Assembly: GCF_037076425.1 (NCBI RefSeq)
Contig: NZ_AP028127.1
Span: forward strand, 526,001-590,000
Direction of reading: 5' to 3'
From: Turicibacter faecis
GTDB taxonomy: Bacteria; Bacillota_I; Bacilli_A; MOL361; Turicibacteraceae
Length of the DNA: 64,000 bases
A program made the translations under genes and the position numbers. Positions 1 through 64,000 of this stretch are shown here, in pieces. The notes beneath the pieces were generated by a model. That model had not been told where the DNA came from. It made no database searches and was given only the letters and a program-made list of their open reading frames with translations. How positions within the stretch are numbered: the first letter of the stretch is position 1; each line of letters opens with the position of its first letter.

Positions 1-991
1 ATTCACTAATGGTCATGTTCATTTCTTTTTTAAATAACCGCGCTAGATAGCTAGGATTAAAGTGTAGTGCCTGACAGACATCGTGGACGGAAGGATTTTG
101 ATAAAGATTTTTTCTTATATAAAAGGTGACCTCTTTAACTGTTTGCGAGTTTTTCGTTCGCCTTAAGGCGTGCACCCGATGGGTCAAGTCAATTAACGCA
201 CTGATTTTTAATTGATTTAAAGTTGTTAAGTCGGTTGTTTTATTGATTTCTTGTAAATAGAAGGTATTGATTTTGTAACTAATGGCAATTGGAAGTCCAC
301 TCTCCCTCGCGGTTTTTGAAGCAACAATAATCATGGAAGCAACCATTGTTTTCATCGTTTGAAGTGGAGTTTCTTTAAGGTGGTCGGAAAGAAGTGGAAA
401 AGGGTTTATGCGATCGAGGATTGGCAGAAGTTCTTTCACCCGTCCATGGCTAACACAGGCAAGGATTTGGTTTTCATATTGGATGTCACCAGGAATGTGT
501 GTGTGAACATGGTCGTCAATTCGGATAAAGGTGAAGTCCTGTCGAAGTTTATCTTCTAATTGAGAAATCATAGCCTCGTTATAGAAGTTTTCCTTTAAAA
601 TGTCCTCGACGGTAAGGCGTTGCTGATTGATGAGCAAATGAACTAAGGCGGCTTGATGTAAAATCTGATTTAAACATGATGATGTTGTTTCAGCTTCTAA
701 CGGTATAGATGGTTTGTTAAGGCAGGGCCCCATGACGTAGGTTATGGGGTTCATTTTTGTTTTTAAGTCACTAACAAAAATAAATGCCTCATTGGCTGGA
801 GAAAATTTAATTTGCGGATAGGGGTGAAGATTTGAAAAGTCATAAATAGATGTCATCCATTCGGAAGGGGGAGTCTCAGAACCTATCTGTTGATGTTTAT
901 CAGTGATGACTTGAACAGGCCATCCAAATCCCTGTTCAAGCAATGCTTTCATGTAAGCGATGTCGTGTATAAAATGGGAAAATGTCGTCAT
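1..991 (-). CDS. AraC-family transcriptional regulator, C-terminus cut by the window edge
   Basis: I read this frame by hand on the minus strand: it is open from ATG at 991 (SD AGGTG just upstream) to the window edge, about 330 residues with no stop. The N-terminal two thirds has no recognisable ligand domain. The last 70 residues look like an AraC/XylS helix-turn-helix: an HTH-like start (TVKEVTFYIRKNLYQNPSVH), then FNPSYLARLFKKEMNMTISE, the typical second-helix signature. The end of the second HTH lies outside the window. It is divergent from the MATE exporter with about 140 bp between starts, so it may control that exporter; this is inference from position. The effector is unknown. Confidence 0.8.
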   Translation of the reverse strand, partial: MTTFSHFIHDIAYMKALLEQGFGWPVQVITDKHQQIGSETPPSEWMTSIYDFSNLHPYPQIKFSPANEAFIFVSDLKTKMNPITYVMGPCLNKPSIPLEAETTSSCLNQILHQAALVHLLINQQRLTVEDILKENFYNEAMISQLEDKLRQDFTFIRIDDHVHTHIPGDIQYENQILACVSHGRVKELLPILDRINPFPLLSDHLKETPLQTMKTMVASMIIVASKTARESGLPIAISYKINTFYLQEINKTTDLTTLNQLKISALIDLTHRVHALRRTKNSQTVKEVTFYIRKNLYQNPSVHDVCQALHFNPSYLARLFKKEMNMTISE

Positions 992-1131
992 ATCACACCT
1001 CATTTTAGTCAAATTCATTATAAAAAGGTCAAATTTATACTTAAAATATTTAAAATTCCATGATAATATTATTCAGGCTTAAAAACAAGTCTTTTAGTTA
1101 AATAAAAAAGGAGTTAAGGAGGTTGTCGGGA

Positions 1132-2478
1132 ATGATGCAAGAAAATATATTAGGAACCGAAAAGATTTCAAAATTATTTATAAAGTTTTCAATTCCTGCT
1201 ATTTTATCGTTAACGATAGCAGGGGTTCAAACAATGGTAGATGGAATCTTTTTAGGAAACTTTGTTGGAACGAATGCGATGGCGAGTGTCAATATTGCCG
1301 CTCCGTTTATGCAATTGATGATCGGGATGAATATGATTGTCGGAATTGGGGGAGCCAGTTATATTGGGCGCAGTTTAGGTGAAAAAGATTTTAAACGAGC
1401 GCAAGATATTTTTAAATCAGCCTGTCTTTTTATGCTAGGGTTATCTTTAATTGTTGCTTGTTTGGGGTTTACTTTTAATCAGCAATTAGCGACTTTTTTA
1501 GGAGCGAATGAGGTTTTACTTGCGGATTCAGCAACGTATATTAAAATCTTAGCGTTATTTGCTCCATTTATTAGTTTCTCATTTATTTTAGGAATTTTCG
1601 TTCGTTGTATCGGAAAACCAAATGTCTTTTTATTTAGTTCAATCGCTAGCTTTTTTGCAAATATTATTTTAAATTATGTGTTAATTAAACAGTTAAAGTT
1701 AGGGATTGTAGGGGCTCCAATCGCAACTGGGTTATCATTTACCACTTCTTTTTTAATTGCAGCGATTCCGTTTATTAAAAAGAGTTCGGTTTTAAACTTT
1801 TTTACTGGAACGTTTAATTTAAAGTTTACGGGGCAATTGTTATATAACGGCTCATCGGAAGGGATTTCTTCGTTAGCAACAGCCATTTCAACGTTTGTGT
1901 TTAACATGGCATTTATGGAAATTGCCGGTGAAGATGGTGTTTCGGCCTTTACGGCAATTGGATACATTTCCTTGTTTGCGTCATTAATTGTTTGTGGGAT
2001 TTCGGCAGGAATTGGGCCCGTCATTTCTTATAATTATGGTGCAAAGTTAGACTCTCGTGTGAAGCAGATGATGAGTTTATCATGCAAGGTCGCCATCGTG
2101 ATGGGAACGATACTCGTCTTCACTATTTTCTTATTTGGAAAGTATTTAATTCTTTTATTTGTGAGTGATAATCAGGCGGTTCTTGACCTAGCGTTACATG
2201 GCTCTAAAATTTATGCCTTTACGTTCTTCTTTAACGGTCTTAATATTTTATTCTCAGGATACTTTACGTCAATTGGCGATGCTTTAGCTTCTATTATTAT
2301 CGCAATTTGTCGCGGAATTATTTTCATCCTAGCGGGAATTAGTATTTTACCTCAGTTTATGGGGATTAGTGGGGTTTGGATGACAGTCCCTGTGGCTGAA
2401 ATTTTAACCTTGCTTGTTGTCTTCTTCTTATTTAAACAAAGAAACTTAAAAAATACATCTTCATTAATTGAAGATTAA
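1132..2478 (+). CDS. MATE family multidrug/cation antiporter
   Basis: A 448-residue polytopic membrane protein with about 12 hydrophobic segments. The opening GTEKISKLFIKFSIPAILS followed by a V-D-G-I-F-L-G segment is typical of the MepA-like branch of the MATE family, which exports cationic drugs or metabolites in exchange for Na+ or H+. A TTG at 1123 could extend the frame, but the AAGGAGG at 1116-1122 touches it. ATG 1132 sits 9 nt after that SD and is the better start. The gene is divergent from an AraC-type regulator and is followed by a strong terminator, so it is probably monocistronic. The substrate cannot be read from sequence. Confidence 0.88.
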   Translation: MMQENILGTEKISKLFIKFSIPAILSLTIAGVQTMVDGIFLGNFVGTNAMASVNIAAPFMQLMIGMNMIVGIGGASYIGRSLGEKDFKRAQDIFKSACLFMLGLSLIVACLGFTFNQQLATFLGANEVLLADSATYIKILALFAPFISFSFILGIFVRCIGKPNVFLFSSIASFFANIILNYVLIKQLKLGIVGAPIATGLSFTTSFLIAAIPFIKKSSVLNFFTGTFNLKFTGQLLYNGSSEGISSLATAISTFVFNMAFMEIAGEDGVSAFTAIGYISLFASLIVCGISAGIGPVISYNYGAKLDSRVKQMMSLSCKVAIVMGTILVFTIFLFGKYLILLFVSDNQAVLDLALHGSKIYAFTFFFNGLNILFSGYFTSIGDALASIIIAICRGIIFILAGISILPQFMGISGVWMTVPVAEILTLLVVFFLFKQRNLKNTSSLIED

Positions 2479-2488
2479 ATTCTAGAGT

Positions 2489-2540
2489 GGCTGCGATTGA
2501 CTCTCCCCTTAAAGGGAATCAATCGTAGCCTATTTTTTTA
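2489..2540 (+). terminator. Intrinsic terminator of the MATE gene
   Basis: A hairpin whose arms GGCTGCGATTGA and TCAATCGTAGCC pair with one G-U type mismatch, with an inner CCC/GGG extension, followed by a run of seven T. It begins about 10 bp after the MATE stop codon. Confidence 0.85.
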
Positions 2541-2637
2541 TAAGATAGAATAGGAAGCTCTTAATTAGATAGGGAGTTTAGTTTCTTTTAACTGAAACCT
2601 TAAAGGCATTTTATCATGCAAACCCTTTAACTACCCG

Positions 2638-2812
2638 GTCATAAATTTACTGATGAATTTAAACAACGAAGGGCTCAACTCTATCTAAGCGGAAAAACGC
2701 GAAGAGAAATTATTGCTAATCAGCTTTACCACCTTTTGATTATTGAATTAAACAATTACGACAAGCCGGTTCTTTTAGTAAAGCTGGGAGTTGCATCTCT
2801 GAGGGAAACTGA
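2638..2812 (+). pseudogene. Decayed IS3-family OrfA fragment, frameshifted
   Basis: The frame from 2638 encodes HKFTDEFKQRRAQLYLSGKT and then RREIIANQ, which resembles the helix-turn-helix start of IS3-family OrfA proteins. The similarity then moves to another frame: from 2747 to 2812 one reads IKQLRQAGSFSKAG, the usual OrfA continuation after the HTH. No start codon, OrfB or inverted repeats remain. It is a different OrfA type from the intact IS3 element at 50.7 kb, so this is an older insertion. The DNA after it to about 3240 shows only broken frames. Confidence 0.6.
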
Positions 2813-3298
2813 ATGAACAAGTAGTACTTTCATGGTAGATAAAAAAAATAAAAGCAGCACGTCAATTATGATTCAATCGCTTTAGGGCCTACTCAGGAGG
2901 TACTTTTTCTTATGTGCGCGAATGGTTAATCCCAACATGCCTTATGCTCAAGAATTAAAACCATATCTAAGGGGGCATCTATTTTTGAACTGCTTAAGAT
3001 TTAAGATTCCAGACTGGGAAATAGCTGATCAAGGTAAAGGTGAACATGCCTTTATAAAGCAAGTGTTAAAAAAGTTAACAAATGATGTGGAATAAAATTG
3101 ATGTGTCTACAACTGATGGAGGAATATGAATGTAGTTAATATATAGTAAGGAAATTATTAAAGCTTCTTAGTTCATCATGCGTGTTGATTCTACTCATCC
3201 ATTAGAAGTGTCAAAAGATGATGCCAAGTTATAAGTTTGGTTTTTTCTTGTTTCTTTTATTCTTCCGAAGAATCATTGATGAAGAGTTGAAGTAAAAC
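2813..3298. other. Intergenic stretch with broken reading frames
   Basis: No intact gene is visible. Short broken reading patches occur near 2995-3090 and 3180-3235, suggesting more decayed coding DNA, possibly the rest of the old insertion. I could not assign a family. Confidence 0.4.
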
Positions 3299-3343
3299 TT
3301 TACTAAAATAATAGTTGAATAAACTTAAGGAGTATATTATAAT
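3299..3343 (+). promoter_or_regulatory. Promoter of the alpha-galactosidase gene with upstream TTTACTAAAA box
   Basis: A near-consensus sigma-A promoter: -35 TTGAAT at 3315-3320, a 17-bp spacer, and -10 TATAAT at 3338-3343. The box TTTACTAAAA at 3299-3308 lies just upstream and recurs before the other galactoside genes of this window. The promoter also shows that an in-frame TTG at 3315 cannot be the start of the gene downstream. Confidence 0.8.
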
Positions 3344-3356
3344 CTTTTTAGAAAGC

Positions 3357-3377
3357 GTTATCCTAACAAAGGATAAC
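3357..3377 (+). promoter_or_regulatory. Perfect inverted repeat in the 5' leader (operator or RNA hairpin)
   Basis: Arms GTTATCCT and AGGATAAC (8 bp, no mismatch) flank a 5-nt loop. It sits roughly 14 bp after the -10 box and ends just before the SD. The left part (TAGAAAGCGTTATCCT, 3349-3364) is also a cre-like sequence with two departures from the CcpA consensus. It could be a road-block operator or an mRNA hairpin. Confidence 0.5.
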
Positions 3378-3395
3378 AGGTTGGAGGAGAAGAAG

Positions 3396-5459
3396 ATGGG
3401 ATTTTTAATTGATGCGAAGCGATTAGTATTCGGGATTGAAACAAAAAAAACAACGTATGCATTTGCGATTGATAATTTAGGACTTGTTCGTCATCTTTAC
3501 TGGGGAGAGAAGATCGACTCATTGGATGATTTTGATGTTCCACCATTATCTGAGATTTCAAGTAATGATCCAATTCTTGATTTAACGGATGAGGAGTATC
3601 CGGTATATGGGGGAATGCGGTATAAGGAAAATTGCTTAAAGGTCCTTTTTGCAGATGGAACGCGTGATATTGAGTATAAGTATGACGGATATACGCAAAC
3701 AGATGAGGAGTTAGTGATCCATTTAAAAGATGCCCATTATGATTTTGCGTTTAATTTACATTATAAAGTGTACGAAGAGCTAGATTTAATTGAGCGTTTT
3801 GTGTCGTTAGAGAATAAGATGAACGAATCAGTGACGGTTGAAAAGATCCATAGTGCACAGCTACATATTCCGTATCAAGATTTAACATTAACGTCAAGCC
3901 ATGGACATTGGTTAGCGGAATTTCAAGAGTTTAAGCAGCCACTTGGACAAGGAAAAATTGTCTTAGAAAATCGCCGTGGAATTTCGACGCATAATCATAA
4001 TCCATTCTTTATTTTAGACCGTCAGGCAACAGAAACAAGTGGAGAAGTGTATTACGGAATTTTAAAATTAAGTGGGAACTTCTCAACGATTATTGAGCCT
4101 CGTCCTTATGGAGGAACATTAGTACAAATGGGAATTAATCCGCACGACTGCTTATTAACGTTAAATGCAGGGGAAACATTTGTTGCACCGGCGATGTTGT
4201 TTGGTTATACAACAGAAGGATTTGAAGCGATGAGTCACCACATGCATGATTATGCGAAGCAACATGTTTTACGCGAAGGGGTTCGTCCGGTTCTTTATAA
4301 TTCATGGGAAGCAACGGAATTTGATGTTCAATGTGATGAACAAATTGCGTTAGCGCGTAAGGCAAAAGAGATGGGTGTTGAGCTATTCGTGATTGATGAT
4401 GGATGGTTTGGACAACGTCATAGCGATGCAGACGGACTTGGGGATTGGTATGTGAATGAAGAAAAATTCCCTGAGGGATTAACACCGTTAATCGATGCGG
4501 TTAAAGGAATGGATATGATGTTTGGAATTTGGATTGAGCCAGAGATGGTTAACCCGCCAACTCAGTTATTGAAAGATCATCCAGATTGGATTTACCATGT
4601 AGAAAACCGCGTGAATGATACGTCGCGTAATCAAATGGTTTTAAATGTGACGTTACCAGAGGTTCAAACGTTTATTTTCAATATGATTGATGACTTACTG
4701 TCAAAATATGACATTGATTATATTAAATGGGATGCGAATCGTCCAATTTCACAAACGGGGTTATCTCGCGAGATGTGGGTTCGCCATATCGAGGCTGTTT
4801 ATGACATTGCGCGTCGCGTGAAAGAACGTTATCCTCATGTCTTACTTGAGGCTTGTGCATCAGGAGGAGGACGTGTTGATTATGGAATGTTAGAAAACGG
4901 ATTTGATGATTTCTGGACAAGCGATAATACCGATGCGTATGACCGTTTAACGATTCAAAATACGTATTCTTACGTGTATCCAATTAAAGCTATGCGTGCC
5001 TGGGTAACGGATGCGAATAACCGTGTGACAATCCCACTTCGTTTTAAATTCCATAGCGCGATGATGGGAACGCTCGGAATGGGATGTAATATTTTAAAAT
5101 TCACAGATGAGGAAATGAAGCTATCTGCGGAATTAATCGAGGAGTACAAAGAAATCCGTGACGTGGTTCAAAACGGGGACTTCTACCGCCTAAATCATAC
5201 GTCTCGTAACAATTACTACTGTTATGAATATGCGAATGAATCAGAAGCAGCATTATTTGTCTTCTTACCGCAGACACAAATCGCCCGTACAGGCGTGCGT
5301 ATTAAATTACGTGGTCTAGATGAAACAGCGACTTATACTTTTATGTTAGCAGGAGCAGAGGTAAGAAAGACCGGGGCTTACTTAATGAATCACGGGATTG
5401 ATGTCAAATTGAGTGGCGATTACGCGAGCACTATCATTAAATTTAAAAAGAGTGAGTAG
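3396..5459 (+). CDS. Alpha-galactosidase, glycoside hydrolase family 36
   Basis: A 687-residue intracellular enzyme with no signal peptide. It hydrolyses terminal alpha-1,6-galactosyl residues such as those of melibiose and raffinose. The GH36 layout is visible: an N-terminal beta-sandwich, then a TIM barrel with DDGWFG, the nucleophile aspartate in KWDANR (D446), and the acid/base aspartate in TSDNTD (D510), plus the conserved EACASGGGR segment. I start at ATG 3396 because GGAGGAGAAG precedes it directly. The longer frame from TTG 3315 would start inside the promoter -35 box. It has its own promoter and terminator and precedes a GPH sugar symporter that may supply its substrate. Confidence 0.93.
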   Translation: MGFLIDAKRLVFGIETKKTTYAFAIDNLGLVRHLYWGEKIDSLDDFDVPPLSEISSNDPILDLTDEEYPVYGGMRYKENCLKVLFADGTRDIEYKYDGYTQTDEELVIHLKDAHYDFAFNLHYKVYEELDLIERFVSLENKMNESVTVEKIHSAQLHIPYQDLTLTSSHGHWLAEFQEFKQPLGQGKIVLENRRGISTHNHNPFFILDRQATETSGEVYYGILKLSGNFSTIIEPRPYGGTLVQMGINPHDCLLTLNAGETFVAPAMLFGYTTEGFEAMSHHMHDYAKQHVLREGVRPVLYNSWEATEFDVQCDEQIALARKAKEMGVELFVIDDGWFGQRHSDADGLGDWYVNEEKFPEGLTPLIDAVKGMDMMFGIWIEPEMVNPPTQLLKDHPDWIYHVENRVNDTSRNQMVLNVTLPEVQTFIFNMIDDLLSKYDIDYIKWDANRPISQTGLSREMWVRHIEAVYDIARRVKERYPHVLLEACASGGGRVDYGMLENGFDDFWTSDNTDAYDRLTIQNTYSYVYPIKAMRAWVTDANNRVTIPLRFKFHSAMMGTLGMGCNILKFTDEEMKLSAELIEEYKEIRDVVQNGDFYRLNHTSRNNYYCYEYANESEAALFVFLPQTQIARTGVRIKLRGLDETATYTFMLAGAEVRKTGAYLMNHGIDVKLSGDYASTIIKFKKSE

Positions 5460-5486
5460 TTTTTATAAAGCTATAATAAGTGATGA

Positions 5487-5526
5487 TCAGGGCTGACCTC
5501 CTTAACGGGGGCAGTCCTTTTTTATA
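5487..5526 (+). terminator. Intrinsic terminator after the alpha-galactosidase gene
   Basis: A GC-rich hairpin (arms around AGGGCTGACCTCC and GGGGGCAGTCCT, with wobble pairs) followed by six T. Confidence 0.75.
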
Positions 5527-6047
5527 TAAATGAAAACCATCAGTTTAATTGGTGGTTTAAATCAAAAAGAGTGTCTTGTAAAAAGTGAGGATAAAGCGTC
5601 AATCGGTTTAAAATCTCAGATACGATTAGGTGAATCAGGGACTTTGTTTGTGAAGTGCAGATAAATGGGAATGGATCGTTGGTTTAGTTTTAGGGGGGGG
5701 ATAGGATCAACGATGATGAAGTACGCTGAAAAAGCAATAAAATAGCTCTAGCTAGCAGTCAGCGTTCGGGATACCTACTAGCCAGCTGATAGGATGTCTA
5801 AAGGGTGCTAGTTAGTTGAAAAAATTGATTGGAAGAATAAATAGATGATGTTAAGAATTTCAAAAATGAAAATTTTATGATGAATGAAACAAATAGTTAT
5901 TAAATTTAAAGCGTTTTTTTCACATTATATGAGTAGTTATTTTAGTATAAAAGTAAGCGTGTTTTAAGGAATCCCTCACAAGAAATGTGAGAAATTTATG
6001 TGGAATAAGGTCTAAAAATTAATGAAAAAAGTCGAGCTAAAATCCTT
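5527..6047. other. AT-rich intergenic region upstream of the GPH symporter
   Basis: No convincing gene. A 44-codon frame from 5531 lacks an SD. Visible structure is limited to a small hairpin (CTCACA/TGTGAG, 5975-5991) and one copy of the TTTTAGTA-type box near 5939-5949, which belongs to the same motif group as the operators of the galactose genes. Confidence 0.5.
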
Positions 6048-6110
6048 TAGTAAAAAAAGTTATTTTTTTACTATAAAACGCTTGCAAAAACGGTTTCACT
6101 ATAGTATATT
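6048..6110 (+). promoter_or_regulatory. Promoter of the GPH symporter with a 26-bp perfect inverted repeat
   Basis: The promoter has -35 TTGCAA at 6082-6087, a 17-bp spacer and -10 TATATT at 6105-6110. Just upstream, TAGTAAAAAAA (6048-6058) and TTTTTTTACTA (6063-6073) form an 11-bp perfect inverted repeat around GTTA, that is, two facing copies of the TTTAGTAAA box. A further partial palindrome, AAACGATTACGGTTT, lies downstream at 6130-6144. Together these suggest tight control by a LacI-type repressor. Confidence 0.75.
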
Positions 6111-6193
6111 AGAGACATAAAGGAAATAAAAACGATTACGGTTTATGAGAGGGATAAATCGTAACGAATCTGTTAAAAAAGGGAGAGGTAAAA

Positions 6194-7603
6194 ATGCAAT
6201 TAACGGCAAGAGCAAAATACTCTTATGGAATAGGGGCATTAGGAAAGGATTTAGTTTACGGAATTGTTGGAACGTATTTAATGTTTTATTTTACGGATGT
6301 AATCGGACTGGCTCCAGCATTCGTCGGAACATTATTTTTAATTGCTCGTATTTGGGATACAGTAAACGACCCAATGATGGGAATGGTTGTAGATAATACG
6401 AGAACAAAGTGGGGAAAATTTAGACCTTGGATTTTAATCGGAACCATTATTAATGCAGTTGTTTTATTCTTCTTATTTAAAAAACCTGATTTAGATGGAT
6501 TACCATTATATGCTTACTTCTCAGTGATGTACATCTTATGGGGAATGACTTATACGATTATGGACATCCCTTATTGGTCAATGATTCCATCGTTAACAAA
6601 AGATAAAGCAGAACGTGAAAAAGTCGCTGTTATTCCTCGTATTTTTGCAAGTATCGGTGGTTTAACAATCGGGACATTCGGATTAACATTTGTTGCTAAG
6701 TTAGGACAAGGGGATCAAGTTAAAGGGTTCGAATCATTAGCGTTTATCATTGCCGTTGTCTTCATCGTTTCTTCTTTAATTACATGCTTTAATGTTAAAG
6801 AACCATCAACAAAAACAGATAAAGCTTCAACTAAAAAAGCAGAACGTGTGACGTTAAAACAAACATTTAAAATTATTGCTCAAAATGATCAATTAAAAGT
6901 ATTTATCGGTATCGTTTTATGTATGAACTTAATGTTACAACTTTTAGGTGGGATGGCACTTTACTACTTTAAATATGCGAACGGATATGTTCCAGGTGAT
7001 GAAGTACCAATGTTCACGATCTATAACGGATTTGCTGGATTTGCTGAAATCGGAGGGTTATTATTATTCCCAATCTTAGCTCAAAAAATTGGACGTCAAA
7101 AATTATTTAAAGTAGGATGCTTCGTACCAGTTGTCGGATTAATCGGATTATTATTAACAGGAATTTTTGCTCCAAATAATGCATTATTCGTTGTGATTTC
7201 AGCGTTATTAGTTCGTGGTGGTGGAGGATTCGTCCTAGCTTCAACAACAGTTATGTTAGCAGACGTTGTTGACTATGGAGAATTTAAACTTGGAACTCGT
7301 AATGAAAGTATTATCTTCTCTTGCCAAACGTTATTAGTAAAATCAGCATCAGCATTCAGTGGATGGGCAATCGGTGTTGGATTACAAATGATGGGATTTG
7401 TGGCAAACCAAGAACAAAGTGCTGGAACTATTTTAGGAATGCGTGGATTAATGACAATTCTTCCAATTGCTTTCATCGTAACATGCTTTGTCATTTATAA
7501 AAAATACTACAAGTTAAATGGAGATTTCCATGAAGAAGTATTAATTGAATTAGAAAACCGTAACCAAGAAACAAATCCATTCGGATTAAAAAAAGCAATG
7601 TAA
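6194..7603 (+). CDS. GPH-family (MelB-like) sugar:cation symporter
   Basis: A 469-residue membrane protein with 12 predicted helices of the glycoside-pentoside-hexuronide family. The family signature after helix 2 is clear: NDPMMGMVVDNTRTKWGKFRPW, here split for length as NDPMMG and RTKWGKFRPW. These carriers import galactosides or related glycosides with Na+ or H+. It lacks the C-terminal IIA domain of LacS-type relatives. ATG 6194 follows GGGAGAGG. It is a single-gene unit between its own promoter and a terminator, and sits between alpha-galactosidase and lacZ. Melibiose, raffinose or lactose uptake is likely but the exact sugar is inference. Confidence 0.88.
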   Translation: MQLTARAKYSYGIGALGKDLVYGIVGTYLMFYFTDVIGLAPAFVGTLFLIARIWDTVNDPMMGMVVDNTRTKWGKFRPWILIGTIINAVVLFFLFKKPDLDGLPLYAYFSVMYILWGMTYTIMDIPYWSMIPSLTKDKAEREKVAVIPRIFASIGGLTIGTFGLTFVAKLGQGDQVKGFESLAFIIAVVFIVSSLITCFNVKEPSTKTDKASTKKAERVTLKQTFKIIAQNDQLKVFIGIVLCMNLMLQLLGGMALYYFKYANGYVPGDEVPMFTIYNGFAGFAEIGGLLLFPILAQKIGRQKLFKVGCFVPVVGLIGLLLTGIFAPNNALFVVISALLVRGGGGFVLASTTVMLADVVDYGEFKLGTRNESIIFSCQTLLVKSASAFSGWAIGVGLQMMGFVANQEQSAGTILGMRGLMTILPIAFIVTCFVIYKKYYKLNGDFHEEVLIELENRNQETNPFGLKKAM

Positions 7604-7610
7604 TTGATAG

Positions 7611-7643
7611 AAAATCGACAGAATAATTTCTGTCGATTTTTTG
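7611..7643 (+). terminator. Intrinsic terminator of the symporter gene
   Basis: A perfect hairpin ATCGACAGAA / TTCTGTCGAT with a short loop, followed by six T. Confidence 0.88.
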
Positions 7644-7801
7644 ATTAGAGACTTTAGTCTGTTGAACACGCAAAGCGTGTGAAACATAAAACCACCCGCT
7701 ATGCGGGTGGCGAATAAAAGTTTATAACTCCATTAAAAAATCACCTTTTTTCCTATAATAGAGTTGTTCAAGCTACTATTTTAGAAGAGAAGGTGATTTT
7801 T

Positions 7802-8257
7802 ATGGCGAATCAAACAAATAGTTTATCGCACACAAAATGGATGTGCAAATACCATATTGTGTTTACTCCTAAGTATAGACGAAAAATAATATATAATCAA
7901 TATAAAACAAGTATAAGAGATATTTTAAAACAACTTTGTGCCTATAAAGGAGTTGAAATTATTGAAGGGCATTTAATGCCAGATCATGTACATATGTTAG
8001 TAAGTATTCCACCTAAAATGAGTGTATCTAGTTTTATGGGATATTTGAAAGGAAAGAGTGCATTGATGATGTTTGATAAACATGCAAATTTGAAATACAA
8101 ATTTGGAAATCGGCATTTTTGGGCAGAAGGATATTATGTCAGTACGGTTGGCCTAAATGAGGCAACGATAAGGAAATATATTCAGGATCAGGAAAAGCAT
8201 GATATTGCGATGGATAAATTAAGTGTAAAAGAATATGAAGACCCCTTTAAGGGGTAG
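7802..8257 (+). CDS. tnpA: IS200/IS605 family transposase TnpA (Y1 HUH type)
   Basis: A 151-residue single-strand DNA transposase. The HUH metal-binding motif is the H62-V63-H64 of PDHVHMLVSIP, and the likely catalytic tyrosine is Y126 in ATIRKYIQDQ. Length matches the family, about 130-155 residues. ATG 7802 follows AGAAGGTGA at a good distance; an in-frame GTG at 7793 lies inside that SD. The last codons, including the stop, overlap a hairpin at 8241-8255 that begins the structured 3' region of the element. It appears intact and potentially active. Confidence 0.92.
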   Translation: MANQTNSLSHTKWMCKYHIVFTPKYRRKIIYNQYKTSIRDILKQLCAYKGVEIIEGHLMPDHVHMLVSIPPKMSVSSFMGYLKGKSALMMFDKHANLKYKFGNRHFWAEGYYVSTVGLNEATIRKYIQDQEKHDIAMDKLSVKEYEDPFKG

Positions 8258-8401
8258 CCAGTAGAACGAACACTCCTTTAGGGGTGAGCAAAGGTGGCAA
8301 TGGCAAGTAGCTTGAACAAAGTGAAAGCTAGCGCCTTGAGACGCTAGCCGGTAATCAGGGCTTATAGCCCTGGAGAAAACTACCCGTTTGACGGGTAGTT
8401 T
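8241..8401 (+). ncRNA. Structured 3' region of the IS200-type element (possible transposon RNA)
   Basis: Six hairpins follow one another with little unpaired DNA: ACCCC/GGGGT (8241-8255), CACTCC/GGGGTG (8271-8286), AGCTT/AAGCT (8309-8329), GCTAGCG/CGCTAGC (8327-8348), CAGGGCT/AGCCCTG (8356-8372), and the AAACTACCCGT stem with ACGGGTAGTTT (8377-8401), which ends in TTT and could terminate transcription. Only the last is needed as a transposition end. The rest may be a folded transcript resembling the right-end RNAs of TnpB elements, although no tnpB exists here. Whether it is transcribed separately is unknown. Confidence 0.45.
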
Positions 8402-8404
8402 TTA

Positions 8405-8908
8405 TTATCCGTTGAAATAAATAAGGTTATTAATGATTTTGGGAGGTAAAGATTTAGACTAAAATAAAATTTTACTAAATTAAATAGAAAGTCATGGTGA
8501 GGTAAGCAGCCTTTGTCTTCCTTCTATCGTTATAATAAAAGGTCCCTTGAGGGCATTTCTTTCAATAAGAAGGGTGTACCGTAGTATCAAAAGTATTCTT
8601 TGATGATATAGACCCTTTTTTACTGTTTTATTTATAGCAAGTTATATATTAGCCATATGGATAGAATCTTCTATCTGAATAGGGAGAGGAGTATTAGCAG
8701 AAAGTAAGGTACTTAATGTTTTTCTCTTTTTCCGACATTTTAAAGAGAAATGAGGAGAAGTGTGTCAAAAAGCGATGATTTTAAAGGTGTAAACGATTAA
8801 CTTTTCCTTTATTTGAATAGTTTCGTCATAAGTTGAATGTTCAAAATGAAAGGATGATGTTAAAATGTTGTTATATGTTAAAGATTGTTTAATGGGGGGG
8901 AAGTTCCG
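8405..8908. other. Intergenic region before the IF2_N/GT5-N gene
   Basis: No gene is visible in about 500 bp. One copy of the galactose-type box TTTACTAAA lies at 8471-8479. A purine-rich SD, seven G followed by AAG, precedes the next start. I could not place a convincing promoter. Confidence 0.45.
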
Positions 8909-10069
8909 GTGAGAGTATACGAATTTGCTAGAAATTATGAAATGACAAGCAAGGAGCTTGTAGGGATTTGTCAGGAGTTAGGAATTAGTGTTAAAGCACA
9001 ATCAAAGTTAGATGAAAAACAATTATCAGCATTAAGCCAACATTTTAACCGTGAAGAAGGGCATGCTAAACCGATGGAGAATGTAAGTGAAGTGGAAGCG
9101 TGTTTAGTAGAAATGGATACAAACGATGAAGTGGAAGCGTGTTTAGTAGAGATGGATACGAATGATGAAGTAGAAGCGTGTTTGATTGAGATGGACACGA
9201 ACGATGAAGTAGAAGAGTGTTTGCTTGAGACGGATGCGAACGATGAAGTAGAAGAGTGTTTGCTTGAGACGGATGCGAACGACGGGATGGAAGAGGTAGT
9301 GATCGCAGATCAACCAGAGGAAGGAATCATTGGACGTAAAATGGCGTATATCGTGACGGAATGTGAGCCGTTTACTTCGCTTGGGGAACTTGGAAAAATT
9401 TCAGCTGAGTTTGCGAAAAAGAGGGTTAGCGAGGGCCACTCATTAGTGGTTGCATTACCTAAATATCGATCAATTACGGATGCCTATGGAAAAGAAATGG
9501 ATTGGCTAATGGACTTACCGGTTCGACTTGGAAATAAAACTGTTCGTGTTTCATTATTCAAATTAGTCATTGATTCGGTGACGTATTTATTTATTGGAAA
9601 TGATGGATATTTCCATCGTGACGATATCTATGGATATGACGATGACGTTGAACGATTTGCTTTCTTCAACCGTGCAGTGCTTGAAGCATTACCGTACTTA
9701 GGGGACGCCGTGGAAGAAATTCACTTAAATGATTGGCACACAAGTATGATTCCATTAATGTTAGAGGTAGATTACAAATCACGACCATTCTACCAAGGAG
9801 TTAAAACGATCTTAACGATCCATAATTTAGAATACCAGGGATGGTGTGAAGCTGAGATTTTACCATCGATTCTTGGAATTAGTCGTCAATATTATGAAAA
9901 TGGATTAACGCGTATGGGTGACGCGGTTAACCTATTAAAGAGTGGGATTGAAACGGCACATCAAATTCGATTACAAGGAATGAGCCAAAGCCAGCTAACA
10001 CTCCCACAAATTCAACAAAGTGGAATGGTGGCATTAATTGAGAATAAATTAAATCATCAAGTAGCCTAA
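8909..10069 (+). CDS. IF2_N domain fused to a degenerate glycogen synthase N-terminal (GT5) domain
   Basis: A 386-residue protein of unusual design. Residues 1-45 (RVYEFARNYEMTSKELVGIC) match the IF2_N domain found at the start of translation factor IF-2. Residues 61-125 are five tandem 13-residue acidic repeats. From residue 145 a GT5 glycogen/starch synthase N-domain is recognisable: YIVTECEPF, NDWHTS with the conserved histidine (H277), and TILTIHNLEYQG. The ADP-glucose-binding K-x-G-G motif is replaced by SLGELGK, and the C-terminal GT-B half with the catalytic glutamate is absent. It should therefore not be an active synthase. GTG 8909 is chosen because GGGGGAAG precedes it and IF2_N domains begin there; TTG 8885 is the alternative. 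A regulatory or scaffold role is inference. Confidence 0.7.
   Translation: MRVYEFARNYEMTSKELVGICQELGISVKAQSKLDEKQLSALSQHFNREEGHAKPMENVSEVEACLVEMDTNDEVEACLVEMDTNDEVEACLIEMDTNDEVEECLLETDANDEVEECLLETDANDGMEEVVIADQPEEGIIGRKMAYIVTECEPFTSLGELGKISAEFAKKRVSEGHSLVVALPKYRSITDAYGKEMDWLMDLPVRLGNKTVRVSLFKLVIDSVTYLFIGNDGYFHRDDIYGYDDDVERFAFFNRAVLEALPYLGDAVEEIHLNDWHTSMIPLMLEVDYKSRPFYQGVKTILTIHNLEYQGWCEAEILPSILGISRQYYENGLTRMGDAVNLLKSGIETAHQIRLQGMSQSQLTLPQIQQSGMVALIENKLNHQVA
9089..9283 (+). repeat. Five in-frame 39-bp tandem repeats (13 residues each)
   Basis: The unit encodes EVEACLVEMDTND, repeated five times with drift to EVEECLLETDAND in the last two copies. Each unit carries one cysteine and about five acidic residues. 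The first three copies are closely similar at DNA level, as are the last two, which points to two rounds of duplication by slippage or unequal exchange. Confidence 0.92.
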
Positions 10070-10135
10070 AGAACATCTAGTGTCTTTTAAGAAAAGACAA
10101 AGAGTATTAAATTTTAAGTGGGTAATTTTGATAAT

Positions 10136-10183
10136 AAAAAGCGAGTGTGACATCCGATTAACGGTTCACCCTCGCTTTTTTAT
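10136..10183 (+). terminator. Intrinsic terminator after the IF2_N/GT5-N gene
   Basis: The arms AAAAAGCGAG and CTCGCTTTTT, with inner GTGA/TCAC pairing, form a long hairpin that ends in a T run. Confidence 0.82.
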
Positions 10184-10292
10184 TCGTTTATCGACGGAGT
10201 TCTTGAGAATCTTATGCTTAAAGATAGGATTTTTTCCATAATAATAGTATAGTTATAAAGGAAAGTTATTTTAAACGAAAAGGTGATGACAC

Positions 10293-11165
10293 ATGCAAAA
10301 AATAGGACGTAATGATAAATGTTGGTGTGGAAGTGGAAAGAAATATAAACAATGCCACTTAAAAATAGAAGAAAAAATTTCAAAACATTATCATCAAGGA
10401 GATGAAGTCCCAACCCGTGAATTATTAAAAACAAATGAACAAATTGAAGGGATTCGTAAAGCGGGGCGTGTGAATACGATGGTGCTTGATAAAATTGCAG
10501 AGGTGATTAAAGAGGGAATGAGCACTGAGGAATTAAACCAAATTGCTCATCAATATACGATCGAATTAGGCGGAACGCCGGCTCCGTTAAATTATCATGG
10601 GTTCCCTAAAAGTATTTGTACCTCAATTAATGAAGTTGTTTGTCATGGGATTCCAAGCCCAGATGAAATTTTAAAATCAGGTGACATTGTCAATGTGGAC
10701 GTCACAACGATTGTTGATGGCTACTATGCGGATGCTTCAAGAATGTTTATGATTGGGGAAGTGGACGAAGAAAAACAAAAACTCGTTCGTGTGGCCAAAG
10801 AATGTCTTGATTTAGGATTAAAAGCGGCACAGCCTTGGGGTTATATAGGGGATATTGGAGCGGTGATTTCCGAACATGCAGCACAATATGGCTATACGAT
10901 TGTTCAAAACATTGGTGGACATGGGGTCGGTGTTGAATTCCATGAGGAGCCTTACGTGAGCCATGTCGGCGTACGTGGAACAGACTGTCTGATTGTTCCA
11001 GGAATGACGTTTACGATTGAACCGATGTTAAATATGGGAGTTGCTGAAGTCGTTGAACATGAATCAGATGGATGGACCATCTATACAGCTGATCGTAAAC
11101 CATCAGCCCAATGGGAGTATACGATCTTAATTACCGAAGAAGGACCGGAAATTTTAACACATTAA
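10293..11165 (+). CDS. map: Type I methionine aminopeptidase with N-terminal SEC-C zinc motif
   Basis: A 290-residue enzyme that removes the initiator methionine from new proteins. The first 25 residues form a SEC-C motif, C10-W-C12-G-S-G-x5-C21-H22, which binds zinc and in SecA helps contact the ribosome or SecB. The rest is a complete M24A domain: the metal aspartates in VDVTT and DASRMF, the histidine in GGHGVGVEFHEEPY, and the glutamates in FTIEPML and QWEYTILIT. ATG 10293 follows AAAGGTGATG. It is a single-gene unit, unrelated to the sugar genes around it. SEC-C-bearing MAPs are a known variant in clostridia and relatives, so a second plain MAP may exist elsewhere; that is inference. Confidence 0.93.
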   Translation: MQKIGRNDKCWCGSGKKYKQCHLKIEEKISKHYHQGDEVPTRELLKTNEQIEGIRKAGRVNTMVLDKIAEVIKEGMSTEELNQIAHQYTIELGGTPAPLNYHGFPKSICTSINEVVCHGIPSPDEILKSGDIVNVDVTTIVDGYYADASRMFMIGEVDEEKQKLVRVAKECLDLGLKAAQPWGYIGDIGAVISEHAAQYGYTIVQNIGGHGVGVEFHEEPYVSHVGVRGTDCLIVPGMTFTIEPMLNMGVAEVVEHESDGWTIYTADRKPSAQWEYTILITEEGPEILTH

Positions 11166-11168
11166 TCA

Positions 11169-11208
11169 AAAACACGGATAGAGTCTCTTTATCCGTGTTT
11201 TTTTTTGT
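11169..11208 (+). terminator. Intrinsic terminator of map
   Basis: A perfect hairpin AACACGGATA / TATCCGTGTT followed by a run of T. Confidence 0.9.
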
Positions 11209-11257
11209 CTCTTTGAATGTAGATAAAATTTGTAGATTTAAAAACGAACAAATAACC

Positions 11258-11328
11258 TAGAAATCGTTTACATATGGTTGGATGTATGGTAATATTTTAG
11301 TTGTAAACAAGAATAAATTTTACTAAAA
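11258..11328 (+). promoter_or_regulatory. lacZ promoter with overlapping cre and downstream operator box
   Basis: The promoter has -35 TTTACA (11267-11272), a 17-bp spacer and -10 TAATAT (11290-11295). A cre-like site on the minus strand, ATGTAAACGATTTCTA, covers 11258-11273 and departs from the CcpA consensus at one position, so CcpA would block the -35 box. The near-perfect palindrome ATTTTACTAAAAT at 11317-11329 lies between the -10 box and the SD and is the same box seen before the other galactose genes. Half-sites GTTTACA and TGTAAAC (11302-11308) also face each other. Confidence 0.72.
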
Positions 11329-11331
11329 TGA

Positions 11332-14382
<3,051 letters not shown>

Positions 14383-14395
14383 TCAAAAGACACCT

Positions 14396-14427
14396 AAAAA
14401 GGAGACGAATGTCGTCTCCTTTTTTTG
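14396..14427 (+). terminator. Intrinsic terminator of lacZ
   Basis: A perfect hairpin AAAGGAGACGA / TCGTCTCCTTT with an ATG loop, followed by seven T. Confidence 0.9.
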
Positions 14428-14472
14428 TTGGGATGTTAAAATAACGTCTATCTTTCAAAGAAATAAAATTTA

Positions 14473-14506
14473 GGAGGGATGGCGCGGCTGGATCCCTCTT
14501 TTATTT
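14473..14506 (+). terminator. Hairpin with T tract upstream of the micro-ORFs
   Basis: The arms AGGGAT and ATCCCT enclose a GC-rich loop and are followed by TCTTTTATTTTA. It may be a second lacZ terminator or a leader attenuator for the two micro-ORFs that begin about 70 bp later. Confidence 0.5.
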
Positions 14507-14577
14507 TAGATTTTATCGTTATCTTGAATGCATCGCGTGCATTGACGCATGATAAGTAAAGAGTTAGGAGGTGACGC

Positions 14578-14637
14578 ATGAAGAAAAAAGAGGTCTATTC
14601 TTCGAAAAGACAAATTAAATCTTTCTTCATCGCCTAA
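14578..14637 (+). CDS. Micro-ORF of 19 residues, basic peptide
   Basis: ATG 14578 follows a very strong SD, TTAGGAGGTGACGC. The product, MKKKEVYSSKRQIKSFFIA, is strongly basic. Its TAA stop touches the ATG of the next micro-ORF, which lies in the same frame. It could be a translated leader peptide, a real micro-protein, or the start of one 57-codon gene broken by the TAA. No family was recognised. Confidence 0.45.
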   Translation: MKKKEVYSSKRQIKSFFIA

Positions 14638-14751
14638 ATGGATGGATTAGCGAGAATCTTAAAATTACTGAGTATCCTTATTCGGTTAGCGTTTGACTTG
14701 TTTATCTTGTTTGTGTTGCTTTATATGGTCTATATTGTCTTTATCAACTGA
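14638..14751 (+). CDS. Small membrane protein of 37 residues
   Basis: ATG 14638 directly follows the TAA of the preceding micro-ORF in the same frame and has no SD of its own, so translation would depend on coupling or readthrough. After a short basic start (MDGLARILKLLSILIRLA) the product is one continuous hydrophobic stretch of about 20 residues, FDLFILFVLLYMVYIVFIN, that is, a single transmembrane helix. A terminator follows at 14774. It resembles toxin-like or regulator-type micro-proteins only in general form; no family was recognised. Confidence 0.45.
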   Translation: MDGLARILKLLSILIRLAFDLFILFVLLYMVYIVFIN

Positions 14752-14773
14752 TTAGTCGGGGGAGAAAAAGAAA

Positions 14774-14806
14774 AAGACTTCTACTTAACGTCAGAAGTCT
14801 TTGTTT
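14774..14806 (+). terminator. Intrinsic terminator after the micro-ORFs
   Basis: Perfect arms AGACTTCT and AGAAGTCT with a T-rich tail. A second, weaker hairpin with an eight-T tail (AGCTTA/TAAGCT, about 14847-14875) follows before the convergent acetyltransferase gene. Confidence 0.8.
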
Positions 14807-14877
14807 AATTGGGATGCATGAGGATAAATATAAGTCACACGAAAGAGCTTAAGAAGACTAAGCTTTTTTTTATGATT

Positions 14878-15327
14878 CTATTCAGCGATTGATTCGACCC
14901 CTTTGTACATAAAGTAAATTTCATGATCGTGAAATTTATTTTTGTGATAGAAGTCAGCGACAATTAAATTATTTGTCGTTAACGTTAATCCCGCTAATTT
15001 TTGTTCCTTCGTATACTTGGTCATGTAGTTAAGAAGTTTTGATCCATATCCACGTTGGCGCGAACTTGGGGCGATGAAAAATTCATCAATAAAGAGTTCA
15101 TCCTTATACCACCATGTTCGCTCATGACAAAGCGCAGCCCCAATTAATTCTTCTTCATCTGTTAAAAGAAGGAAACCGACAAAGCGTGGATTTTGGCTTA
15201 ACTCTTCAATGTATTTTTTGGCTTTGATGTCTGACCAATTACATCCCCATTGTTCATTGTTATAAACGTTTTGCAGTAACGCGGCACACTCTTCTAAGTA
15301 TTCGTTTTCATAATAGGCGATTCTCAT
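14878..15327 (-). CDS. GNAT-family N-acetyltransferase
   Basis: A 149-residue GNAT-fold enzyme that would transfer an acetyl group from acetyl-CoA to an amine. The acetyl-CoA-binding motif A is visible as SSRQRGYGSKLLNYM, that is, R-x-x-G-x-G/A, with the preceding strand ELFIDEFFIAP. The substrate cannot be inferred. ATG 15327 follows GGAGGAAGAG. The gene is single, downstream of galM on the same strand but separated by galM's terminator. Confidence 0.82.
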   Translation of the reverse strand: MRIAYYENEYLEECAALLQNVYNNEQWGCNWSDIKAKKYIEELSQNPRFVGFLLLTDEEELIGAALCHERTWWYKDELFIDEFFIAPSSRQRGYGSKLLNYMTKYTKEQKLAGLTLTTNNLIVADFYHKNKFHDHEIYFMYKGVESIAE

Positions 15328-15411
15328 GCCTCTTCCTCCCTTCTTTATCTACTGCTAGCATATGAGAAGGAAGGGAATTTTATTAACGGTTTTATCGGGG
15401 AAAGAGGGGAC

Positions 15412-15443
15412 AAAAAAAGCACCCAATCAAGGATGCTTTTTTT
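15412..15443 (-). terminator. Intrinsic terminator of galM (minus strand)
   Basis: On the minus strand, AGCATCC pairs with GGGTGCT (one wobble) and a seven-T run follows. The plus strand also has a T tract, so it could act both ways. Confidence 0.75.
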
Positions 15444-15469
15444 GATAAAGTGGCTAAATATCTTCCTAA

Positions 15470-16477
15470 CTATTTGGTGAAAGTAAAGGTCGTGCTAGCA
15501 CGATAAGTTTCACCTGATTTTAAGACTTGTGATTCAATATCAAAAGGAACGAGGTGAGTTTCGAAACAGGCCCCTAGACGCGGTTCACCTTGACGACTAT
15601 TTTCAAATAGAAGCTCATTCGTTAAGAAGTTTCCTGTATAAAACTGCATCGCTGGCGCTGTTGTTGAAACCGTTAGCGTTCGCCCAGAATCTAAATCTTT
15701 GAAGGTGACAACGTCTTCTGTTTCAGAGAGTAAATACAAATGATCATAGCCTGATGCAAGGTCAAAAAGTTCTGTTTTTTCTTTGTTCATTGGATCAATA
15801 AGTGTTGGTTGATTAAAGTCAAAGAGTGTATGTTCAACAGGCACCCAAGTTGTCGTAAAGGCTTGAGTTTTATCAATTTCGGCAACATGGCTTGCTTTTA
15901 TTTGGAGTTCATGTTTGTCAACGGTTGTGCTACCATTTCCAGCTAGATTAAAGTAAGCATGTTGTGTGAAGTTTGCGAGGGTGTCTTGGTCTGTTATCGC
16001 CGAATAAGCGACGATAAATTGATTGCCCTTAAGAATATAATCAATGGTTGCCGTCAGGTTTCCTGGAAATCCAACTTCCTGATGTGGAAGGGTCGCTGTG
16101 AGTCGGTAACCTGAGTCGATGGTTTCGATGGCAAAGTTGGCATCACTGAGGCACTCGGCACCCCCATGAAGGTTATTTGGCCCGTTGTTAATGTCTAGTT
16201 GATAAGTTTTATTGTTTAAGGTGAAAGTGCCATTTTTAATGCGGTTAGCCGTTCGTCCAATGATGGCATTAAGGTAACACCCATTTTCAAGATAACTTTC
16301 CACGTTTTGATAGTTTAGCACGAGGTTTTGCGCGTAATCGTCAGCTGCCAATGCCACTTTTGTTAAACACCCCCCGATGTTTAAGAAGCGGACTTCTAAT
16401 TCTTGGTTTTTCATTCCATATTCAATGATTTGTATTCCATTGAACGTACCTTTTACTGTTTGATCATATTGAATCAT
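15470..16477 (-). CDS. galM: Aldose 1-epimerase (mutarotase)
   Basis: A 335-residue enzyme that converts beta-D-galactose to the alpha anomer needed by galactokinase. Family marks include the N-R-I-K-N-G segment (IIGRTANRIKNGTF), NNGPNNLHGG, the catalytic histidine in TQHAYFNLAGNG and the catalytic glutamate in GACFETHLVP. Length is normal. ATG 16477 follows a run of six G. It lies downstream of the LacI-type regulator on the same strand, separated by 242 bp that contain a folded RNA element, so the two may be co-transcribed. It serves the lacZ, alpha-galactosidase and galKTE genes of this window. Confidence 0.92.
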   Translation of the reverse strand: MIQYDQTVKGTFNGIQIIEYGMKNQELEVRFLNIGGCLTKVALAADDYAQNLVLNYQNVESYLENGCYLNAIIGRTANRIKNGTFTLNNKTYQLDINNGPNNLHGGAECLSDANFAIETIDSGYRLTATLPHQEVGFPGNLTATIDYILKGNQFIVAYSAITDQDTLANFTQHAYFNLAGNGSTTVDKHELQIKASHVAEIDKTQAFTTTWVPVEHTLFDFNQPTLIDPMNKEKTELFDLASGYDHLYLLSETEDVVTFKDLDSGRTLTVSTTAPAMQFYTGNFLTNELLFENSRQGEPRLGACFETHLVPFDIESQVLKSGETYRASTTFTFTK

Positions 16478-16535
16478 GTGATTTCCCCCCAGAAATTAAG
16501 ATAAGATTGTTGTTTAGATTATTACTCCCTTAGCG

Positions 16536-16717
16536 CAGGGAACTTAAGCCCTGGCAGTTGAGGATAGCCACGAGCTTCGCTACGTGGCGCAGGAAACCCT
16601 CAACCTTTTAGTCAATCTAGTTTCATCGAGCAAAGGCCCTATAAAGTTTCCTTTCGGCTCAGTTCTTCTTCGAAGAAATGGCCGAAAGTTCAACCCTTAC
16701 GGTCCTTTAAACGCTCG
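16536..16717 (-). ncRNA. Compact structured RNA element between lacI-type gene and galM
   Basis: Read on the minus strand, the first domain opens with CGAGC (16713-16717) closing on GCTCG (16627-16631), with AAAGG/CCTTT inside and then a perfect 8-bp stem CTTTCGGC/GCCGAAAG (16651-16658 and 16681-16688) that holds a TTCTTCGAAGAA palindrome. A second domain closes with GTTGAGG/CCTCAAC (16557-16563, 16598-16604) around GCCACG/CGTGGC (16567-16572, 16583-16588). A third hairpin, CAGGG/CCCTG, is at 16536-16553. It starts five bases after the regulator's stop codon. It could be a cis-regulatory RNA for galM, a small RNA processed from the lacI 3' UTR, or a decayed IS605-type RNA. No known class was recognised. 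Confidence 0.5.
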
Positions 16718-16719
16718 CT

Positions 16720-17733
16720 TCAACTTTTTGTTTTTGTGCTGGCTCGTTTGATGAGTTGGGTTGGGATGGTGACTTTTTTGGCGATGGTGCGGTCGTTGGT
16801 GATGCGTTCGATGATAAGGTCAAGTGCTGTTTCTCCCATGTGTTTAGTGTTCATGTCAATGGTAGTGAGGGATGGGATAGTATATTGTGAAAGTGAGATG
16901 TTGTCGTAACTAATGATTGAGACGGTTTCAGGAACTTTAATATTATTCTCGTTCAGGGCTTTGAGGCATCCGATAGCGAGAGCGTCCGATGCAACGATGT
17001 AAGCATCGAGTAGTTTTCCTTTTTTAATAATATCCGACATAATTTCATATCCGGAATCAGCGGTAAAGGACCCAAGATAAATGTTATTTTGTTGGAATGC
17101 TTTTAACTTTGTCATTTGATTAATGTAAGTTGTGAGTCGAACATCGAGTAATTCCTGTCCATCTAGCGTTTTTTCGACTCCACAAATGAACCCAATTTTC
17201 GTGAGTTTTAGATCCACGAGGTAATCGATAATATCTTTTGTTGCTTCCTTTAGATCGGCAATAACGACGTCGATATTATAGTGTTTACTGTAACAATCGA
17301 CGAGGACGAGGTGTGGGTGAGTCGCGTGAAGACTTTGGATTTCTTCTTCGCTATATTTCCCTAATGCAATTAATCCATCGAGGTTCATTGCCGAAATTTC
17401 ATCATACGACGTTGAGGGTAAATAAATCTTTTGCAGTTGAATATTACGAGATTGACAGTGGTTTTCGATAGCCAGTCGAATCGACATATAATAAGGATCT
17501 GTGATTTCCTCAGCGACAGAGTACCAATAAATCAAACCAATAGTAATGGCAGTATTTCTTTTAGCGGTTTTATTCCGTTTGCTTAACGGAACATAGTTCA
17601 ATTTTTCTGCCGCTGTCATAATCTTTAGTCGCGTATCATCAGAAACATTAAAATTTTTATCTTGGTTTAAGACACGTGAAATGGTTGTAATAGAAAATCC
17701 GGTTAAATCAGCGATATCTTTTATTTTAGCCAT
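16720..17733 (-). CDS. LacI/GalR-family transcriptional repressor
   Basis: A 337-residue DNA-binding regulator. Residues 1-50 form the LacI helix-turn-helix and hinge (IKDIADLTGFSITTISRVLN), followed by a type I periplasmic-binding-protein-like sensor domain and the C-terminal ASTKTKS tail. ATG 17733 follows AAGGAGG. It lies beside galM, lacZ and galKTE and is the only LacI-type gene in the window, so it most likely governs the galactoside genes through the shared TTTACTAAA box. That link is inference; binding has not been shown. An AAAACGTTTT palindrome at 17931-17940 upstream may serve autoregulation. Confidence 0.9.
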   Translation of the reverse strand: MAKIKDIADLTGFSITTISRVLNQDKNFNVSDDTRLKIMTAAEKLNYVPLSKRNKTAKRNTAITIGLIYWYSVAEEITDPYYMSIRLAIENHCQSRNIQLQKIYLPSTSYDEISAMNLDGLIALGKYSEEEIQSLHATHPHLVLVDCYSKHYNIDVVIADLKEATKDIIDYLVDLKLTKIGFICGVEKTLDGQELLDVRLTTYINQMTKLKAFQQNNIYLGSFTADSGYEIMSDIIKKGKLLDAYIVASDALAIGCLKALNENNIKVPETVSIISYDNISLSQYTIPSLTTIDMNTKHMGETALDLIIERITNDRTIAKKVTIPTQLIKRASTKTKS

Positions 17734-18202
17734 AGCACGTCCTCCTTTCTATCTAAGAGATTGAGTTATATTTTTATCGTGAATGCTTTAGTGTTGCGTT
17801 TTTATTTTCTAATAAAGGAAAAAAATGAACCTTTAAAGAACTCCCCATTTCATAAAGGTTACTATTTTTGTTACATTTTCTATTTTATCATTAACTTTTA
17901 GGAAATAAAATAGTCTTTTTTAATAAAAAGAAAACGTTTTATAAATAAGTGGGTGATTGGTGTATATTTAATCCTTATATAGGGAATCCTATAAGAAAAT
18001 AGAGACGTTTATTATTGTTCTTTATTGGCGATAGGGGCAAACGGTGATTAAATCTTTAAGGATAATTGATGGAAGGGAAGGTTCTCTCCTTTAAATGGAG
18101 GAATGAGGAGAATTTTAGAGGGGTTTAGCTTATAAATAGCAGGCGTATACGTCGTTAAAAAGTGTTATAAACTGAAAGAGTCTAGATGGTAGGAGTGATT
18201 TT
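17734..18202. other. Divergent intergenic region between the LacI-type gene and the PH-domain gene
   Basis: About 470 bp with no gene. It holds an AAAACGTTTT palindrome (17931-17940) and an inverted repeat TATAGG/CCTATA around GAAT (17978-17993). Both are operator-like. No promoter could be fixed with confidence. Confidence 0.45.
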
Positions 18203-18565
18203 ATGGAAAGTAAGATTGCGGCGCTCATGTCAACGTCTTTGAATGATGGAAGAGATTTATTTGATTTTATCATGAATGAGGATGAAAAAGTTTTATTGTC
18301 CTTTCGATCAGTACGGGATCGTTTAGTCGTAACGAATAAGAAATTATTAATTATTGATATTCAAGGGATTACCGGACGAAAGAAAGAATACATGATTATC
18401 CCGTTTTCGAAAATTACAGCTTTCTCATGTGAAAGCTCCGGAACATTTGATTTAGATGCGGAGTTAAAGGTCTGGGCCTCTGGTATCAATCAGATGCAAT
18501 TTGAATTTATCAAGGGAACGAATATTCGTCCCTTGATTCAAGTGTTAAATCAAGCAATCTGTTAG
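18203..18565 (+). CDS. PH-domain-like small protein
   Basis: A 120-residue soluble protein. The centre, from VLLSFRSVRDRLVVTNKKLL through IPFSKITAFSC, has the strand pattern of bacterial PH domains (bPH family, like B. subtilis YvbH/YozO relatives): a turn with RLVVTNKKLLIID, then a lysine-rich turn and I-P-F-S-K-I. Those domains occur in stress or membrane-related proteins of unclear function. ATG 18203 follows TAGGAGTGA. It is a single-gene unit between the regulator region and a bidirectional terminator. I cannot name a partner or role. Confidence 0.72.
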   Translation: MESKIAALMSTSLNDGRDLFDFIMNEDEKVLLSFRSVRDRLVVTNKKLLIIDIQGITGRKKEYMIIPFSKITAFSCESSGTFDLDAELKVWASGINQMQFEFIKGTNIRPLIQVLNQAIC

Positions 18566-18574
18566 TCTTATTTG

Positions 18575-18629
18575 AATCGCCATAAAAAATAGGAGCGGAA
18601 GACAGCCTCTCCTGTTTTTTATGGCGATT
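18575..18629. terminator. Long bidirectional terminator
   Basis: The arms AATCGCCATAAAAAA and TTTTTTATGGCGATT, with inner AGGAG/CTCCT pairing, form a hairpin of about 20 bp with A and T tracts on the two sides. Confidence 0.8.
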
Positions 18630-18845
18630 AATGATTCAAAGAGAAGGGAACGGTGACATGGAATGGGGAGTAGCGATAAAAAGTACAAATAGTAGATGTT
18701 TGATTTTAGTGTGATTAAGTTAAAAAATAGTTCAAAAAGTCGCATAGGTAATAAGACGATCATGTCCAACTGTTTTTAACTGCGGATGAAACAGCGTATT
18801 TAGAATAAATTTTTAAAAAAATGTAAGGGTTTTTAAAATAACCTC

Positions 18846-18881
18846 TTGATTTTTTTACTAAAAAACATTAAAATTTTAGTA
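18846..18881 (+). promoter_or_regulatory. galKTE promoter overlapped by the galactose operator box
   Basis: -35 TTGATT (18846-18851), a 17-bp spacer and -10 TAAAAT (18869-18874). The palindrome TTTTTTACTAAAAAA (18851-18865) fills the spacer. A second half box, TTTTAGTA (18874-18881), touches the -10. A bound repressor would block RNA polymerase directly. Confidence 0.78.
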
Positions 18882-18931
18882 GAGCAGAGAGAGCTGAAAT
18901 GAAATGAATGAGAAGAGAGAGGAAGATCATA

Positions 18932-20101
18932 ATGAATATTGAAAAATTAAAATCGGCGTTTACGAAAGTTTTTGGAGTTAAAGAAAACATCCAACTATTT
19001 TTCTCACCAGGACGTGTTAACTTAATTGGAGAACATATTGATTATAATGGAGGATGTGTGTTCCCATCAGCGATTACTTACGGAACATATGCTGTTGTGT
19101 CACCACGCGAGGATCGCTTAGTTCGTTTATATTCAGGTAATTTCGAAGAATGCGGAGTGATTGAATTTAATCTATCGGATTTATCACATACAGAAGATGA
19201 GCACTGGAGTGTTTATGTTAAAGGTGTGATGGAACAATTTGAAAAAATGGGATTTGAAATTAAGACAGGATTCGATGCCTATGTTTATGGAACCATTCCA
19301 AATGGTTCAGGATTATCTTCATCAGCATCTCTTGAATTACTAGTTTCACAAATTTTAAAAGAATTAAACGGTTATGAGATTACAATGATTGACATGGTGA
19401 AATTATCACAACGTGCTGAAAATGATTACGTGGGCGTAAATTGTGGAATTATGGACCAATTCGCGATTGGAATGGGGAAAAAAGACTATGCCATCAAATT
19501 AAATACAAATGATTTAAGTTATGAATATGCGGAAGCAGATTTAGGAGATAATTCTATTTTAATTATGAATACGAATAAAAAACGCGAATTAGCGGATTCA
19601 AAATATAATGAGCGTCGTGGAGAGTGTGATGAAGCATTGGCACTTCTTCAAACGGTAGCAGATATTAACTATTTATGTGATTTATCAGAAGAAGAATTTA
19701 ATCGTGTTTCGAATGTAATTAATAAGGATGTTTTATATCGTCGTGCTAAACATGCGGTTACAGAAAATGAGCGTGTTAAATTAGCGACACATGCTTTAGC
19801 AGCAAAAGATTTAAAACGTTTCGGTCAATTATTAAATCAGTCACATAAATCTTTACGTGACGATTATGAGGTAACAGGAAAAGAGTTAGATACTATTGTT
19901 GAATTAGCTTGGGCACAAGAAGGGGTTTTAGGTGCTCGTATGACAGGTGCAGGATTTGGAGGATGTGCGATTGCACTTGTTCAAAATGATGCATTAGAAA
20001 CGGTGAAAGAGGCTATTGCTAAAGGGTATAAGGAAAAAATCGGATACGATGCACAACTTTATGTGGCAACAATTGGAGATGGGACAAAAACAATTGCTTA
20101 A
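18932..20101 (+). CDS. galK: Galactokinase
   Basis: A 389-residue GHMP kinase that phosphorylates alpha-D-galactose to galactose-1-phosphate with ATP, the first Leloir step. It carries the galactokinase signature GRVNLIGEHIDYNGG, the ATP-binding loop GSGLSSSASLE, and the C-terminal motif GARMTGAGFGG. ATG 18932 follows AGAGAGGAAG at a good distance; the upstream ATG 18908 has no SD. Length matches the usual 388-390. It is the first gene of galK-galT-galE, under a promoter covered by the galactose operator box. Confidence 0.96.
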   Translation: MNIEKLKSAFTKVFGVKENIQLFFSPGRVNLIGEHIDYNGGCVFPSAITYGTYAVVSPREDRLVRLYSGNFEECGVIEFNLSDLSHTEDEHWSVYVKGVMEQFEKMGFEIKTGFDAYVYGTIPNGSGLSSSASLELLVSQILKELNGYEITMIDMVKLSQRAENDYVGVNCGIMDQFAIGMGKKDYAIKLNTNDLSYEYAEADLGDNSILIMNTNKKRELADSKYNERRGECDEALALLQTVADINYLCDLSEEEFNRVSNVINKDVLYRRAKHAVTENERVKLATHALAAKDLKRFGQLLNQSHKSLRDDYEVTGKELDTIVELAWAQEGVLGARMTGAGFGGCAIALVQNDALETVKEAIAKGYKEKIGYDAQLYVATIGDGTKTIA

Positions 20102-20195
20102 GAAAGGGAGCGTATGGGGGGACGATGAAAGATATTTCATCACACCCTCTTCGTCTTTTGCCTAAGATTGTAGATAGATAAGAGGAGAGTAGGAT

Positions 20196-21716
20196 ATGGA
20201 CATTAATTATGAGATTAATCGTTTAATTCAGTTTGGATTAGCACATCATATGATTGAAGAGGCGGATGTTTTATACGCTGCAAATAAAATAATTGATCTT
20301 TTAAAAGTACCATCGTTTGAGTACGAATCAGTTGAAGGTGAGGACCTTGAAAACCCAAGTACCATTTTAGAGGGGATTTTAGATTATGCGGTAAAACAAG
20401 GGGTTTTAGAGTGCGATAGTATTGATCACCGCGACTTATTTGATACGAAAATCATGGATTGCTTAATGCCACGTCCGTCAGAAGTGGTTAAAACATTTGA
20501 AAGCTACTATGCGAAAGATCCGAAAGAGGCGACACGTTATTACTATGACCTAAGTAAAGCTTCGAATTATATTCGTTTGAGCCGAGTGGCTAAAAATGTG
20601 AGTTGGAAAACAACAACAAAATACGGGGATTTGGATATAACGATTAATTTATCAAAGCCTGAAAAGGATCCTAAAGCTATTGCATTAGCGAAAAGCTTAC
20701 CAAGTTCTAATTACCCTAAGTGTTTACTTTGTCAAGAAAATGTGGGTTATGCAGGAACGTTGAATCATCCAGCTCGCCAAAATCATCGAATTATTCCATT
20801 AGAGTTAACCGATGAATCATGGTTTTTACAATACTCTCCTTATGTTTATTACAATGAGCATTGTATTGTTTTAAAAGGTGATCATGAACCGATGCAAATT
20901 TCACGCTTAACATTTGAACGCTTGTTACAATTTGTTAGTCAATTTAAGCATTATTTTTTAGGATCAAATGCTGATTTACCGATTGTTGGGGGATCAATTT
21001 TGACACATGACCATTTCCAAGGTGGAGCTTATGAATTTGCAATGGAGCAGGCTCCAATTTTAAAAACATTAAATGTGTTAAATTATCAAGATGTAGAGGT
21101 TGGTTTTGTTCAGTGGCCGTTAAGTGTTTTACGCTTAAGAGGTGAAGATCGTGATCGTCTTGTTGAGTTAGGAGATCTTATTTTAACGGCATGGCGCACA
21201 TATAGCGATGAGGCACTCGGTATCTTCTCACATACTGATGAGGTACCACACAATACGATTACGCCGATTGCTCGTTTTAAAGATGGAAAATATGAGTTAG
21301 ATTTAGTATTACGTAATAATCGTATGTCGGATGAGCATCCAGATGGAATTTATCATCCACACGCGCATCTTCATCATTTGAAAAAAGAGAATATTGGATT
21401 AATCGAGGTCATGGGGCTTGCAGTGTTACCAGGGCGACTTCTTCATGAGCTAGATGTGGTGAAGCAAGCTTTAGTTCGACGAGATCCAAATGTATTGGTA
21501 GCAGCGGGTCTTGAAAAGCATCTTCCATGGCTTAAGGAGATGTTAGCAGCCTATGCATCAGTCACGGCAGAAGAGGCGATAGATTTAATTCATGATGAAG
21601 TTGGGCAAAAATTTGTTGAAATCTTAGAGTGTTGTGGTGTATATAAATTAACAGACGAAGGATTAGATGGGGTTCAACGATTTATTAACCATATTAATAT
21701 TAATTGTTCGTTATAA
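20196..21716 (+). CDS. galT: UDP-glucose-hexose-1-phosphate uridylyltransferase, Firmicute type
   Basis: A 506-residue enzyme of the long GalT class (family 2) found in Bacillota, unlike the shorter enterobacterial form. It exchanges UMP between UDP-glucose and galactose-1-phosphate. Recognisable segments are LTHDHFQGG, the histidine-rich HPHAHLHH, and the N-terminal half of the family (RPSEVVKTFESYYAKDPKEA). ATG 20196 follows AGAGGAGAG. It lies 94 bp after galK without an apparent terminator and 12 bp before galE, so the three are one operon. Confidence 0.94.
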   Translation: MDINYEINRLIQFGLAHHMIEEADVLYAANKIIDLLKVPSFEYESVEGEDLENPSTILEGILDYAVKQGVLECDSIDHRDLFDTKIMDCLMPRPSEVVKTFESYYAKDPKEATRYYYDLSKASNYIRLSRVAKNVSWKTTTKYGDLDITINLSKPEKDPKAIALAKSLPSSNYPKCLLCQENVGYAGTLNHPARQNHRIIPLELTDESWFLQYSPYVYYNEHCIVLKGDHEPMQISRLTFERLLQFVSQFKHYFLGSNADLPIVGGSILTHDHFQGGAYEFAMEQAPILKTLNVLNYQDVEVGFVQWPLSVLRLRGEDRDRLVELGDLILTAWRTYSDEALGIFSHTDEVPHNTITPIARFKDGKYELDLVLRNNRMSDEHPDGIYHPHAHLHHLKKENIGLIEVMGLAVLPGRLLHELDVVKQALVRRDPNVLVAAGLEKHLPWLKEMLAAYASVTAEEAIDLIHDEVGQKFVEILECCGVYKLTDEGLDGVQRFINHININCSL

Positions 21717-21728
21717 GGAGGAAAAAAG

Positions 21729-22709
21729 ATGAAAGTTTTAGTGACAGGTGGAGCTGGATATATTGGATCTCATGCCGTTTATGCCTTAATTGAGCAAGGT
21801 CATGAAGTGGTTGTTGTTGATAATTTAGTGACGGGACATCGTGCAGATGTTCACCCGGATGCAAAGTTTTATCATGGAAGTATTGCTGACTACCGCTTTA
21901 TGACGGACGTTTTACGAGGGGAGAATGTAGATGGCGTGATTCACTTTGCGGCCTACTCATTAGTGGGTGAAAGTATGACAAATCCGTATAAATATTACGA
22001 TAATAATATGAGTGGAACGAATGTTTTATTAAAAGCCATGGTGGATTGTGGTGTTTCTAACATTGTTTTCTCTTCAACAGCTGCAACTTATGGAGAGGCG
22101 ATGAATATTCCAATTTTAGAAACAGATCCAACGAATCCGACTAATGTTTACGGAGAAACAAAGTTAGCGATGGAACGTATGATTAATTGGTACCACCAAG
22201 CACATGCGATGAATTATGTTTCGTTACGTTATTTCAATGTAGCGGGGGCTCATCCATCAGGACTAATTGGAGAGAAACATGATCCTGAAACACACCTTAT
22301 TCCGATTATTTTACAAGTGGCGTCAGGTCGTCGTGAAGCGATTAACGTGTTTGGAAATGATTATGATACGGCAGATGGAACGTGTATCCGTGATTATATC
22401 CATGTGTGCGATTTAGCTGAGGCTCATATTTTAGCGATGAAATACTTAGTTGAAGGGGGAGAAAGTACGATTTGTAACTTAGGAAATGGCGAAGGATTCA
22501 GTGTTTTAGAAATGATTGAAGCAGCACGTGAAGTGACAAATCATCCAATTCCAGCGATTATCTCTCCACGTCGTGCAGGAGATCCAGCTAAATTAATTGC
22601 TTCAAGCCAAAAAGCGCAAGATATTCTTGGATGGACGCCTAAACATCCAGAAGTCAAAGATATGATTGCGAGTGCATGGGCAGTCGAAAAGAAAAAAATG
22701 CAAGCTTAA
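21729..22709 (+). CDS. galE: UDP-glucose 4-epimerase
   Basis: A 326-residue short-chain dehydrogenase/reductase that interconverts UDP-galactose and UDP-glucose and completes the Leloir pathway. It has the NAD-binding loop GGAGYIGSH, the catalytic S-S-T-A-A-T and Y-G-E-T-K (Y-x-x-x-K) motifs, and the substrate-binding segment RYFNVAGAHPSG. ATG 21729 follows AAGGAGG and is 12 bp after galT. A strong terminator ends the operon. Confidence 0.96.
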   Translation: MKVLVTGGAGYIGSHAVYALIEQGHEVVVVDNLVTGHRADVHPDAKFYHGSIADYRFMTDVLRGENVDGVIHFAAYSLVGESMTNPYKYYDNNMSGTNVLLKAMVDCGVSNIVFSSTAATYGEAMNIPILETDPTNPTNVYGETKLAMERMINWYHQAHAMNYVSLRYFNVAGAHPSGLIGEKHDPETHLIPIILQVASGRREAINVFGNDYDTADGTCIRDYIHVCDLAEAHILAMKYLVEGGESTICNLGNGEGFSVLEMIEAAREVTNHPIPAIISPRRAGDPAKLIASSQKAQDILGWTPKHPEVKDMIASAWAVEKKKMQA

Positions 22710-22737
22710 TGCAAGCAAAAAATAAATAATAAAAAAA

Positions 22738-22774
22738 AAGATGATCCCGCGTCTGCGTAGATCATCTTTTTTTG
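22738..22774 (+). terminator. Intrinsic terminator of galKTE
   Basis: AAAGATGATC pairs perfectly with GATCATCTTT, followed by a T run. Confidence 0.88.
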
Positions 22775-22947
22775 GGTTTGAAAGAAAGTCAATTTTTTAG
22801 AGAAGTCTTGATGAGGTATATTTTAGGTGCAAAGAGGTACTAAGAATTGAACTTCTAGGAGGTATAAAAGGGTGAATGGGAAGGTAGGGCTCGTCTTTTT
22901 TTGTGCTCAGAATATTCAAAGGTGTGCAAACTGTTACATCATTTGTA

Positions 22948-22977
22948 TTGAAAACGTATTCAATTTGTGGTAAAGTA
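22948..22977 (+). promoter_or_regulatory. Perfect cre site overlapping a promoter
   Basis: TTGAAAACGTATTCAA (22948-22963) matches the CcpA cre consensus at every fixed position and is palindromic at its ends. The same bases form a -35 TTGAAA (22949 region) with a 17-bp spacer to TAAAGT near 22972-22977. The transcript would run about 190 nt to the terminator at 23141-23173, with only a 16-codon ORF. Confidence 0.6.
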
Positions 22978-23113
22978 TAGATGTTATCACAGAACTCGTC
23001 TTTTGGGAGTATGGTTTGATCTGGGGGGATAGACCGGTTGTGACGACATGAAAGGAATGTAATCACGTTTAGTATTAATGAATGATCCTTCATCGACGGG
23101 ATGGAGGAACGAA

Positions 23114-23164
23114 ATGAATGATTTTTTATTATTTAATGATAAAAGCTACTTCACGGTGAAGTAG
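23114..23164 (+). CDS. Micro-ORF of 16 residues ending inside a terminator
   Basis: ATG 23114 follows GGAGGAACGAA, a strong SD at good spacing. The product MNDFLLFNDKSYFTVK has no known relative. The last codons and the TAG stop lie in the stem of the terminator at 23141-23173, so ribosomes here could influence termination. It may be a leader or simply chance; no downstream gene exists on this strand until glpK. Confidence 0.35.
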   Translation: MNDFLLFNDKSYFTVK

Positions 23165-23173
23165 CTTTTTTTA
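23141..23173. terminator. Terminator shared by the cre transcript and the convergent gene
   Basis: AAAAGCTACTTCAC pairs perfectly with GTGAAGTAGCTTTT, with A and T tracts on both sides. It overlaps the 3' end of the minus-strand gene by a few bases. Confidence 0.85.
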
Positions 23174-23614
23174 TGTTAAAATATAGTCATTTTTTAAGGA
23201 ATCAGTCTCTGAAAAGTCGTAGCCTTGAAGTAAGTTCATATGTGAGAAAAGCTGAAAAAGATAAAGATCGCTCATCAGTTCTTCGTGAGAGTGGGTCCCG
23301 TTAGGTTCGATGAGTTCAATCTCGGTTAGGGGGTCTTCTCCATAATAGGTTTCGATATGAGCGATGAGTTCAATAGAGGGAGAGGGATGCTTTCCTATGT
23401 AGCGCAACATTCTTTCGATTTCAGATACGGTTTGTTCTAGGTTTAATTGTTTTAAGGTGATGAGTTCCGATGAGTTGAAGGTTTTATCATATTCCATTTT
23501 ATAAAGACATCGCCCGAGTTCGTGGACAACAAAGAAGAGGTAATAGATATCAACATCATTTCCGGTAAAATCAATGGCGCCATCATGGCGCTTATAACTA
23601 ATGAGGTACTTCAT
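23171..23614 (-). CDS. Hypothetical soluble protein, 147 residues
   Basis: I do not recognise a family. The protein is acidic, has no signal peptide or membrane segment, and looks mostly helical, with regions such as LTEIELIEPNGTHSHEELMS. The start ATG 23614 has an excellent SD, AAGGAGGGGAT, which supports a real gene. It lies 76 bp downstream of another unknown gene on the same strand, so the two may be co-transcribed. Its C-terminus abuts the terminator at 23141-23173. Confidence 0.65.
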   Translation of the reverse strand: MKYLISYKRHDGAIDFTGNDVDIYYLFFVVHELGRCLYKMEYDKTFNSSELITLKQLNLEQTVSEIERMLRYIGKHPSPSIELIAHIETYYGEDPLTEIELIEPNGTHSHEELMSDLYLFQLFSHMNLLQGYDFSETDSLKNDYILT

Positions 23615-23689
23615 TAAAATCCCCTCCTTAAAATAAGTGCTTACTACAGTTTATTCAATAGAAGGTAATAATTTAACGAAAGAGGAGAA

Positions 23690-24232
23690 TTACTTAAAAA
23701 AAGATTCAAAAAAATAGGGGGATATATTTTTATTTTGTTCATCATAAAACGTACAGTAAATGGTTTCGGGATGGACGCCGTTTAAGTTATAAACATACAG
23801 GAAGTAATCCTTATTTGATAGATTTTCGAGAAAAGTTTCTTGGTTTAGAATGAGTTCAAGCGTGCTCGCTTGCAAGTTTTCATTGGCTCCCCAGATGATG
23901 AAGTAATCCTTTGTTTGGTACGTTTGACATTGGTTGGTATGGGCATGGGGGGCTGCTTGATGTTCACCGTCAAAATTATATCTCCAAAATAGAAGTGCAT
24001 TGGGTTTATACCAGGCAACATCTAATTGATGCGTTTTTTCATTACGATATAAGATAAATATCTTCTCATCCCAATTCAGCTGTTTAATCACCTCAATTTC
24101 GTTACCTAACCGTCGACTTAAATGTGTCGTAAGTTCTGAGGGTGAGGCGGTTGTAAAGTGTAAGAGAGCTAAATCGACGGCGAGAAGTATAAAAAGGGCA
24201 GATAGACATTGGCGTTTAAGTTGCTTAATCAT
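23690..24232 (-). CDS. Hypothetical membrane-anchored protein, 180 residues
   Basis: Residues 8-28 (QCLSALFILLAVDLALLHFT) form one hydrophobic segment after a basic start, so the protein is probably an N-terminally anchored extracytoplasmic protein. The rest is soluble, with several aromatic residues (WYKPNALLFWRYNF) and a C-terminal FYDEQNKNISPYFFESFFK. No family was recognised. ATG 24232 follows AGGAGGATCC. It heads a possible two-gene unit with the 147-residue protein. Its function is unknown. Confidence 0.65.
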   Translation of the reverse strand: MIKQLKRQCLSALFILLAVDLALLHFTTASPSELTTHLSRRLGNEIEVIKQLNWDEKIFILYRNEKTHQLDVAWYKPNALLFWRYNFDGEHQAAPHAHTNQCQTYQTKDYFIIWGANENLQASTLELILNQETFLENLSNKDYFLYVYNLNGVHPETIYCTFYDEQNKNISPYFFESFFK

Positions 24233-24311
24233 ATAGGATCCTCCTAATGGTAAGTCGTCTTTTAAATGTATGCGCAGAAGCGGGGGATTATCATTTTAGA
24301 AGAGGATATTT

Positions 24312-24328
24312 TGAAAACGTGGTATAAT
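24312..24328 (+). promoter_or_regulatory. glpK promoter (extended -10)
   Basis: TGGTATAAT (24320-24328) is an extended -10. TGAAAACG upstream (24312-24319) is half of a cre site, although the other half does not match. The -35 region is weak. Confidence 0.5.
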
Positions 24329-24360
24329 GAATGAAAGGGCTTTTGAAAAGGAGTGAGAAC

Positions 24361-25848
24361 ATGGATTTAATTTTAGCCATTGATCAGGGAACAACGAGTA
24401 CGCGAGCGATTGTATTTAATAAACAAGGCGAAATCATTGAGAAGGCGCAAGAAGAAATTTCATGTCTCTATCCCAAGTCAGGGTGGGTCATGCAAGACGC
24501 GAATGAAATTTGGATTTCGACCTTAGCGGTACTGAATCGGATCCTGTTATCTCCCAATATTGATGTGAATCAAATAAAAGGGATTGGAATTGCGAATCAA
24601 CGTGAGACTACTCTTTTGTGGGATAAAAAGACAGGGCGTCCGCTTGATTTAGCCATTGTGTGGCAGTCTAGACAAACGGAGTCGATTTGTGAGGAGTGGA
24701 AAGCACGAGGACTTGAAGATTGGGTAAAATCTAAAACTGGATTATTAATTGATCCCTATTTTTCAGCCTCAAAGATTCGTTTTTTATTAGATACCATTCC
24801 CGGAATTGAAGAGAAAGTAAAAAATGGCGAGGTGCTATTTGGGACGATTGATAGTTATTTAGTTTGGAAACTTTCTGGGGGAATGACGCACATTACGGAT
24901 GTAACGAATGCTTCTCGAACGCTGTTATTTAATATTCATACGGGGGAGTGGGATGATGAATTACTGGAGGCATTTAACATTCCAAGGTGTATTTTGCCTA
25001 AGGTTTGTCAGACATCGGAAGTGTATACGGAAACTGCAGCTCATTTAATGGGACGTTCAATTCCAATCGCAGCTGTTTGCGGTGATCAGCAGGCTGCTCT
25101 ATTCGGACAAGCGTGTTTTCATAAGGGTGCTGTTAAAAATACGTATGGAACAGGCTGCTTTGTATTAATGAATACAGGAACAAAACCGGTGTGCTCTAAT
25201 CATGGGTTATTGACGACGGTTGCTTGGAAGATTAAGGGGGAAGTTTACTATGCTTTAGAGGGAAGTGTGTTTGTGGGGGGAAGTGCGATTCAATGGCTAC
25301 GAGATGGTTTACGGTTAATCAAGCATGCGAGCGACTCAGAATGTTATGCGAATCGGGTGGAGGATTGTGACGGCGTTTATGTGGTTCCTTCTTTTGTCGG
25401 ATTAGGGACCCCTTATTGGGATAGTGAGGTGCGAGGGGGAATGTTTGGATTGAGCCGCGGAACAACGAAGGAACATGTGATTCGTGCAACACTTGAGTCG
25501 ATTGCTTATCAGAGTAAAGACGTTATTTTAGCGATGGAAGAGGATATTCATCAATCAATTAGCGAATTAAAGGTTGATGGAGGGGCTGTTCAAAATAAAT
25601 TTTTGATGCAGTTTCAAAGCGACCTTTTAGGTGTTAATGTACTCGTTCCTACGGTGACGGAAACGACGGCTTTAGGGGTTGCTTGTTTAGCAGGGCTTGC
25701 AACAGGTGTTTATCGGCATCTTGATGAAATTGCTGATTCAGTTCAGGCAGGACAGCGTTATTTCCCCCAGATGGACGAAAAAAGGCGAGTGCAACTCTAT
25801 GAAGGGTGGAAATGCGCAATTCAAGCGGTACGAATTTTTAAAGCGTAA
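24361..25848 (+). CDS. glpK: Glycerol kinase
   Basis: A 495-residue FGGY-family sugar kinase that makes glycerol-3-phosphate from glycerol and ATP. The family signatures are clear: [15 protein letters not shown] at the start, WQSRQT (the glycerol-binding arginine region), [11 protein letters not shown], and the C-terminal [11 protein letters not shown] and [18 protein letters not shown] 24361 follows AAGGAGTGAG; the earlier ATG 24331 has no SD. No glpF or glpD lies beside it, and the next gene encodes an unrelated DUF554 protein, so it is isolated from the usual glp operon. Confidence 0.95.
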
Positions 25849-26144
25849 GGATCGAAGGGGCACCGGAGTAGGGGAAATAATTAATCCTGGAATCTATCCT
25901 TATAAGTACAAAATATGACAAAAAAATCAGCTATTGTTTCGTATAATAAAGAAGCAATAGGGGTGTGATTAGCAGAGAAAAAACTAGATTGATGATGGTT
26001 GGCAGCGTCTAACGATGATTGATTTAGTTTTTTTCTTTTGGGGATGCCCTGTCCGTTAGAAGAGGAATTTTTTAGAGTACACGGCGATGCGTCTAGGCGT
26101 GAAGCGCCTTTACCCAATAGGGTTATTAATAAGGGGGGAATACG

Positions 26145-26825
26145 GTGCTTGGGACGGTTGTTAATGCGGCGGCAATTCTAATTGGTGGAGGAGTTGGCTT
26201 GTTACTGAAGGGCGGGTTACCTAGTCGATTTAGTGAACAGGTTATGAGGGCTTTGTCGTTGTGTGTGTTATATATTGGGGTAACAGGAATCTTCGAGGGA
26301 GGCCAGACCCTTCGGTTGATTTTATCGATGGTCATCGGCACGTTAATCGGAGAAGGATTAGATTTGGATGCTAAAGTTGGGAGAATTAGTTCGTGGGTTG
26401 AACGCAAATTTCATCGACCGAATCAACATGTATCATTAGCTGAAGGATTTTTAACGGCTAGCTTATTATTTTGTGTGGGGGCGATGTCAATTGTAGGAGC
26501 ACTTGAGGATGGACTAAAGGGAGATGCGTCTATTCTTTATACGAAGTCGATGCTTGATGGAATTTCCGCTCTTATTTTTTCATCAAGTTTAGGGGCAGGC
26601 GTTGTCTTAGCTAGTCTATTTGTTTTTATTTATCAAGGCTCTCTTTCGCTCTTAGCAGGAGTTATATCGCCGTTTTTAACGGAGGGTGTTATTTCGGAGA
26701 TGACGTGCGTGGGTTCATTGATTATTATTGGATTGGCGCTCAATATGTTGAAAATAACAGATTTAAAGTTAATGAATTTTGTTCCATCTATTTTTATGCC
26801 AATTCTGTTAGCTATTATTAACTAA
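26145..26825 (+). CDS. DUF554 family membrane protein
   Basis: A 226-residue protein with about six or seven hydrophobic helices and the start LGTVVNAAAILIGGGVG typical of the DUF554 (YdfK-type) family. The family is widespread in Firmicutes and its role is not established; a transporter has been suggested on shape only. The GTG at 26145 follows GGGGGGAA. The preceding 296 bp hold no gene. It is not in an obvious operon with glpK. Confidence 0.85.
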   Translation: MLGTVVNAAAILIGGGVGLLLKGGLPSRFSEQVMRALSLCVLYIGVTGIFEGGQTLRLILSMVIGTLIGEGLDLDAKVGRISSWVERKFHRPNQHVSLAEGFLTASLLFCVGAMSIVGALEDGLKGDASILYTKSMLDGISALIFSSSLGAGVVLASLFVFIYQGSLSLLAGVISPFLTEGVISEMTCVGSLIIIGLALNMLKITDLKLMNFVPSIFMPILLAIIN

Positions 26826-26966
26826 ATAGGATGATTTTAGGTCATTGATTCCCGTGAGAATCTTGAAAAAAAAGTAAAAAAAAAGAGTAATAATACGTAT
26901 CTAAGAAATTAAGGAGTATAATTAAGGAATGGCCGGTAAGTTTAATAAGAGATTGGAGTGGAGAGA

Positions 26967-27413
26967 ATGATAGAGGATATTTTTGGGGAAAAATTACCAA
27001 ATCAACAGTATAGAGATCGTAGAGGTGTATACGCCATCATTTTAAATGAAAAAAATGAGGTTGCGACGGTCCAACTTCCACATGGGTATGTTTTACCAGG
27101 GGGAGGGGTTGAAGGTGATGAAACAAAAGCTGAATGTCTTCGTCGTGAATGCTTAGAGGAATTAGGATGGGAAATTGAAATTAATCAATTTGTTTGTGCT
27201 GCATCGAATTATCACTATTCGATGTATCGAAAGCAATACTTACATTCAATTGGTTATTTTTATTTAGCAACCTATGTCAAGCAAGCGACGGCTCCAATTG
27301 AAAAAGATCATCAATTAGTTTGGATGAGTTTAGAAGATTGTCGCTTAAATCTGATTTTAGATCATCAGGCGTGGGCAATCGAAAAAGTAATCGGTATCTT
27401 AGGTCAGCTGTAA
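26967..27413 (+). CDS. Nudix hydrolase
   Basis: A 148-residue hydrolase of nucleoside diphosphates linked to another group. The Nudix box reads GGVEGDETKAECLRRECLEELGW, here given by its key residues: G, E (after five), R-E-x-x-E-E-L-G. The upstream strand YVLPGGG is also typical. ATG 26967 has GGAG eight bases before; the in-frame GTG 26958 lies in the SD. The substrate cannot be predicted. It is followed 122 bp later by an M24 peptidase on the same strand. Confidence 0.88.
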   Translation: MIEDIFGEKLPNQQYRDRRGVYAIILNEKNEVATVQLPHGYVLPGGGVEGDETKAECLRRECLEELGWEIEINQFVCAASNYHYSMYRKQYLHSIGYFYLATYVKQATAPIEKDHQLVWMSLEDCRLNLILDHQAWAIEKVIGILGQL

Positions 27414-27534
27414 TCAAACAACTGGATGTCTACTTGGAACCTTTTGCTAATTGTTGTGAAGGAATATTTTTTTCTTAATATACGTCCAAGGGATGTGCTA
27501 TAATAATATAAAACTTTTCAAAGGAGTGAGGAAA

Positions 27535-28773
27535 ATGTTAGAAACGTTAAAATTTAGACGTCAAAAATTAGGGGGAAATATTAAAGATAATTCATTACTA
27601 ATTATTTTCTCAGGAGAGGCGCCTGTACGATCAGGAGATCAGTTTTATGACTATACACCTCACCGTAACTTCTACTATTTAACGAATTTAGACCAACCGA
27701 AGATGGCCTATGTTTTACGTAAATATAACGGTGTGATGGAAGAATATTTATTTATTGAACAAGTAACAGAGCTCGAAGAAAAATGGACAGGTAAACGTTT
27801 AAGTAAGGAAGAAGCAACTAAAAAATCAGGGATTAAAAATGTATTACCGATTGATGAACTGCGTACGGTTCTTGGTCGATGGTTATTAAATGATAACTTT
27901 GAGAATGCCTATTTTGATTTTGAGCGTGGATCTTATCAGCATGCAGATACCGTTCAAGTCTTATTTGCTAAGGAATTAAAGCGTCAATATCCATTTTTAC
28001 ACGTTCAAAATATTTATCATGATATCACCGCTTTACGTTTAATTAAATCAGAAGATGAAATCACCAACATGCGAACTGCGATTGAAAAAACTCGTTTAGG
28101 GATTGAAGCTTTAATGAGAAATTCTAAACCTGGAATGTATGAGTATCAATTAGAAGCACATTACGATTTTGTGATTAAAACTGAGGGAGTAAAACATACG
28201 TCGTTCCATACGATTGCTGCGGCTGGTGCTAATGCGACGGTTCTTCACTACGATAAGAGTACATCCCTTTGCCAAGATGGAGATTTAATTTTATTTGATC
28301 TTGGATGCGAATGGAATTACTATTGTTCAGATATTTCACGAACTTTCCCAATTAACGGAAAATTCAGTGATCGTCAACGTGAAGTCTACGAGGCTGTTTT
28401 AGAAGCTCAAATGGAAATTATCAATAACGTTAGACCAGGACTTTCAATGCAAGATTTAAATGAATTTGCGCGTAAAAGATTGGCAGAGGCGTGTCAAAAA
28501 GTAGGATTAATTGAGAAGGAAGAAGACGTAGAGAAGTATTATTATCATAAAATTGGTCACTATTTAGGATTAGATACACATGATGTTGGAGGTCGTGGTG
28601 GAATTTTACAACCAGGAATGGTCATTACGATTGAGCCAGGACTTTATATTGCGGAAGAAGGAATTGGAATTCGTATTGAAGATGATATTCTTGTCACAAA
28701 GGATGGTCATGAAAACTTATCAAAAGATATTATCAAATCAGTCGATGATATTGAAAACTTTATGAAAAAATAA
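27535..28773 (+). CDS. pepP: Xaa-Pro aminopeptidase (M24B)
   Basis: A 412-residue metallopeptidase that removes N-terminal residues before proline. The N-terminal AMP_N domain (FSGEAPVRSGDQFYDYTPHR) precedes an M24 catalytic domain with the metal ligands in DLGCEWNYYCSDISR, HKIGHYLGLDTHDVG, ITIEPGLY and IRIEDDILVT. ATG 27535 follows AAAGGAGTGAGG; an upstream ATG 27493 lacks an SD. A terminator follows closely. The symbol is by family resemblance. Confidence 0.9.
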   Translation: MLETLKFRRQKLGGNIKDNSLLIIFSGEAPVRSGDQFYDYTPHRNFYYLTNLDQPKMAYVLRKYNGVMEEYLFIEQVTELEEKWTGKRLSKEEATKKSGIKNVLPIDELRTVLGRWLLNDNFENAYFDFERGSYQHADTVQVLFAKELKRQYPFLHVQNIYHDITALRLIKSEDEITNMRTAIEKTRLGIEALMRNSKPGMYEYQLEAHYDFVIKTEGVKHTSFHTIAAAGANATVLHYDKSTSLCQDGDLILFDLGCEWNYYCSDISRTFPINGKFSDRQREVYEAVLEAQMEIINNVRPGLSMQDLNEFARKRLAEACQKVGLIEKEEDVEKYYYHKIGHYLGLDTHDVGGRGGILQPGMVITIEPGLYIAEEGIGIRIEDDILVTKDGHENLSKDIIKSVDDIENFMKK

Positions 28774-28780
28774 TTAATTT

Positions 28781-28817
28781 TCCCCTCGTAGACTAAGGTC
28801 ATGAGGGGATTTTTTTG
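28781..28817 (+). terminator. Intrinsic terminator of the aminopeptidase gene
   Basis: CCCCTC pairs with GAGGGG, followed by ATTTTTTT. Confidence 0.75.
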
Positions 28818-29158
28818 TGGTTCGTTAGTAATAATTAAAGTTATTGTCGGCTTATATTTGGTAAATGGACATCGCTTTTGAGTAAATATTCCTAATGTGA
28901 TGAAATGGATGAGTTAAAAGGAGTTAATATCATTGGAAATAGAAGGTTTTGGTTGAGATAATGAGTATTATCCATTTAGTGACTGTAAAATGGGAGAATA
29001 GGACCTCAATTGTATTTGTGATAAAATTCATCAGAACTTGACAAAATGAGTAGGTTATTGATAATCTAAAAGTATATACCCATTATAAATGGGGTATAGT
29101 ATAAAACGTTTAGTTCAATAACTGCAACTAAAATTTATTACACAAGGGAAGGGAAAGC
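28818..29158. other. Intergenic region upstream of the YjeM-type transporter
   Basis: No gene is visible. An inverted repeat TATACCC/GGGTATA lies at 29075-29098, about 60 bp before the start codon, and could be an operator. Promoter boxes are ambiguous because the region is very AT-rich. Confidence 0.45.
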
Positions 29159-30649
29159 ATGGAAAAAAGTAGTTCTGGAAAGCTTACGTTAGTATCGCTT
29201 ATTTTAATGATTTTTACATCAGTTTTTGGATTTGCTAACATGCCTCGTGGATTTTTCTTAATGGGTTATGCGGCAATTCCTTGGTATCTTGTGGCGGGAA
29301 TTTTGTTTTTTATTCCTTATGCCTTTATGATTGCTGAATTTGGAGCAGCTTTTAAAAGTGAAAAAGGTGGAATTTACTCATGGATGGAAAAATCAGTAGG
29401 GCCACGTTACGCTTTTATGGGGATTTTTATGTGGTATGCCTCATATGTCATTTGGATGGTAAACGTTGCTTCAACGATTTGGGTTCCTGTTTCCAATTTG
29501 ATCTTCGGTCATGATACGACGGGGCAATGGAGTATTTTCGGATTAGCAAGTTCTCAAGTTTTAGGAATTTTAGGAGTTATTTGGTTAATTCTTGTTTTCC
29601 TTTTAATTTCTCGTGGATTAGAGAGTATTAAAAAGATTACTTCAATTGGTGGAACTGCGGTTGCCTTATTAAATGTCGTTTTATTAGTGGGAGGTGTGAC
29701 CATCCTTATTTTAAATAAAGGACAATTAGCACAACCGATTCATGATGTAGCGACATCGTTTACTGTTTCACCAAATAGTAATTATCATAGTATTATTTCA
29801 ATTTTATCATTTTTAACGTTCGCTATTTTTGCTTTCGGTGGAACCGAAGTCGTAGGTGGGTTAGTTGATGAAACAGAGGACCCAGTTAAAACATTCCCTA
29901 AAGGATTATTAATTGCCGCTGGATGTATCGTATTAGGATATACGGTTGGTATCTTTATGGTTGGTATTTTTACAAATTGGGATAGCGTCTTATCAAGCCC
30001 AGATATTAATATGGGGAATGTAGCTTATGTGGTCATGAATAACTTAGGTTATGAGTTAGGATCAGCTTTAGGATTTGGAGAACAAGTTGCCTTACAAATG
30101 GGGGCATGGACAGCGCGCTTCGTTGGTTTATCAATGTTCTTAGCCTTTAGTGGAGCCTTTATGACTTTATCATATAGCCCATTAAAACAGTTAATTGAAG
30201 GAACACCAAAAGAAATTTGGCCAGAAAAAATGACAAAAATGAAAAATGGATTACCTTTAAATGCGATGAAACTTCAAGCGCTTATCGCGATTACACTCCT
30301 AGCGTTAGTTTCATTTGGGGGAGAATCAGCAGCGAAGTTTTTTGATAAACTTGTTTTAATGACTAACGTTGCAATGACAATTCCTTACTTATTCATTGCC
30401 TTTGCATTTATTTCGTTTAAAAAACGAGATGATATTGAAAAGCCATTCGTCTTATATAAAAATAAGACAATTGCAATTGGAATTTCGTGGGTTGTAACGA
30501 TTGTGGTTGCCTTTGCTAACATTTTCTCTATTGTAGAACCTGTAACAAGTGGAAACTATGATCAAACACTATGGATGATTGCAGGACCAACGCTTTTTAG
30601 TGCGATTGCTCTTGTATTATATGCTCGTTACGATAAACGTACAAAATAA
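29159..30649 (+). CDS. yjeM: APC-family amino acid transporter, YjeM type
   Basis: A 496-residue, 12-helix transporter of the amino acid/polyamine/organocation superfamily, in the glutamate/GABA antiporter-related YjeM group. The start LTLVSLILMIFTSVFGFAN and the segment KGGIYSWMEKSVGPRYAF are characteristic of YjeM. The substrate of YjeM has not been defined to my knowledge; amino acid transport is inferred from the family. ATG 29159 follows AAGGGAAGGG. It is a single gene with a shared terminator. Confidence 0.85.
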   Translation: MEKSSSGKLTLVSLILMIFTSVFGFANMPRGFFLMGYAAIPWYLVAGILFFIPYAFMIAEFGAAFKSEKGGIYSWMEKSVGPRYAFMGIFMWYASYVIWMVNVASTIWVPVSNLIFGHDTTGQWSIFGLASSQVLGILGVIWLILVFLLISRGLESIKKITSIGGTAVALLNVVLLVGGVTILILNKGQLAQPIHDVATSFTVSPNSNYHSIISILSFLTFAIFAFGGTEVVGGLVDETEDPVKTFPKGLLIAAGCIVLGYTVGIFMVGIFTNWDSVLSSPDINMGNVAYVVMNNLGYELGSALGFGEQVALQMGAWTARFVGLSMFLAFSGAFMTLSYSPLKQLIEGTPKEIWPEKMTKMKNGLPLNAMKLQALIAITLLALVSFGGESAAKFFDKLVLMTNVAMTIPYLFIAFAFISFKKRDDIEKPFVLYKNKTIAIGISWVVTIVVAFANIFSIVEPVTSGNYDQTLWMIAGPTLFSAIALVLYARYDKRTK

Positions 30650-30689
30650 AAAAAGGATGATTACGTGTAAGGCGTAATCATCTTTTTTG
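30650..30689. terminator. Bidirectional terminator between convergent transporter genes
   Basis: GGATGATTACG pairs with CGTAATCATC around a 7-nt loop, with A and T tracts on both sides. Confidence 0.85.
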
Positions 30690-30691
30690 TT

Positions 30692-31654
30692 TTAATGATA
30701 GGTGTGACGGGAAAGTCTTTTTTTATCGTGAAAAACAAGTTCCGCAAATTTAACAAATAAACGACTAAATGGTAAAAATAAAAAGACAGTCGATAGATTG
30801 AAGAATAATTGTATATTAGCGACTTGGCGCTCCGGTGTAGAACTAAACGCATCTGTAAAATGAATGAGCACCTCGATGAAAGGTAAGAATAAAAGTGTTC
30901 CTAAAAGATTGAATGTAAAATGGATAAGGGCGGCTTGTTTTCCAGCTGTGTTTCCACCTAAGCTCGATAGGATGGCGGTGAGACATGTTCCAATCTCATG
31001 ACCGAACAGAATAGGAATCGCTGTATATAGATTAATCGCACCTGTTGCAACGAGTGAAATTAGAATCGCCGTCGATGCCGATGAACTTTGAATCAAAAAT
31101 GTAATAGACATTCCAAGTAAAATACAAAGTAATGGGTTTCCTTGGACGTTGAAAATGAGCTGTTTAAATAAGGGGGACATGACGATAGGTTCCATTGAAG
31201 TTTTAACAATCGCAAGGCCTAAAAATAACATCCCAAAGCTAAATAAAAAGTATCCTATGTAATGAGGCGTCCTTTTTTTAAAGAGAAGCATGCATGAGGC
31301 ACCGATGAAAATAAAATAGGGGATCATCTCTGTAAGGTTTAAGGTAATGAGTTGCGTCGTTACCGTTGTTCCAAGGTTAGCCCCCATAATAACACCGGTC
31401 GCTTGTAAAAGGGTCATTAAACCGCTATCTACTAGACCTACAACGAGGACGGTGATGGCGGAACTACTTTGGACAAGTGCTGTAAAGAGGCAACCGATTA
31501 ATGCTCCCTTGTAAGGTGAGGTAATCGTCGTTGAGACTGTTTCCTTTAATCTATTGCCCGCTAAGGATTTAAGCGCGTGGCTCATTTGCCTCATGCCATA
31601 TAAAAATAACGCGAGGCCACAACATAAGTTTAGTATGATAGGTAGGATAGTCAT
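30692..31654 (-). CDS. Na/Pi cotransporter family protein (short, no PhoU domain)
   Basis: A 320-residue membrane protein of the Na+-dependent phosphate cotransporter (NptA/PNaS) family. The two inverted halves each carry the Q-S-S-S motif: ALVQSSSAITVLVVG and FLIQSSSASTAILISL. It ends after the membrane domain and lacks the C-terminal PhoU-like domain of its neighbour. Start ATG 31654 is chosen because AGGAG is nine bases upstream; ATG 31660 would leave only three. It is a paralogue of the next gene on the same strand. Phosphate transport is a family inference, since some members may move other anions. Confidence 0.85.
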   Translation of the reverse strand: MTILPIILNLCCGLALFLYGMRQMSHALKSLAGNRLKETVSTTITSPYKGALIGCLFTALVQSSSAITVLVVGLVDSGLMTLLQATGVIMGANLGTTVTTQLITLNLTEMIPYFIFIGASCMLLFKKRTPHYIGYFLFSFGMLFLGLAIVKTSMEPIVMSPLFKQLIFNVQGNPLLCILLGMSITFLIQSSSASTAILISLVATGAINLYTAIPILFGHEIGTCLTAILSSLGGNTAGKQAALIHFTFNLLGTLLFLPFIEVLIHFTDAFSSTPERQVANIQLFFNLSTVFLFLPFSRLFVKFAELVFHDKKRLSRHTYH

Positions 31655-31674
31655 GTTCATTCACTCCTATTATG

Positions 31675-31715
31675 TATAGTATCTTTAAAAGTCTATGATT
31701 TTTAAAGATACTATA
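31675..31715 (-). promoter_or_regulatory. Long inverted repeat before the short Na/Pi gene
   Basis: TATAGTATCTTTAAAA pairs with TTTTTAAAGATACTATA around an 8-nt loop, a stem of about 16 bp. It lies 15 bases before the SD on the minus strand and has no T tract there, so an operator or translation-control hairpin fits better than a terminator. Confidence 0.55.
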
Positions 31716-31753
31716 AACCATAAATACTTCGACGAACTTTCAGGTTAGAAATG

Positions 31754-31787
31754 AAAAAAAGATAGGATTCGATCCTATCTTTTTTAA
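31754..31787 (-). terminator. Intrinsic terminator of the long Na/Pi gene (minus strand)
   Basis: AAAAAGATAGGA pairs with TCCTATCTTTTT around a TTCGA loop, with an A/T tract on both sides; it ends just before the stop codon side of the long Na/Pi gene. Confidence 0.82.
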
Positions 31788-31789
31788 AA

Positions 31790-33406
31790 TTATTTTGCTG
31801 TCGTATTTCCTAAGCTTAGAACATATTCTGCAATATTAATCGAATGATCACCGATACGCTCAAAGTTTGAAATCGCGTCTAAGAAAACAGCACCACTGTG
31901 GGCATTACATTTATTCTGGCTTAAACGCTGAATATGTTTATCGCGTAAAAGTTCCTCTAAACGATCGATATTTTCTTCGAAAATCATCGTATCATTAGCT
32001 TTTTCACGATTGTTTGTTTTATAGCTTGTATAAGAAGATTTAATAGATTCAATCGTATAGTTATAAATTAATTTTAACTCTTCTAAAGCATCTTTTGTAA
32101 AAGTTAATTTTCCAGTTGAAACTTCCTGAGCTAACTCTGCGATGTTTTTACTATGATCTCCGATACGTTCAATGTCGTTCACGATTTTAATCATCGCTGC
32201 AATACGGTTTGTATCGACTTCTGTAATATCATGTGATGAAATTGAGACTAAGAAGGTCGATAAATCGCGCTCAAGACGATTTATCTCAGCTTCATTTTCA
32301 TAAATTTTCTTTGTTTGTGATAAATCGCTTTCGATTAAAGCATTTGTTGCCAGTGTAACATTCTCTTTAGCGAGTTCAAACATAGTTAAACTTTCTTGGA
32401 AAGCTTGTTCAAACGCAATCGCCGGCGATTCGAGGAAACGAGGATCGAGTCGATTGATGGTTGTTTCGCTTTCTTTATCTTTAAGAGCTAAGTTAGCTAA
32501 TTTAACGAATAGTCCCGCAAATGGTAGTAATAAAGCAGCATTCACAATATTAAAAATGGTATGAGCATTGGCAATTTGTCTATCAATGTCTCCACCAATT
32601 GTTACAACAATTTGTGAGAGGAGATTAATAAATGGTAGGAAAATTAAAGTTCCTATTAGGTTAAACGCTAAGTGAATGAAGGCAGCTTTCTTAGCTACTT
32701 TATTGGCATTTAAACTTGATAATAAGGCAGTGACACAGGTTCCGATATTATTACCGAATAAGATTGGGATTGCGACTTGCAAGTTAATCGCACCAGTTGC
32801 AGCTAAGGATAAAAGAATTGCTGTTGATGCAGAAGAACTTTGAACGACGGCAGTCATAATGGCCCCAACTAAGATACCTAAGAACATATTTCCTTCAAGT
32901 GCCACAATTAAATCTTGGAAGAAAGTTGTCTCGGCAATTGGGCTCATTGACTCTTTCATCGTGGATAATCCCATGAACAGTAAACCAAAGCCGAAAATAA
33001 TTTTTCCGATTTCTTTTCGATTTTGTTGCTTCATAAATAAGATGAGTGCCGCTCCGATAATAATGAATAACGGAATGTAATCGTCAATTTTAAATGTAAT
33101 TAATTGACCCGTAATCGTTGTCCCGATATTGGCCCCCATAATAACCCCTACAGCTTGGTATAAGCTCATTAAACCGGCGTTAACGAAACCAACGACCATG
33201 ACCGTAGTTGCACTACTACTTTGAATAATTGCTGTGACAATTGTTCCTACTAATGCCCCTTTAAACGGATTCGTAATGGCTTTATCGAAGAAAGATTTTA
33301 AACGAGATCCTGCAGCGTTTTCAAGACCGTCTCCCATAAATTCCATACCGAATAAAAATAAGGCGAGTCCACTAAATAGACCTAGTAAGATGTTTATGTG
33401 TTCCAT
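31790..33406 (-). CDS. Na/Pi cotransporter with C-terminal PhoU-like domain
   Basis: A 538-residue protein. The membrane half contains the paired motifs IIQSSSATTVMVVG and VVQSSSASTAILLSL of the NptA family. From about residue 340 a soluble helical PhoU-like domain follows, with two copies of the E-R-I-G-D-H-S motif (IERIGDHSKNIAEL and FERIGDHSINIAEY). Such proteins probably take up phosphate with Na+, with the PhoU part sensing phosphate. ATG 33406 follows GGAGGTAAC; an upstream frame to 33436 has no SD. It is a longer paralogue of the neighbouring short protein. Confidence 0.9.
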   Translation of the reverse strand: MEHINILLGLFSGLALFLFGMEFMGDGLENAAGSRLKSFFDKAITNPFKGALVGTIVTAIIQSSSATTVMVVGFVNAGLMSLYQAVGVIMGANIGTTITGQLITFKIDDYIPLFIIIGAALILFMKQQNRKEIGKIIFGFGLLFMGLSTMKESMSPIAETTFFQDLIVALEGNMFLGILVGAIMTAVVQSSSASTAILLSLAATGAINLQVAIPILFGNNIGTCVTALLSSLNANKVAKKAAFIHLAFNLIGTLIFLPFINLLSQIVVTIGGDIDRQIANAHTIFNIVNAALLLPFAGLFVKLANLALKDKESETTINRLDPRFLESPAIAFEQAFQESLTMFELAKENVTLATNALIESDLSQTKKIYENEAEINRLERDLSTFLVSISSHDITEVDTNRIAAMIKIVNDIERIGDHSKNIAELAQEVSTGKLTFTKDALEELKLIYNYTIESIKSSYTSYKTNNREKANDTMIFEENIDRLEELLRDKHIQRLSQNKCNAHSGAVFLDAISNFERIGDHSINIAEYVLSLGNTTAK

Positions 33407-34018
33407 ACAGTTACCTCCAAATTTTATCCTGTTCAATCATACTACAAAATCGCTTAAATGAAAATAATATGTTAATAGAATTACCCATATTTAAATTAAA
33501 AAACCGTCATAATTTTTGAAATTATAAATATTTATCAATTTTTATAAAATCGTTTTTGAATCTAAGGAGAAAAGAGCATTCATTGTTGGGATGATATTGT
33601 TATTTATAAAGGTTGTAATTCTCATTTGTTGTGAGGAAAGAGAGGGGAGCTTCCTAAATTAATGATCATTGCTTTATGACAAAATTCAGGACTTTAAAGA
33701 GGATTTTTTTATTTTTTAGGAAGATAGAGATTGGTTTACGTTAAATAAATCAATTTACGATTAAGGGGAGTTATGCTCATAACTTATAAGACAGTGACGT
33801 AATATTTCTTATGAAATCGAAAATAAATGATTTATATTTATAAATCACCGTATGTTATTGGATGAAATGTCTAAAACTAACAAAGATTGGGGGCTTTATC
33901 CTATAAAATAACTGATTTTAAAAGAAGGTTATTATATTATTTGGTTTTAAGATACTAATTTAGTATAATAAAATTAATTTGAAAAAAATGTAGATGATTT
34001 GAACGGAGGAAATATGAC
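33407..34018. other. Intergenic region upstream of the suf operon with a palindrome
   Basis: About 600 bp without a gene. The perfect 9-bp-arm palindrome TGATTTATATTTATAAATCA lies at 33828-33847, and a smaller GTTATG/CATAAC repeat is at about 33770-33783. The -10-like TAGTATAAT near 33961-33969 fits a suf promoter start roughly 45 bp before sufC. The palindrome could be the site of an iron or Fe-S regulator but has no clear Fur-type match. Confidence 0.5.
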
Positions 34019-34861
34019 ATGCAAAAACCTGTTTTAACGATATCAGAATTACATGCGAATGTTGAAGATAAAGAAATTTTAAAAGGTGTAAATTTAGAAA
34101 TTAAAGGGGGAGAAGTTCACGCGATTATGGGGCCAAACGGAACGGGGAAATCAACGCTTTCTTCGACGATTATGGGGCATCCAAAATATAAGGTGACAGG
34201 TGGTCATGTCACATTAAATGAAAAAAATGTGTTAAAAATGTCAGTTGATGAACGTGCACGCGCAGGATTGTTTTTAGCGATGCAATATCCAGCAGAGGTT
34301 CCTGGTGTGACAAATTCAGACTTTTTACGCACAGCTATGCAAACGCGTATGGAAGACGGAAAGGATGTTCCATTATTTAAATTTATTCGTGAATTAGATA
34401 AGAGTGTGGCAAAGCTTGAAATGAGAGAGGATTTACCTCATCGTTATTTAAATGAAGGATTTTCAGGTGGAGAAAAGAAACGAAATGAAATTTTACAAAT
34501 GCTCATGTTAAAACCGAGTATTGCCATTTTAGATGAAATTGACTCAGGACTAGACGTCGATGCGCTTCGAATCGTAGGAGAGGCTGTCAACTCAATGCGA
34601 AGTGAAAACTTTGGGTGCTTGTTAATTACTCACTACCAACGTTTACTTGATCACATTAAGCCTGACTTTGTCCATATTATGATGAAAGGACGTATCGTTA
34701 AGTCTGGTGGTGCAGAATTAATCGAAAAAATTGATCGTGAAGGATATGATTGGATTAAAAAAGAATTAGGGATTGACGATGAACGCGTCATTGTAGAAGA
34801 TGAAAAACGTAAAGTTGTATCAATTGGAACGTGCGCAACGAAAGAAATGTTAGACCTTTAA
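34019..34861 (+). CDS. sufC: Fe-S cluster assembly ATPase SufC
   Basis: A 280-residue ABC-type ATPase that powers the SufBCD scaffold. It has Walker A GPNGTGKST, the signature FSGGEKKR, and Walker B AILDEIDSGLD. The usual SufC is about 250 residues; the extra C-terminal stretch IVEDEKRKVVSIGTCATKEM is unusual. ATG 34019 follows GGAGG. It heads sufC-D-S-U-B, the usual Bacillus order. Confidence 0.95.
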   Translation: MQKPVLTISELHANVEDKEILKGVNLEIKGGEVHAIMGPNGTGKSTLSSTIMGHPKYKVTGGHVTLNEKNVLKMSVDERARAGLFLAMQYPAEVPGVTNSDFLRTAMQTRMEDGKDVPLFKFIRELDKSVAKLEMREDLPHRYLNEGFSGGEKKRNEILQMLMLKPSIAILDEIDSGLDVDALRIVGEAVNSMRSENFGCLLITHYQRLLDHIKPDFVHIMMKGRIVKSGGAELIEKIDREGYDWIKKELGIDDERVIVEDEKRKVVSIGTCATKEMLDL

Positions 34862-34931
34862 TCTAAGCCAATACTATTAAGTTTATAAATAAATGAAAGT
34901 TTAATGTAATAGATGAAAGGGGTCAAATAAA

Positions 34932-36149
34932 ATGACGCAGTTACCAAATTGGTTTAATGAAATGCAAAAAACGGCATTGGATAAAATGAAGACATTGGCC
35001 TTGCCTAAAGCGGATGGCACAGTGATTAAAAAGTGGGCTTTTGATCAACCTGAGATGCGTCAGGAGATGAAAGTTAATCAGGAGGATGTTTTATCAGCAC
35101 TCACGTTTTTAAATGATGAAGCGGAAAAAAACATGATGATTGTTTGTGACGGTGAAATAATCTATAAGAAGTTAACCGAGGCATTTGATGGTGTAACGAT
35201 TGCGACTTTAGAAGAAGCGTTAACGACGTATGAGGAGTTATTTAAATCTCATTTAATGTCGGTAGTTCCAATGGAGGAAAATCAATTAGTCGCGACTAAT
35301 GTTGCGCATTTAAATAGTGGATTATTTATTCATATCCCTAAGAATAAGGTCATTGAAGAATGTTTGAATGTCATCTATGTTCAAATGAACGGATCGTTAA
35401 TGAATCGCACACTCGTGGTGGCGGAACCGAATTCCCAATTTAAATATATCGAAAATTATTACAATCAGTCTCAAGCGATGATTAATGCGGTGTCTGAGGT
35501 TGTTGTTTTAGATAATGCGCAAGTTGAGTATGCGGCAATGGATCGATTACACGAACAAACAACGGTTTATCAATGTCGTAAAGCTTCAGTTTCCTCAAAT
35601 GGTAGATTTTTATTATCATTGGGTGCATTAAATGATGGAAATACGGTATCTGAAAACTTAGTAGATTTAAATGGACAGGGTGCGTCGGCATGGGTGAAGA
35701 CGGTTGCTATTGCAGAAGGTGGACAAAAGCAAAATATTACAATTAATATTGAGCACCATGCCCCGTATACAGAGGGTCACATTGTGAATCATGGAGTGTC
35801 AAAGGATGCAGCGCAGTTAACGTTTAATGGAATTGGAAAGATTAATAAAGGAATGCGTGGATCAAATGCTCAACAGGAAAGTCGTGCGATGATTTTATCT
35901 GAAACGGCCCGCGCTGATGCTAATCCAATCTTATTAATTGATGAATACGATGTGCAGGCGGGACATGCTGCGGGTGTCGGAAAAGTTGATGAAGAACAAC
36001 TTTATTATTTAATGAGTCGTGGGTTAACGCGCCAAGCGGCCGAAATTTTAATTATTCATGGGTTTTTAATGCCTTTTATTGAAGATATTCAAAGTGAATC
36101 AATTAAAGCTGAATTCGTAAAAGTAATCGAACGTAAAATTAACGCTTAA
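34932..36149 (+). CDS. sufD: Fe-S cluster assembly protein SufD
   Basis: A 405-residue SufB/SufD-type beta-helix protein that pairs with SufB and binds SufC. The C-terminal family motif, with [21 protein letters not shown] and the histidine-rich region before it (HAAGVGKVDEEQLYYL), is clear. It lacks the cysteine-rich ligands of SufB. ATG 34932 follows AAAGGGG. It lies 70 bp after sufC and 13 bp before sufS. Confidence 0.92.
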   Translation: MTQLPNWFNEMQKTALDKMKTLALPKADGTVIKKWAFDQPEMRQEMKVNQEDVLSALTFLNDEAEKNMMIVCDGEIIYKKLTEAFDGVTIATLEEALTTYEELFKSHLMSVVPMEENQLVATNVAHLNSGLFIHIPKNKVIEECLNVIYVQMNGSLMNRTLVVAEPNSQFKYIENYYNQSQAMINAVSEVVVLDNAQVEYAAMDRLHEQTTVYQCRKASVSSNGRFLLSLGALNDGNTVSENLVDLNGQGASAWVKTVAIAEGGQKQNITINIEHHAPYTEGHIVNHGVSKDAAQLTFNGIGKINKGMRGSNAQQESRAMILSETARADANPILLIDEYDVQAGHAAGVGKVDEEQLYYLMSRGLTRQAAEILIIHGFLMPFIEDIQSESIKAEFVKVIERKINA

Positions 36150-36162
36150 AGAGGTGAATGTA

Positions 36163-37392
36163 ATGTCAATTGATGTGAATCGAATCCGTGAAGATTTTCC
36201 TATTTTAAAGGAAGAGATGAATGGGCACCCTTTAGTTTATTTAGATAGTGGTGCAACGACATTAAAGCCTCAAAAGGTCATTGATGCCGTCAATAATTAC
36301 AATACAAAGACAACCTCAAATGTTCATCGTGGCGTCTATCAGTTGAGTAATGATGCCACTGAATTATACGAGGGAGCTCGAGAAAAGGTTAGACAATTAA
36401 TTAATGCTAAGACGGCATCTGAAATTGTCTTCACTAAAGGGGCGACGCATTCTTTAAATTTAGTGGCCCAAAGTTTCGGTCTCTATCATTTAAAGGCAGG
36501 AGACGAAATTATTGTGTCTGAGTTAGAACACCACAGTAGTTTCTTACCTTGGCAACACGTAGCACGGGTGACGGGGGCTGTTTTAAAGTTTATTCCTCTT
36601 GATGCGACAGGACATATTACGGTTGACAATTTTAAAAAAGTTTTAAGTGAAAAGACGAAGGTTGTTGCCATTAACTATGTTTCTAATGTAATGGGGTATG
36701 AATCGCCAATTAAAGAAATTACTGCATTAGCTCATGAAGTGGGAGCGATTGTTTCAGTTGATGCTGCACAGGCTGTTCCGCATATGAAGATTGATGTTCA
36801 AGACCTAGATTGTGATTTTTTATCATTTAGTGCTCATAAAATGTGTGGGCCGACTGGGGTTGGTGTTTTATACGGTAAATATGATCTTTTAAATTCATTA
36901 GAGCCTATTGAATTTGGTGGAGAGATGATTGATATCGTAGGAGAAACAACATCAACTTGGAAAGATGCTCCTTATCGCTTTGAAGCGGGAACACCTGTTA
37001 TTGCAGGTGCGATTGGATTAGGAGCAGCAATTGACTACTTACAATCTATTGGCTTTGATGCGATTGCTCAACACGAGTTGGAACTTCGTGAATATGCGGT
37101 TTCAAAGTTAGATGAATTAGGTGGAATTACAATCTTTAATCGTGATGCAAAGACGGGGATTATCTCATTTAATATCGATGGGGTTCATCCGCATGATGCA
37201 GCGACGATTTATGATACGGAAGGAATTTGTGTTCGTGCAGGACATCATTGTGCGCAACCCCTTATGGGATGGCTATGCCAACCTGCTACACTAAGAGCAA
37301 GTTTTTATTTATATAATACAAAAGAGGAAGTGGATGCATTTATTGAGGCCACTCGTAAAGGAAAGGAGTTTTTTGACGGTGTCTTTTTCTAA
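36163..37392 (+). CDS. sufS: Cysteine desulfurase SufS
   Basis: A 409-residue PLP enzyme that takes sulfur from cysteine and passes it to SufU. The PLP lysine is in SFSAHKMCGPTGVG and the active-site cysteine is in RAGHHCAQPLM. ATG 36163 follows AGAGGTG; the GTG at 36154 lies in that SD. The gene overlaps the start of sufU by 14 bp, so translation is probably coupled. Confidence 0.95.
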   Translation: MSIDVNRIREDFPILKEEMNGHPLVYLDSGATTLKPQKVIDAVNNYNTKTTSNVHRGVYQLSNDATELYEGAREKVRQLINAKTASEIVFTKGATHSLNLVAQSFGLYHLKAGDEIIVSELEHHSSFLPWQHVARVTGAVLKFIPLDATGHITVDNFKKVLSEKTKVVAINYVSNVMGYESPIKEITALAHEVGAIVSVDAAQAVPHMKIDVQDLDCDFLSFSAHKMCGPTGVGVLYGKYDLLNSLEPIEFGGEMIDIVGETTSTWKDAPYRFEAGTPVIAGAIGLGAAIDYLQSIGFDAIAQHELELREYAVSKLDELGGITIFNRDAKTGIISFNIDGVHPHDAATIYDTEGICVRAGHHCAQPLMGWLCQPATLRASFYLYNTKEEVDAFIEATRKGKEFFDGVFF

Positions 37393-37819
37393 TTTAGAGC
37401 AACTATATCGCCAAGTTATTATGGATCATTATAAAAATCCTCGTAATAAAGGATTATTGCAAGAGGACGGATATCATGAAGTACATTTAAAAAATCCAAC
37501 CTGCGGCGACGATATTACTGTTCAAGTAAAGGTTGAAGATGGAAAACTGACTGATTTACGTCATCAAGGGACAGGGTGTTCAATTTGCTGTTCTTCAGCG
37601 TCTGTTATGACGCAAACATTAAAGGAAAAAACATTAGATGAAGCTCAAGCTATTACAAATAACTTTTATGAACTAGTAAAAGGAAACGACTATGATGAAG
37701 AGTTAGATATGGGGGATTCACCTGTTTATCAAGGTGTTTCAAAATTTCCAGCACGTGTAAAATGTGCAACTATTTCATGGAAGGCTGCAGAGCAAGCGAT
37801 TAACGAATTAAAAAAATAA
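37379..37819 (+). CDS. sufU: Sulfur-transfer scaffold protein SufU
   Basis: A 146-residue zinc-binding sulfurtransferase partner of SufS in Gram-positive bacteria. The three cysteines in PTCGDD, CSICCSS and VKCATISW are in place. GTG 37379 gives the usual start SFSNLEQLYRQVIMDHYK and lies inside the 3' end of sufS, after AAGGAG. Longer frames start inside sufS without SD support. Confidence 0.93.
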   Translation: MSFSNLEQLYRQVIMDHYKNPRNKGLLQEDGYHEVHLKNPTCGDDITVQVKVEDGKLTDLRHQGTGCSICCSSASVMTQTLKEKTLDEAQAITNNFYELVKGNDYDEELDMGDSPVYQGVSKFPARVKCATISWKAAEQAINELKK

Positions 37820-37864
37820 GAGTTAAGATGGATATCATACCAAACCGAAATGGAGGGTTACTGG

Positions 37865-39286
37865 GTGAGCGCTGAAATAAAAGAAAAAAAGCATGAACTT
37901 GAAGGTATTGTAACGGACTATAAATACGGTTTTAAGACCGAACATAAAAATTTAAAAGACACGGGAAAAGGAATTTCTGAAGCGGTTGTTAGGGAAATCT
38001 CAGCGATTAAAGGTGAACCAGAGTGGATGCTTAATTATCGGTTAAAGGCTTATGCCCATTTCGCAAAAACAAAGATGCCAGCATGGGGACCTGACTTATC
38101 AGAAATTGACTTTGACGAGTATACTTACTACATTAAACCTTCTGAAAAGGCTGAAAATAGTTGGGAAGACGTTCCTGATGAAATTAAGGATACATTTGAT
38201 AAATTAGGAATTCCTGAAGCAGAGGCTAAATTTTTATCAGGGGTTTCAACTCAATATGAATCAGAAGTGGTTTATCACAATAACCAAAAAGAACTTGAAG
38301 AAGCTGGCGTTATTTTTATGGATACAGATTCTGCCTTACGCCAATATCCAGATTTATTTAAAGAATATTTTGGTAAGGTTATTCCATATGCGGATAATAA
38401 ATTTGCCGCGTTAAACAGTGCAGTTTGGTCAGGAGGATCGTTTATTTACGTTCCAAAAGGGGTTAAAATTGAAAAACCGCTCCAATCTTATTTCCGTATT
38501 AATACAGAAAGCATGGGACAATTCGAGCGAACATTGATTATTGTTGATGAGGGAGCTGATATCCATTATGTTGAAGGATGTACGGCACCGACCTATTCTG
38601 CCGATTCGTTACACGCCGCTGTTGTAGAGATTTATGTTCGCAAAGGTGGGCGTTGTCGATACTCAACGATTCAGAACTGGTCAAATAATATTTTAAACCT
38701 AGTAACGAAACGTGCTGTGTGTGAAGATTACGCGCATATGGAATGGATTGATGGGAATATCGGATCAAAGATTACAATGAAGTATCCGGCGTGTGTGTTA
38801 AAAGGTGAAGGTGCGAAGGGAACAACGATTTCAATTGCTTTTGCTGGAGAAGGACAAATCCAGGATGCAGGGGCTAAAATGATTCACTTAGCTCCTAATA
38901 CGTCATCGACGATTATTTCGAAATCATTGTCACGAAATGGTGGAAATGTAACTTATCGTGGGATTGTCGAGCATGGGAAAAAAGCGAAGGGAGCAAAATC
39001 TCATGTGGAATGTGATACGATTATTTTAGATAGTCTTTCAAAGTCAGATACAATTCCGTATAACATTGTAAAGAATGATGATGTTACTATCCAACATGAG
39101 GCGACAGTTTCTAAAGTTTCAGAGGAACAGTTATTTTATTTAATGAGCCGAGGGTTAACTGAAGAACAAGCAACAGAAATGATTGTTATGGGATTCATCG
39201 AACCTTTCGCAAAAGAGTTACCGATGGAATATGCTGTAGAATTAAACCAATTATTAAAATTAGAAATGAACGGATCAATTGGATAA
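37865..39286 (+). CDS. sufB: Fe-S cluster assembly protein SufB
   Basis: A 473-residue scaffold subunit of the SufBCD complex. The central beta-helix region with [14 protein letters not shown] and the C-terminal [20 protein letters not shown] are typical. The cysteine in VECDTI and the histidine in GIVEHGKK lie where SufB clusters are formed. GTG 37865 is used because GGAGG precedes it at the right distance; ATG 37850 overlaps that SD. It is the last gene of the operon, followed by a terminator. Confidence 0.94.
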
Positions 39287-39298
39287 AAGATAAAGGTG

Positions 39299-39333
39299 AA
39301 AAGGCAATGTCTCTAATTAGACATTGCCTTTTT
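39299..39333 (+). terminator. Intrinsic terminator of the suf operon
   Basis: AAGGCAATGTCT pairs with AGACATTGCCTT, followed by five T. It rules out the longer frame of the next gene that would begin inside it. Confidence 0.9.
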
Positions 39334-39389
39334 GTTGTATATATTTGTCGAAAAAGTGGAATATTAAACACGAAAGGAATGATGAATCT

Positions 39390-39695
39390 ATGTGTGTGAA
39401 AAATGTTGGGCGTACAGACGCTTATATTCGAATTAGTGCAGGGTTAATGCTCATTAGTTTAGGAATCATGAAGCATAAAGGATGTTTAGCTGCTTTAGGG
39501 AGTCTTAAAGTTGCAGAAGGGGTAACAAGATATTGCCCAGTTTTAGATCTTTTCAACTGCTCAACGATGTCTGATGAGGAATTATTAGATGAGGCATTAG
39601 GAAGTTGTGTCTTAGATGTTGAGGAAGATGATGATGAATTCGAAGAGTTAGAGCATGAATGTGGATGTCATTGTGACCATCATGCAGAGGCGTAG
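39390..39695 (+). CDS. Small membrane protein with YgaP-like (DUF2892) domain and Cys/His-rich acidic tail
   Basis: A 101-residue protein. Residues 4-50 (VGRTDAYIRISAGLMLISLG) match the DUF2892/YgaP inner-membrane domain: a short re-entrant or two-helix membrane segment. The tail is acidic (EEDDDEFEELEHE) and ends CGCHCDHHAEA, a cysteine- and histidine-rich metal-binding pattern. ATG 39390 is the first start after the suf terminator, with AAAGGAATG upstream. Placed after suf, it might bind metals, but this is inference. Confidence 0.75.
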   Translation: MCVKNVGRTDAYIRISAGLMLISLGIMKHKGCLAALGSLKVAEGVTRYCPVLDLFNCSTMSDEELLDEALGSCVLDVEEDDDEFEELEHECGCHCDHHAEA

Positions 39696-39808
39696 GATAG
39701 CCAGTCGTTTAAATGGGCCTCTTTTCTTTAAACAGAGTTAATTCTGTTAACTAAAAGTCGTTCAAAGGCTTAAACGAGTCTGTTAATTTATTTAGTTTTG
39801 GATGGCGA

Positions 39809-39862
39809 AAAAACTCGTAGTACTTATCCATTCATGATAGGGTAGGCGCTACGAGTTTTTTT
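39809..39862 (+). terminator. Intrinsic terminator after the DUF2892 gene
   Basis: AAAACTCGTAG pairs with CTACGAGTTTT across a long apical loop that can pair further, and a T run follows. Confidence 0.75.
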
Positions 39863-40189
39863 ATGAGCTCAAAAAGGGAGGGAACTCTAGGAGGATTAAG
39901 GATTCGATTTCCTTCAAGGCGTTGTCTTAAGAGATGAAGTTATTTATAGACCTCCCGGACAAGTGAATGTCATTCTAGTGTGATGATTAATAGGTTAAAG
40001 TGGCTAGGACGCTCTAAATAGAAATGGGGAATTTTTGACGGGATGACAAGGGTGTTTTTCACCAATATAAAAACGAAAATATCGTTAAGTAAGATACTTT
40101 CGTTTTTACGGTTAATTCTACTATAAGGGGCTTTATCAAGGGTGAGATGATAGGGTGGAAAAGTGAGGAATGATTGAATATCAATCATT
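39863..40189. other. Intergenic region between convergent genes
   Basis: No gene, promoter or clear repeat is visible. A 79-codon minus-strand frame here has no SD and no known protein features and is not counted. Confidence 0.5.
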
Positions 40190-40651
40190 TTATAGTGGAA
40201 AATCGTCAACCTCTAAGTCGCAATTAGGGTTTGTACAAGGTTCAGATATTTCTTTTAGTGCAATTTCAGCACGCCCATCCGTCAATTGGTGGATGGCCAA
40301 ATCACCAAGGGTAATCATTCCAACTAATCTCCCCTCATCGTCCGTAACGGGGAGGCGGCGCACCTGTTTATCGGCCATGAGTGAGATGGCGCATCCGACT
40401 TCTGCATCTTCTTTAATGGTGTAAACGGGTTGCGTCATGATTTCTTCGACTTTAGTATTCATAGGGAGGATATCAGCGAACGCCCGGATGACAATATCAC
40501 GATCTGTAATAATACCGATGACCTGTGAAGCATCATCGATGACAGGAACGGAACCAATATTATTTTTTTTCATCATTCGAGAGGCATTTAAAACAGTATC
40601 GTGAGCGGTAATTGCTTCAATACCATCAGTCATAAATTGTTTTACATTCAT
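40190..40651 (-). CDS. CBS-pair protein
   Basis: A 153-residue protein made of two CBS motifs that normally bind an adenine nucleotide. The first runs through MTDGIEAITAHDTVLNASRM, the second through MTQPVYTIKEDAEVGCAIS; both have the G-x-I/V-T-x-x-D end (GIITDRDIVIR, GMITLGDLAIH). The C-terminal tail CTNPNCDLEVDDF has two cysteines. ATG 40651 follows AAGGAGT. Such stand-alone CBS proteins are common in Firmicutes and are often stress-linked; its partner is unknown. Confidence 0.88.
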   Translation of the reverse strand: MNVKQFMTDGIEAITAHDTVLNASRMMKKNNIGSVPVIDDASQVIGIITDRDIVIRAFADILPMNTKVEEIMTQPVYTIKEDAEVGCAISLMADKQVRRLPVTDDEGRLVGMITLGDLAIHQLTDGRAEIALKEISEPCTNPNCDLEVDDFPL

Positions 40652-40887
40652 GAACAGGACTCCTTACCTTTTATATTTGTATTTAGTTTGTGCAATCACC
40701 GGAGTCTTATCCCACTTTTTAGTTTATTCATTCAGAACGTGTAAGAGTTTTAATAGGGAAAGAGGTAGGGATAAGAATCAGATTCTATTCTCCCCTGGAG
40801 TGAGAAGTTTATTAATTTCGTTAAATTTTAGGGAAAGGATATCATGAATGATTTTTTGTGCGCATATGCTATAGGGAGGTGATGAGT

Positions 40888-41214
40888 GTGCTAAACATAA
40901 ATAAAATTAACATTGAAGGTTATGAATTCTTAACTTATGAGGTAGCGTTACCTAAAACTACATTATTTATTGTGTCACATGAAACGGTGGGTTATATCAT
41001 GTGTGCGGCTCTTGATATTGATTTCTTTAATAATAGTGAAAAGTTAAGAGCTCGTAAAATTATTGCAGGGCGTGCAGAAGGAGTTCGTAGTATTCAACAA
41101 CTTTTAGATGCTCCGCTTGCGAAAGTAACGGTTGCTTGCGAGGAGTTAGGAATTAAACCGGGGACAATTGGTAGAGATGCCTTAGTGTTAATGGCAAAGA
41201 GCGTTGAAAAATAG
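40888..41214 (+). CDS. YunC-like DUF1805 protein
   Basis: A 108-residue protein of the DUF1805 family, as in B. subtilis YunC. The fold segments VGYIMCAALDIDFFN, RKIIAGRAEGVRSIQQLLDA and LGIKPGTIGRDALVLM match the family. GTG 40888 lies nine bases after AGGGAGGTGAT and is preferred; ATG 40882 is only three bases from it. The function of the family is unknown. A terminator follows. Confidence 0.82.
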   Translation: MLNINKINIEGYEFLTYEVALPKTTLFIVSHETVGYIMCAALDIDFFNNSEKLRARKIIAGRAEGVRSIQQLLDAPLAKVTVACEELGIKPGTIGRDALVLMAKSVEK

Positions 41215-41221
41215 TTTTATA

Positions 41222-41254
41222 AAAGGGGTTATCCGTTAGAGGATAATCTTTTTT
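41222..41254 (+). terminator. Intrinsic terminator of the YunC-like gene
   Basis: GGTTATCC pairs with GGATAATC, followed by six T. Confidence 0.8.
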
Positions 41255-41523
41255 ATTGTCAGGCTCTGGTTAGTGGGAGATGCCTTGTGCCAATCAGTAG
41301 GGGATATCTACTGGGACGGGGGAACCTGTTAAAAAGTATAAAACTACGATGCATCCTTCAAAATTAGACAAATCAATTCCCTATTCTACGCTATAATAAA
41401 GGAATGAATGATTTACCATATTAATTCGAATATCGGGTGACACTCGTTCTTTAGAAGTTGAGATGTGGAATATCATTTAAAAGGAACAGGCGTCGCGCTA
41501 CTGTTTATTAAGGGGGAAGTTTA
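41255..41523 (+). promoter_or_regulatory. Leader region of the glycogen operon
   Basis: TATAAT at 41392-41397 is a likely -10 box about 130 bp before glgB; the -35 is weak (TAGACA lies 21 bp upstream). No hairpin or cre match is evident. Confidence 0.5.
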
Positions 41524-43539
41524 ATGTTTGAATTTGAATTAGCACAGGAAAATCGCAACTCATTTAAAAATGAAATTAAAAGTAGCTTAGTAAAAAAGGT
41601 GAAACCTTATTGCGAATTTACGGATATCGATCGCTACTTTTTTAGCGAGGGGACACATAAGCAACTTTATAAAAAGTTTGGGGCACATGTTGTTCGTGAC
41701 GAATCAGGAATTTTAGGAACATACTTTTGTGTTTATGCGCCTCATGCTAAACACGTGGCAGTTGTTGGTGATTTTAATCATTGGAATGGAGAATTGCATG
41801 GTATGATTGGAGAGAATGGAATCTGGTCACTTTACATTCCAAAATTGCAAGAGGGTCATTTATATAAATATGAAATTACAACATCATGGGGGGAAAAAAT
41901 CCTTAAAGCCGATCCTTACGCTTTTTATGCGGAAAATCGTCCAAATACGGCTTCAATGATTTATGATATTGAAGGATTTGAGTGGACAGATGAGAAGTGG
42001 GTTAACAAACGCCGACAATCTAATATTTTTGAACAACCGTTAAATATTTATGAATTACACCTAGGATCTTGGCGTCGTGGGGAAGAGCTAGTAGAGACAG
42101 AATCTTTTCATACTTATGCTGAAATCGCGGATGATTTAATTCAATATGTCTTAGATCATAGCTATACGCATATCGAATTAATGCCACTTTATGAACATCC
42201 ATTTGATGGGTCTTGGGGATACCAAGCAACAGGATATTACGCAGCGAGTAGCCGTTACGGGGAACCAAAGGATCTCATGATGTTTATTAATCGATGCCAC
42301 GAAGCAGGAATTGGTGTTATTATGGACTGGGTTCCAGGACATTTCTGCCGTGATGCACATGGTCTTTATAAATTTGATGGGGAAGCAGTTTACGAATATC
42401 CATTTGATGATGCGGCCGTTTCAGAATGGGGAACAGCTAACTTTGATTTAGCTAAAGGAGAAGTACGTAGTTTCTTAATTTCAAATGCTTTATTTTGGAT
42501 GAAGTACTACCATGTCGATGGATTCCGTGTTGATGCCGTGGCAAATATTATTTATTGGGGTGGAAATAAGGAGCGTGGTGAAAATCACGGTGCCATTGAA
42601 TTCTTAAAACGTATGAATACTGAAATCTTTGCCGAGGATGATAAAGTATTAATGATTGCTGAGGATTCAACAAGCTATCCATTAGTCACTGCACCAGTTT
42701 CTGTTGGCGGGTTAGGATTTAGTTACAAATGGAATATGGGATGGATGAACGATACATTAGACTATATTGAATTAGATAATATTTATCGTCCATATCATCA
42801 TAACTACATTACTTTTGCAATGGCATACGCCTATAGTGAAAACTTTGTCTTACCATTTTCGCATGATGAAGTTGTCCATGGGAAGAAATCATTAGTTGAT
42901 AAAGCTCCAGGAGATTACTGGCAAAAAATGGCCCAATATCGTTTGTTATGTACTTACCAAATGACATTACCAGGTAAGAAGTTGAACTTTATGGCCAATG
43001 AAATTGCTCAATTCCATGAGTGGAAAGATAAGGAGCAAGTGGACTGGCATTTATTAACATATCCGGCTCATGATGCGTCAAATCGATATATTAAAGATTT
43101 AAATAAAGTCTATTTAAATGATGCAGCGTTTTGGGAATTAGATCATTCATTTGAGGGATTTGAATGGATTGACGTTAATAATAATGAGCAAAGTATGTTC
43201 TCTTATATTCGCCGTGCGAAAGATTCTGAGGATTTTGTCGTAGTTGTGCTAAACTTCAAACCAGTTTCTTACCATAACTATCGTCTTGGTGTTCCAAAAG
43301 AAGGAGAATATGTAGAGGTTTTAAATAGTGATCGTAATTATTATCATGGATCAAATCAATATAATGGATTACCATTGGTTGCATCTGAGGGAATCTGTCA
43401 TGGAAAACCATACTTTATTGAAATGACAATTCCACCATATGGGGCAGTTATTTTAAAGTATCGTGCTAAAAAGATGGAAGAGGTTGTTTTAGAGGAAGAA
43501 GAATTAATTGAGACAATGGAAGCAGAGATGGAAGTTTAA
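41524..43539 (+). CDS. glgB: 1,4-alpha-glucan branching enzyme
   Basis: A 671-residue GH13 enzyme that introduces alpha-1,6 branches into glycogen. An N-terminal CBM48 domain (YFCVYAPHAKHVAVVGDFNH) precedes the barrel. The catalytic residues are D337 in GFRVDAVANI, E380 in MIAEDSTSYP, and the transition-state aspartate in FSHDEVVHG. The C-terminal end is a glutamate-rich tail (VVLEEEELIETMEAEMEV), longer than usual. ATG 41524 follows AAGGGGGAAG. It is the first gene of glgB-C-(DA), with glgP following separately. Confidence 0.95.
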   Translation: MFEFELAQENRNSFKNEIKSSLVKKVKPYCEFTDIDRYFFSEGTHKQLYKKFGAHVVRDESGILGTYFCVYAPHAKHVAVVGDFNHWNGELHGMIGENGIWSLYIPKLQEGHLYKYEITTSWGEKILKADPYAFYAENRPNTASMIYDIEGFEWTDEKWVNKRRQSNIFEQPLNIYELHLGSWRRGEELVETESFHTYAEIADDLIQYVLDHSYTHIELMPLYEHPFDGSWGYQATGYYAASSRYGEPKDLMMFINRCHEAGIGVIMDWVPGHFCRDAHGLYKFDGEAVYEYPFDDAAVSEWGTANFDLAKGEVRSFLISNALFWMKYYHVDGFRVDAVANIIYWGGNKERGENHGAIEFLKRMNTEIFAEDDKVLMIAEDSTSYPLVTAPVSVGGLGFSYKWNMGWMNDTLDYIELDNIYRPYHHNYITFAMAYAYSENFVLPFSHDEVVHGKKSLVDKAPGDYWQKMAQYRLLCTYQMTLPGKKLNFMANEIAQFHEWKDKEQVDWHLLTYPAHDASNRYIKDLNKVYLNDAAFWELDHSFEGFEWIDVNNNEQSMFSYIRRAKDSEDFVVVVLNFKPVSYHNYRLGVPKEGEYVEVLNSDRNYYHGSNQYNGLPLVASEGICHGKPYFIEMTIPPYGAVILKYRAKKMEEVVLEEEELIETMEAEMEV

Positions 43540-43584
43540 TTGTTCGTTGTTTTGAAGGTATTTTGCTAAGGGGAGGGGAAAAGA

Positions 43585-44757
43585 ATGGCAGTTAATAGTG
43601 TCGCTATGATATTAGCTGGGGGGAAAGGAACCCGATTAAAAGAGCTAACCATTCATCGTCCTAAGCCTGCCGTATCATTTGCAGGAAAGTATCGTCTAAT
43701 AGACTTTGTCCTAAGTAATTGTACAAATTCAGGAATTGATCAGGTTGGGGTATTAACACAATATGAACCGTTAGAATTAAATAGTTATATTGGAGAGGGG
43801 AGTTCATGGGATCTTGATGTCCATGGGGCATCTGTTACATTAATGGGTCCTTATACGTCTCGTGATTATGGGTTCTTATGGCAAGGGGGAACAGCGGAGG
43901 CTGTCATATTAAATATGCCGTTTATTGAGCAATATAACCCAGATTATTTATTAGTTTTATCGGCAGATCATATTTATAAAATGGATTATCGTAAGCTGAT
44001 TGACTATCATATTGAAAAGGGATCTCAATTGACAATTTCAACGATTCGTGTTCCCGAAGAAGAGACTAAAAGATTTGGAATGCTGAAGGTTAATCATGAA
44101 AATCGAGTGATAGAGTTTGAAGAAAAGCCTCAGAAAACAGAAAGTCGTTTAGCATCGATGGGGGTCTATGTTTTTAGTTGGAAGAAGTTTAAAGATGATA
44201 TTATTCATAAGTATCAAAGACATCTTTATGAGGGGGTCGACTTTGCTCAAGATGTTATTCCTTACTTTATCGAGACGAACTCAGCTGTGTTTGCTTATGA
44301 GTACAAAGGGTACTGGCGCGATGTTGGAACGGTTGAAGGTTATTGGAAAGCACACATGGATTTATTGGATTCCGATAATGATTTAAATCTTCATGATTAT
44401 AGTTGGCCTATTTTCTCAAAAACACCTAACCTCCCGCCACATCATATCTTAAAGGATGCGAAGGTCCGAAATGCTTGGATTAATGAGGGAAGCATGGTTT
44501 TCGGTGAAGTATATGATTCAATCATCGGTCATCGTTGCATTATTCAAGAGCGTTCCATTGTTGAAAAAAGTGTCATTTTAACAAGTGCTCAAATTGAACA
44601 TGATTGCCATATTAGTTATGCTGTTATCGGGGATGACGTTGTGATTCCGGCTCATACTGAGATTCATGGCGATGAAACGAATATTGTTTTGGTGACAAAT
44701 GATAATTTAGAAGAAATTCTTGAGCATCAGGGGAGGGGAGAAGATCATGAAAAATAA
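43585..44757 (+). CDS. glgC: Glucose-1-phosphate adenylyltransferase catalytic subunit
   Basis: A 390-residue enzyme that makes ADP-glucose from ATP and glucose-1-phosphate. Catalytic-subunit signatures are intact: AGGKGTRLKELT at the start, WQGGTAEAV, the sugar-binding LSADHIYKMDY, and EEKPQ. The C-terminal left-handed beta-helix follows. ATG 43585 follows AAGGGGAGGGG. It overlaps the next gene by 11 bp, which suggests tight coupling to its GlgD partner part. Confidence 0.95.
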   Translation: MAVNSVAMILAGGKGTRLKELTIHRPKPAVSFAGKYRLIDFVLSNCTNSGIDQVGVLTQYEPLELNSYIGEGSSWDLDVHGASVTLMGPYTSRDYGFLWQGGTAEAVILNMPFIEQYNPDYLLVLSADHIYKMDYRKLIDYHIEKGSQLTISTIRVPEEETKRFGMLKVNHENRVIEFEEKPQKTESRLASMGVYVFSWKKFKDDIIHKYQRHLYEGVDFAQDVIPYFIETNSAVFAYEYKGYWRDVGTVEGYWKAHMDLLDSDNDLNLHDYSWPIFSKTPNLPPHHILKDAKVRNAWINEGSMVFGEVYDSIIGHRCIIQERSIVEKSVILTSAQIEHDCHISYAVIGDDVVIPAHTEIHGDETNIVLVTNDNLEEILEHQGRGEDHEK

Positions 44758-47194
44758 GGCATTGTGTGTGATTGATGGAACGAATACTTCCCAATCGCTT
44801 CAAAACTTACTAAATCAGCGTTGTGTGGCTGCCCTACCTTTTGCAGGACGTTATCGTTTAGTCGATTTCGCCCTATCGAATGCCGTCCATTCTGGGATTA
44901 CAAATGTATCAATTTTTCCGGATGGGGACTATCACTCATTAAGTGACCACATCCGATCAGGAAAATTTTGGGGACTTGATCGTAAAGTCGATGGGCTATT
45001 CTTGCTTCCTCCTAAAAAAGAGGTAAGTGCCATTGCAAATACTCTCACTTTTGCTCGAATGAGGGAATATATTGAATATTTCCTTCGTTCCCGACAAAAA
45101 TATGTGGTTTTATACCATGCCAATATTATTACGACCATTCCATTTGAAGAATTGGTTCAGTCACATATCGATTCCAAATCAGATGTGACTCAGGTTCATT
45201 ATCGGAATAAACCGGTTAATATTTTTGTTTTATCACGTGAATATTTAATTGATTTAATTTTAAAATATGAAATTTCCCCTTATCAAACGGTTCTTGATTT
45301 AGTTGAAATGAATGACGGGATTAAAATTAATCGTTATGAGCATCGTATTTACACGCGGACCATTGATTCTATTTTGTCGTACTATCGAGCAAATCTTGAT
45401 ATGCTACACTATGAGTATGGGTTTCAAATTTTCTTGCTTGAGCGTCCCGTTCTTACGAAGACAAAAGATGAATCACCGACGTTTTATACGAAACAGGCCG
45501 ATGTCACCAATTCAATGATTGCAAATGGGTGTCGAATTGAAGGTAAGGTTGAAAACTGTGTGCTATTTCGGGATGTAACGATTAAACGAGGGGCCATTGT
45601 TAGAAACTCGGTTATTTTACCTCGAACGGTTATTGGGGAAAATAGTATTATTGAACAGGTCATTACGGATAAGCACGTTTATATTAGTGACGGGGCTCGC
45701 CTGAGTGGTCAAGAGTATACCCCTATTGTTATTGGAAAGGGACAGCGAGTGATTGGTAATAAAGGAATTAGCGTCGCTCAAATCTCAACTGAATGTGTAC
45801 CATTCTATAAAACGGGGGGACTCGCTGATGTAACGTTTGAACTCACACAGGAACTTATTAATCAGGGGTTAAATGTAGATGTTATTTTACCACTTTTTAA
45901 CTCATTGTCTGATCGATACCAGGAAAATTTAAGTCATGAATTAAGATCGGTTGCTGTGATAGGGAAATTGGATGTTCCTTATGATGTTTATCGTTATACG
46001 AAAGATGGAATTAATTATTATTTCATTTCATGTGGGGAGTTAACACGTGAAAAATTATATGGTTATCGTGATGATTGTCAACGTTATGAATTATACTGTT
46101 ATCTCGCTTTAGATTTTATTGAAAAAAGCGGACATAAATACGATATTATTCATTCTCATGACTGGTTAACGGGTCTAGTTCCATATTTCATGAAAAATGT
46201 ATTCGCAAAAAGAAGCAATCACTTTATGTTTACAAAAACAGTGTTTACGATTCATAATATTCATTATCAAGGAATATGCGATGTATCGGATTTAGCCATT
46301 ATTTCGCAATTTGATTCGATACCAAATGAAGTGATGCTATTTGAAAAAGTCAACTTTATGAAAACGGCTATTGTAACAAGTGATGAGGTGACAACCGTTT
46401 CTGAAACTTATTGTAATGAAATTTGTTATCCATATTTTGCGGAGGGGCTTGATCGCTTTATTGTCGCACGAAAAGATCATTTACATGGTATTTTAAATGG
46501 GATTAATTATAATTATAATAATCCGGCAACGGATTTGAGTATTTATAAACGATATACACCGAAGACCGTTGAAAATAAGAAAGAGAATAAATGTCAAATG
46601 CAACGTGAATTAGGACTTCCAGTGAATCCAAATGTGCCGGTCATTGGAATGGTTTCGCGTTTAGTTGAACAAAAGGGGTTTGATCTTATTTTAAAGGTCT
46701 TTGAAGAACTCATGAATGAAAATGTTCAATTCGTTTTATTAGGCGATGGGGATTACAAATATACGAGTTTCTTTAAGGCAATGGCCCAAAAGTACCCGAA
46801 TAAGGTTTCTGTAAATATCGGATTTTACTCATATAATTCTCAAATGATCTATGCAGGAAGTGACCTTTTCTTAATGCCTTCACGTTTTGAACCGTGTGGG
46901 ATTAGCCAAATGATAGCATTAAAATATGGAACGATCCCGGTTGTAAGGGAAACAGGGGGATTAAAGGATACTATTATTCCATATAATGAATTTATTCAAC
47001 ATGGAAATGGATTCGGTTTTGCTCACTATAACGCGCATGATATGTTGTTTACATTAAAGCGTGCGATTAATTTTTATCATATGCCTGAACATTGGGATAA
47101 ATTAGTTCAGAGTGCCATGAGTCAAGATTTAAGTTGGAAAAATTCAACGGAAAAATATATTAATCTTTATAGAAATTTAATTAATGAAGAGTAG
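44747..47194 (+). CDS. glgDA: Fused GlgD (ADP-glucose pyrophosphorylase regulatory subunit) and GlgA (glycogen synthase)
   Basis: An 815-residue protein joining two enzymes that are normally separate. Residues 1 to about 340 are GlgD: a nucleotidyltransferase fold without the catalytic signature (VIDGTNTSQSL replaces AGGKGTRL), the FAGRYRLVDFALSN motif, and the beta-helix repeats. The joint has almost no linker (IGKGQRVIGNKG), and then GlgA begins: STECVPFYKTGGLADV with the ADP-glucose lysine near 355, HSHDWLTG, IHNIHYQG, and the C-terminal catalytic RFEPCGISQMIALKYG near 714. All key GT5 residues are present, so the synthase should be active. ATG 44747 overlaps glgC and follows GGGGAGGGGAG. 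Confidence 0.93.
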   Translation: MKNKALCVIDGTNTSQSLQNLLNQRCVAALPFAGRYRLVDFALSNAVHSGITNVSIFPDGDYHSLSDHIRSGKFWGLDRKVDGLFLLPPKKEVSAIANTLTFARMREYIEYFLRSRQKYVVLYHANIITTIPFEELVQSHIDSKSDVTQVHYRNKPVNIFVLSREYLIDLILKYEISPYQTVLDLVEMNDGIKINRYEHRIYTRTIDSILSYYRANLDMLHYEYGFQIFLLERPVLTKTKDESPTFYTKQADVTNSMIANGCRIEGKVENCVLFRDVTIKRGAIVRNSVILPRTVIGENSIIEQVITDKHVYISDGARLSGQEYTPIVIGKGQRVIGNKGISVAQISTECVPFYKTGGLADVTFELTQELINQGLNVDVILPLFNSLSDRYQENLSHELRSVAVIGKLDVPYDVYRYTKDGINYYFISCGELTREKLYGYRDDCQRYELYCYLALDFIEKSGHKYDIIHSHDWLTGLVPYFMKNVFAKRSNHFMFTKTVFTIHNIHYQGICDVSDLAIISQFDSIPNEVMLFEKVNFMKTAIVTSDEVTTVSETYCNEICYPYFAEGLDRFIVARKDHLHGILNGINYNYNNPATDLSIYKRYTPKTVENKKENKCQMQRELGLPVNPNVPVIGMVSRLVEQKGFDLILKVFEELMNENVQFVLLGDGDYKYTSFFKAMAQKYPNKVSVNIGFYSYNSQMIYAGSDLFLMPSRFEPCGISQMIALKYGTIPVVRETGGLKDTIIPYNEFIQHGNGFGFAHYNAHDMLFTLKRAINFYHMPEHWDKLVQSAMSQDLSWKNSTEKYINLYRNLINEE

Positions 47195-47219
47195 GAGTCG
47201 GATTAGACTCCTTTTTTTA
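47193..47219 (+). terminator. Intrinsic terminator after the glgDA gene
   Basis: AGGAGTC pairs with GACTCCT around GGATTA, followed by seven T. A second small hairpin AGGTGAT/ATCACCT follows at about 47222-47239. Confidence 0.8.
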
Positions 47220-47510
47220 TGAGGTGATTCCATCACCTTTAATAGGGATCAGGTTTATGAAGATAAGAGCGTTATTTTTTTGATGGCACCATGATATTGA
47301 AAGAGAGAGGTATTTCTGTAATATTTTGGTTCTGGCGAAATAAACGAGATGAAATTTGCAGAAATATAGCATTTTTTAGCTTTAAAAGGAACGCGTTACA
47401 TCTGAAACAGAGCTTTCATCTTTTAAATTATCTGATATAATAAGATTATGAAATGGAAAGATATGTAACATCGGAGGGGTGTTGCATACATGGAAGGGAG
47501 ATTTATTCTC

Positions 47511-49940
47511 ATGGCTAATGTATTTGCGAATAAAGACGTATTTAAGGATACGTTTCAGACGCGAGTGGAACAAATTTACGGCGTTAAATTTGAAGAAAGT
47601 ACACCGCACCAAAGATATTTCACACTAGGGACACTTGTTCGTGAGTATATCTCATCAAATTGGATTGAGACAAACGAGGCGATTGTTGAGGGGAAGCATA
47701 AACAAGTCTACTATTTCTCAATGGAGTTTTTGATGGGACGTTTATTAACAAATAACATCATGAACTTGGGAATCCGTCCGGTTATTGAAGAAGCAATGAA
47801 TGAGTTAGCAATTGACTTAAATGAATTAGAGCGCATTGAGGCAGATGCGGGTCTTGGTAATGGGGGATTAGGTCGTCTAGCAGCATGTTTTATGGACTCT
47901 ATTGCATCTTTAGGATTACCAGGGCACGGTAATGGATTACGTTATCGTTATGGATTCTTTGAGCAAAAGATTATCGATGGTTATCAAGTAGAAATTCCAG
48001 ATAAATGGTTACAACGTGGTTACGTATGGGAAGTTCGTAAGTCAAATGAATCGGTTGAAATTCCGTTCTACGGACACGTTCAAATAGAGAATGTTGATGG
48101 GAAAGAAGTCTATAAACATGTACCAGCTGAGTATGTAAGAGCTGTGCCTTATGATGTACCTGTTGTAGGGGACGTAGCGAATAATAATAAAACGGTTAAT
48201 ACATTACGTTTATGGTCATCGGAACCGACAGAAAATAAGTATCCTGATCATATTTCAGCTGTTGAATATGAAAAAGATGTACGTAATATTTCAGAATTCT
48301 TATATCCAGATGATTCAACAATAGAAGGAAAAATCTTACGTTTAAAACAACAATACTTCTTTGTAGCAGCCGGTGTAAGATGGGCTGTACGTCAACATAA
48401 AGAAGTTTACGGAACATTGAATAATTTCCATGAAAAAAATGTGTTACATATTAACGATACGCATCCAGCCTTAATCGTTCCAGAATTAATGCGTATTTTA
48501 ATTGATGAAGAGGGGTACGGTTGGGATCAAGCTTGGGAAATTACTCAACATTCATGTGCTTACACGAACCATACAATTTTAGCGGAAGCACTTGAAAAAT
48601 GGCCGGTTGATTTATTCCAACCATTATTACCACGTATTTATATGATTACGGAGGAAATTAACCGTCGTTACTGTTTAAAATTATTAGAGTTATATCCAAA
48701 TCAACCAGAGAAAGTAGCTGAATTAGCTATTATTGGATATAATCAAGTGCGTATGGCTCATTTAGCAATTGTCGGGTCATTTAGCATTAATGGGGTTGCA
48801 CAGTTACATACAGATATCTTAACTCATATTGAGATGAAAGATTTCTATCAAATGTATCCGGATCGTTTTAATAATAAAACAAACGGAATCACGCATCGTC
48901 GTTGGTTATTACATTGTAATCCAGAATTAACAAAGTTATTAGATAAAGAAATCGGAACAGGGTATCATACGAATACGTTTGAATTAGCGAAATTAGAGGA
49001 TAAATTACATGATGAGCGAGTTCAAAAAGAAATTATGAATATGAAATATGCTCGTAAACAAGCGTTAGCAAATCGTATTGAACGTGAGCAAGGTGTGAAG
49101 TTAGATCCAAACTCGATTTTTGATATTCAAGTTAAGCGTCTTCATGCGTATAAACGCCAGTTGTTAAACGCAATGCATATTATGTATTTATACAATCGAT
49201 TAAAAGAGGATGAACAATTTAGAGCGAACTTCCATCCTCAATCATTCATCTTCGGAGCAAAGGCAGCATCAGGTTACTATTTTGCTAAGAAGGTTATTAA
49301 ACTTATTAACTCGATTGCTCAAAAAGTTAATAATGATCCAGAAACGTCTAACTTATTAAAAGTTGTTTTCGTAGAAAATTACAATGTCACGTATGCTGAG
49401 TTAATTATGCCAGCTGCTGATTTATCAGAACAAATTTCTACGGCATCAAAAGAGGCATCAGGAACAGGAAACATGAAGTTTATGATGAATGGGGCTATGA
49501 CCATTGGAACATTAGATGGAGCGAATGTTGAAATTCATGAGCTAGTTGGAGATGAAAATAGCTTTATCTTTGGATTAAATGCGGATGAAGTTAATGATTA
49601 CCAACAAAATGGTGGATATAACCCATGGAATCTTTACCATACAGATGTTCGTATTCGTCGTGTATTAGATCAATTAGTTAATGGATTCTTAACACCAGAT
49701 AAAGAAGAATTCCGCGATATCTTTAATGCCGTGACACATAATGGCGATGAGTATTTTGTCTTAAAAGACTTTGATGCTTATGTGCGTGCGCAGGAGGCTG
49801 CTAATCAAGCTTATAAAAATCGCAAGAAATGGACTGAAATGTCAATGATTAATATTGCACGTTCTGGTAAATTCTCATCAGACCGTACGATTCAAGAATA
49901 TGCAGACCAAATTTGGCATTTAGAAAAATTAAAATTTTAA
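47511..49940 (+). CDS. glgP: Glycogen/maltodextrin phosphorylase
   Basis: An 809-residue PLP-dependent GT35 phosphorylase that releases glucose-1-phosphate from glycogen. Signatures include EADAGLGNGGLGRLAACFMDS near residue 110, the TNHTILAEALEKWP segment, and the PLP-lysine motif EASGTGNMKFMMNGA. ATG 47511 is chosen because AGGGAG lies ten bases upstream and the peptide then starts as in relatives; ATG 47490 (12 bases after GGAGG) is the alternative. A likely promoter -10, TATAAT, lies near 47435. It is separate from the glgBCD-A unit but close by. Confidence 0.94.
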   Translation: MANVFANKDVFKDTFQTRVEQIYGVKFEESTPHQRYFTLGTLVREYISSNWIETNEAIVEGKHKQVYYFSMEFLMGRLLTNNIMNLGIRPVIEEAMNELAIDLNELERIEADAGLGNGGLGRLAACFMDSIASLGLPGHGNGLRYRYGFFEQKIIDGYQVEIPDKWLQRGYVWEVRKSNESVEIPFYGHVQIENVDGKEVYKHVPAEYVRAVPYDVPVVGDVANNNKTVNTLRLWSSEPTENKYPDHISAVEYEKDVRNISEFLYPDDSTIEGKILRLKQQYFFVAAGVRWAVRQHKEVYGTLNNFHEKNVLHINDTHPALIVPELMRILIDEEGYGWDQAWEITQHSCAYTNHTILAEALEKWPVDLFQPLLPRIYMITEEINRRYCLKLLELYPNQPEKVAELAIIGYNQVRMAHLAIVGSFSINGVAQLHTDILTHIEMKDFYQMYPDRFNNKTNGITHRRWLLHCNPELTKLLDKEIGTGYHTNTFELAKLEDKLHDERVQKEIMNMKYARKQALANRIEREQGVKLDPNSIFDIQVKRLHAYKRQLLNAMHIMYLYNRLKEDEQFRANFHPQSFIFGAKAASGYYFAKKVIKLINSIAQKVNNDPETSNLLKVVFVENYNVTYAELIMPAADLSEQISTASKEASGTGNMKFMMNGAMTIGTLDGANVEIHELVGDENSFIFGLNADEVNDYQQNGGYNPWNLYHTDVRIRRVLDQLVNGFLTPDKEEFRDIFNAVTHNGDEYFVLKDFDAYVRAQEAANQAYKNRKKWTEMSMINIARSGKFSSDRTIQEYADQIWHLEKLKF

Positions 49941-49942
49941 TA

Positions 49943-49977
49943 AAAAAAATCTCACGTTAGCGTGAGATTTTTTTTAT
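49943..49977 (+). terminator. Intrinsic terminator of glgP
   Basis: AATCTCACG pairs with CGTGAGATT around TTAG, followed by eight T. Confidence 0.92.
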
Positions 49978-50096
49978 TATTAAGACCTCAATAAGTTCTT
50001 ATGTGATAAAATCGCTAGTTATTCATTGCATATATAGGGAATTTTTGGTAATTTATTGTTATAGATAAATAAGGCGGTGAAAATAGGAGGGGTTGA

Positions 50097-50162
50097 ATGT
50101 TTTTAACGGTTGGACATAAGATTAAGTTATGCCGTAAGAGGCAACGTTTTAAAATGCGATGA
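50097..50162 (+). pseudogene. Truncated start of an XRE-type regulator
   Basis: ATG 50097 follows TAGGAGGGG. The 21-codon frame MFLTVGHKIKLCRKRQRFKM resembles the first helix of XRE/Cro regulators (G-x-K-I-K-x-x-R-K) and then meets a TGA. No continuation is visible, so it is probably a remnant or a micro-ORF. Confidence 0.4.
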
Positions 50163-50319
50163 AAAATTTATTTGTCAGTCTAACAGTATAGAAATTAGGA
50201 TTTCTATAGCAGTGGTTGTAGAATATCCCCCTCTTGATCACAGTAGATCTATAAATATTCTGCTTTTAGTTGAGACAAATAAAGACTAACATCCTAATCA
50301 TTTGATAAGGAGGGAGAAA

Positions 50320-50511
50320 ATGTCTAATTTATTAAAGGTTATTATTTGTTTAATATTAATTTTCACGTTAATTAACTCAGTATTGCGCATTATATTAACA
50401 ATAGGAATGGGTGGAATAGGAAAAATAGGATACGCATGGCCAGCTCTATTACATGTAGTTATTGTGATATATTTTTGTAAAGTTATTATTTCTTTTCGTA
50501 AAAGGGTATAG
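50320..50511 (+). CDS. Small two-helix membrane protein, 63 residues
   Basis: A short hydrophobic protein with two predicted membrane helices: LLKVIICLILIFTLINSVLR and, after a glycine-rich turn (IGMGGIGKIGYAW), PALLHVVIVIYFCKVIISF, ending RKRV. ATG 50320 has an excellent SD, AAGGAGGGAG; an upstream ATG 50302 has none. No family was recognised. It lies between glgP and the IS3 element, in a zone that also contains the XRE remnant, so it is probably part of an eroded accessory patch. Confidence 0.6.
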   Translation: MSNLLKVIICLILIFTLINSVLRIILTIGMGGIGKIGYAWPALLHVVIVIYFCKVIISFRKRV

Positions 50512-50765
50512 CGTTTAGCTAGGCTCTTTTATGATCCTCAATGAGTGATATAGATGAACTTGAAAGATTAACGATGAAAAAAGATTTATTAATTTACTCT
50601 AATTTGTAAGACTGACTGTAAAAGATGATAAGTTTTTTAGACGATTATCTATCGAGCACACAAAAAAAGATAAAATGTACCCTAGAGAGTAGACAAATAA
50701 AAAAAGTCTACCTTCTAGGGCCTTTTTGTTATAATATTAACTATTAGATTTTAGGAGGATTTTAA

Positions 50766-51176
50766 ATGAGCAAGAAGTTATTTACACCACAAGAGATTGA
50801 ACAACTCAAACAAAACGAATATGTTAAGTCAGTATCTGAAAAAGGGATTACTTATACGAAAGAATTTAAGGAGAACTTTATTATGATGAGCGAGAAAGGA
50901 AAGTTTCCGCGAGAGATATTCGAATACTATGGATTTAATGTTACGGTGCTTGGCATGCAGCGTGTGAATTCTGCAGCTAAACGTTGGAAACAAGCCTTTA
51001 AAACCCAGGGCCCATTAGGATTGGATGATAGTCGTACTAAGAATTCTGGAAGGTCCCTAAAACGAGAGTTAACGCTAGAAGAACAATTATTACGCACGCA
51101 GGCTGAATTAGAAGTTTTAAAGATTGAGAACGAATTATTAAAAAAGTTGAGACTCATGAGAAAAATGCTCGAATAG
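50766..51176 (+). CDS. IS3-family OrfA
   Basis: A 136-residue DNA-binding protein of the element. The N-terminal half holds a helix-turn-helix (YTKEFKENFIMMSEKGKFPR) and the C-terminus a leucine-zipper-type coiled coil (LEEQLLRTQAELEVLKIENE), as in IS150-group elements. ATG 50766 follows TTAGGAGGA. Near its end, A-AAA-AAG at 51140-51146 is a typical -1 slippery heptamer. The shifted frame stays open into orfB. Confidence 0.9.
   Translation: MSKKLFTPQEIEQLKQNEYVKSVSEKGITYTKEFKENFIMMSEKGKFPREIFEYYGFNVTVLGMQRVNSAAKRWKQAFKTQGPLGLDDSRTKNSGRSLKRELTLEEQLLRTQAELEVLKIENELLKKLRLMRKMLE
51140..51146 (+). promoter_or_regulatory. -1 programmed ribosomal frameshift site (A AAA AAG)
   Basis: In the orfA frame the heptamer is preceded by TTA and read as AAA AAG. 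After a -1 shift the frame continues VETHEKNARIVSKEVKFQ and joins orfB without a stop. This is the usual way IS3 elements make the OrfAB transposase. Confidence 0.8.
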
Positions 51177-51199
51177 TCTCTAAAGAAGTAAAGTTTCAA

Positions 51200-52096
51200 A
51201 TGATTCATCAAGTAGTGAATCAGACATCAACTAAATTTAAATCTTTAATTTCTCATTTATGCGATAGTCTTGGTGTTTCAAGATCAGGTTATTATCGTTA
51301 TTTTTCGTTATGTGCTGAAGAAGCTCGTTTAAAGCGATTAAAGGAGGAACAACATCGTTTAGAAGTTATTCAAAAGGCCATTTGTTTTAAGGGACGAAAA
51401 AACAAGGGAATTCGCCAAGTAGCGATGGTTCTTAAAGGGGAATTCAACATTATCTTTAACCTAAAATCTATTCATCGAATCATGAAAAAGTATGGACTAT
51501 TGAGTCAAGTTCGTCGAAGCAATCCCTATCGTAAACTCGCTAAAGCGACACAAGCACATCGTGTCTGTCCAAATCTTGTTAATCGTCAATTTAGGCCATT
51601 AGAACCTTATAAAGTTCTATTAACCGATATCACTTATTTAAAATATGGAAAGGGTCAGACTGCCTATCTCTCGACCATCTTAGATAGTGCAACAAATGAA
51701 GTTTTAGCTTTTCAATTAAGTGAGCATTTAAAGATAGATTTTGTTCTCCAAACACTGAACCAACTTCAAGAAAATCCGACTGTCCAATTAACGAAGGAAA
51801 CGATTATTCACTCCGATCAGGGCGTGCATTATACGAGTCCGCAATTTTCGAATCAATTAAAGGAATTAGGAATTCAACAATCAATGTCTAGGAAGGGGAA
51901 TTGTTGGGATAACGCTCCACAAGAATCATTTTTTGGGCATCTAAAAGATGAAGCAGATATAACCAATCAACTGACATTTGATGATTTACTCATTGAAATT
52001 GAAGAATATATAGATTATCATAACAACTTTAGATATCAATGGAATTTAAAAAAGCTGACTCCTGTAGGATACAGAAATCAGCTTCAAGTTGCTTAG
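51200..52096 (+). CDS. IS3-family OrfB (DDE integrase domain)
   Basis: A 298-residue transposase catalytic part. An HTH_21 domain (GVSRSGYYRYFS, KNKGIRQVAMVLKGE) precedes the rve-type core. The DDE residues are D in LLTDITYLKYG, D in IIHSDQGVHYTS, and E in NAPQESFFGHLKDE. The usual C-terminal end YHNNFRYQWNLKKLTPVGYR is present. It is normally made by frameshift from orfA; ATG 51200 may allow a separate OrfB. Confidence 0.92.
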   Translation: MIHQVVNQTSTKFKSLISHLCDSLGVSRSGYYRYFSLCAEEARLKRLKEEQHRLEVIQKAICFKGRKNKGIRQVAMVLKGEFNIIFNLKSIHRIMKKYGLLSQVRRSNPYRKLAKATQAHRVCPNLVNRQFRPLEPYKVLLTDITYLKYGKGQTAYLSTILDSATNEVLAFQLSEHLKIDFVLQTLNQLQENPTVQLTKETIIHSDQGVHYTSPQFSNQLKELGIQQSMSRKGNCWDNAPQESFFGHLKDEADITNQLTFDDLLIEIEEYIDYHNNFRYQWNLKKLTPVGYRNQLQVA

Positions 52097-52138
52097 GTTT
52101 TTTTCTTTGTCCTTGACAAAGGGTACAGATTAAACAAA

Positions 52139-52780
52139 TTATGCGGTTTTTAATACTTCGTATAACTTTTCTTTTAGCTGATAGTAATGATTTGTTGCCT
52201 CAACATAATCATTATAACTGTCTTTCACCTGATTAAATGATGTTGTTACACTATTAAAGTATTGAATCGCTGTACTTGGTTTATCTTGATCAAAATTTTC
52301 CTTTAAACCTTTTAAGTTTTTGTTGAGTGCGCTAAGTTGTTGATTAAAGGTTTTTAATGTATCTAGACGTTTTTTTTCAGCATCAATGGCCTCCGTCGCT
52401 ACTTTCTTTTGGTCTTCTGTTAAAGCGGAAGTTGTTTTTTCAAGTTTAGATGTGACATCGGTTTTAATAAATTCAGCTAATTGGACCTCTAATTTTTTTG
52501 TTTCGTCGTATGCCTGATTGAAGGTTTCAAATGCTTGATCGGTTTCTGTTCCTTCAGTATAAGTTTCACCTAAGGTAATTAAAGCTTGGACAGCCTCATA
52601 TAATTGGCTTACATTTTTTTCAATCGTTAAATCACTGACCGTTGTTTCATTTTCAATCTTTTTATCTATTTCGCTAAGCGTTGAATAGGTTTTTGTTTTA
52701 GGTGTTTGGTATGAAAAGGCGATAGTGAGGCCAATTCCTGTAATCACGATAGCCAATATAATTGATATTACTTTTTTCAT
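52139..52780 (-). CDS. Hypothetical membrane-anchored coiled-coil protein
   Basis: A 213-residue protein. Residues 4-22 (VISIILAIVITGIGLTIAF) form an N-terminal membrane anchor or uncleaved signal. The rest is rich in helices with heptad patterns (LEVQLAEFIKTDVTSKLEKT, LSALNKNLKGLKENFDQ). No family was recognised; the shape resembles extracellular helical lipoprotein-like proteins. ATG 52780 follows TAGGAGGACC. It is 12 bp downstream of the deacetylase, so they form an operon. The IS3 element begins right after its stop codon. Confidence 0.72.
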   Translation of the reverse strand: MKKVISIILAIVITGIGLTIAFSYQTPKTKTYSTLSEIDKKIENETTVSDLTIEKNVSQLYEAVQALITLGETYTEGTETDQAFETFNQAYDETKKLEVQLAEFIKTDVTSKLEKTTSALTEDQKKVATEAIDAEKKRLDTLKTFNQQLSALNKNLKGLKENFDQDKPSTAIQYFNSVTTSFNQVKDSYNDYVEATNHYYQLKEKLYEVLKTA

Positions 52781-52792
52781 GAAAAGGTCCTC

Positions 52793-53641
52793 CTAAATAT
52801 CTTCGCTATTAAAGAAATTTCTACTAAAATGTTGTTCTGGGTTATAAGGTAGGAATTCATATCCTAGGTTTTGATAATACTCAATGACACGTGGCAATGC
52901 CTCAAGTGTTGAATTTTTCTCATGGAATAAAACGACTAGATTGGTAGCGGCTGATTTTAATTGCATATCTGCTTCAATTTTTTCTAAAATTTGATTTGCA
53001 TCGCTATATTTCCAGTCTAAAGAATCAACGTCCCAATCCCAACATTTGAACCCAGCTTCATTTAAAGCTTTGATGTGTTCTGGTGTAAAGGTTCCTCCAC
53101 CTGTTCCATAAGGGGCGCGGCAAAGTTCACTTTTAAATCCACCTGTCATTTCTTCAATCAAATTTTGTTCCTCTTTCAATTCAGCAACAAAGTTTGCAGG
53201 TCCGTTATCACCATATAGGTGGTTGTAGTTGTGAGACAGGGTATGCATTCCGATATAATGCCCGTCATCTTTCATTCGTTGCAATACTGCTTGTGCTTGA
53301 TTATTATTAGTGAGGGAAGTTCCGAGGACAAAAAATGTTCCTTTTACTTGATATTGATCTAGAATGTCCATGACTTTGGGAGCATTCGCAGAGGGTCCGT
53401 CATCGAATGTAAGGTATACAAATTTTACTTCTTGATTACGCCAGCGTTTAAGCGGTGCTGATGAATCAAAGGCTAACTGTTCCAGTTTAGGTTTTTCAAA
53501 GGATAATTTTTTTTCCTGATTTGATGCATTTAAAAAAAATCCCCCGGCAATGATTAAAACACTAATAATTGTAAGAGATAAATAAAACAGTGGTGACGGT
53601 TTTTTCTTCGTCGAATAGTAATCTTGGTTGTAATAGGCCAT
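52793..53641 (-). CDS. Membrane-anchored polysaccharide deacetylase
   Basis: A 282-residue CE4 (NodB-type) enzyme anchored by one N-terminal helix (FYLSLTIISVLIIAGGFFL). The five CE4 motifs are present: TFDDGPS, HTLSHNYNH, RAPYGTGGG, DWDVDSLDWKY and LVVLFHEK. These enzymes remove acetyl groups from cell-wall N-acetyl sugars or exopolysaccharide. It is first in a two-gene operon with the coiled-coil protein. ATG 53641 follows AAGGGAGATG. The exact polymer is unknown. Confidence 0.9.
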   Translation of the reverse strand: MAYYNQDYYSTKKKPSPLFYLSLTIISVLIIAGGFFLNASNQEKKLSFEKPKLEQLAFDSSAPLKRWRNQEVKFVYLTFDDGPSANAPKVMDILDQYQVKGTFFVLGTSLTNNNQAQAVLQRMKDDGHYIGMHTLSHNYNHLYGDNGPANFVAELKEEQNLIEEMTGGFKSELCRAPYGTGGGTFTPEHIKALNEAGFKCWDWDVDSLDWKYSDANQILEKIEADMQLKSAATNLVVLFHEKNSTLEALPRVIEYYQNLGYEFLPYNPEQHFSRNFFNSEDI

Positions 53642-53819
53642 AAGTCATCTCCCTTTCTCTGATTTTAATTGTTCCCTCACGGTTTAATGGAGGGGATATC
53701 CTATGTATAGTATATCCTAAATTACAGAATAAAACAAAATACTTTTTTTTTGGATGAAAAAATTAGAATTGGTCTTTAATTATGTCACAATTTGCGATAT
53801 TATTAGGTATTATTTTAAG

Positions 53820-54422
53820 CTAGATTCCAAGACCATAAATTAAAAAACGCTCCCTATGATCCTTATGGTAGTTTGGAAGTGTGATTTCTTTTTTTAAATG
53901 GAAAGGAGTTCGCTGATCAAGAAAATATTGATAGTCATCAGAGGGATAGTAAAGAATGAGTTCAACTTCACGGTAACACTCCTCGAGAGAGATTAAAATT
54001 TTTTCAATAATTTTTCTAAATATTTGAATTGAAAATGGATTAAAGAAGTAAAACTTATTTTCATTTGAACGAATGGGGTAGGTTTCACCGAGTCCACAAT
54101 AAAAGGTGATATCATTTTGTGCAAAGGGATGCTTTTTAAAATAGTTTTTTTTGTTAAGAAGGGCTACTTCATAAAATTGTTCATTCATTTCTATCCCGGT
54201 GACGGGGATTTGAAAGAAATGATGAATATAAAAGTTGAGACGCCCTTTTCCGCAACCATAATCAACCACATGGTCGTTTTGATTTAAGGTATAGTTTTCA
54301 AATAGAAAGTTTAGAACCTCATAAGGTGTCGGTTCGTATCGATGGTATAGATGTGAGGTATGATATTTATCTGTCCCTTGTGTTTCAATATTTAATAAAT
54401 GTTCATAGTCTTTTTCAGTCAC
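53820..54422 (-). CDS. SAM-dependent methyltransferase-like protein
   Basis: A 200-residue class I methyltransferase. The SAM-binding motif I is VDYGCGKGRLNFY, followed by an acidic end of strand 2 (GIEMNEQFYEVA) and a motif-IV-like FFNPFSIQIF. It lacks the NPPY/DPPY catalytic motif of DNA adenine or cytosine methyltransferases. I start at GTG 54422 because the run of G at 54430 region is a usable SD; ATG 54437 has none. It is divergent from the helicase gene. The substrate is unknown. Confidence 0.75.
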   Translation of the reverse strand: MTEKDYEHLLNIETQGTDKYHTSHLYHRYEPTPYEVLNFLFENYTLNQNDHVVDYGCGKGRLNFYIHHFFQIPVTGIEMNEQFYEVALLNKKNYFKKHPFAQNDITFYCGLGETYPIRSNENKFYFFNPFSIQIFRKIIEKILISLEECYREVELILYYPSDDYQYFLDQRTPFHLKKEITLPNYHKDHRERFLIYGLGI

Positions 54423-54572
54423 GAGTGATACCCCCATTTGAATTTAATAATTTAATTGTAGGGGCATCCGGTTGAAGTTGCAACCGAGATCTTTTATTTT
54501 ATAAAAATAAGTGGTGGTTTTTATCAAAAAATATAAAATGAGGCTATTATCTAAGGAAAGGGGAGTGAAAAG

Positions 54573-56471
54573 ATGCGTGAGGCGGGAGAGATTCGCGTAA
54601 AAAAGATGTCGGCTCACAGACATCCTTATGAGCATCAGTCGGAGGCTTTAGAGGTTTTGGGGGAGATGGATAAGCATTCGAGTTTTAAATCTGTACTCGT
54701 TATCCCAACGGGGGGTGGAAAAACATTAACGGCATGTTGGTGGTTATTAAAGGGGGCGCTTAACAATAATAAAAAGGTATTATGGTTGGCGCATCGACAA
54801 ATGTTATTAGAGCAAGCTGCAAAAACATTTGAAGACAATGCTTTTTCTGATGTGATGACCCAACGATCAGGATTTACCTATCGAATAATTTCGGGGGCAC
54901 ATCAATCGATGCAGGAGGTTCAGCCAGGTGATGATTTGCTCATTGTGAGTAAAGATAGTTTATGTAAACGGTTAAAATTTTTGAATAAATGGTTAAAAAA
55001 GGAAACGGAGATTTACGTCATTATTGATGAGGCGCATCATGCGAGTGCTCCGACGTATGAAAAGATTTTACAACATATTCAAAATCGAGTGGCATCCGTT
55101 AAATTATTAGGATTAACGGCTACTCCTTTTCGAACGGATACGCGTTATTTGAGTGATGTTTTTCCGGATGATATCGCCTATAAGGTTGATTTAATTGATT
55201 TAATAAAACGTGGGATTTTATCAATGCCGTATTTTGAGGAATGCCAAACAGAATTAGTTTTAACTTTGACGGATCAGGAGAAAAAGCAACTCATGGTAGA
55301 CGATTTTCCCATTGAAATTGCGGAAAAGATGGCTAATCATAAGTTAAGAAACGCAGCGATTGTTAGGCAGTATGATAAAGAAAAATATGGTCCTACTATT
55401 GTTTTTGCTATTAACCGACTTCATGCCCTTGTTCTAAAATCGTTATTTGAAAAGGCAAAGATTCGTTGTGGTGTAATCATTTCCCGGGAAACGGATGATA
55501 TTTTGGAAATGAAGCAATTGGTGATGGAGAATGAATCTATTATATTAGATTATCAGTTAGGAAAAATTGATGTTTTAATAAATGTTAATATTTTGACGGA
55601 GGGAATAGATTTGCCGATGACTCGTTCGGTCTTTTTAACCCGCCCGACCACATCTGCTGCTTTAATGACGCAAATGATTGGCCGAGCATTACGAGGTGTG
55701 AAGGCGGGGGGAACGCATCAAGCCTATATTGTTAGTTTTATTGATGATTGGCAGGACCAGGTGAAGTGGGTTAATGCTAAGACCTTACTACAGGATCGAG
55801 AGGAAATAGTTGAAGAAATGGGCGATGAAAAAGAAGAAACTCAGAAAATGTATGAGAAAATTTCTTTTGCCAAATTGGAGGAGTATATCCATTTGCTAGA
55901 CTCTAGTATTGATACAAAGGCACTTGAATCAATCCCCTTTATTAAGCGTGTTCCTTTGGGAATGTATGCATTTACTCTAGTGGATCGGGGAATTGAGCGA
56001 AGTCATCAAATTTTAGTTTACGATAGTACAAAGCGACGTTACGATCATTTAATTGCCCAATTACCGACGTTTTTTGACTATCATCACGTTCATGAAGAGA
56101 TTACCTCTATTCAACTCTTAAATAAATTAACAGAGATTTGTGCACGTCGTTGCTTTTTAGGAGAAATGATTCCATCCTATGATGAACGTGACATTCAAGC
56201 GTTGTTACGTTATTTCAGTCGCTATCGAGAGGCGCCTCCATTTATTCCACTTGATGAGATGGAAAGGAAGAGTCTTGACTTGTCACAGGTTGCCTGCCAA
56301 ATTATTGAGAAGAATATGACGAGAGCACAGCAACGGGCCTACATTGATTCACTTTGGAATGACCCAGAGCAACTATTCTCTATTTACTTTCACAAAAAAC
56401 TGTTCTTTGTCCAACAATTGAATATTGAATTAAGAAGATGTTTAAAAGAGGAGGAAAATAAACAGAGATGA
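54573..56471 (+). CDS. SF2 DEAD/DEAH-box helicase
   Basis: A 632-residue helicase with the two RecA-like domains of the type III restriction/UvrB-like (SSL2) branch: Walker A VIPTGGGKTLTACWW, DEAH in VIIDEAHHASAPTYEK, motif III GLTATPFR, and motif VI QMIGRALRGVKAGG. A C-terminal region of about 190 residues has no recognised domain (PFIKRVPLGMYAFTLVDRG). ATG 54573 follows GGGGAGTGAAAAG. The stop overlaps the next gene by four bases, so the three genes helicase, 158-residue protein and Nudix are one operon. No nuclease domain is seen. A DNA- or RNA-processing role is inference. Confidence 0.86.
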   Translation: MREAGEIRVKKMSAHRHPYEHQSEALEVLGEMDKHSSFKSVLVIPTGGGKTLTACWWLLKGALNNNKKVLWLAHRQMLLEQAAKTFEDNAFSDVMTQRSGFTYRIISGAHQSMQEVQPGDDLLIVSKDSLCKRLKFLNKWLKKETEIYVIIDEAHHASAPTYEKILQHIQNRVASVKLLGLTATPFRTDTRYLSDVFPDDIAYKVDLIDLIKRGILSMPYFEECQTELVLTLTDQEKKQLMVDDFPIEIAEKMANHKLRNAAIVRQYDKEKYGPTIVFAINRLHALVLKSLFEKAKIRCGVIISRETDDILEMKQLVMENESIILDYQLGKIDVLINVNILTEGIDLPMTRSVFLTRPTTSAALMTQMIGRALRGVKAGGTHQAYIVSFIDDWQDQVKWVNAKTLLQDREEIVEEMGDEKEETQKMYEKISFAKLEEYIHLLDSSIDTKALESIPFIKRVPLGMYAFTLVDRGIERSHQILVYDSTKRRYDHLIAQLPTFFDYHHVHEEITSIQLLNKLTEICARRCFLGEMIPSYDERDIQALLRYFSRYREAPPFIPLDEMERKSLDLSQVACQIIEKNMTRAQQRAYIDSLWNDPEQLFSIYFHKKLFFVQQLNIELRRCLKEEENKQR

Positions 56472-56944
56472 ATCCTTATGATATTGCTGCTTTTTTGTCA
56501 GATGTTGAGTTACCCTATGTAAAAGAACGCCATCTGATTAAGCAAATTCACCACGATTTGGCGGTGAAGACATCGTTGGCGACATTTGAAATAGCCATCG
56601 ATCATTGTTTAATAAGGCTAGATTCACAATTAGAGCGGGAACTTCAACAGTTAAGATCACACGGCGAATGTTTAATGGGGGGAGTAAATCCTATTCAAGA
56701 TATGGCGCATTATTTAAAGGTGATTAAATTAAAACTCCTGTATACCGAAGCGGAGTATGTCAAACTAAAATTACGCACCCTTTTAAAACTTGTGGGTTAT
56801 AAAAGAAGAGGGGAAAAGGTTATGAGCGAGTTTGATGAGTTACTGGATGAACTTAATCTGTTAGTGTTTGTCAAAGGAGAACTTGTCATTAAGAGGGTTG
56901 AAATAGGACTCGATGATTTTATGACAATTCGATTAAGGAGTTGA
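56468..56944 (+). CDS. Hypothetical helical protein in the helicase operon
   Basis: A 158-residue protein with no recognised family, mostly helical (LEREL QQLRSHGECLMGGVN and LKVIKLKLLYTEAEYVKLK), with no membrane segment. It begins inside the stop of the helicase (ATGA overlap) and ends 5 bp before the Nudix gene, which suggests a dedicated partner. The middle VNPIQDMAHYL may be a loop. Its function is unknown. Confidence 0.65.
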   Translation: MNPYDIAAFLSDVELPYVKERHLIKQIHHDLAVKTSLATFEIAIDHCLIRLDSQLERELQQLRSHGECLMGGVNPIQDMAHYLKVIKLKLLYTEAEYVKLKLRTLLKLVGYKRRGEKVMSEFDELLDELNLLVFVKGELVIKRVEIGLDDFMTIRLRS

Positions 56945-56949
56945 TTTGA

Positions 56950-57507
56950 ATGTTAAAGGAAAAAATTGAAGGATACGTGCCTCAAAATAAACAGGAGATG
57001 CAAGATAAAAAGGTAATGCTCGATTACTTGAATTTATTTGGGTCTCAATTACTGACACGAGAAAATGAATTTGCCCATTTTACAAGTTCAGGGTTTGTGT
57101 TGAATGAGGCGAGAGATAAAGTATTGATGGTCTATCATCATATTTATAATAGTTGGGCATGGACTGGAGGGCACGCAGATGGGCAAGCGGATTTATTGGC
57201 CGTTGCCTTAAAAGAAGCGAGAGAGGAGACGGGGGTTAAACACTTGACTCCGTTAACTGATGACATCATGTCAATTGAAATTTTACCGGTTATTGGGCAC
57301 ATGAAACGTGGAGAATATGTAAGTGCTCATCAGCATTTAAATGTTTCATATGTTTTAATTGCTAGTGAAACAGATGAGTTACGAATTAAAGAAGATGAAA
57401 ATAGTCAGGTAGGATGGATTCCTGTTGATGAGATCAAACATTATGTGAGAGAAGAACATATGCTTCCCATTTATGAAAAGTTAATTCGACGTGTAAGCAA
57501 GGTTTAA
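56950..57507 (+). CDS. Nudix hydrolase
   Basis: A 185-residue Nudix protein. The box begins GGHADGQADLLAVALKEA and continues R-E-E-T-G-V. Residues before it (FVLNEARDKVLMVYHHIYN) and the later ILPVIGHMKRGEYVSAHQHL are typical of the larger Nudix proteins that act on nucleotide sugars or NADH-like substrates. ATG 56950 follows AAGGAGTTG. It is the last gene of the helicase operon. The substrate is not predictable. Confidence 0.86.
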   Translation: MLKEKIEGYVPQNKQEMQDKKVMLDYLNLFGSQLLTRENEFAHFTSSGFVLNEARDKVLMVYHHIYNSWAWTGGHADGQADLLAVALKEAREETGVKHLTPLTDDIMSIEILPVIGHMKRGEYVSAHQHLNVSYVLIASETDELRIKEDENSQVGWIPVDEIKHYVREEHMLPIYEKLIRRVSKV

Positions 57508-57589
57508 GGCAGACTATGAAATGAAAAGGGTTTAATTGTTTCTGAAAAATGTCATTTTTGTGTTCTTTTTGTGAAATATTTGAAAAATA

Positions 57590-57618
57590 TTGCATAAAGT
57601 GAAAAAATTGTATATAAT
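57590..57618 (+). promoter_or_regulatory. Promoter of the solute-binding lipoprotein gene
   Basis: -35 TTGCAT (57590-57595), 17-bp spacer, -10 TATAAT (57613-57618). The start codon lies about 95 bp downstream. Confidence 0.82.
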
Positions 57619-57644
57619 CCTCTCGTAAAGTAAAAAGAACGACC

Positions 57645-57671
57645 CTTACCTGTTGGGAGGTAAGTCTTTTT
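57645..57671 (+). terminator. Leader attenuator-like hairpin
   Basis: CTTACCT pairs with AGGTAAG around GTTGGG, followed by TCTTTTT. It lies between the promoter and the SBP gene, so it may act as an attenuator. The AGGAGG of the gene (after 57690) is outside the hairpin. Confidence 0.6.
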
Positions 57672-57712
57672 CAAAAAATTCAATGGCCATATTGAATGGG
57701 AGGACGAAGAAA

Positions 57713-59047
57713 GTGAAAAAATTATTAGCATCATTTGCTGTATTATTTGGATTATCTTCGATGGTTGCTTGTTCACAAGACCAAAAAGAAGAAGGTAAAA
57801 AAGAAGAGAGCAACATTGTAAAAACAATTGAAAACCCAGTAGAAATTGAGTTTTGGCATGCGATGTCAGGACCAAACGAAACAGCGGTTAATCATTTAGT
57901 TGAGGAATTTAACGCAACAGTTGGGAAAGAAAAAGGAATTACAGTTAAACCTGTTTATCAAGGGTCTTATCCAGATTTAAAATCAAAAATTACGGCAGCA
58001 ATTCGCGCTAAATCAGCACCTGCAATTGCTCAAGCTTATCCAGACTGGGTTGCTGAGTATTTACAATCAGGAGCAGTTGTTGAATTAGACGATTATATTT
58101 TCGATAAAGAAGTAGGAATTGAAAACTTTGATGATATTGCAAAAGCTTATCGCGATGAAAATAGTCAATATGAAGGTGGAAAATTCTATTCATTACCATT
58201 TAACAAATCGACAGAAGTTTTATACTATAACAAAACATTCTTCGAAGAAAATAATTTAGAAGTTCCAACAACTTGGGAAGAATTAGAAGAAGTATCTAAA
58301 AAAATTACTGAATTAACAGGAAATCCTGCATTTGGATTCGATTCAGCGGAGAATGCATTCCTTACTTTAGTTAAACAATTTGGTGGAGAATATACAAATA
58401 CTAAAGGTGAAGTGTTATTTGGGGAATCAGATGCAGCAGTTGAAATGTTAGAAATGATTCAAAAGAATACAGATGCTGGATACTGGCGTTTACCAGGTGA
58501 AGATAAATCTATGTCAGGACCATTTACAAGTGGTTTAGTACAAATGTTTGTTGGATCAACATCAGGAGCAGCACATGTTATTAATGGATTAAAAGAAACA
58601 AATGCGTTTGAATGGTCAGCAGCACCAATCCCTCAAAAGAGTGAAGATACAAAAGCGGTTATTCAACAAGGGACAAACGTTGTTGTGATGAAACAAGGAT
58701 CAACAACTGATGAGCAAGTTTATGCAGCTTATGAGTTCGCTAAATTCTTAGGAACACATGATGCAAACCTTTACTGGACAATGAATACAGGATACTTACC
58801 AATTCGTCAAACAGTTGTTGACTCTGAAGAGTATCAAAACTATATTATTGAGTCTGGAGATATGACAAAAGAAGCTGGACCAAAACAATCAGATTACTAT
58901 TTCTACGATGTAGTGTTTGTAAACCCTGATTTCAGTTCATACAATGTACGTACAGCAGCAGGTGTTGCGGTTGAAAATGTTGTATTAAATGGAATGGAAC
59001 CACAAGCTGCAGTCGATGAAGCTTTAAAATCATTAGGTTTAAAATAA
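57713..59047 (+). CDS. Extracellular solute-binding lipoprotein (ABC transporter, UgpB/MalE-like)
   Basis: A 444-residue lipoprotein. GTG 57713 follows GGGAGGACG. The signal ends in SSMVAC with the lipid-modified cysteine at 20, followed by an acidic/lysine linker. The mature part has the type 1 family pattern: IEFWHAMSGPNETAVNHLVE, PVYQGSYPDLKSKITAAIRA, and VPTTWEELEEVSKKI. It resembles glycerol-3-phosphate or oligosaccharide binding proteins. No permease or ATPase gene lies beside it; the next gene is a PHP enzyme, so its transporter must be elsewhere. Its own promoter, attenuator and terminator confirm a single-gene unit. Confidence 0.9.
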   Translation: MKKLLASFAVLFGLSSMVACSQDQKEEGKKEESNIVKTIENPVEIEFWHAMSGPNETAVNHLVEEFNATVGKEKGITVKPVYQGSYPDLKSKITAAIRAKSAPAIAQAYPDWVAEYLQSGAVVELDDYIFDKEVGIENFDDIAKAYRDENSQYEGGKFYSLPFNKSTEVLYYNKTFFEENNLEVPTTWEELEEVSKKITELTGNPAFGFDSAENAFLTLVKQFGGEYTNTKGEVLFGESDAAVEMLEMIQKNTDAGYWRLPGEDKSMSGPFTSGLVQMFVGSTSGAAHVINGLKETNAFEWSAAPIPQKSEDTKAVIQQGTNVVVMKQGSTTDEQVYAAYEFAKFLGTHDANLYWTMNTGYLPIRQTVVDSEEYQNYIIESGDMTKEAGPKQSDYYFYDVVFVNPDFSSYNVRTAAGVAVENVVLNGMEPQAAVDEALKSLGLK

Positions 59048-59051
59048 CAAA

Positions 59052-59081
59052 AAGAAGATAGCCATTGGCTATCTTTTTTTT
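59052..59081 (+). terminator. Intrinsic terminator of the solute-binding protein gene
   Basis: AAGATAGCC pairs with GGCTATCTT around ATT, followed by a T run. Confidence 0.88.
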
Positions 59082-59165
59082 GATAAATAGGGTAGAGGAA
59101 TGGATGTTGCTATAAATGTCGAATTTCGTTATAATGAAATCAAAAACGAGAAGGAGATGGATTAA

Positions 59166-59990
59166 ATGTTAGTCGATTTACATATGCATTCTTACTATTC
59201 TGATGGATCGTTTTCTCCGAGAGAGGTGGTGGAGTTAGCAAAGAAAAAGGGTCTCGGTTTCATTTCAATTACGGACCATAATACGATTGCTGCCCACGAC
59301 GAGTTTGAAAAATCTTGTCAGGAACTCGGAATGAATTATGTCCTTGGCGTGGAACTAGACTGTGTTTTTGGAGAACGATCGATTCATTTGCTTGCCTATC
59401 AATTTAAGGTAGATGAGGGCTTATTAGAGGTGATTAAAAGATCGCGTCAGCAGTTAGATCAAATGGGAGTTGATTTAATTCAACTCATGGAAAAAGATTA
59501 TGATCAGCTTTCATCGACGGATTACGAGGCATATACTTATAATCGTCGGTTAGGTGGTTTTAAAGGAATTCATTATTTAAAAGATCGGGGAATTACTGAA
59601 AGCCTGATGGATGGATTAAAAGTTTATCGTGACTATGGAATCTTTTATTCCAATTACGATTTTCCACGCGTTGAGGAGGCCATTAAACACATTCATCGTT
59701 GTGGTGGGAAGGCTGTGCTAGCGCATCCAGGAAAATATTATCGGCAATCTTCATTAGAAGACGTTCGTAAAGATTTTAATCGACTGCTTCAAGCCGGGAT
59801 TGATGGAATTGAATGTTATTATCCGATCCATAGTGATGAGTTAACCGCATGTTGTGTTGATTTTTGCAAGCAACATGACTTAATGATGACGGTAGGATGC
59901 GATTGCCATGGGGAAATGAGTAAAAAAGATAATGAGTATGTGATGGGATGTTTGAAAAAGGATGAAACAGAGTTAAACTTAAAATTCTAA
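59166..59990 (+). CDS. PHP-domain phosphoesterase (RNase AM/YciV-like)
   Basis: A 274-residue metal-dependent phosphoesterase. The PHP metal motifs are present in order: DLHMHSYYSDGSF, SITDHNTIAAHDEF, GVELDC, VLAHPGKYY and GCDCHGEM. Members of this branch cleave 5' ends of short RNAs or 3',5'-bisphosphonucleotides; which applies here is not known. ATG 59166 follows AGAAGGAGATG. It is a single gene between the solute-binding protein and rubrerythrin. Confidence 0.85.
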   Translation: MLVDLHMHSYYSDGSFSPREVVELAKKKGLGFISITDHNTIAAHDEFEKSCQELGMNYVLGVELDCVFGERSIHLLAYQFKVDEGLLEVIKRSRQQLDQMGVDLIQLMEKDYDQLSSTDYEAYTYNRRLGGFKGIHYLKDRGITESLMDGLKVYRDYGIFYSNYDFPRVEEAIKHIHRCGGKAVLAHPGKYYRQSSLEDVRKDFNRLLQAGIDGIECYYPIHSDELTACCVDFCKQHDLMMTVGCDCHGEMSKKDNEYVMGCLKKDETELNLKF

Positions 59991-60153
59991 TGCTAGGAAG
60001 GATTCGGCGTCTTCATACCCTATATTTCGTGTCAACAATCAGAAGGTGGGTAACCGATTTTCATCAAGCGTCTATTTTCAATTAGTTCTTGAATGTTTAA
60101 GCCCCCCTAGAGCATATAGTTAAAAGGAATATATGTTTAATGGGGGTGGTGGC

Positions 60154-60732
60154 ATGAATCGGGATATTGAGAAAATTGATAAACCAACGTTACGGCAGGC
60201 CCTAAAGGGGACTGAGTCTGAGAAAAATCTTCAAAAAGCGTTAATCGGTGAGGCATTGGCTCATAGTCGATACCAGTTTTATGCCAAGTGTGCAAAGTCG
60301 GCTGGCTATGAACAAATAGCGGCGATTTTTTTAGAGACAGCAGGAAATGAACAGGCACATGCTGAGATTTGGTTTCAACTTCTTGAGGGAGGGGAGCTTA
60401 CAGCGGAGGAGGCTTTAAATTCTGCGGCCTATTTTGAACACGGAGAATGGACCGATATGTATCCATCATTTGCGGAGGTGGCTCAAAGCGAAGGGTTTGA
60501 AGAATTAGCTCAAGAGTTTTTAAATGTAGCTGCTATTGAGCGAGGTCACGAGCAACGATTCCGGGAACTTTTAAAGAATGTTGATACCGATCATGTTTTT
60601 GAAAAGGAACAGCCCGTCATCTGGGTTTGTCGTCATTGTGGTCATCGTGTCTATGCGAAGGAGGCACCCGATCATTGTCCGGTTTGTGGCCATCCAAGAG
60701 GTTATTTTGAGTTACTGTGTCATAACTATTAA
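60154..60732 (+). CDS. rbr: Rubrerythrin
   Basis: A 192-residue peroxide-reducing iron protein of anaerobes. The N-terminal ferritin-like domain has the paired diiron motifs [11 protein letters not shown] with [13 protein letters not shown] and [16 protein letters not shown], and the C-terminal rubredoxin domain has [11 protein letters not shown] and [15 protein letters not shown] 60154 follows GGGGGTGGTGG. It suggests an anaerobe or microaerophile. It is a single gene with its own terminator. Confidence 0.95.
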
Positions 60733-60767
60733 AAAAGCATCGATCGGGATGATCGATGCTTTTTTTA
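60731..60767. terminator. Intrinsic terminator between rbr and the convergent symporter
   Basis: AAAGCATCGATC pairs with GATCGATGCTTT, with A and T tracts on both sides. Confidence 0.88.
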
Positions 60768-62099
60768 TAAAGAATGATAAGTTTCTTCGTCTAAGGCGTT
60801 TTCGGATTTAGCAACGGCTACAGCTGTTGCGGCATCTCCTACAACGTTTAAGGCAGTCACTAACATTTCTACTGGACGGTTAATAGCTAGGATTAATGAG
60901 TAGGCAAGTAAAGCGGCATCATTTTGGTACCCCATTCCTGATAAGACCGTGAATAGGATGACCGCTCCTGCTCCTGGAGCAGCCGGTGTTCCGATTGAGG
61001 CGATGAGTGCCAAAATCGCGATAAGTGAAATACTTCCGACTGTTACTTGATAGCCTGCACTTGAAGCGATGAAGATTGCGGCAATCACTTGCATAATCGC
61101 TGTTCCATTCATATTAATGGTCATTCCAAGTGGAAGAATAAATGAGGCGATTTCTTTATTAACACCTAACTCTTCTGTTGTCGTTTTTGTATTTAACGGT
61201 AAGGTTGCTGCTGACGATGAAGTTGAGAATCCGAACATCGCCACTTTAGCCGTTTTTTTAACGAAGGCCATCGGATTTAATCGGGTCATGATAAAAATAA
61301 ATAGGGCATATCCTAGTGTGAGGAACACTAACAGAGTAAGGACTACGGTAATAACATAAGCTAGTGCTGGTTTTAAATGCTCAACACCGTAGATGGCAAA
61401 TGTACGTGTTAATAAAACGAAGATAGCGAAAGGTCCAAATTTAGTGATTAAGAAGGTTAAGAAGACCGTGATAATCTTGTTAACATCTTCAAGTAATTTC
61501 TTTAATACGCTAATTTGTTCACCTAAATGATTAATAGATAATCCTGTGACGACAGCTAAGAAAACAATAGATAAGATACTTCCATTTGTTGCAAAGACTG
61601 AGGTAATGTTATTTGGAATAGCCTTGACAAAAATAAGAAGTGGATTTGATCCGGTTGTTCCTGTTTGAGCGCTCATATTGTCGATGTTTACATTAAAAAT
61701 TCCAAATTGATTAGCGACTAAACCGACGATTCCGGCTAATACTAAGGCAAAGAGTGAGGTGATTAAGAATCCCCCAATTGTTTTATAAGATAGACGTCCT
61801 AGTGTCTTTGTATCAGAGATACGGCACATCGCAAGCGCGATTGAAGTAAAAACCATTGGGACAATGACAAGTTGCATAGAATTTAAAAAAAGTTGCCCAA
61901 GAATGTAGAAGATTCCAATTGCATCAGTGGCCCCCTCGGCACTAATATCTTGAAATAGAAGTTTATTAATCGTTGCCCATAGATTAGGATTGCTATCGAG
62001 TAAATGCTCGCGTAAAACTAAAAATAATGACCCAAATGTTAATCCGCAGATTAGGGCAATAGCCATTTGAATCGCTAGACGGTTCTGATTTTTTTTCAT
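60765..62099 (-). CDS. Dicarboxylate/amino acid:cation symporter (SDF/DAACS family)
   Basis: A 444-residue membrane protein with eight helices and two re-entrant hairpins. The family motif is FSTSSSAATLPLN (serine-rich hairpin 1), followed by LPLGMTINMNGTAIMQ (helix 7 N-M-N-G-T) and SIGTPAAPGAGAV (hairpin 2). Relatives carry glutamate, aspartate, serine/threonine or cystine with Na+ or H+. ATG 62099 follows AAGGAGAGAAAG. Transcription probably starts near 62309 and passes a 200-nt structured leader with a terminator, so expression is likely attenuated by a ligand or by translation. The substrate is unknown. Confidence 0.9.
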   Translation of the reverse strand: MKKNQNRLAIQMAIALICGLTFGSLFLVLREHLLDSNPNLWATINKLLFQDISAEGATDAIGIFYILGQLFLNSMQLVIVPMVFTSIALAMCRISDTKTLGRLSYKTIGGFLITSLFALVLAGIVGLVANQFGIFNVNIDNMSAQTGTTGSNPLLIFVKAIPNNITSVFATNGSILSIVFLAVVTGLSINHLGEQISVLKKLLEDVNKIITVFLTFLITKFGPFAIFVLLTRTFAIYGVEHLKPALAYVITVVLTLLVFLTLGYALFIFIMTRLNPMAFVKKTAKVAMFGFSTSSSAATLPLNTKTTTEELGVNKEIASFILPLGMTINMNGTAIMQVIAAIFIASSAGYQVTVGSISLIAILALIASIGTPAAPGAGAVILFTVLSGMGYQNDAALLAYSLILAINRPVEMLVTALNVVGDAATAVAVAKSENALDEETYHSL

Positions 62100-62152
62100 G
62101 ACTTTCTCTCCTTGGTGTTTATAATTAGAACCCTATTCGCTAATGGAATAGA

Positions 62153-62308
62153 TGAAAAAAGCCCTAAGTCATAAAGGGATCCTTTAAAACTTAAGGCAAT
62201 AAACATACAGCGCATCATTAAAACAGACAAAGTAGCTTCTTTATTGTCAAATCACGACTATATCTTTCCTTAATTACTTCTCGTGAGTAATCTTAAAGGG
62301 TTCCTATT
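62153..62308 (-). ncRNA. Structured leader RNA with pseudoknot and terminator upstream of the SDF symporter
   Basis: On the minus strand, CCTTTAAGATTACT (62286-62299) pairs with AGTAATTAAGG (62268-62278) with small bulges. The loop sequence CACGA (62281-62285) can pair with a downstream TCGTG (62253-62257), which makes a hairpin-type pseudoknot. A short AAAG/CTTT stem follows near 62227-62240. A terminator at 62161-62198 has GCCTTAAGT pairing with ACTTAGGGC and an inner AAAGG/CCTTT, then six T. The layout is that of a terminator-controlled riboswitch, but it matches no class I know. Confidence 0.5.
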
Positions 62309-62315
62309 GAAAATA

Positions 62316-62344
62316 AATATATCTTGTTTTCATCATAGAGTCAA
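62316..62344 (-). promoter_or_regulatory. Promoter of the SDF symporter leader
   Basis: On the minus strand, -35 TTGACT (62339-62344), 17-bp spacer, and -10 TATATT (62316-62321). Transcription would start near 62309. Confidence 0.8.
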
Positions 62345-62416
62345 GATTTATTTTACAAAAGCAGACAAAAATGTTATGGTGATTATAACATGGAATAGTT
62401 TAGAAGGAGTGATGAG

Positions 62417-63280
62417 ATGAAGTCACAAATTAGTGGTACGACGCAATTAATTGGGATCGTTGCGAATCCTATTCGGCACAGTATTTCACCGAAAATGCAT
62501 AATGCGGCATTTGAAAAGCTTCAACTGGACTACGCTTACTTAGCTTTTGAGGTTGAAGAGGGACAATTAGCGGAGGCCGTTGCTGGACTACGAGCATTAG
62601 GGGCCCGTGGCTTTAATGTGTCGATGCCGTATAAAAGTAAAGTGATTCCGTATTTAGACGAGTTATCACCCGCCGCAACACTGTGTCAGGCAGTTAATAC
62701 GGTTGTAAACGAGGCAGGTAAATTAGTCGGACATATGACTGATGGCAGTGGATTGATGCAAGCGTTAATAGATGAAGGATTTGAGGTTAGTGGAAAAAAA
62801 ATTACGATTGTCGGCTGTGGCGGAGCTGGGAAAGCCATTCAAATTCAAGCGGCACTCGATGGCGCCCGAGAGTTAGCCATCTTTAATCGATCGGTGGCTC
62901 GTGGCCAAGAGATGGCAGATTTAATTAATCGTCACACCTCGACAAAGGCGACCTTTTATCCGTTAGGCGATGAGGCATTACTGAAAGAACAATTGGCAAC
63001 AAGCGATTTATTGATTAATGCGACCAATATTGGGATGGGCGAATTAAAGGATCAGTCGTTTATTAGAGATTCAAGTCTTCTTCCAAGGGATTTATTCGTG
63101 TGTGACATCATTTATAACCCTGCAAAGACGAAACTTTTACAGCAAGCCGAAGAGAGGGGTTGCCGCATCATGAATGGAGTTGGCATGATTATTTATCAGG
63201 GAGCGGAGGCCTTTAAAAAATGGACGCACCATGAGATGCCCATTGAAGAAATCAAAAACGTGTTAAATTTGAAAGGATGA
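62417..63280 (+). CDS. aroE: Shikimate dehydrogenase
   Basis: A 287-residue NADP-dependent enzyme that reduces 3-dehydroshikimate. The N-terminal substrate domain shows NPIRHSISPKMHN and FNVSMPYKSKV with the catalytic lysine, and GHMTDGSGL with the aspartate. The Rossmann loop is GCGGAGKAIQ, and the C-terminal GVGMIIYQGAEAFKKWT is standard. ATG 62417 follows GAAGGAGTGATG. It overlaps aroQ's region by a few bases and is divergent from the symporter leader. Confidence 0.94.
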   Translation: MKSQISGTTQLIGIVANPIRHSISPKMHNAAFEKLQLDYAYLAFEVEEGQLAEAVAGLRALGARGFNVSMPYKSKVIPYLDELSPAATLCQAVNTVVNEAGKLVGHMTDGSGLMQALIDEGFEVSGKKITIVGCGGAGKAIQIQAALDGARELAIFNRSVARGQEMADLINRHTSTKATFYPLGDEALLKEQLATSDLLINATNIGMGELKDQSFIRDSSLLPRDLFVCDIIYNPAKTKLLQQAEERGCRIMNGVGMIIYQGAEAFKKWTHHEMPIEEIKNVLNLKG

Positions 63281-63285
63281 TAACG

Positions 63286-63735
63286 ATGAAGCTACTCGTA
63301 TTAAATGGTCCTAATTTAAATATGGTTGGTATTCGTGAACGAGGGGTTTACGGGACGAAAACTTATACGGAAATGGTTCACTATATTAAAGAAGTGGCAA
63401 AGGAACGTGGCCACGATATTGAGGTGCGACAAAGTAACAGTGAAGGGGAGCTCATCGATTGGATTCATGAAGCCTATTTAAAAGGTTATGAAGGGGTAAT
63501 TATGAATCCAGGGGCATACACTCACTATAGCTATGCGATTTTTGATGCGATAAAATCAATTGCTCCCATCCCCGTTGTTGAGGTTCATTTATCAAATGTC
63601 CACGCACGGGAATCTTTTCGGCAGACTTCAGTGACGGCACCCGCTTGTGTGGGGCAGCTTTGTGGTTTCGGAGAATTGGGATATGGTTTAGCTATTCAAG
63701 CGCTTGAGCAGGCTGTTCAATCACTAAACGGTTAA
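63286..63735 (+). CDS. aroQ: Type II 3-dehydroquinate dehydratase
   Basis: A 149-residue dodecameric enzyme that makes 3-dehydroshikimate. Key segments are LVLNGPNLNMVGIRERGVYG with the reactive tyrosine, NPGAYTHYSYAIFDA, and VEVHLSNVHARESFR. ATG 63286 is preferred because AAAGG lies ten bases before it; ATG 63277 overlaps the aroE stop and is only one base from that SD. The gene directly follows aroE, so they form one operon for two neighbouring steps of the shikimate pathway. Confidence 0.93.
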   Translation: MKLLVLNGPNLNMVGIRERGVYGTKTYTEMVHYIKEVAKERGHDIEVRQSNSEGELIDWIHEAYLKGYEGVIMNPGAYTHYSYAIFDAIKSIAPIPVVEVHLSNVHARESFRQTSVTAPACVGQLCGFGELGYGLAIQALEQAVQSLNG

Positions 63736-63808
63736 TGTTTTGTCTATCAACGATAAAAAATCGATGAATCGAAAGATGATAGAAGTTTTAGCTTATTCGT
63801 AAAGAAAG

Positions 63809-63864
63809 GCACCCTATCAGCAGGTGATAACGTATCATCAGTGATTAGGGTGCTCCATTTTTTC
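63809..63864 (+). terminator. Intrinsic terminator of aroE-aroQ
   Basis: GCACCCTA pairs with TAGGGTGC, with an imperfect inner stem, followed by CCATTTTTTC. Confidence 0.72.
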
Positions 63865-63896
63865 ATCCTAACCATCAGGAAGTGTGAGCAGACGGA

Positions 63897-63929
63897 ATAC
63901 GGCAAGCGGGGATTGCCGTATTTTTTTAT
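63897..63929 (+). terminator. Second hairpin terminator before the last gene
   Basis: ATACGGCAA pairs perfectly with TTGCCGTAT, followed by seven T. Confidence 0.85.
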
Positions 63930-63979
63930 TGTTTAAATAGGAAAATTTTAGTTATAATAGAGAAAAAGGAGGGATTGAT

Positions 63980-64000
63980 TTGTATAAAATGAATGGCCGT
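63980..64000 (+). CDS. Start of a gene cut by the window edge
   Basis: A TTG start at 63980 has AAGGAGGG six bases upstream and a TATAAT -10 near 63953. Only MYKMNGR is visible, so the product cannot be named. Confidence 0.4.

Follow-up and report, generated by a model that had tools for sequence, protein, structure and literature searches.

Organization of the half gene

The window, i.e. the whole stretch of 64,000 nt of Turicibacter faecis DNA that was analysed, carries a gene for a 386-amino-acid protein in which an IF2_N domain is followed by a repeat-bearing linker and by the N-terminal half of a GT5 enzyme (the half protein and half gene, hereafter). Comparisons were made at the family level, including a second genus (genome G006), and were extended to a family of another order (f8). 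The relevant features are as follows:

8727..8908, + strand: 5′ non-coding stretch, conserved among four species of the genus and bearing a GGGGGG ribosome-binding site (alignment)
8909..10069, + strand: coding sequence, 386 aa, GTG start, IF2_N - repeat-bearing linker - GT5 N-half (Pfam and alignment)
8909..9055, + strand: IF2_N domain, residues 1-49, N1 type as judged from N1 versus N2 scores (Pfam PF04760, E 3.1e-9; predicted three-helix domain, pLDDT ~94)
9088..9282, + strand: five in-frame 39-bp repeats encoding 13-aa acidic units, consensus ~EVEACLVEMDTND (repeat search, alignment, model)
9344..9967, + strand: GT5 N-terminal (acceptor-side) Rossmann-like domain, residues 146-353 (Pfam PF08323, E 2.1e-48; structure match to starch synthases, best Z 17.4)
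9368..9397, + strand: degenerate K-x-G-G-L-A-D motif, PFTSLGELGK replacing PF.K.GGLAD (alignment)
9731..9736, + strand: retained Asp-Trp (E. coli D137-W138), found in 12 of 13 orthologs, with Glu-Trp in one
10136..10180, + strand: hairpin and T-run, a likely terminator (fold -21.2 kcal/mol, z -5.0)

The window gene has a GTG start codon, and an ATG is found at or adjacent to the aligned position in three congeners and in G006. Two Pfam domains were recognized in the product, with no further convincing match along its 386 residues: IF2_N at 1-49 (36.9 bits for a cut-off of 25.3) and Glyco_transf_5 at 146-353 (165.6 bits for a cut-off of 22.7), the GT5 domain extending beyond residue 353 towards the stop codon. 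These matches bear out a sequence-only reading of the locus, which had likened residues 1-45 to the IF-2 N-terminal domain and residue 145 onward to the GT5 N-domain. The NCBIfam cut-offs for GlgA were missed by far (198 versus 603 bits for NF001898, 143 versus 328 for TIGR02095), since the protein has no more than roughly the first 212 of 477 positions.

The same reading had held that the C-terminal GT half is missing, and had allowed for a frameshift or assembly error that would restore it. Pfam shows no such domain, and a search for a GT1-half remnant 3′ of the stop codon found none; the intergenic stretch contains short ORFs and the likely terminator only, the latter setting the half gene apart from the one for methionine aminopeptidase at 10293. 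A half-domain, together with recent-looking repeats in one species, might be the product of gene decay or of faulty assembly, but the comparative data already refute this explanation and we give it practically no weight: the gene is not broken, since there are 13 intact copies (none with an internal stop) that are subject to purifying selection and share one end point, just short of the hinge by which GlgA continues into its second half.

The array of five 13-residue repeats, also noticed at the outset, corresponds to the 39-bp units (91% matches, TRF score 243). They occupy residues 61-125, within a linker predicted to be disordered (pLDDT ~32). The repeats are found in this species only and look recent; as the other orthologs do without them, they were discarded as a defining part of the protein.

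Upstream of the gene, the string TGTAAACGRTTAAC (8788-8801, about 107 bp before the start) is present in all four genus members and was not found elsewhere in the fetched loci; its sequence resembles a LacI-family or cre operator. The leader string GTGTCAAAAAG recurs at 28491, where it lies within coding sequence. No convincing RNA structure was seen in the conserved 5′ region, and an Rfam search of the window gave no match.

The IF2_N domain is of the N1 type

A profile built from 13 IF2_N segments of the family gave 21-48 bits with the N1 copy of IF-2, while its scores with the N2 copy stayed in the noise, no higher than about 3 bits; by sequence the domain is clearly of the N1 type. The half protein thus resembles IF-2 in having the same N1-type domain (PF04760) at its start, followed by a flexible linker, and differs from it by the absence of the GTPase and other IF-2 domains (no such Pfam match). 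In E. coli, pull-down and cross-linking showed that the N1 sub-domain of IF2 (aa 1-50) binds the KH2/AR1 part of NusA (PMC12297416); whether this binding holds beyond E. coli is not known, according to the authors of that work. In a congener, the NusA end seen upstream of the IF-2 gene seems to have nothing beyond the KH domains, and a contact including AR1, as in E. coli, cannot therefore be assumed. NusA binding by the half protein is a prediction made by analogy, to be taken as a lead and not as a result.

A GT5 half that has probably lost catalysis

Residues were numbered as in E. coli glycogen synthase, via an alignment comprising 38 canonical GT5 rows and 13 half proteins. In the window protein the canonical K15-x-G17-G18-L-A-D21 has become S-L-G-E-L-G-K, in agreement with the initial remark that SLGELGK replaces K-x-G-G. 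K15 is found in 35 of the 38 canonical rows, and G17/G18 in all of them. The motif is broken in every one of the half proteins, with Ser, Asn or Thr at the K15 position in 12 of 13; in the remaining one, from f8, a lysine falls at that position of a motif one residue shorter. The TVS.TY motif is lost from all 13, G17/G18, S212 and Y215 are widely lost, and H161/N162 are lost from nine, being kept in the genus Turicibacter and not in G006 or f8. The pocket residues D137-W138, Y165, Q166 and G167 are kept nearly everywhere.

In a ColabFold model, computed from the window proteins and those of six loci (L052-L056 and L058), pLDDT was ~94 in IF2_N and ~32 in the linker, and the GT5 half had values mostly of 50-89. 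As the sequence-only reading had proposed, the model was compared with GlgA and its relatives: the GT5 half matched solved GT5 enzymes with Z scores of 12.6-17.4 (the best, 17.4, over 162 residues at 2.3 A), and Foldseek retrieved starch and glycogen synthases (E to 1.6e-10). The half protein is thus similar to GlgA (PF08323/TIGR02095) in its N-terminal half, both in sequence (E ~1e-48) and in fold, and differs from it by lacking the C-terminal GT1 half and an intact K-x-G-G, by changes in other canonical residues, and by the added IF2_N domain and linker.

In GT-B enzymes the donor site sits in the C-terminal GT1 half, and with this half missing it is not plausible that the half-GT5 chain alone transfers ADP-glucose. 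That the protein is non-catalytic, as had been supposed, is well supported by comparison of the orthologs: the GT1 half is gone, K-x-G-G is broken throughout, other canonical residues are partly lost, and purifying selection persists. Retention of D137, W138, Y165, Q166 and G167 could be taken to mean that the GT5 half has acquired a new activity of its own, or that it assembles in trans with a separate GT1-type half. We regard this as very unlikely, given the loss of K-x-G-G and of the donor half and, outside the genus Turicibacter, of H161/N162; furthermore, no GT1-only partner was seen beside the half gene at the loci inspected.

Distribution, selection and origin

A survey of related genomes, as had been suggested, found the IF2_N - linker - GT5-half order in 13 genomes of two families belonging to two orders, i.e. 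five of eight in the gene's own family and eight of eight in f8. Identity to the window protein is 58-64% in three congeners, 44% in G006 (L052), and 22-28% in f8 (five of the eight orthologs aligned). Values of dN/dS (NG86) ran from 0.12 to 0.23 among the genus members and from 0.07 to 0.26 among those of f8, with high dS in several pairs; on these codon comparisons the half protein is under purifying selection. What can be said of the distribution beyond the sampled class comes from a pattern scan of genome contigs, with patterns that would miss f8-like copies; its only further copy is the gene of G006. Viral contigs searched with two alignments yielded no relatives, and no name or description of the family was found in paper searches confined to an open-access library.

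The 13 halves formed one group (support 87/76) when a tree was built from 52 GT5 N-domains; the GlgD-GlgA fusion and the ordinary GlgA that their genomes also encode fell elsewhere. One origin was recovered in 92% of bootstrap trees. This is moderate support, from sequence, for a single origin. Among the matches listed for 395 genomes of the class, the sole other protein with both domains is a full-length IF2_N-GlgA fusion in G308 (L077 706-2313, minus strand; G308:C2:442914-443792), of 535 aa, with both GT halves and the motif PFVRETGLADV (K15R, G17T). Its gene adjoins a prmC-like gene, and the GlgA encoded at that place in G047, a related genome, carries no IF2_N. This fusion shares with the half proteins the joining of IF2_N to GT5, and differs in its two GT halves and its substitutions. 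Since the tree places it with the GlgA proteins of the family it comes from, it was rejected as the origin of the halves, and IF2_N and GT5 have probably been joined twice.

Gene neighbourhood

The half gene is close to pgcA, which encodes a PgcA-like phosphosugar mutase, in eight of nine orthologs outside the genus: the distance is 2-5 kb in seven of the eight f8 genomes and 2 kb in G006. It is 30 kb in the window genome and 43-51 kb in the three congeners. With neighbours named by sequence similarity, the usual order in f8 is the PgcA-like mutase, aminopeptidase P, an aldose-1-epimerase-like protein (240-263 aa) and the half protein, the last gene being convergent with one that we take to be for oligoendopeptidase F. 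G310 has a different order, and G014 and G308 carry extra genes before the half gene. An aminopeptidase P resembling the one near the half gene in f8 is encoded at 27493-28773 of the window.

The epimerase-like genes upstream of the half gene in f8 are degenerate (examples are L063 4359-5105, L061 6263-7000 and L096 10205-10996). Their products have neither the histidines of the HGG and T-Q-H-A-Y-F motifs nor the late glutamate of the window's ordinary epimerase, residues whose catalytic roles are established in the aldose-1-epimerase family, so that two degenerate sugar enzymes are encoded near each other. In the genus Turicibacter the half gene has a galactoside transporter gene on one side and, on the other, the genes for methionine aminopeptidase and, farther on, beta-galactosidase. 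An IS200-like transposase gene (7793-8257) lies between the transporter and half genes of the window and was not seen at that place in genomes G001 and G003; a transposase gene of the IS3 type is found at 51200-52096.

These neighbours suggest another role: the protein could regulate or scaffold the metabolism of hexose phosphates or galactosides (PgcA and others), and IF2_N would then be no more than a generic domain for binding proteins, unconnected with translation or transcription. It would account for the pgcA gene at about 5 kb or nearer in most genomes outside the genus, for the degenerate epimerase-like neighbour in f8, and for the position of the window gene between galactoside transport and beta-galactosidase genes. 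However, the N1-type pattern has been retained beyond what would be expected of a mere generic fold, and synteny alone does not demonstrate an interaction. We hold this explanation to be possible, though on the unlikely side.

Relation to glycogen synthesis

The sequence-only reading placed a normal GlgA, fused to GlgD, 36 kb from the half gene. The fusion is indeed there, at 44720-47194, but it is not the only GlgA: a second one, with its own GlgC, lies about 97 kb away, outside the window (G000:C1:631994-632656, L003), so that the genome has two glycogen gene clusters. The half gene is outside the window's glycogen operons. In five f8 genomes (G014, G025, G036, G309 and G310) no GT5 other than the half protein exceeds the Pfam cut-off, and no protein reaches that of NCBIfam for GlgC; the listed completeness is 100% for G014 and G036, 99% for G025, 91% for G309 and 85% for G310. 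All five retain a glycogen/maltodextrin phosphorylase. Conversely, G005 and G007 have GlgA and GlgC and no half gene. Glycogen synthesis can thus do without the half protein, and the half protein without glycogen synthesis.

The proposed link to glycogen metabolism does not stand up, then, as a general role; the phyletic profiles contradict a glycogen regulator of that scope. A more specific form of the idea is a subunit that would regulate or scaffold glycogen synthesis by binding GlgA or glycogen and connecting it to ribosomes. It has several points in its favour: the GT5 origin of the half, the two GlgA genes, GlgC and phosphorylase of the window genome, the fusion of IF2_N to a full GlgA in G308, and a plant protein, STARCH SYNTHASE 5 (SS5), which is derived from GT5, lacks the C-terminal GT1 domain, is described as non-enzymatic and promotes granule initiation. 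SS5 is the closest precedent for the pseudoenzyme half, being likewise a GT5 half devoid of GT1. But its partner domain is another one, and SS5 has its role at starch granules; the bacterial family is kept where both GlgA and GlgC are missing. Given also the reverse situation in G005 and G007 and the location of the gene outside glycogen operons, we consider a glycogen subunit improbable.

Possible function of the family

At present, the explanation that we favour, tentatively and at slightly less than an even chance, is that of a conserved pseudoenzyme family acting on gene expression. The pseudoenzyme status is well supported by sequence; where the protein docks and what it binds we can only infer. 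The N1-type IF2_N domain would be a tether, connected by the flexible linker to an acceptor-side GT5 half without catalysis, and would dock where the N-terminus of IF2 normally docks, at NusA/RNA polymerase or at the initiating ribosome. The degenerate GT5 half would serve hexose/galactoside metabolism as a platform that responds to sugar or binds proteins, in line with the pgcA neighbourhood, and the protein would tune or localize gene expression and make no glycogen. Several points count against this proposal: the apparent end of NusA after its KH domains in a congener, the looser synteny with pgcA in the genus Turicibacter (30-51 kb), the changes at H161/N162 outside it, and the moderate support for a single origin of the halves. 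In a narrower version, the protein could be a sensor that mimics the IF2 N-terminus at the transcription or translation-initiation machinery, with the degenerate GT5 half as a sugar-sensing or partner-binding head. This seems to us unlikely, a shade more so than the purely metabolic scaffold; if true, sugar state and gene expression would be physically linked by an IF2-mimicking sensor.

Dead starch-synthase halves have already been described in plants, as SS5. The bacterial family adds to such a half the N-terminal sub-domain of IF2 and outlasts glycogen synthesis; as it persists in species unable to make glycogen, its members are probably non-enzymatic adaptors or sensors rather than polymer makers. 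Since the N1 sub-domain of E. coli IF2 binds NusA, the family offers a testable case in which sugar metabolism may reach the transcription-translation interface by means of a borrowed IF2 tether.

Follow-up and report, generated by a model that had tools for sequence, protein, structure and literature searches.

The window analysed here, a stretch of 64,000 nucleotides from Turicibacter faecis, carries a glg operon with the gene order glgB-glgC-[glgD-glgA]-glgP, in which each neighbour of the central frame exceeds at least one model cut-off (Table 1). The central frame, on the forward strand, was confirmed to encode a GlgD-type ADP-glucose pyrophosphorylase pseudo-subunit and a complete GT5 glycogen synthase as a single protein. 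A strong Shine-Dalgarno-like stretch, AGGGGAGGGGAGAAGATCATG, lies 5' of its ATG start, and the frame overlaps glgC, whose catalytic columns are intact in our alignment, by 11 nt. The single continuous GlgD plus GlgA frame of 815 residues that the preliminary description had proposed is borne out both by NCBIfam and Pfam matches and by its presence in all five genomes of the genus.

Table 1. The glg operon of the window and the parts of the fused gene
Feature	Position	Strand	Product or extent	Evidence or remark
glgB	41524..43539	+	glycogen branching enzyme, 671 aa	TIGR01515, 819.9 bits, cut-off 463.95
glgC	43585..44757	+	catalytic ADP-glucose pyrophosphorylase subunit, 390 aa	NF003670, 484.8 bits, cut-off 470
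glgD-glgA fusion	44747..47194	+	ATG to TAG, 815 codons	no internal stop
GlgD half	44747..45754	+	residues 1-336	TIGR02092, PF24894, PF00483; deletion and residue counts
Head deletion site	45191..45208	+	about residues 149-154; position of the FEEKP motif in GlgC	alignment
Joint	45752..45766	+	residues 336-340, IGNKG	constant length across fused homologues
GlgA half	45767..47191	+	residues 341-815, complete GT5 glycogen synthase	TIGR02095, PF08323, PF00534; alignment with E. coli GlgA
glgP	47490..49940	+	glycogen phosphorylase, 816 aa	TIGR02093, 1117.8 bits, cut-off 552.9

The first beta strand of the GT5 fold opens the synthase half, which matches the NCBIfam glgA model TIGR02095 over residues 342-811 with 506.3 bits, against a cut-off of 328.45. 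The cut-off of the GlgA equivalog NF001898 was missed (530.5 versus 603 bits), and the models therefore support the broader subfamily name only. Pfam places Glyco_transf_5 at residues 343-572 and Glycos_transf_1 at 627-783, and both GT-B halves are present. In the alignment, K355, D472, H503, R638, K643 and E715 correspond to K15, D137, H161, R300, K305 and E377 of E. coli GlgA, which we take to be its catalytic positions. The reference for this alignment was the solved structure 2qzs, matched at 269 bits, and the six residues are invariant among 6 close homologues. The earlier claim that all GT5 motifs of this half are intact thus stands, as does the claim that almost no linker separates the halves; the two are joined with no spacer.

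The N-terminal part matches the NCBIfam glgD model TIGR02092 in two stretches, with 308.9 bits against a cut-off of 236.6, and is composed of a pseudo-nucleotidyltransferase head and a left-handed beta-helix (matched at about residues 248-318). As is usual for GlgD, the GGxGxRL loop (G-loop) and the conserved Asp positions are absent from the fused proteins. The alignment of this half comprised 34 fused, 68 GlgC and 16 unfused GlgD rows. The columns of the catalytic Asp, the EKP Lys and the WRDVGT Asp, presumably the catalytic residues of the pyrophosphorylase, are invariant in all 68 GlgC rows. At the two Asp columns the window has N and T, as read from the translation and the alignment, the column summary outside the Lys giving the four commonest letters only. 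The EKP lysine of GlgC binds glucose-1-phosphate. Its column holds lysine in 68/68 GlgC rows and is gapped in none of the 14 unfused GlgD rows from other families, whereas it is a gap in 34/34 fused rows. Relative to a normal GlgD, the head has lost about 36 residues by an internal deletion, a feature absent from the preliminary description. The two Asp columns lie 77-78 residues apart in all 34 fused rows and 78 apart in both rows of genus g3, a genus of the same family with unfused genes, compared with 111-116 in the 68 GlgC and 113-117 in the 14 other GlgD rows. The fused proteins thus fall outside the 113-117 residues that characterize a full-length GlgD head, and their GlgD half is a shortened variant rather than a standard GlgD. 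Given that the G-loop, the acidic positions and the EKP block are all missing, ADP-glucose synthesis by this half is not expected.

The fusion occurs in a single frame in all five genomes of the genus and in 6 of the 8 of the family, which constitute the entire order among the genomes examined, and the named relatives are two Turicibacter MAGs. In a sample of 395 genomes of the class, 233 matched at E <= 1e-70 and 57 carried the single-frame fusion, counted as listed rows with one frame, no stop and reach into both halves; three genomes (G214, G373 and G379) gave partial matches. The 57 belong to five families (f1, 6; f8, 3; f12, 25; f20, 4; f22, 19). No fusion was present among the matches listed for the other matching families, the fused rows scoring well above the weakest match listed, and a draw of 392 genomes from the phylum, of which those listed all belong to the same class and overlap the class sample, added no fused family. 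In many Bacilli, glgC, glgD and glgA remain separate. The fusion was thus found in related genomes, and a stop or frameshift between the halves, which would overturn the preliminary description, was looked for in the genus relatives and not found. That a sequencing or assembly error joined two separate genes has practically no chance of being true, and we rule it out: the identical frame recurs throughout the genus and in 57/395 genomes of the class, several of them single-contig assemblies. For the same reason, the fusion is neither chance nor artefact. Annotating such proteins with one function, either GlgD or GlgA, conceals half of each.

The fused gene is embedded in a stable neighbourhood. 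With the window included, glgC lies directly upstream in 33/33 loci whose upstream side is visible and glgP lies downstream in 33/33 loci whose downstream side is visible, the counts leaving out L078 and L067, respectively, at contig ends. In trees of chosen subsets, both GlgC (25 of 44 rows) and GlgP (22 of 39 rows) of the fused operons fall on one side of a branch, each supported at 100/99. The register of the joint is equally constant: counted from the PFxK anchor of GT5, position -31 is G and position -21 is K in 34/34 fused proteins. The fusion is retained in families f8, f12, f20 and f22, which differ to the extent of 35-44% identity. Together, the constant joint and this retention suggest that selection maintains the fusion. 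Within the genus, strong purifying selection acts on both halves. In four within-genus pairs, dN/dS was 0.010, 0.028, 0.031 and 0.061 for the GlgD half and 0.026, 0.035, 0.048 and 0.081 for the GlgA half, ratios that are rough because synonymous sites are near saturation; a fifth pair, with another genus, was saturated and gave no ratio.

The split form found in genus g3 offers a view of how the fused gene may have arisen. In both of its genomes (G006 and G007), the TAA that ends glgD is followed immediately, with a gap of 0, by the ATG of an in-frame glgA. Counted by eye and with the TAA omitted, g3 has as many residues between the beta-helix end and PFxK as the fused proteins, and the fused and split forms are therefore one stop codon apart. 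The unfused GlgD of g3 already has the head deletion. In the GlgA tree (71 rows), all 34 fused rows are on one side of a branch supported at 100/99, a pattern that fits a single origin of the fusion. The GlgD tree (50 rows) unites the fused rows with g3 at 95/96 and the fused rows alone at 90/78, which is not strong. Grouping g3 with its own family is allowed for GlgD (AU p 0.31); for GlgA, the f1 clade is borderline (p 0.0495) and a clade of the fused rows plus g3 is not rejected (p 0.397). Placing g3 with its own family is rejected for GlgC (AU p 0.0005) and GlgP (0.0008), both in the above subsets, and the GlgC tree puts g3 among the unfused families. A simple fission of the Turicibacter gene as the source of the g3 form is unsupported, as the GlgC and GlgP of g3 lie outside the g1/g2 group. 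Since GlgC and GlgP argue against such a fission, GlgD is permissive and GlgA is borderline, the head deletion likely preceded the fusion. The simplest reading of these trees would be one fusion after the deletion, plus an operon transfer somewhere in the family, and g3 may represent either the pre-fusion state or a mosaic. Its short unfused GlgD, which a single stop codon sets apart from the fused form, provides a natural control.

The genome of the window has a second set, glgC2-glgA2, which is unfused, has no GlgD alongside and is located downstream of a pyruvate:ferredoxin oxidoreductase-like gene (L035 2707-5413; G000:C1, about 630.7-633.4 kb). Apparent frames of 894 and 886 in the second set of G001 and G002 had the look of a GlgC-GlgA fusion, a candidate rejected on finding that a stop separates the in-frame glgC2 and glgA2. 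Most fused genomes of f12 and f22 likewise have a second match at E <= 1e-70, a separate GlgA where inspected. Because the glgC2-glgA2 set has neither GlgD nor fusion, tethering is probably dispensable for glycogen synthesis as such.

According to the indexed text of a previous study, the GlgD of Firmicutes is inactive and modulatory, and GlgC/GlgD tetramers have altered kinetics (PMC9093745). Given that Firmicutes GlgD joins GlgC, and that the fused GlgD keeps its core and helix while shedding the sugar-phosphate block, we prefer the reading that the GlgD half has no catalytic activity and serves as a docking domain that places the glycogen synthase on GlgC, and consider its chances to be about even. 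With its head core and C-terminal beta-helix retained, the GlgD half would dock with the active GlgC, the product of the adjacent upstream gene, in the manner of the known GlgC/GlgD tetramers. Every docked copy would then bear a complete glycogen synthase held rigidly at its C-terminus, and ADP-glucose would be produced and consumed within one particle at a fixed stoichiometry. We infer the binding to GlgC, the co-localised catalysis and any channelling from sequence comparisons. A synthase held near ADP-glucose synthesis, as the preliminary description suggested, fits the invariable upstream glgC and the fixed joint length, as well as the purifying selection on the GlgD half and the loss of the EKP block with the body kept. 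An AlphaFold2 model computed from an alignment of 3 rows (the window, L033 and L034) had a pLDDT of 35.1 and a pTM of 0.29, too low for the model to be of use. More tentatively, a lineage of Bacilli may have made a GlgD stripped of its glucose-1-phosphate lobe into the linkerless anchor of a GlgC-(GlgD-GlgA) particle, which would coexist with untethered GlgC2-GlgA2. If this is true, tethered and free glycogen routes could be compared within one organism. The conserved fusion of GlgD to the next enzyme of the pathway is a simple system for studying the role of GlgD and a possible local transfer of ADP-glucose in bacteria.

Another possibility, which we regard as rather unlikely, is that the GlgD half has lost its binding to GlgC and instead regulates the attached synthase in cis, for example by sensing a metabolite in the former nucleotide-sugar cleft, while GlgC forms a homotetramer alone. 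The head deletion, which exceeds the ordinary decay of GlgD, would agree with such a role, as would the second GlgC of the genome, which has no adjacent GlgD, and the activity of the Firmicutes GlgC tetramer on its own reported in the indexed text of PMC9093745. A GlgD half released from GlgC would, however, leave unaccounted for the adjoining glgC in every visible locus and the single lineage formed by the GlgC proteins of the fused operons.

Less favoured, and in our estimate improbable, is the view that the fusion is a selectively minor loss of a stop codon between in-frame neighbours, which sets a 1:1 ratio and does little more. The single TAA between glgD and glgA of g3 makes such an event easy to picture, and short in-frame gaps were found in 12/15 unfused loci, a set picked partly via a read-through search; nevertheless, a neutral loss sits poorly with a joint whose length is constant in all 34 fused proteins and with a fusion kept across four families at the divergence noted above. 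Finally, proteolysis, or translation starting internally near the joint, could also yield free GlgA, in which case the fused form would not be the working enzyme. We consider this very improbable, although in the window codon 335 is a GTG preceded by AAGG, as it is in L044. Of the other four Turicibacter rows, three (L043, L045 and L046) lack this start, as does the large majority of the 34 fused rows, and an internal start codon at the joint was rejected for this lack of conservation.

The protein can be set beside known systems. The operon shares with the Firmicutes GlgC/GlgD system (glgBCDAP) its gene order and a catalytic glgC beside a dead GlgD, and the GlgD model cut-off is passed; it differs in that GlgD is here the N-terminal half of a synthase, with a head about 36 residues shorter than that of free GlgD. 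Like the free GT5 GlgA enzymes (2qzs, 3d1j and 1rzu), the fused synthase is, by sequence, full-length in both its GT5 part and its GT1 part and has the six active-site residues, but it has no start of its own, and its N-terminal strand directly follows the GlgD beta-helix. A natural glg fusion involving GlgA also exists in the chlamydial Waddliaceae and Criblamydiaceae, where GlgA-GlgB is termed exceptional in the indexed text of its description (PMC7935935). According to the same text, glgC and glgP are lost there, the branching half is inactive and the pathway is decaying (PMC7935935), whereas the Turicibacter operon is whole, with glgB and glgC separate and intact upstream and both halves of the fusion constrained. 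TreS-Mak of the GlgE pathway is likewise a single chain that covers two steps of alpha-glucan metabolism; both of its halves are described as active enzymes in the indexed text of PMC11046441, whereas one half of the glgD-glgA product is a pseudo-enzyme. As indexed, this 2024 Chem Rev review describes TreS-Mak, GlgB-MalQ and GlgA-GlgB fusions and none with GlgD, a term counted zero times in the search index (PMC11046441). Within the open-access literature as represented by titles and the beginnings of abstracts, no description of a GlgD-GlgA fusion was found.

Other glycogen-synthase-like frames were noted in the sampled genomes. The second GlgA copies of six genomes of family f13 (L124-L129) have long, low-complexity N-terminal tails rich in K, E and A, partly in near repeats, and these extensions are not GlgD. 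A frame of 718 residues in L130, considered as an extended GlgA, is merely upstream read-in. In the window, a two-frame insertion element, by its appearance presumably of IS3 type, is located downstream of glgP at 50766-52096 (+), and a transposase-like frame of 154 residues, which we take from its appearance to be of IS200 type, is located at 7793-8257 (+), downstream of a sugar transporter-like gene. Elsewhere in the window, at 8885-10069 (+), a protein of 394 residues combines an IF2_N domain, scored at 37.3 bits by Pfam, with near-identical acidic repeats of the NDEVEACL type and, after the repeats, the N-terminal part of GT5 only (165.5 bits), with no GT1 half and with the KTGGL motif replaced by TSLGELG. 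This architecture recalls plant SSV, the Arabidopsis form of which is described as being without a GT1 domain in the indexed text of PMC4919380. Short frames matching the N-terminal part of GT5 are also present in G001, G002, G004 and G005.
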